NCBI GenBank assembly: GCA_001803565.1
Contig: MHDQ01000048.1
Location: forward strand, 5,759 to 17,353
DNA length: 11,595 nt
Reading direction: 5' to 3'
Source of the DNA: Nitrospinae bacterium RIFCSPLOWO2_12_FULL_45_22
Lineage (GTDB): Bacteria; 2-12-FULL-45-22
Made by a program: the position numbers and the translations under genes. Shown here in pieces: positions 1-11,595 of this stretch. Position 1 is the first letter of the stretch, and each line of letters opens with the position of its first letter. A model generated the notes under the pieces. The model saw nothing but the letters and a program-made list of their open reading frames with translations. It did not search any database and was not told the DNA's origin.

Positions 1-122
1 CGGGTGATCATAATGGGTGCCCGTATGAAGGGGTTTCGGCTCCCACAAGAACCGCGAGATCTAACCCATCGCCCTGCCCGTATACTTGAAGCGTTATTGC
101 AGGAGAGATTAGGAGAGAAGAA

Positions 123-947
123 ATGGTTAGATATCCTCAGATCGCCAGTCCCATCGCGTTTGCCTTAGTGATCTTTTGCTTTCCGGCAGTGTATGCTGCC
201 TCGCCAGAGATGGAGTGCTATGGTCATCTCACCGATGCACAGCTCACTGCTACCGTCCTCACACTTGAGAACGAACAGGTACGGGAGAACCTCCGCGCGA
301 TGGGCAGCCGAATAGAGGCAGGATGCAAGAGCGTGCCGATGCCATGTACTTACCGCGTGATCGTCGATCCGACCATAAATGCCCTCTCAGCACCGCCCTG
401 CTATATATATATCACTACTGGGCTCCTTGATTTCGTGGAAAACAAGGACGAGTTGGCAGGGATTATCGCGCATGAGCTTATCCATATCCGTGAAAACCAT
501 GCGGAAAAAAGCTTCTTCCGGACGAAGGTAGCTCGTGGCGGGGACATCGCTGTTATCACAGGCGCTGCTCAAGCAGCCGGGATCATGGCGGAAAAGGCCG
601 TCCCGTTCCTGGGACTAACACCCGCAGGGATAATCCTCAAAGAGGTGGGAGGTTGGATAGCAGGTCAGGCTGCCGCCGGCTTGGCCGCTGAGGCTGCTAC
701 TCCACTAGGTCGGGCAGTTGCCGTTTACATCTACAAGAGCTACTCTCACAACCAGGAATTTGCGGCCGATGCGATGGGTGCAAGATGTGCAGCGGCTATG
801 GGATATAATAAAAAAGCGTTGATCGGTTTCTTCGAAAGGCTAGAGACCCTACCGAAGAATTCATTGGAATTCAATGTGCCAAGCCATTTCTTAAAAGATA
901 GCCCATCTCTAGCCGAGCGGCGACGTAAGCTTGAGACCCTGCGATGA
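123..947 (+). CDS. Exported M48-family zinc metallopeptidase (first copy)
   Basis: The 274-residue product begins with an Sec-type signal peptide (hydrophobic stretch about residues 8-24, likely cut after AVYA). The zinc-binding motif HELIH is at residues 117-121, and a downstream NQEFAAD segment supplies the usual third ligand, Glu212. The pattern HExxH followed about 90 residues later by ExxAD is that of M48 peptidases (Ste24/HtpX/BepA group), which cleave proteins at or near membranes; no TPR repeats of the BepA type are present. An Ala/Gly-rich segment (about 141-200) between the two motifs could be membrane-associated. The C-terminal PSLAERRRKL matches the conserved family tail. AGGAG at 111-115 supports the ATG at 123. 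Substrate unknown. A second M48 gene lies at 3936. Family call firm, role inferred. Confidence 0.9.
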   Translation: MVRYPQIASPIAFALVIFCFPAVYAASPEMECYGHLTDAQLTATVLTLENEQVRENLRAMGSRIEAGCKSVPMPCTYRVIVDPTINALSAPPCYIYITTGLLDFVENKDELAGIIAHELIHIRENHAEKSFFRTKVARGGDIAVITGAAQAAGIMAEKAVPFLGLTPAGIILKEVGGWIAGQAAAGLAAEAATPLGRAVAVYIYKSYSHNQEFAADAMGARCAAAMGYNKKALIGFFERLETLPKNSLEFNVPSHFLKDSPSLAERRRKLETLR

Positions 948-1123
948 CCGTGTATGCTCGGGATTTGCGAATGCTTCCTTTGTGCCCGAAGCGGAAAGGG
1001 AGGAATATTTATTAACGAAACATTGGCTAACACTGCATGAAAAACTGATGTCCAAACCCTTTCGGGCCTCATTTGTACCGGTACCGTTAGCTGAAATTGC
1101 GAACAGAGAAAGGAGGCGACCCA

Positions 1124-2401
1124 CTGAAAAATATCTTTAATTCTGATCAATGGATTCAGGCAGTGCTGGTACTTTTACTTACGGCTGGATGTGCCACTAC
1201 TCCTAATGCACTATTGGAATCAGATGCGGTGGTAGCAACATCAGTGAAGCTGAGTGGACCATCGGGGTTGGCGATAGATGATGCGGGGAATTTGTATATC
1301 GCGGACACTAAGAACCACCGGATCCTAAAGGTAACAACTGGAGGTATGATTAGCACGGTTGCAGGTACAGGAAGGCGGAGTGCGTGGGATTGGCGGCAGG
1401 GCGGCTTCAGTGGAGACGGCGGCCCGGCAATCTCGGGAGAACTGAATCAGCCATCTGGGTTGGCGGTAGATGGTGCAGGGAATCTGTATATCGCAGACAG
1501 CGGCAACAACCGGATCCGGAAGGTAACACCCACAGGTATGATCAGCACGATTGCGGGCACTGGAAAAGGAGGCTTCAGCGGGGATAGAGGACCGGCAACT
1601 TCGGCGAAACTGAATAAACCATTTGGCGTGGCGATAGATAGTGCGGGAAGCCTGTATATCGCAGATACTTATAACCTCCGGATACGGAAAGTATCCCCCA
1701 TAGGCGTAATCAGCACAGTGGCGGGCATTGGAAAAGGAGGTTTCAACGGGGATGGAGGGCAGGCGACTTCGGCGAAACTGACGCCATTTGCTGTGGCTGT
1801 GGATGGTGCAGGGAACCTGTATGTCGCGGACTTTTTCAACTGCCTGGTCCGGAAGGTAAATCCGGCAGGCGTGATCAACACAGTGGCGGGCAACGGGACG
1901 TATGGCTTCAGTGGGGACGGTGGACCAGCAACGTTAGCACAACTATCTAATCCGACTGGTGTATCGGTGGATAAATTGGGGAATGTGTATATCATGGATC
2001 AGAACAACCACTGGATCAGGAAGGTAAACCCAGAAGGTAGGATCAGCTCGGTGGTGTACCGCAACGAAACTCCTATAGGGCAATGGGCTGATCCCTTGCT
2101 AATAGCGTGGACGAGTGGTATAACTATGGATGGTGAAGGGAACCTGTACTTCACTAGCGATGCCGGCAACAGTATACAGAATCTATCTAGACCACAGGGC
2201 GGAATTGCTACAGGAGGGACCTCAGGCTTAGTAATAAGTACAGTTCACAATATAGCTGCGGGCATATGGTATGGCAGGATTGGGATGGACAATCGATCGG
2301 TTAAATTCATCTCGTATAATAACAATCTATGGATCGAGAAGATGACACCTACGGGTGCTATCAGCACCATGGCTGGCCTAGTCCAATCCAAGGTGAATTG
2401 A
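1124..2401 (+). CDS. NHL-repeat beta-propeller lipoprotein, probable CTG start
   Basis: The product is a run of NHL repeats with the recurring pattern GLAVDxxGNLYIADxxNxRIRKV, separated by GFSGDGGPA linkers. I count about five clear blades and weaker ones at the C-terminus, consistent with a six-bladed beta-propeller. NHL propellers generally bind proteins or other ligands and are not usually enzymes. The N-terminus KNIFNSDQWIQAVLVLLLTAGC is a lipoprotein signal peptide, so the propeller would sit on a membrane surface. I place the start at CTG 1124 because a perfect AGGAGG (1111-1116) lies seven bases upstream and gives a normal signal peptide. The alternative in-frame TTG at 1097 has no ribosome site and would place the AGGAGG inside the gene. 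Blade sequences are very similar to each other, suggesting recent internal duplication. Ligand unknown. Confidence 0.88.
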   Translation: MKNIFNSDQWIQAVLVLLLTAGCATTPNALLESDAVVATSVKLSGPSGLAIDDAGNLYIADTKNHRILKVTTGGMISTVAGTGRRSAWDWRQGGFSGDGGPAISGELNQPSGLAVDGAGNLYIADSGNNRIRKVTPTGMISTIAGTGKGGFSGDRGPATSAKLNKPFGVAIDSAGSLYIADTYNLRIRKVSPIGVISTVAGIGKGGFNGDGGQATSAKLTPFAVAVDGAGNLYVADFFNCLVRKVNPAGVINTVAGNGTYGFSGDGGPATLAQLSNPTGVSVDKLGNVYIMDQNNHWIRKVNPEGRISSVVYRNETPIGQWADPLLIAWTSGITMDGEGNLYFTSDAGNSIQNLSRPQGGIATGGTSGLVISTVHNIAAGIWYGRIGMDNRSVKFISYNNNLWIEKMTPTGAISTMAGLVQSKVN

Positions 2402-2514
2402 TAGTTACAGGTAGAAGATATGATAGCATAACTATTAACGAGTTTCTTCAAGATAAACCTATTTTCATGCTTCGTGGCGCCCCGTGGGTGCAGGAGGGTT
2501 TATCTTGTATTAAT

Positions 2515-2532
2515 GTCTACCTTTAAGTAGAC
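2515..2532 (+). repeat. Short hairpin directly before a ribosome site
   Basis: GTCTAC and GTAGAC form a perfect 6-bp stem around the loop CTTTAA. The stem ends one base before AGGAGG (2534-2539) of the next gene. It could influence ribosome access, but with only 6 bp this is a weak inference. The rest of 2402-2514 shows nothing convincing. Confidence 0.4.
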
Positions 2533-2544
2533 GAGGAGGTTTAG

Positions 2545-3873
2545 ATGAGAACGATATGGGTGGCTATATTAGCAGTTCTCGTCGTAGGGTGCGCGTTACA
2601 GGTGCCACATATACCATTTGCGACGCTCTTTGAAGAGGGACATCCGATTGTCGCTAACGCTGGTTCTCCTTCCACAGCCGGTAATAACCTCAGCGGTGGA
2701 TCAGTTATAGACCCAACACCACTATGGCCAGTAACTTCATCTTCGCTCGACGTTACGCGAATCCTGTTACTGCCACCGATCCCACCTCTGGAAGCACCAG
2801 TCACAGCGGTTGATATAGCATTCGAGATGGCAGCCGAGACTTTGGTGCTACCGACGCTCAGTACTATGTGGTCTCGTCCTTATGTTCCTGGGCTTTCTCT
2901 CTATGAACAAGCTATGACCCGACTCTCCGAACGCCTTTACATTGTCCCAGGCGCGCGGGTCACTGGAGGGTACACACCGCTCGGAGTACCCATTGAGCGA
3001 AGCATAGTTGGGCTCTCTCCGCAAGTTCCTGTTTCTCCATCCGAGCGTACTTTCCGTTTCGCTGACCGGGTAGAGAATTTTGTGTTCTCCGAACGTGGGA
3101 TTGGTCGTGTCGCCGATAGCATCGCGCTTGGCAGCAATGTTGCCGATTTCATCCATTCGATGCCAAGCGAGCCTATCCACCCTAATATAACCTTGGAGGA
3201 AAGCCTGGCGCTTTCCAGGTGGGGGGGGGAAGGCATAGCGCTTGTGCCAGAAGCCGTAACGACTATTGCAGGTATACCGAATATTTGGGGACCATCGATA
3301 GCGATTGGAACGGCGGTCATCAACAGCTATTGGAGGTTTACCGGTAACCTGATGACCGCAAACAATCAGATGCTCCAAACAAACTTGATCGGACAAGCGT
3401 TTGCAGCAAGCCCTGTATATGGGGCACAGATGCTTCAGCGCCTCCAGATCCCCAGAAGTTTCGAACTCACGGTGCCAAATTTTGCGCTGGTATACAGTGG
3501 TAGGTTTATCGATTCAACTTCCTTCTGGAAGCGAGGCCCGCTGATTTTCTCGCTTCCCGGCATCGAGCTTGGAGGATACCACTTCCAGTCAACTATGACG
3601 ACCCATATGTCTGTAGGTTCCGGATCGTTTTTCCAAGGTCCCGTTTTACATCGCCCTTTCACTCTGGGAGGCCTACAACCTATACAAGGCCTGTCGCCTG
3701 ATTTTGCTCGGATGCTACTAGGCGGCCCTGTAATGTGGGGCGATTTCTCACGTGTTATGGGTTTATCGATGTCAGGATATGATGCAGTGAAGTTTCTTAA
3801 TACGAACTCGAACTGGACGGAGCAGATGCTCCGATTCCAAGACCTGCAAGTCCCCCGGGTGTCTGTGCCGTAG
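2545..3873 (+). CDS. Unrecognised lipoprotein, 442 residues
   Basis: The signal peptide MRTIWVAILAVLVVGC ends in a good lipobox (VVGC), so Cys16 would be lipidated. ATG 2545 has AGGAGG five bases upstream. I do not recognise the mature protein. After a Ser/Pro/Thr-rich linker (about 30-80) it has few charged residues and many aromatic and small residues. The section after about residue 280 is rich in short hydrophobic stretches separated by Gly/Pro/Ser, such as FALVYSGRFIDSTSFWKRG and GGYHFQSTMTTHMSVGSG, which could be beta-strands. There is no visible catalytic motif. The coding sequence holds a run of nine G (3221-3229). It lies between the NHL lipoprotein and the second M48 peptidase on the same strand, so a shared envelope role is plausible but unproven. 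Confidence 0.75.
   Translation: MRTIWVAILAVLVVGCALQVPHIPFATLFEEGHPIVANAGSPSTAGNNLSGGSVIDPTPLWPVTSSSLDVTRILLLPPIPPLEAPVTAVDIAFEMAAETLVLPTLSTMWSRPYVPGLSLYEQAMTRLSERLYIVPGARVTGGYTPLGVPIERSIVGLSPQVPVSPSERTFRFADRVENFVFSERGIGRVADSIALGSNVADFIHSMPSEPIHPNITLEESLALSRWGGEGIALVPEAVTTIAGIPNIWGPSIAIGTAVINSYWRFTGNLMTANNQMLQTNLIGQAFAASPVYGAQMLQRLQIPRSFELTVPNFALVYSGRFIDSTSFWKRGPLIFSLPGIELGGYHFQSTMTTHMSVGSGSFFQGPVLHRPFTLGGLQPIQGLSPDFARMLLGGPVMWGDFSRVMGLSMSGYDAVKFLNTNSNWTEQMLRFQDLQVPRVSVP
3221..3229 (+). repeat. Nine-G homopolymer inside a lipoprotein gene
   Basis: Nine consecutive G residues encode part of RWGGEG in the 442-residue lipoprotein. Poly-G tracts of this length are prone to slipped-strand length change. 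A gain or loss of one base would truncate the protein and could switch a surface lipoprotein on and off. It is equally a likely place for a sequencing error. Confidence 0.9.
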
Positions 3874-3935
3874 AACATGGTCTAGGGTGATTATATGTAA
3901 TGCTCTAAAAAGAGTGTTTTAAAGGGAGGTTCAGT

Positions 3936-4862
3936 ATGTTGAAGAGGACATATGGGGGGCAAGTGTTTCTCCTTTTTAAAGCCATCTGTCTAACAGCTTC
4001 TTTATTTTATTCCAATCTGGTTTTTGCAGAGACGGGAGAAATTGATCCTGAGGAGCAGCGCATTGGCTACTTCGTGGATTATTTCACAACTCGTGTGCAT
4101 GGGAAGATTACAGATGAGCAAATCACGAGACCTATCAAGAAGCTCGTAGAAGATATCGTGCGCGCTACAGAAAAGCCTGATATGAGTTTCACAGTCCGGG
4201 TTTTAAACGACCCTTTGTATGTGAATGCTTCCGTGGCGCCTGGTGGTTATATTTACGTGGGTAGAGGCCTACTAGACATGTTATCACGCATACAGTCTGA
4301 GATGAACGTTGATCCAAGGGATGAGTTGGCTGCCGTTTTAGCGCATGAGGTGGCTCACGGAATTCATGACCATCCCATATCGACCATACGGCGATTGAAG
4401 CGATTAGGTGATATTACACAAGGGTTACGAACTATTGGAACCATAGGCGGTCTTGCTGCTGGTGCAATGGCCGGCTATTCACTGGGCACGAGTGCGACAA
4501 GTGGGCTCTATGGTTCCACACAAGAATTTTACACAGATATGCTGACGAGGATAGGAGCAGGTATGGGCATCTCGTTAGGGAATGCTTTTATTGGGTCTAC
4601 GAGCAAAATGATAGCAATTCTCCTTCATCAAGGGTTCAGTCGCAACTACGAAAGAGATGCGGACCAGCAGGGGATAAAGTATCTCAGTCTGGCAGGATAC
4701 GATCCCAAAGCGGTCATCTCGCTCTATCAGAAATTCGACAGGGTAAAGAGAATGGCACAGAGAAATACAGAGCATGTTCATCATTTTTTGTCTAGTGAAT
4801 ATACCTTGGCAGAGAGAATAAAATATGTTTCTAGACAAGTTCTTGGCTCTGCGGGAAAATGA
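3936..4862 (+). CDS. Exported M48-family zinc metallopeptidase (second copy)
   Basis: This 308-residue protein opens with a signal peptide (hydrophobic about 9-30, likely cut after LVFA). The zinc motif HEVAH is at 137-141 and the third ligand Glu239 lies in NYERDAD, the M48 signature. A Gly/Ala-rich segment (about 165-225) separates the two motifs, as in the first copy. The PSLAERRRKL tail of the first copy is echoed by YTLAERIKYV. The two M48 proteins share domain order but little close identity, so they are diverged paralogues or independent acquisitions. ATG 3936 is preceded by GGGAGG (3924-3929). The stop overlaps the next start as ATGA, so this gene heads a five-gene operon with four small lipoproteins. 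A role in processing or turnover of envelope proteins is inferred from family and neighbours. Confidence 0.9.
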   Translation: MLKRTYGGQVFLLFKAICLTASLFYSNLVFAETGEIDPEEQRIGYFVDYFTTRVHGKITDEQITRPIKKLVEDIVRATEKPDMSFTVRVLNDPLYVNASVAPGGYIYVGRGLLDMLSRIQSEMNVDPRDELAAVLAHEVAHGIHDHPISTIRRLKRLGDITQGLRTIGTIGGLAAGAMAGYSLGTSATSGLYGSTQEFYTDMLTRIGAGMGISLGNAFIGSTSKMIAILLHQGFSRNYERDADQQGIKYLSLAGYDPKAVISLYQKFDRVKRMAQRNTEHVHHFLSSEYTLAERIKYVSRQVLGSAGK

Positions 4863-5290
4863 GTCTGCTAATGACTAAATCGATCTTGTTATCCGTGGTT
4901 GTCTGCTTAGGGTGTTCCGCTTGCGCCACTTCTCCGTCTCAATCTCAACGGTATCCCAGTGGGGAGGTTCCCGTGGCAACGAGCGAGCCAAAGAAGGTTG
5001 TTCTCCCTTTGCCTCATAAAGAGGTTTGGACAGCCATAGTAAGAATGATTCTGTTCGAAGGAGGCAAGATTCAATCCCTTCAAAAGGACAGAAGATTTAT
5101 TGCATGTGATATGGTGGTGCCCGCTATTGGCATCGTTTTTGTGAAAGTGGAAGTGCAAGAGAGCGATAGGGGAACTGTACTTGGAGTTACAGCAGCAAGT
5201 AAGACACCACCATCCATGGATGTTTCAGAAGTCGTCCTTGAAAAACTCAAAATAGCCGTAGTACCAACCAAATACGAATGGCTCAAGTAG
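4859..5290 (+). CDS. Small lipoprotein, paralogue A
   Basis: The ATG at 4859 overlaps the stop of the M48 gene (ATGA), indicating coupled translation. The 143-residue product has a hydrophobic signal with cysteines at CLGCSAC; one is the probable lipidated residue, but the lipobox is not ideal. After a Ser/Pro-rich linker, the mature domain (about 50-140) begins VVLPLPHKEVWTAIVRMI and continues as alternating strand-like segments. It resembles the lipoprotein at 5449: both have P-x(4)-V/M-W-x-x-V, a FI/FV-x-x-D segment mid-domain, and a C-terminal VLxxLxxAV helix. This layout recalls small envelope lipoproteins with an alpha/beta helix-grip or BamC-like fold. I cannot assign a named family or function. 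Confidence 0.8.
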   Translation: MSLLMTKSILLSVVVCLGCSACATSPSQSQRYPSGEVPVATSEPKKVVLPLPHKEVWTAIVRMILFEGGKIQSLQKDRRFIACDMVVPAIGIVFVKVEVQESDRGTVLGVTAASKTPPSMDVSEVVLEKLKIAVVPTKYEWLK

Positions 5291-5294
5291 AACT

Positions 5295-5471
5295 ATGATG
5301 GTGAAAAAATTTGTAACAGTTAGCCTTGCTCTTTTATTCATAAGTGTTGGATGTAGTTTCTCCAACTTGACCTCTTCCCATCCCACCTTAAAGGAGAGAA
5401 TGGAAGAGTCACAGAAAGTCATTGATTCGCTTCCCTCAATTAAGAAGAATGAAAAAGAACGGAAAGAATAA
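5295..5471 (+). CDS. Very small lipoprotein, 58 residues
   Basis: An ATG at 5295, four bases after the previous stop, opens a 58-residue frame: MMVKKFVTVSLALLFISVGC is a clear basic-hydrophobic signal with a lipobox-like SVGC, so Cys20 would be lipidated. The mature peptide is about 39 residues, with a Ser/Thr-rich start and a strongly charged, helix-like tail (LKERMEESQKVIDSLPSIKK). Its end overlaps the start of the next gene. The position in a tight operon and the signal peptide support it as real. I know of no family for it; small lipoproteins like this sometimes act as regulators or partners of larger envelope proteins. Confidence 0.7.
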   Translation: MMVKKFVTVSLALLFISVGCSFSNLTSSHPTLKERMEESQKVIDSLPSIKKNEKERKE

Positions 5472-5859
5472 CGTTTCTCCACTAAGGTCTTGGAAAGAAA
5501 TATGTTTATTCATCGCTTGGTTGTGTGGTGGATGCGGATCAATTCCGAATCTACCCACATCCGTGGAAAGTTCACAGATCTTTCCTGTCCAATATTCCGT
5601 TATGTGGAACATTGTTAAAAAGTTCATCCCATGGCAAGTCAAATACGAAGATGAATCGATGGGTTTTGTTGTATATGACACCTTTTACGGTGGGGAAAGT
5701 GTGACCATTAATTTACTTATAGAAGAAGTTGGCGCGAATCGCACAAAAGTAATTGTCATACCAACGTTTCCATCATTAGCTAAATTATCTCCTGGAAAAG
5801 CAGAAAAAACCGTACTGCAAATGCTGTCTTCGGCAGTGGAAAAGGAGAAACGAAATTGA
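5449..5859 (+). CDS. Small lipoprotein, paralogue B
   Basis: I start this gene at ATG 5449 (MKKNGKNNVSP, 136 residues), which overlaps the previous gene by 23 bases; a longer reading from TTG 5422 has a less typical N-terminus. The hydrophobic stretch ICLFIAWLCGGC ends in a cysteine that probably carries lipid, although the Cys and Gly before it are not a classic lipobox. The mature domain (from about IFPVQYSVMWNIVKKFI to the C-terminal VLQMLSSAVEKE) follows the same order of conserved positions as the lipoprotein at 4859, so the two look like diverged duplicates. No catalytic motif is visible. The end overlaps the next gene's TTG start by four bases, indicating coupled translation. Confidence 0.75.
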   Translation: MKKNGKNNVSPLRSWKEICLFIAWLCGGCGSIPNLPTSVESSQIFPVQYSVMWNIVKKFIPWQVKYEDESMGFVVYDTFYGGESVTINLLIEEVGANRTKVIVIPTFPSLAKLSPGKAEKTVLQMLSSAVEKEKRN

Positions 5860-6515
5860 CGATTCTCGTACGGATTCTAGCTGTTCTACTAGCGATTTCG
5901 TTGATAGGCCTTCCAGGCTGTGCCGGGAAAAGATTCACTCTCCAAAAAGAAATCTTTATTCTATCCGAGCTTAAGGGCGGCAAAACTTTGTCCATACAAT
6001 TATTCAAAGTGACGTCTATACCAAAATATGACGCGGAGCCAATTGATAACTTAAGACGATATTTAGCGGAAAAACTTGCATCGTCGCTTCGCGGGCTTAA
6101 TGTATTCAGCAACTGTGTCATTTTGGGCGAGAATGAGAAAGCTCAGACTGATTTACTCCTTGAAGGAGATATTACTGCTGTGGATGAAGGAGAACCTGCA
6201 GGAATATGGCAGCGCAGCTTTGGTTCCATTGACCCCAAGAACTGGGCCTTATTTGCTGTGCAGGCAAGAATCATTAAGAATCAAGATTCATCGATAGTTT
6301 ACAAGCCTACAGAGATAAGCGCAGGGAGAACAGATGCGGAGGAACTAATAAGAGCTGGCTCCAAGAATCTGGCTGCGGGCATTGCTGGATTCAGAGCCGA
6401 ACATTGTCTCATAGGGTGTGGACCAGTCACCGAGGATATGCGCGAAGTAATTGATTCGGTAGTATGGAAAATCACAGAGGATCTAAAGAGCGAATTATCT
6501 AAGACTGTGGATTAA
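5856..6515 (+). CDS. Lipoprotein of unknown function, 219 residues
   Basis: Translation most likely starts at TTG 5856, which overlaps the preceding stop; AAGGAG (5842-5847) lies eight bases upstream. The signal peptide MTILVRILAVLLAISLIGLPGC ends in a usable lipobox. The mature protein has a strand-helix pattern: LSIQLFKVTSIPKY, a helix DNLRRYLAEKLASSLRGLNVF, a strand DLLLEGDITAVDEG, then further strands and a helix rich in Ala. A first strand, a helix, then an LLLEGDI strand recalls periplasmic lipoproteins of the DUF4410 or CsgG/LpoB-like type, but I could not confirm this. It closes the operon that begins with the second M48 gene, and an inverted repeat follows 12 bases later. Confidence 0.75.
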   Translation: MTILVRILAVLLAISLIGLPGCAGKRFTLQKEIFILSELKGGKTLSIQLFKVTSIPKYDAEPIDNLRRYLAEKLASSLRGLNVFSNCVILGENEKAQTDLLLEGDITAVDEGEPAGIWQRSFGSIDPKNWALFAVQARIIKNQDSSIVYKPTEISAGRTDAEELIRAGSKNLAAGIAGFRAEHCLIGCGPVTEDMREVIDSVVWKITEDLKSELSKTVD

Positions 6516-6527
6516 ATTGTGTAAATG

Positions 6528-6568
6528 CTTTTTTCCATGTCTAACGGCCTTAGTGAGAAGGAAAAAAG
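6528..6568 (+). repeat. Inverted repeat after the lipoprotein operon, possible terminator
   Basis: CTTTTTTCC (6528-6536) and GGAAAAAAG (6560-6568) are perfect 9-bp inverted arms. Inside the loop, CTAA and TTAG can also pair. It starts 12 bases after the operon's last stop, where a terminator is expected, but no T-run follows the right arm. Termination is therefore only a possibility. Confidence 0.4.
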
Positions 6569-6653
6569 ATAGCTATTATCCGAACTATGAATATCCCAAT
6601 GTGCCCTGAAGCGTTTTGATTTGCATAGATTAATCAACTCTTGTAGACTTGCG

Positions 6654-6742
6654 AATTAAACCAGCCTGATTTTCCAAATTATATTGACCTGGAAAGAGGG
6701 GGTTTTTCCGGATTAATCCAGATTTTTTGCAGATTATTCCAG
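6654..6742 (+). repeat. Candidate transposase-binding repeats, left end
   Basis: Three similar 11-mers lie in one orientation: AATTAAACCAG (6654-6664), GATTAATCCAG (6711-6721) and GATTATTCCAG (6732-6742). Inverted relatives occur at the other end: CTGGATGATTG (10442-10452) and CTGGATAAAAT (10472-10482), with a weaker one at 10409-10419. Multiple short sites facing inward from both ends are typical of MuA/TnsB-type transposases. Binding is inferred from the pattern only. Confidence 0.45.
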
Positions 6743-6762
6743 CGATTAAAATAATGTGGAAA

Positions 6763-6798
6763 GGGAGGAGCACCCGGTGGGTACCGGGGTCTCCTCCC
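6763..6798 (-). terminator. GC-rich hairpin ending the transposon operon
   Basis: GGGAGGAG (6763-6770) pairs perfectly with CTCCTCCC (6791-6798), and CCCGG/CCGGG extends the stem inside a two-base mismatch. It lies ten bases past the stop of the last minus-strand gene. On that strand it is followed by TTTCCACATTATTTT, a weak U-rich tail. The inner stem and loop are a copy of the 20-bp repeat described below. Confidence 0.6.
6769..6788 (+). repeat. 20-bp repeat, copy 1 (in terminator loop)
   Basis: This copy matches 16 of 20 positions of the consensus GGCACCCAGAGGGTACCCGG. It is the only non-coding copy and the most diverged. It forms the inner stem and loop of the terminator hairpin. Confidence 0.65.
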
Positions 6799-6807
6799 AC
6801 CATAATA

Positions 6808-7170
6808 TTATTCAGCTAAGCTATCCAGGATAGCTAACAGGATGGGATAGCAGTAGGGATCTGGAGAGACAAAAGGCTCCTCCGGGATGATATCGGTGGA
6901 ATAGAGGACGGAGGGGCTAAAGGATTTTACTGAAGAGAATTCCTTTTGAATTGCATCTAGCAAGGGTTGTTGGTTAGATTCCTCCAGGCAAGTAGCGATC
7001 CTTAAGGATGCAGAGAAGGCCTGCTGGAGGGCCTTTAGAGAGTTGGTAACGGCCTCTGGTGGGCAGGCAGAGGGGAAGCGGGTTTTGAAGACTGCTACCC
7101 CCTGGTTATCCAGGGCGACCAGATAGAGGTGGGAATTAGTTTGTTTAATACCGAGATATAGTTTCATCAT
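6808..7170 (-). CDS. Small IS110-like (RNase H-fold) protein of the transposon
   Basis: I start this gene at ATG 7170 (MMKLYLGIKQTNSHLYLVALD, 120 residues), because AAGGAGG lies a few bases upstream and longer readings run into the ATPase gene. The start resembles the first strands of IS110/RuvC-like transposases (GIDVSKxxHxVAVLDxxG), and the middle segment ATCLEESNQQPLLDAIQ resembles their EatGxYxxPLxxxL region. The usual first catalytic Asp is replaced by Lys (GIKQT for GIDVS), and the protein ends before the C-terminal DEDD half, so it is unlikely to be an active recombinase. It is the last gene of the operon. It may be an accessory or target-binding factor; the family link is inference from pattern, not certain. 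Confidence 0.65.
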   Translation of the reverse strand: MMKLYLGIKQTNSHLYLVALDNQGVAVFKTRFPSACPPEAVTNSLKALQQAFSASLRIATCLEESNQQPLLDAIQKEFSSVKSFSPSVLYSTDIIPEEPFVSPDPYCYPILLAILDSLAE

Positions 7171-7192
7171 TCTTCCTCCTTTGGTTAAGGTT

Positions 7193-8002
7193 TCATGATA
7201 TTTCGGTGACGGCCTCCCGTACATGGTCGCCATCAACAATTTGACTCTTTTTGCTGGCACAGGCCATAAGGGAGGCCTGGGCCAGGAGGTTAACTTTTCT
7301 GGGGATACCTTTGGAGGCCTGATAGATGGCCTCTATAGCCGGCTCCGAGAAGAGAGGATTAGTAACCCCTACGCGGTTCAGGTAGTGTTTTAGATAAAGA
7401 GGTAGTTCTTTACGGGTGAGGCCCTCCAGGTGGTAGCGCATGATGATCCTTTGGTTTAAGGGCTCATTGATATTGAGGCCTAGCTTTCTGCGTAGCTCTG
7501 CCTGGCCAACCAGGATGAGGGTAAGGTGATCCTGGCTATCCATATGGTAGTTGGTGAGGAGCCTGAGCTCCTCCAGGGCCTCTATGCGGAGTAAGTGGCC
7601 TTCGTCCACAATCAGGAGAGGAGAGATCTTTTTACTCTCTACCATGCGCTCTATCTCCTGGTGTATCTGGATATAGAGTTTGGCCCTGGAGCTTGGGGCA
7701 ATAAGCCCTAGCAGCTCTGCCAGGGACTTATAGAGATCCAGGACACTCCCAGTCGTATTGGGGAAGTAGAGGGGCTTATAGAGGCCTGGGTTAAGGGTGG
7801 TGCAGAGGGCCCGGCACCCAGAGGGTACCCGGGTGGTTTTTCCGCTTCCTACCTCACCGGTTACCAGGCCGATGCCCCTCTTTTTTACCAGGTAATCTAA
7901 CCTGGTAGAGAGTTCTTTGAAGTGAGAGCTCAGAAAGAGCTCCTGAGGTGGGATATCTTTAGGGAAGGGTTCACCGGTCATACCGAAATAGGTCTTATAC
8001 AT
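7193..8002 (-). CDS. ExeA/TniB-type AAA ATPase of the transposon
   Basis: The 269-residue protein starts MYKTYFGMTGEPFPKDIPPQELFLS, the standard opening of ExeA-type ATPases. It has Walker A GEVGSGKTT (49-57), Walker B LLIVDEGH (129-136), a sensor-like LVGQ (164-167) and an NQRI segment (183-186) that may carry the arginine finger. Proteins of this class select target DNA and activate the partner transposase, like TniB, TnsC or MuB. ATG 8002 overlaps the end of the transposase C-terminal frame by eight bases, and AAGGAGG precedes it, so translation is coupled. Oddity: right after GKTT the family normally has two residues before RALC; here there are six (RVPSGC), encoded by copy 2 of the 20-bp repeat. 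This sits in the helix after the P-loop and may impair nucleotide binding. Confidence 0.88.
   Translation of the reverse strand: MYKTYFGMTGEPFPKDIPPQELFLSSHFKELSTRLDYLVKKRGIGLVTGEVGSGKTTRVPSGCRALCTTLNPGLYKPLYFPNTTGSVLDLYKSLAELLGLIAPSSRAKLYIQIHQEIERMVESKKISPLLIVDEGHLLRIEALEELRLLTNYHMDSQDHLTLILVGQAELRRKLGLNINEPLNQRIIMRYHLEGLTRKELPLYLKHYLNRVGVTNPLFSEPAIEAIYQASKGIPRKVNLLAQASLMACASKKSQIVDGDHVREAVTEIS
7813..7832 (+). repeat. 20-bp repeat, copy 2 (in ATPase gene)
   Basis: This copy equals the consensus GGCACCCAGAGGGTACCCGG. It is read on the minus strand as the RVPSGC segment after Walker A of the ATPase, and the reading frame is kept. Confidence 0.85.
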
Positions 8003-8327
8003 GGTCTTTGTCCTCCTTTCTGGGTTGGTTTTGGTAGTAGTTTTGGTGTACTAGCTCTACATAGTTGATACCTGATCTTCTGATCTTAAGGGGCGAGGTA
8101 GAAGAGACTAGCTCTTTGCTATCATCATCCCTTTTTACGAAGCAATTTTCGTAGGCCTTGGTGGGGGTAGCGACCTGCTCTAGCTTCCCTTCAAAATAGA
8201 CCTTTACCTGGGACTTATCCTGGGGGTTGAAGCGGATCTCTACCCCTTTGCCAACCAGGTGGGCTGGGGCCTCATATAAGATGCCATCTAGAGAGAAGGT
8301 GCGGTCGTTATAGATCTTCCGCTTCAT
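7995..8327 (-). CDS. Detached C-terminal domain of the transposase
   Basis: This 110-residue frame encodes KIYNDRTFSLDGILYEAPAHLVGKGVEIRFNP...VKVYFEGK, the beta-barrel domain found at the C-terminus of Mu/IS481/TnsB-type transposases (Mu-transpos_C). It continues the transposase ORF in a different frame. Reading upstream of its ATG in the same frame gives RDLEEIFLHR, which joins smoothly to LDKWMRLV of the N-terminal part if 70 bp between them is removed. It is therefore the broken end of one gene. No good ribosome site precedes ATG 8327, so it is probably not made separately, though the overlap with the ATPase start could be maintained by readthrough. It contains no catalytic residues. Confidence 0.75.
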   Translation of the reverse strand: MKRKIYNDRTFSLDGILYEAPAHLVGKGVEIRFNPQDKSQVKVYFEGKLEQVATPTKAYENCFVKRDDDSKELVSSTSPLKIRRSGINYVELVHQNYYQNQPRKEDKDHV

Positions 8328-9429
8328 ACGGTGGAGGAAGATCTCTTCCAGGTCCCTGGAGTTTGGGAGTTAGGGAGTTAGGGAGTTGAAAACTCCACAA
8401 CTCCTGAACTCTACAACTCCTCAACCCTACGAGGCGCATCCACTTGTCCAGGGGTGTCTCATTGAGGCTGGAGTGGATGGTTCTGTGGTATTCACCTCGG
8501 GTACCCCCTGGGTGCCAGGCCCAGAGTCTGGAGTTAAGGTCTTCCAGTCCCTTGATCTTTTCCATATCAAACTGGTTAAGGAACTGCATACGCAATGTCC
8601 TGAAAAATCTTTCTGCTTTTCCCTTTCCCTGTGGGACATAGGCCTTAGAGTGGATAAGGATAATACCCAGACTGGCACAGACTACCTGGAGGTGGTGGCT
8701 TCGGTACACTGACCCGTTATCGCAATAAAGCCTTAAGGGCACGCCTTTTTTGAGCAGGGCCTGCTTAAAGGCATGCTCAAAGGAGAGCAGCCCCTCATCA
8801 AAATAGAACTGGGCATGGGGGACTACCCGAGTGGCCGGGTACCCTCTGGGTGGGAGGAAGGCATAGAGATAAGTTTTTCTCCTCCTACCGGTTTGAGGGA
8901 CAAGGATCCTGGGGCCATGGAGGCAATCACTCTGATACAACTCCCCTGGGTAGGCATATTCAAAATGGCGTCGGTCTTTAGCCGGGCTTTCCTGATGAAC
9001 CAGTCCTTGATTTACCAAAAGGCGGTGGATGGTGGAAGGAACAATCCTTTGGTGAGGGGGTATCGGGTGCCCTATGGGCGGTGCCAGTTCCAACTCCCGG
9101 GCGATGATAGTTGCCGAGCGGGAGGGGTTTTCTTCCTTGAGGGCGATAATAAGCTCGGCCAGCTCCGGAGGAAGGGTCCTGCTCTGTCCCTGATCCGAAC
9201 GTTCTTTGGGCTTAAGGGCCTCAAAGCCTCCCCGGCGATACCTGGTCATCCAATCTTTCAGGGTAGCCGAGGCAATGCTGGTCCGGGCGCTATGGGGAAG
9301 GGAGTAGGTTTGGCTGACCTTTTCCCTGAGCAGGGCGCTCTTTTCCCCGGGGCAGAACTCCCGGCTGAAGAACTCTGAAATTACACCGAACCTGAACAAT
9401 GCGATGTCATCCTGCTTCTTTTCATCCAT
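8308..9429 (-). CDS. DD35E transposase, N-terminal and catalytic part (frameshifted)
   Basis: An N-terminal helix-turn-helix region (about 25-145, with LKDWMTRYRRGGFEALKPK and STIHRLLVNQGLV) binds transposon ends in this family. The rve/RNase H catalytic core follows, with Asp168 (YQSDCLHGP), Asp237 (LYCDNGS) and Glu273 (GKGKAERFF), a spacing of 35 residues between the last two. This is an IS481/Mu/TniA-like transposase that cuts and joins DNA ends. AAGGAGG before ATG 9429 supports the start. After Val334 the frame enters a 70-bp palindrome and ends in unrelated residues; the true C-terminal domain is in another frame at 7995-8327. Two copies of the 20-bp repeat encode PPRGYP (193-198) and HPGGTR (306-311), where I would expect FLDD-x-TR and WAW-x-x-xYH. 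The catalytic triad is intact but the gene is probably inactive. Confidence 0.88.
   Translation of the reverse strand: MDEKKQDDIALFRFGVISEFFSREFCPGEKSALLREKVSQTYSLPHSARTSIASATLKDWMTRYRRGGFEALKPKERSDQGQSRTLPPELAELIIALKEENPSRSATIIARELELAPPIGHPIPPHQRIVPSTIHRLLVNQGLVHQESPAKDRRHFEYAYPGELYQSDCLHGPRILVPQTGRRRKTYLYAFLPPRGYPATRVVPHAQFYFDEGLLSFEHAFKQALLKKGVPLRLYCDNGSVYRSHHLQVVCASLGIILIHSKAYVPQGKGKAERFFRTLRMQFLNQFDMEKIKGLEDLNSRLWAWHPGGTRGEYHRTIHSSLNETPLDKWMRLVGLRSCRVQELWSFQLPNSLTPKLQGPGRDLPPPYEAEDL
8358..8427 (-). repeat. 70-bp palindrome with exact 8-nt period, splits the transposase
   Basis: Four GGAGTT units start at 8358, 8366, 8374 and 8382, and after a three-base loop come AACTCC units at 8391, 8399, 8407 (one mismatch) and 8415. 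All are eight bases apart, and the last unit is followed by TCAACCC. The two halves can fold into a long hairpin with regularly spaced 6-bp stems. Removing exactly 8358-8427 restores one frame through the transposase (RLV joined to RDLEEIF). CCCT is present at both edges but does not fit as a target duplication in that frame. It looks like a small inserted palindromic element. Confidence 0.8.
8497..8516 (-). repeat. 20-bp repeat, copy 3 (in transposase gene)
   Basis: On the minus strand this matches 18 of 20 consensus positions. It encodes HPGGTR between WAW and GEYH of the transposase, where relatives have about two residues. Its orientation is opposite to copies 1, 2 and 5. Confidence 0.8.
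8835..8854 (-). repeat. 20-bp repeat, copy 4 (in transposase gene)
   Basis: On the minus strand this matches 18 of 20 consensus positions, differing only in the first two. It encodes PPRGYP inside the transposase core, replacing the acidic pair of the usual FLDD/FIDD motif and adding about four residues. Confidence 0.82.
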
Positions 9430-9765
9430 GATAAACCTCCTTGAGAAAAAGGGTTAAATGATAAAAACGATCCCATCGATTATGGGGGTCAGGGTAGCAT
9501 CCCTTGCTAGCCCATGCTATGCAAGATCTGTGTGGGTGGTTGCGGTGAGATCTGGCCTGGCATTTGGTGGGTTGGATTAATTTGAAAAAAAAGGGTAGAA
9601 ATCCCCCTTCCCAGGAGAAAAATTAGAGGGTTAGAGGAAAGGTCCTGGTCGTATCAGCCTTTGAGGAAGCAAAGAAAATGGAGTTTAAACGTTCCTACAG
9701 GGTAACGGATTTAAGTGTGGTTGCCTGTCTGCCAAGGCACAGGCAGGAAGGAAAAGACTCGTTGG
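9430..9765. other. Non-coding gap between the zinc-ribbon and transposase genes
   Basis: I see no gene in these 336 bases. They hold the transposase ribosome site (AAGGAGG next to 9440), an imperfect dyad TTGCTAGC/GCTATGCAA (9504-9511 and 9516-9524) overlapping a second dyad TAGCAT/ATGCTA (9495-9500 and 9514-9519), a lone TTGGATTAATT (9572-9582) similar to the end repeats, and a hairpin at 9724-9747. The dyads could be an operator for the transposase operon. No convincing promoter was found. Confidence 0.5.
9724..9747 (-). repeat. REP-like hairpin after the zinc-ribbon gene
   Basis: CCTGTCTGCC and GGCACAGGCAGG pair over ten positions, with a two-base bulge and one G-T pair, around an AA loop. 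It lies 18 bases past the zinc-ribbon stop on the minus strand. No T-run follows, so it is a REP-like palindrome or a weak terminator. Confidence 0.45.
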
Positions 9766-10323
9766 TCAGAGTAATGCTCGATAGAAATGGAGGGAAAAAT
9801 ATTGGTTAGTAGCCGCAAAGAGTTGGCCACTATCCTGGGCCAGACCAAAGAAGAGGGAGAGATGCTGGAATATGTTCAGAGTCTTTTTCATCCCTTTGAG
9901 GGGCAAAGCCCCTCTGATCCTGGAGATCTTTTTCTGCCAGCGTTTACACCAATACTGAGCCCGTTGATAAGAGATATCTGGGCGGCCAATGGCTTCATTA
10001 CACCCTTTATAGGTTTTCCCCTGGCTACGGTGCCAGAGAAAGCTCTCCACCACTTGCACAGGTTTACCAATACCCTGGCAGAGAAAAGTGGGCAAGAGAG
10101 CAAAGGTACTGGCACCCATGGGGTACCCGGCTTTGCAAAGCGAACGTTTTATCCAAACTACCAGTTGCCCACACCATCGGCTATAAAAGCCATGCCCAAT
10201 GACCTCATTCCCTCTTCGGCAGTTAGGGCAGAGATCTATCTTGGGAAAGTGGTTATATTTTCCTTGCGCCGCATAATCCTTGACAGAGATACCAAAATCG
10301 TATACGATCATCCTTGGTTGCAA
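9766..10323 (-). CDS. Zinc-ribbon transposon protein (DUF6431-like), damaged zinc site
   Basis: The 185-residue product has CPNC (32-35) followed by GHGFYSR, then IKRSLCK (58-64) and STFALLPTFL, the layout of DUF6431-type zinc ribbons found with transposases. Its usual second knuckle reads CKxCGxTFSLLP; here the Cys-Gly pair is replaced by six residues (GYPMGA, 66-71), encoded by copy 5 of the 20-bp repeat. One of the four zinc ligands is therefore lost. The C-terminal half has the helical segment SYQRAQYWCKRWQKKI, probably DNA-binding. It is the first gene of the element, behind a promoter at 10428-10456. I keep TTG 10323 (AAGGG four bases upstream); ATG 10311 is the alternative. Role inferred as accessory to transposition. 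Confidence 0.7.
   Translation of the reverse strand: MQPRMIVYDFGISVKDYAAQGKYNHFPKIDLCPNCRRGNEVIGHGFYSRWCGQLVVWIKRSLCKAGYPMGASTFALLPTFLCQGIGKPVQVVESFLWHRSQGKTYKGCNEAIGRPDISYQRAQYWCKRWQKKISRIRGALPLKGMKKTLNIFQHLSLFFGLAQDSGQLFAATNQYFSLHFYRALL
10111..10130 (+). repeat. 20-bp repeat, copy 5 (in zinc-ribbon gene)
   Basis: This matches 18 of 20 consensus positions. Read on the minus strand it encodes GYPMGA in place of the Cys-Gly of the second zinc knuckle. Confidence 0.82.
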
Positions 10324-10326
10324 GGG

Positions 10327-10385
10327 GCCCTTGAAGACATTCTTTGCAGGATTAGCACATCTAATCCCGAGCAGTCTTCAAGGGC
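10327..10385 (-). promoter_or_regulatory. Large leader inverted repeat before the zinc-ribbon gene
   Basis: GCCCTTGAAGAC (10327-10338) and GTCTTCAAGGGC (10374-10385) are perfect 12-bp arms. Inside them GGATTAG (10349-10355) and CTAATCC (10361-10367) pair around the five-base loop CACAT. In the minus-strand transcript the arm nearest the gene contains AAGGG, the only ribosome site for the TTG start, so folding would hide it. A competing short palindrome (CAAGGGGCCCTTG, 10321-10333) overlaps the same bases. A translational or attenuation switch is plausible. Confidence 0.55.
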
Positions 10386-10427
10386 TTTGCTGTTTATAGG
10401 GGATCTTTCTGAATAAATTGGCTCTTT

Positions 10428-10456
10428 TTTATATCACAAGGCTGGATGATTGTGAA
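10428..10456 (-). promoter_or_regulatory. Sigma70-like promoter with internal operator-like dyad
   Basis: On the minus strand TTCACA (10451-10456) and TATAAA (10428-10433) are separated by exactly 17 bases, each one mismatch from consensus. Transcription would start about 10421 and run into the zinc-ribbon gene with a leader of about 100 bases. TCACAA (10434-10439) and TTGTGA (10450-10455) form a dyad inside the promoter, and the CTGGATGATTG end repeat overlaps it. The transposase or another regulator bound there could repress the promoter. Confidence 0.55.
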
Positions 10457-10539
10457 TAAATTTTAGGGATTCTGGATAAAATAATTACTGGGGTTACAGG
10501 TGGGAGGTCAGGCCGTTCGACCCTCCTTGGCTCTGTGCA

Positions 10540-11076
10540 ATGTTCGGTATTGGAATTGTGCTCCTCTCGCACTTTCCCTTTGTTGTAAAGCGGAACAAAA
10601 GCGCACAGAAGTTTAATACTGAAAGTTTCCGCGCAGGAGTAGGAGCCGTCATCTACAAAGCCGATTGGCTGGTTCTGGCCTTTGAGCGATCGGACAGATC
10701 CGGGTCTTGGCAGCTCCCACAGGGCGGCGTTGAACATCGCGAGACTTTAGAACAGGCGCTGTTCCGCGAGATAAGAGAAGAAACCGGGTTGACTCGGGAC
10801 CATCTAACCATTTGCCTAGAGGTACCGACCTGGATGGGATATGAGTTGCCGCTAGACGCGCGCAGCGAGAAGACTGGTCGAGGTCAGATTCACAAGTGGT
10901 TTTTCTTGGAGTTCGTGGGAAACGAAGCTGCCATCAATTTGAAGGCCGGCGGCGAGTTCAGAGCTTGGCGGTGGAGCGATCTTCGGGAACTCGCTGACTC
11001 AGCGGTTGAGTTCCGCCGCCCAGTCTACAGTCAATTGGTTGCAGTCGCAGCCGCGAAGGTCTGGCAGTCTACCTAA
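10540..11076 (+). CDS. Nudix hydrolase, RppH/Ap4A-hydrolase type, in a cassette-like context
   Basis: The Nudix box GGVEHRETLEQALFREIREETGL (residues 62-84) fits GX5EX7REUXEEXGU exactly. WQLPQGG before it, GQIHKWFFLEF after it, and the EFRAWRWSDL...FRRPVYSQL tail are characteristic of RppH/Ap4A pyrophosphohydrolases, which remove pyrophosphate from RNA 5' ends or cleave dinucleoside polyphosphates. The first 30 residues before SFRAGVGAVI are hydrophobic, unlike the family, and no ribosome site precedes ATG 10540, so the true start is unsure (GTG 10558 is possible); the nearby transposon may have replaced the native upstream region. The stop TAA lies inside ACCTAAC, an attC core site, as is common for integron cassettes. 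Exact substrate cannot be told from sequence. Confidence 0.88.
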   Translation: MFGIGIVLLSHFPFVVKRNKSAQKFNTESFRAGVGAVIYKADWLVLAFERSDRSGSWQLPQGGVEHRETLEQALFREIREETGLTRDHLTICLEVPTWMGYELPLDARSEKTGRGQIHKWFFLEFVGNEAAINLKAGGEFRAWRWSDLRELADSAVEFRRPVYSQLVAVAAAKVWQST

Positions 11077-11120
11077 CACGGCGCTGCACCTGACTGCCTA
11101 CAGCCTCCGGTGCGCTGCAG
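11071..11120 (+). other. Possible truncated attC site
   Basis: ACCTAAC (11071-11077) fits the R'' core RYYYAAC and overlaps the Nudix stop. GCACC and GGTGC (about 11085-11113) can form the start of an attC-like stem. No matching R' core GTTRRRY follows, so the site would be degenerate or cut off by later sequence. Confidence 0.35.
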
Positions 11121-11442
11121 TAGTTCATGCAGCATCCCCATTGTAGATGGGAAGGATTCAGAGGACATCCTTGGGTCAGCGGCTCACCTAAACCCGAAAG
11201 GGCGAGGGGACAAGAGCCTGCCGACAAAGCCGGGAACGGAGAGAAGACGCTGAAACCGTTGCTCGGCGAGACCCGCGTGACAGGGCGAAAGCTCAACTGC
11301 CTGAAGTCCAATCCCATTCGGTCGATGGATAGCCTCTGGCTACAGCGTCTAAGGGAGAAAATGGGGACAGATTTATTTCTCCGAGTGTGTGCATGGGCCG
11401 AGGAGCGGATGGACCAGAGACAGCTGATCAGAACCTTCCCGC
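11121..11442. other. Unassigned sequence between attC-like sites
   Basis: I see no convincing gene here. Frames on both strands run through, but none has a ribosome site or recognisable domain. The stretch contains short self-complementary pieces and a palindrome (GGAGAAA 11354-11360 with TTTCTCC 11376-11382) around GGGGACAGATTTA, a phrase I associate with REP and transposase-flanking sequence. The GC-rich 11200-11300 part could be structured RNA. Confidence 0.4.
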
Positions 11443-11530
11443 GCCTAACAACCCAGTGGAGCCGACGCCCAACAGCCTCCGCTCCTGCGTCGCTCCGGCT
11501 GTTGGGCGCGGCTCACCGGGAGCGTTAGGG
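11443..11530 (+). other. attC: Integron attC site
   Basis: R'' GCCTAAC (11443-11449) and R' GTTAGGG (11524-11530) bracket the site; the last base of R' departs from the GTTRRRY consensus. Between them GAGCCG (11459-11464) pairs with CGGCTC (11509-11514), then an unpaired A (11465) marks the extrahelical base, then CGCCCAACAGCC (11466-11477) pairs perfectly with GGCTGTTGGGCG (11497-11508) around a 19-base loop. The layout, 88 bp long, is that of attC recombination sites recognised by integron integrases as a folded single strand. Confidence 0.85.
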
Positions 11531-11532
11531 GA

Positions 11533-11572
11533 GCAGCCGACAAGGCTGCAATCTTATGGGGTGAAAGTCCCC
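11533..11572 (+). other. Two small hairpins at the right edge, possible intron or next cassette
   Basis: GCAGCC/GGCTGC (11533-11538, 11544-11549) and GGGG/CCCC (11558-11561, 11569-11572) around TGAAAGT follow the attC site directly. A GGGTGAAAGTCCC-type element is common in domain I of bacterial group II introns. The window ends too soon to decide. Confidence 0.25.
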
Positions 11573-11595
11573 TGCCGTCAATTGCTCGATTCAGA

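Follow-up and report, generated by a model that had tools for sequence, protein, structure and literature searches.

The short palindromic repeat present in the window (the whole 11,595-nucleotide stretch of DNA analysed here) is, with a probability that we put at roughly 0.7, a mobile micro-element, hairpin-shaped and mobilised in trans by a putative factor. Its conserved unit is a 17-bp core, CACCC-NNN-GGGTACCCG, which occurs six times in the window: one copy lies at a hairpin apex, and the other five in genes of a single IS481-like transposon. The initial annotation had described a 20-bp repeat; the repeat is real, but the conserved unit is the 17-mer, and the bases flanking it vary and belong to the target. 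All five copies placed by that annotation are present, with 0 matches expected in shuffled sequence. Moreover, the candidate that it had listed sixth, as a weaker one, proves to be genuine: at 9064-9080 stands the 17-mer with one stem pair changed from A-T to G-C, a compensatory change (CGCCC-ATA-GGGCACCCG), and for this reason five copies lie in genes, the four originally assigned to coding sequence and this one. The copies and the features of the host transposon are as follows.

6771..6787, plus strand: copy 1, CACCCGGTGGGTACCGG, one mismatch to the 17-mer, non-coding
7815..7831, plus strand: copy 2, CACCCAGAGGGTACCCG, in the AAA ATPase gene, +4 residues by homologue alignment
8498..8514, minus strand: copy 3, CACCCAGGGGGTACCCG, in the transposase gene, WAW-HPGGTR-GEYH, +4 residues
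8836..8852, minus strand: copy 4, CACCCAGAGGGTACCCG, in the transposase gene, +4 residues
9064..9080, minus strand: copy 5, CGCCCATAGGGCACCCG, in the transposase gene, about +4 or +5 residues
10113..10129, plus strand: copy 6, CACCCATGGGGTACCCG, in the DUF6431 gene, +4 residues
6808..7260, minus strand: ORF downstream of the ATPase
7193..8002, minus strand: AAA ATPase (AAA_22) of the host transposon
7995..8327, minus strand: C-terminal part of the transposase (Mu-transpos_C), separated by a frameshift
8308..9429, minus strand: IS481-like DDE transposase, main ORF, 373 aa
8355..8425, no strand: GGAGTT/AACTCC palindrome at the transposase frame break, unrelated to the 17-mer
9766..10323, minus strand: DUF6431-like first gene of the transposon

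Plasmid homologues of three transposon genes (from Geobacillus, Cupriavidus and Metabacillus, with Acidithiobacillus added for two of the proteins) have exactly four residues fewer at each of the 4 strong coding copies, about two homologue residues being replaced by six in the protein alignments. The proposed gain of 12 nt per site is thereby borne out at these four copies. In particular, copy 2 adjoins the P-loop on its C-terminal side (GKTT-RVPSGC-RAL), copy 4 turns the LDDASR of the homologues into LPPRGYPATR, and at copy 6 a CxxC pair loses its second Cys, while the gap of copy 5 relative to homologues is five residues and falls within a length-variable linker. Copy 1 lies downstream of the transposon genes as the apex of a GGGAGGA...TCCTCCC hairpin, a 48-nt stem-loop with a z of -3.9. 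Depending on the copy, the 17-mer is translated in different frames and in either orientation, and none of its frames holds a stop. What is conserved is the DNA and not a peptide, as the initial annotation had it, and selection at the peptide level is rejected in view of this variety of frames and strands.

How the copies arrive can be seen where filled and empty sites are compared. In ten distinct sequence contexts, filled/empty DNA pairs have 17 nt in place of 5 nt, as in CCCA[TCGAG]GGAG (empty) against CCCA[CACCCAGGGGGTACCCG]GGAG (filled), with both flanks intact and with neither target duplication nor border direct repeats. Longer members of the family behave alike: a 20-mer replaces 5 nt, as inferred from protein alignments, and a 21-mer replaces 6 nt, although some 21-mer comparisons lose 5, 7 or 8 nt instead because the target families vary. 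The net change is thus +12 for the 17-mer and +15 for both the 20-mer and the 21-mer, and as the core is in addition free of stops in every frame, host genes stay open. In other words, the idea of a frame-keeping insertion survives in its first half only: the frame is kept, but 17 nt replace 5 nt rather than being purely inserted.

Orthologous genes outside the window tell the same. In araB, two species are filled, and all 28 empty orthologues that span the site (28/28) are exactly 12 nt shorter. The two filled copies carry an identical 17-mer in flanks that are 79% alike, and a tree in which these insertions are held together is 44 lnL units worse (AU p 0.032); the two insertions struck one nucleotide independently. 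A Methylomirabilota gene is filled in 3 cases and empty in 4, the empty form being 12 nt shorter; motifs of nonribosomal peptide synthetases (NRPS), judged by eye, go from 2 residues to 6 at the copies; and RdgB has gained 10 residues from a tandem 36-mer. Alignments to PDB relatives give gaps of 5 residues in carB and 8 in Mfd, both in loop regions, rather than 4. Conserved proteins such as AraB, RdgB, peptide synthetases and transposases can therefore gain insertions of four or five residues in one step.

The structure of the repeat is that of a hairpin, asymmetric between strands. In the core CACCC-[centre]-GGGTACCCG, the centre of the 17-mer is a loop of 3 nt; in the 21-mer a loop of equal size sits on an inner stem of 2 bp that covaries, and the 20-mer too has a covarying inner stem. 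Among the longer members of the family, whose lengths span 17-24 nt, such centre stems measure 2-5 bp. Inner-stem covariation is pronounced, with about 2 exceptions in 52 (outer pair: G-C 34, A-T 16; inner pair: C-G 36, G-C 9, T-A 5, A-T 1), and the outer A-T to G-C double change is found in 10 copies. Copies sit nested in older copies and in REP-like or other-family palindromes, as well as in genes; flanks complementary at 7 or more of 8 pairs surround 48 copies, against 10.6 in shuffles. That said, not all sites are hairpin apices, coding sites have no obvious target motif except the flanking G, and among 213 distinct copies the sole flank preference is a G at -1 and +1. Longer conserved flanks were ruled out: the initial candidate families proved to be different host palindromes, namely GTAG...CTAC in genome G000, CCCTCTCC...GGAGAGGG in genome G069 and TGGATTCCG...CGGAATGAC at locus L123.

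Searching the source genome and other genomes, as the initial annotation had recommended for its 20-mer, returned the 17-mer in clear excess over reversed-pattern controls: 19 exact copies against 0 in the source genome, 5-45 against 0 in many others and, for hairpin forms in one genome, 182 against 2. Copy numbers range from 1 to 45 per genome, most relatives having none, and the 17-mer occurs in some genomes of at least 7 bacterial phyla, patchily among relatives; the carriers are mostly metagenome-assembled genomes (MAGs). Among Methylomirabilota, for example, genomes with 17-35 copies contrast with near kin that have 0-1. At a density of about 25 copies per genome, 0.023 would be expected where the window has six within 3.4 kb (P ~2e-13). 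The reported confinement to the transposon thus holds as an extreme clustering there, but not as specificity, given the copies elsewhere in the genome and in other phyla. Transport by phages is rejected, as the strict 17-mer was found in only 6 viral contigs and the 20-mer in 3, while the commonest 21-mer was absent from all viral contigs searched.

We infer a route of the following kind. The active form would be a single strand, CGGGTACCC-loop-GGGTGCC, whose hairpin fold includes a G.T wobble and leaves the 5' end unpaired. A putative trans-acting nuclease or transposase, restricted to some lineages, would open the target at two points approximately 5 nt apart, with G probably preferred on either side and hairpin apices perhaps favoured as well, and the hairpin, or its copy, would be sealed into the gap by the putative enzyme. 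Other mobile DNA, of which the transposon of the window is an example, may carry copies from phylum to phylum. We would give even odds that this amounts to an undescribed class of mobile element and the smallest of its kind: a single-strand hairpin of 17-24 nt, partly site-specific, frame-preserving (+12, +15) and crossing phyla in transposons and palindromic repeats, which a dedicated putative enzyme would write in place of a constant 5-6 target nucleotides. To our knowledge, no sequence shorter than the 17-mer has been shown to enter genes as a block in several phyla, with empty sites exact to the base, and we know of no transposition chemistry that swaps a constant number of target bases for a hairpin without duplication. 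Such a replacement implies an undescribed enzyme, which a comparison of gene content could find, and the micro-element accounts for repeated palindrome loops in many environmental genomes. In the open-access papers searched, neither the repeat sequence nor the encoded peptides were found (the sole peptide match was an unrelated vaccine paper), and no description of a comparable element came up; nor did any curated Rfam family match the window at gathering score.

The element fits the definition of none of the known families against which it was compared. HIP1 is an octamer present at very high density in cyanobacteria, and it shares with the micro-element the character of a short iterated palindrome inside genes. 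The earlier likening to HIP1 fails, however, because block replacement and not point mutation makes the copies: these are few, each arrives as a +12 block, and in-place substitution without length change is not what is seen. The likeness to Rickettsia palindromic elements is apt as far as behavior goes. Namely, both are palindromic, non-autonomous and multicopy, and both lie between as well as inside genes, in frame and in unrelated proteins. Rickettsia elements, however, are approximately 100-150 bp long, have their own ORF with a conserved peptide and were described from Rickettsia (PMC10969869), whereas the micro-element has 17-24 nt, is read in any frame on either strand, encodes differing peptides, occurs in many phyla and replaces target bases. 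Yeast mitochondrial GC clusters and double-hairpin elements are likewise short, GC-rich hairpins capable of nesting, merging and spreading, but the clusters measure about 42 nt and have short direct repeats at their borders that resemble target duplications (PMC4478555), while our DNA pairs, from bacterial chromosomes, have no such repeats and a fixed 5-nt loss. Miniature inverted-repeat transposable elements (MITEs) are also non-autonomous, dispersed and of inverted symmetry; unlike these elements of 70-300 bp with terminal inverted repeats (PMC3733652), the micro-element has 17-24 bp, no such repeat pair around a body and, in place of target-site duplication, a loss of 5 nt.

A further comparison is with REP, REPIN and BIME sequences and their RAYT (TnpA-REP) system, and a rival explanation is that the unit is a known GTAG/CGTC-type REP element mobilised by a REP-associated tyrosine (Y1/RAYT) transposase. 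REPs are imperfect hairpins of 20-40 bp with G.T pairs and single-strand asymmetry, some of them in genes and palindromes (PMC3733652, PMC8266576), and the micro-element resembles them in each of these respects; moreover, it reaches high copy number, it is enclosed by GTAG-bounded repeats in the source genome (L009, L018, L023), and most high-copy genomes have Y1_Tnp genes. We nevertheless consider this explanation unlikely. The unit itself has no GTAG or CGTC tag, none being found at the palindrome base among the 213 distinct copies; the GTAG, missing at coding copies, is part of the host palindrome. The unit occupies the loop of REP-like elements rather than being one. Pfam Y1_Tnp has no match in genomes with 11 (G104) and 10 copies (G077), with some doubt left by MAG incompleteness, and it has 13 matches in a genome with 1 copy (G085) and several in several zero-copy genomes; with Y1_Tnp and copy number uncorrelated, no association with a Y1 transposase is seen, which counts against a requirement for RAYT. 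Precise 5-nt target replacement is, finally, not reported for REPs in the literature cited.

It is comparably improbable that the hairpin reaches new places with no dedicated enzyme, copied by ordinary DNA repair or by template switching during replication, as proposed for some organellar palindromes. The preference for palindromes, the nesting, the tandem mosaics of the hairpin in G069 and the lack of target duplication would all suit such a process. However, it would predict variable gaps, while the gap of the 17-mer is fixed at 5 nt at unrelated sites, and the patchiness between close relatives, together with the araB nucleotide that was hit twice independently, points to a specific factor.

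Less probable still is that the 17-mer is the excision scar of a larger transposon, a constant footprint of joined ends CACCC / GGGTACCCG, even if inverted ends about a 3-nt centre do resemble one, the length is fixed and copies are found in transposons. Footprints retain target duplications, but what the present sites show is a loss of target bases, and a scar has no need of covarying centre stems of 2-5 bp. When unpaired halves of the 17-mer were sought in 1.35 Mb, only further hairpin variants came up, and a search narrower than genome-wide saw no full-length element. The search for halves also revealed the 21-mer class.

We regard it as very unlikely that the repeat is a protein-binding or signal site, akin to HIP1 or uptake sequences, selected on DNA and evolving in place by point mutation. 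The core is conserved across phyla and the araB 17-mers are identical within their diverged flanks, as one would expect of such a site, but orthologues that do not have the 17-mer are 12 nt shorter, hence the copies came as blocks, which refutes this origin; copy numbers are also too low for a genome-wide signal, with none in most relatives. A secondary function of the 17-mer as a DNA site is possible. An artefact of sequencing or assembly, for which one could cite only the predominance of short-read MAGs, is hardly credible in view of the independent laboratories and biomes (including a Kouleothrix aurantiaca strain COM-B record) and large contigs involved, the orthologous copies common to species with diverged flanks, and the compensatory stem changes.

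As a minor observation on the host transposon, a small hypothetical gene at the position equivalent to the ORF at 6808..7260 is also present in one homologous plasmid element, from Metabacillus (L367).

The initial annotation described a 20-bp near-palindromic repeat at five window positions, and this 20-mer does lie at all five, with zero matches in shuffled sequences. A set of 213 distinct exact copies, taken from many genomes, narrows the conserved unit to 17 nt, CACCC-NNN-GGGTACCCG. In these copies, the centre is most commonly AGA (129), AGG (26) or AAA (22), while the flanking bases vary with G favoured (in an unbiased subset, at position -1 in 77 of 125 copies and at +1 in 89 of 125). 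A sixth candidate, initially considered weak (9063-9085), proves to be a real copy with a compensatory paired change, a form found in ten copies overall.

Copies of the element in the window
6771-6787, plus strand, 17-mer unit
7815-7831, plus strand, 17-mer unit
8498-8514, minus strand, 17-mer unit
8836-8852, minus strand, 17-mer unit
10113-10129, plus strand, 17-mer unit
9064-9080, minus strand, sixth copy, CGCCC-ATA-GGGCACCCG, paired A-T to G-C change

The density in the window, with six copies in 3.4 kb, is far above the genome-wide figure of roughly 25 in 3.67 Mb (P ~2e-13). Note that copy numbers obtained with the exact pattern are lower bounds and, since picking by such a pattern favours conserved copies, we make no claim about selection acting on the core.

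What the element replaces can be read at base resolution from empty sites, for which local DNA was searched for identical flanks without the element (16 nt identical on each side, plus longer alignments).

Empty sites (replaced bases in brackets; the filled site has the same flanks around the 17-mer)
GCCG[GAGGG]GGTC
GAAG[GGCTC]GTTA
CCCCG[AGTTC]GGGGG
CCCA[TCGAG]GGAG
CCCA[TCCAG]GGAG
AGGG[CGCGG]GTGA
TTGG[GAGGA]GGGG

Counting all copies, the empty state is exactly 5 nt in 47 of 54 pairs, covering ten distinct contexts; the element arrives as a block, with a fixed replacement that preserves the frame, and the filled/empty comparisons contain no direct repeats at the insertions. In particular, araB is filled in two species of Acidobacteriaceae and exactly 12 nt shorter in 28 of 28 relatives spanning the site, and a Methylomirabilota gene is filled in three species and 12 nt shorter in four. 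In a Chloroflexota MAG (G082), the peptide synthetase motifs FS-GE-PGARLYRTGD and DLSG-NP-SF, which we take to be the known form of this protein family, read by inspection as FS-HPEGTR-PGARLYRTGD and DLSG-RVPSGC-SF. Several modules of this genome (stretches L296, L298, L299, L305, L309, L310, L320 and L333) have the 17-mer or 20-mer in conserved motifs, sometimes with one motif filled in different modules. In protein-level alignments, the gaps in Mfd (8 residues) and carB (5 residues) both fall in loop regions, so that these two cases are not clean.

Most window copies lie in a transposon of four genes, encoding DUF6431, an IS481-like DDE transposase with Mu-transpos_C, an AAA_22 ATPase and a small ORF. 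The order of the first three is kept on Geobacillus, Cupriavidus and Metabacillus plasmids, and Acidithiobacillus caldus has annotated DUF6431 and transposase genes; identity to these relatives is 29-41% for the ATPase and transposase and 20-27% for DUF6431. A gain of 12 nt had been proposed for every site, and alignment to the plasmid and Acidithiobacillus relatives bears this out with exactly four extra residues at all four strong coding copies: one sits directly past the ATPase P-loop, two at conserved transposase motifs (DDASR and WAW), and one at the CxxC pair of DUF6431, where the second Cys is gone. At the sixth copy, five extra residues lie in a length-variable linker. The transposase is split into 373 + 110 aa by a frameshift coinciding with an unrelated GGAGTT/AACTCC palindrome of another family (8355-8425), and this transposon copy is therefore probably dead. 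Coding copies seem disproportionately common in mobile DNA; IS66 and DDE_Tnp_1 (IS4-like) transposase genes also hold source-genome copies (L020:1379-3082 and L011:1479-2114), the L020 ORF additionally matching an HD domain beyond a stretch of X/N that may be an assembly join. Elsewhere in the window, four 168-nt direct repeats lie in a single ORF for an NHL-like repeat protein (1208-2068), near two HExxH-type lipoprotein peptidase-like ORFs.

Flanks pair at 7 or more of 8 positions in 48 copies, as opposed to 10.6 with the right flanks shuffled, and palindromes are thus favoured as sites, though they are not required in coding sequence. The two filled araB genes (L105:5600-6320 and L106) carry the element at the same nucleotide and in the same orientation. 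In the tree, full support places the L105 gene with an empty one, and forcing the filled genes together is 44 log units worse (AU p 0.032). Since they are not sisters, there were either two independent insertions at one nucleotide or a transfer of the element alone, which suggests that a specific factor selects the target.

A search for partnerless halves yielded units with longer centres: CACCC-N4..22-GGGTACCCG has 182 matches against 2 controls in a Tectomicrobia MAG (G069), and an excess in most other genomes tested. For the 52 distinct centres of seven bases, the outer pair is G-C in 34 and A-T in 16, and the inner pair C-G in 36, G-C in 9, T-A in 5 and A-T in 1, with about 2 exceptions in 52 and a free 3-nt loop between; this pairing amounts to covariation of an inner stem. 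The 21-mers mostly replace 6 nt (+15), and two peptide synthetase 20-mers add, by inspection, five residues (+15). RdgB of G069 (Ham1/RdgB, L354:569-1246), aligned to two solved relatives, is longer by ten residues at a conserved motif, owing to a tandem 36-mer hairpin pair. Nesting occurs as well, older copies containing newer ones, for example at GGTACC, and in L174 compared with L139. Single-stranded folding is predicted to favour one strand: CCGGGTACCCTCTGGGTGCC forms a 7-bp stem (z -2.2) that its complement lacks (z -0.4), and a 24-mer gives z -3.2 versus -1.7. A further stretch of G069 (L345, G069:C35:9000-20000) holds dense 21-mer hairpin mosaics interleaved with TCCTG...GTCGAAGG palindromes.

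The observations are consistent with a hairpin that would be mobilised in trans to fill a gap of fixed size, presumably through a single-strand intermediate and a two-cut step, with probable transport in transposons. Models based on excision scars or on repair only account less well for the fixed loss and for stems that covary. Among elements already described, those closest to this one are REP families (PMC3733652, PMC8266576), Rickettsia palindromic elements (PMC10969869) and yeast mitochondrial GC clusters, which have border repeats (PMC4478555), and the element fits the definition of none of them. Neither the 17-mer nor the peptides HPEGTR, RVPSGC or GYPLGA turned up in the open-access papers searched; TQRVPG had one match there, in an unrelated vaccine paper.

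The source genome has 19 exact 17-mers, both genic and intergenic, and 0 matches to the reversed pattern. In genome contigs, a strict 19-mer occurs in at least 108 stretches; the matches listed include MAGs of Armatimonadota, Methylomirabilota, Tectomicrobia, Acidobacteriota, Chloroflexota, Planctomycetota, Actinomycetota and Proteobacteria, as well as a Kouleothrix aurantiaca strain COM-B record. Across 25 genomes, some with a single copy, there are up to 45 copies per genome and 0 control matches. Most genomes used throughout are MAGs. The distribution is patchy: around one Methylomirabilota MAG, the element is present in 23 of 148 genomes, with 35, 24, 21 or 17 copies in close relatives and 0-2 in others, and many copies occur in just two of 386 sampled bacterial genomes, while eight more have one or two, little above the control level. 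Such patchiness is what a mobile element whose driver is confined to certain lineages would show. Y1 transposases, known partners of REP hairpins, do not track copy number; there is no Y1 match in two genomes with 11 (G104) and 10 (G077) copies. In the source genome, GTAGTGG...CCACTAC REP-like dimers carry the 17-mer in their loops (L009, L018, L021, L023 and L042), and filled REPs therefore seem to have multiplied as such. Finally, a short viral contig (L199) consists mostly of GGCATGGC-like degenerate repeats, plus one copy.
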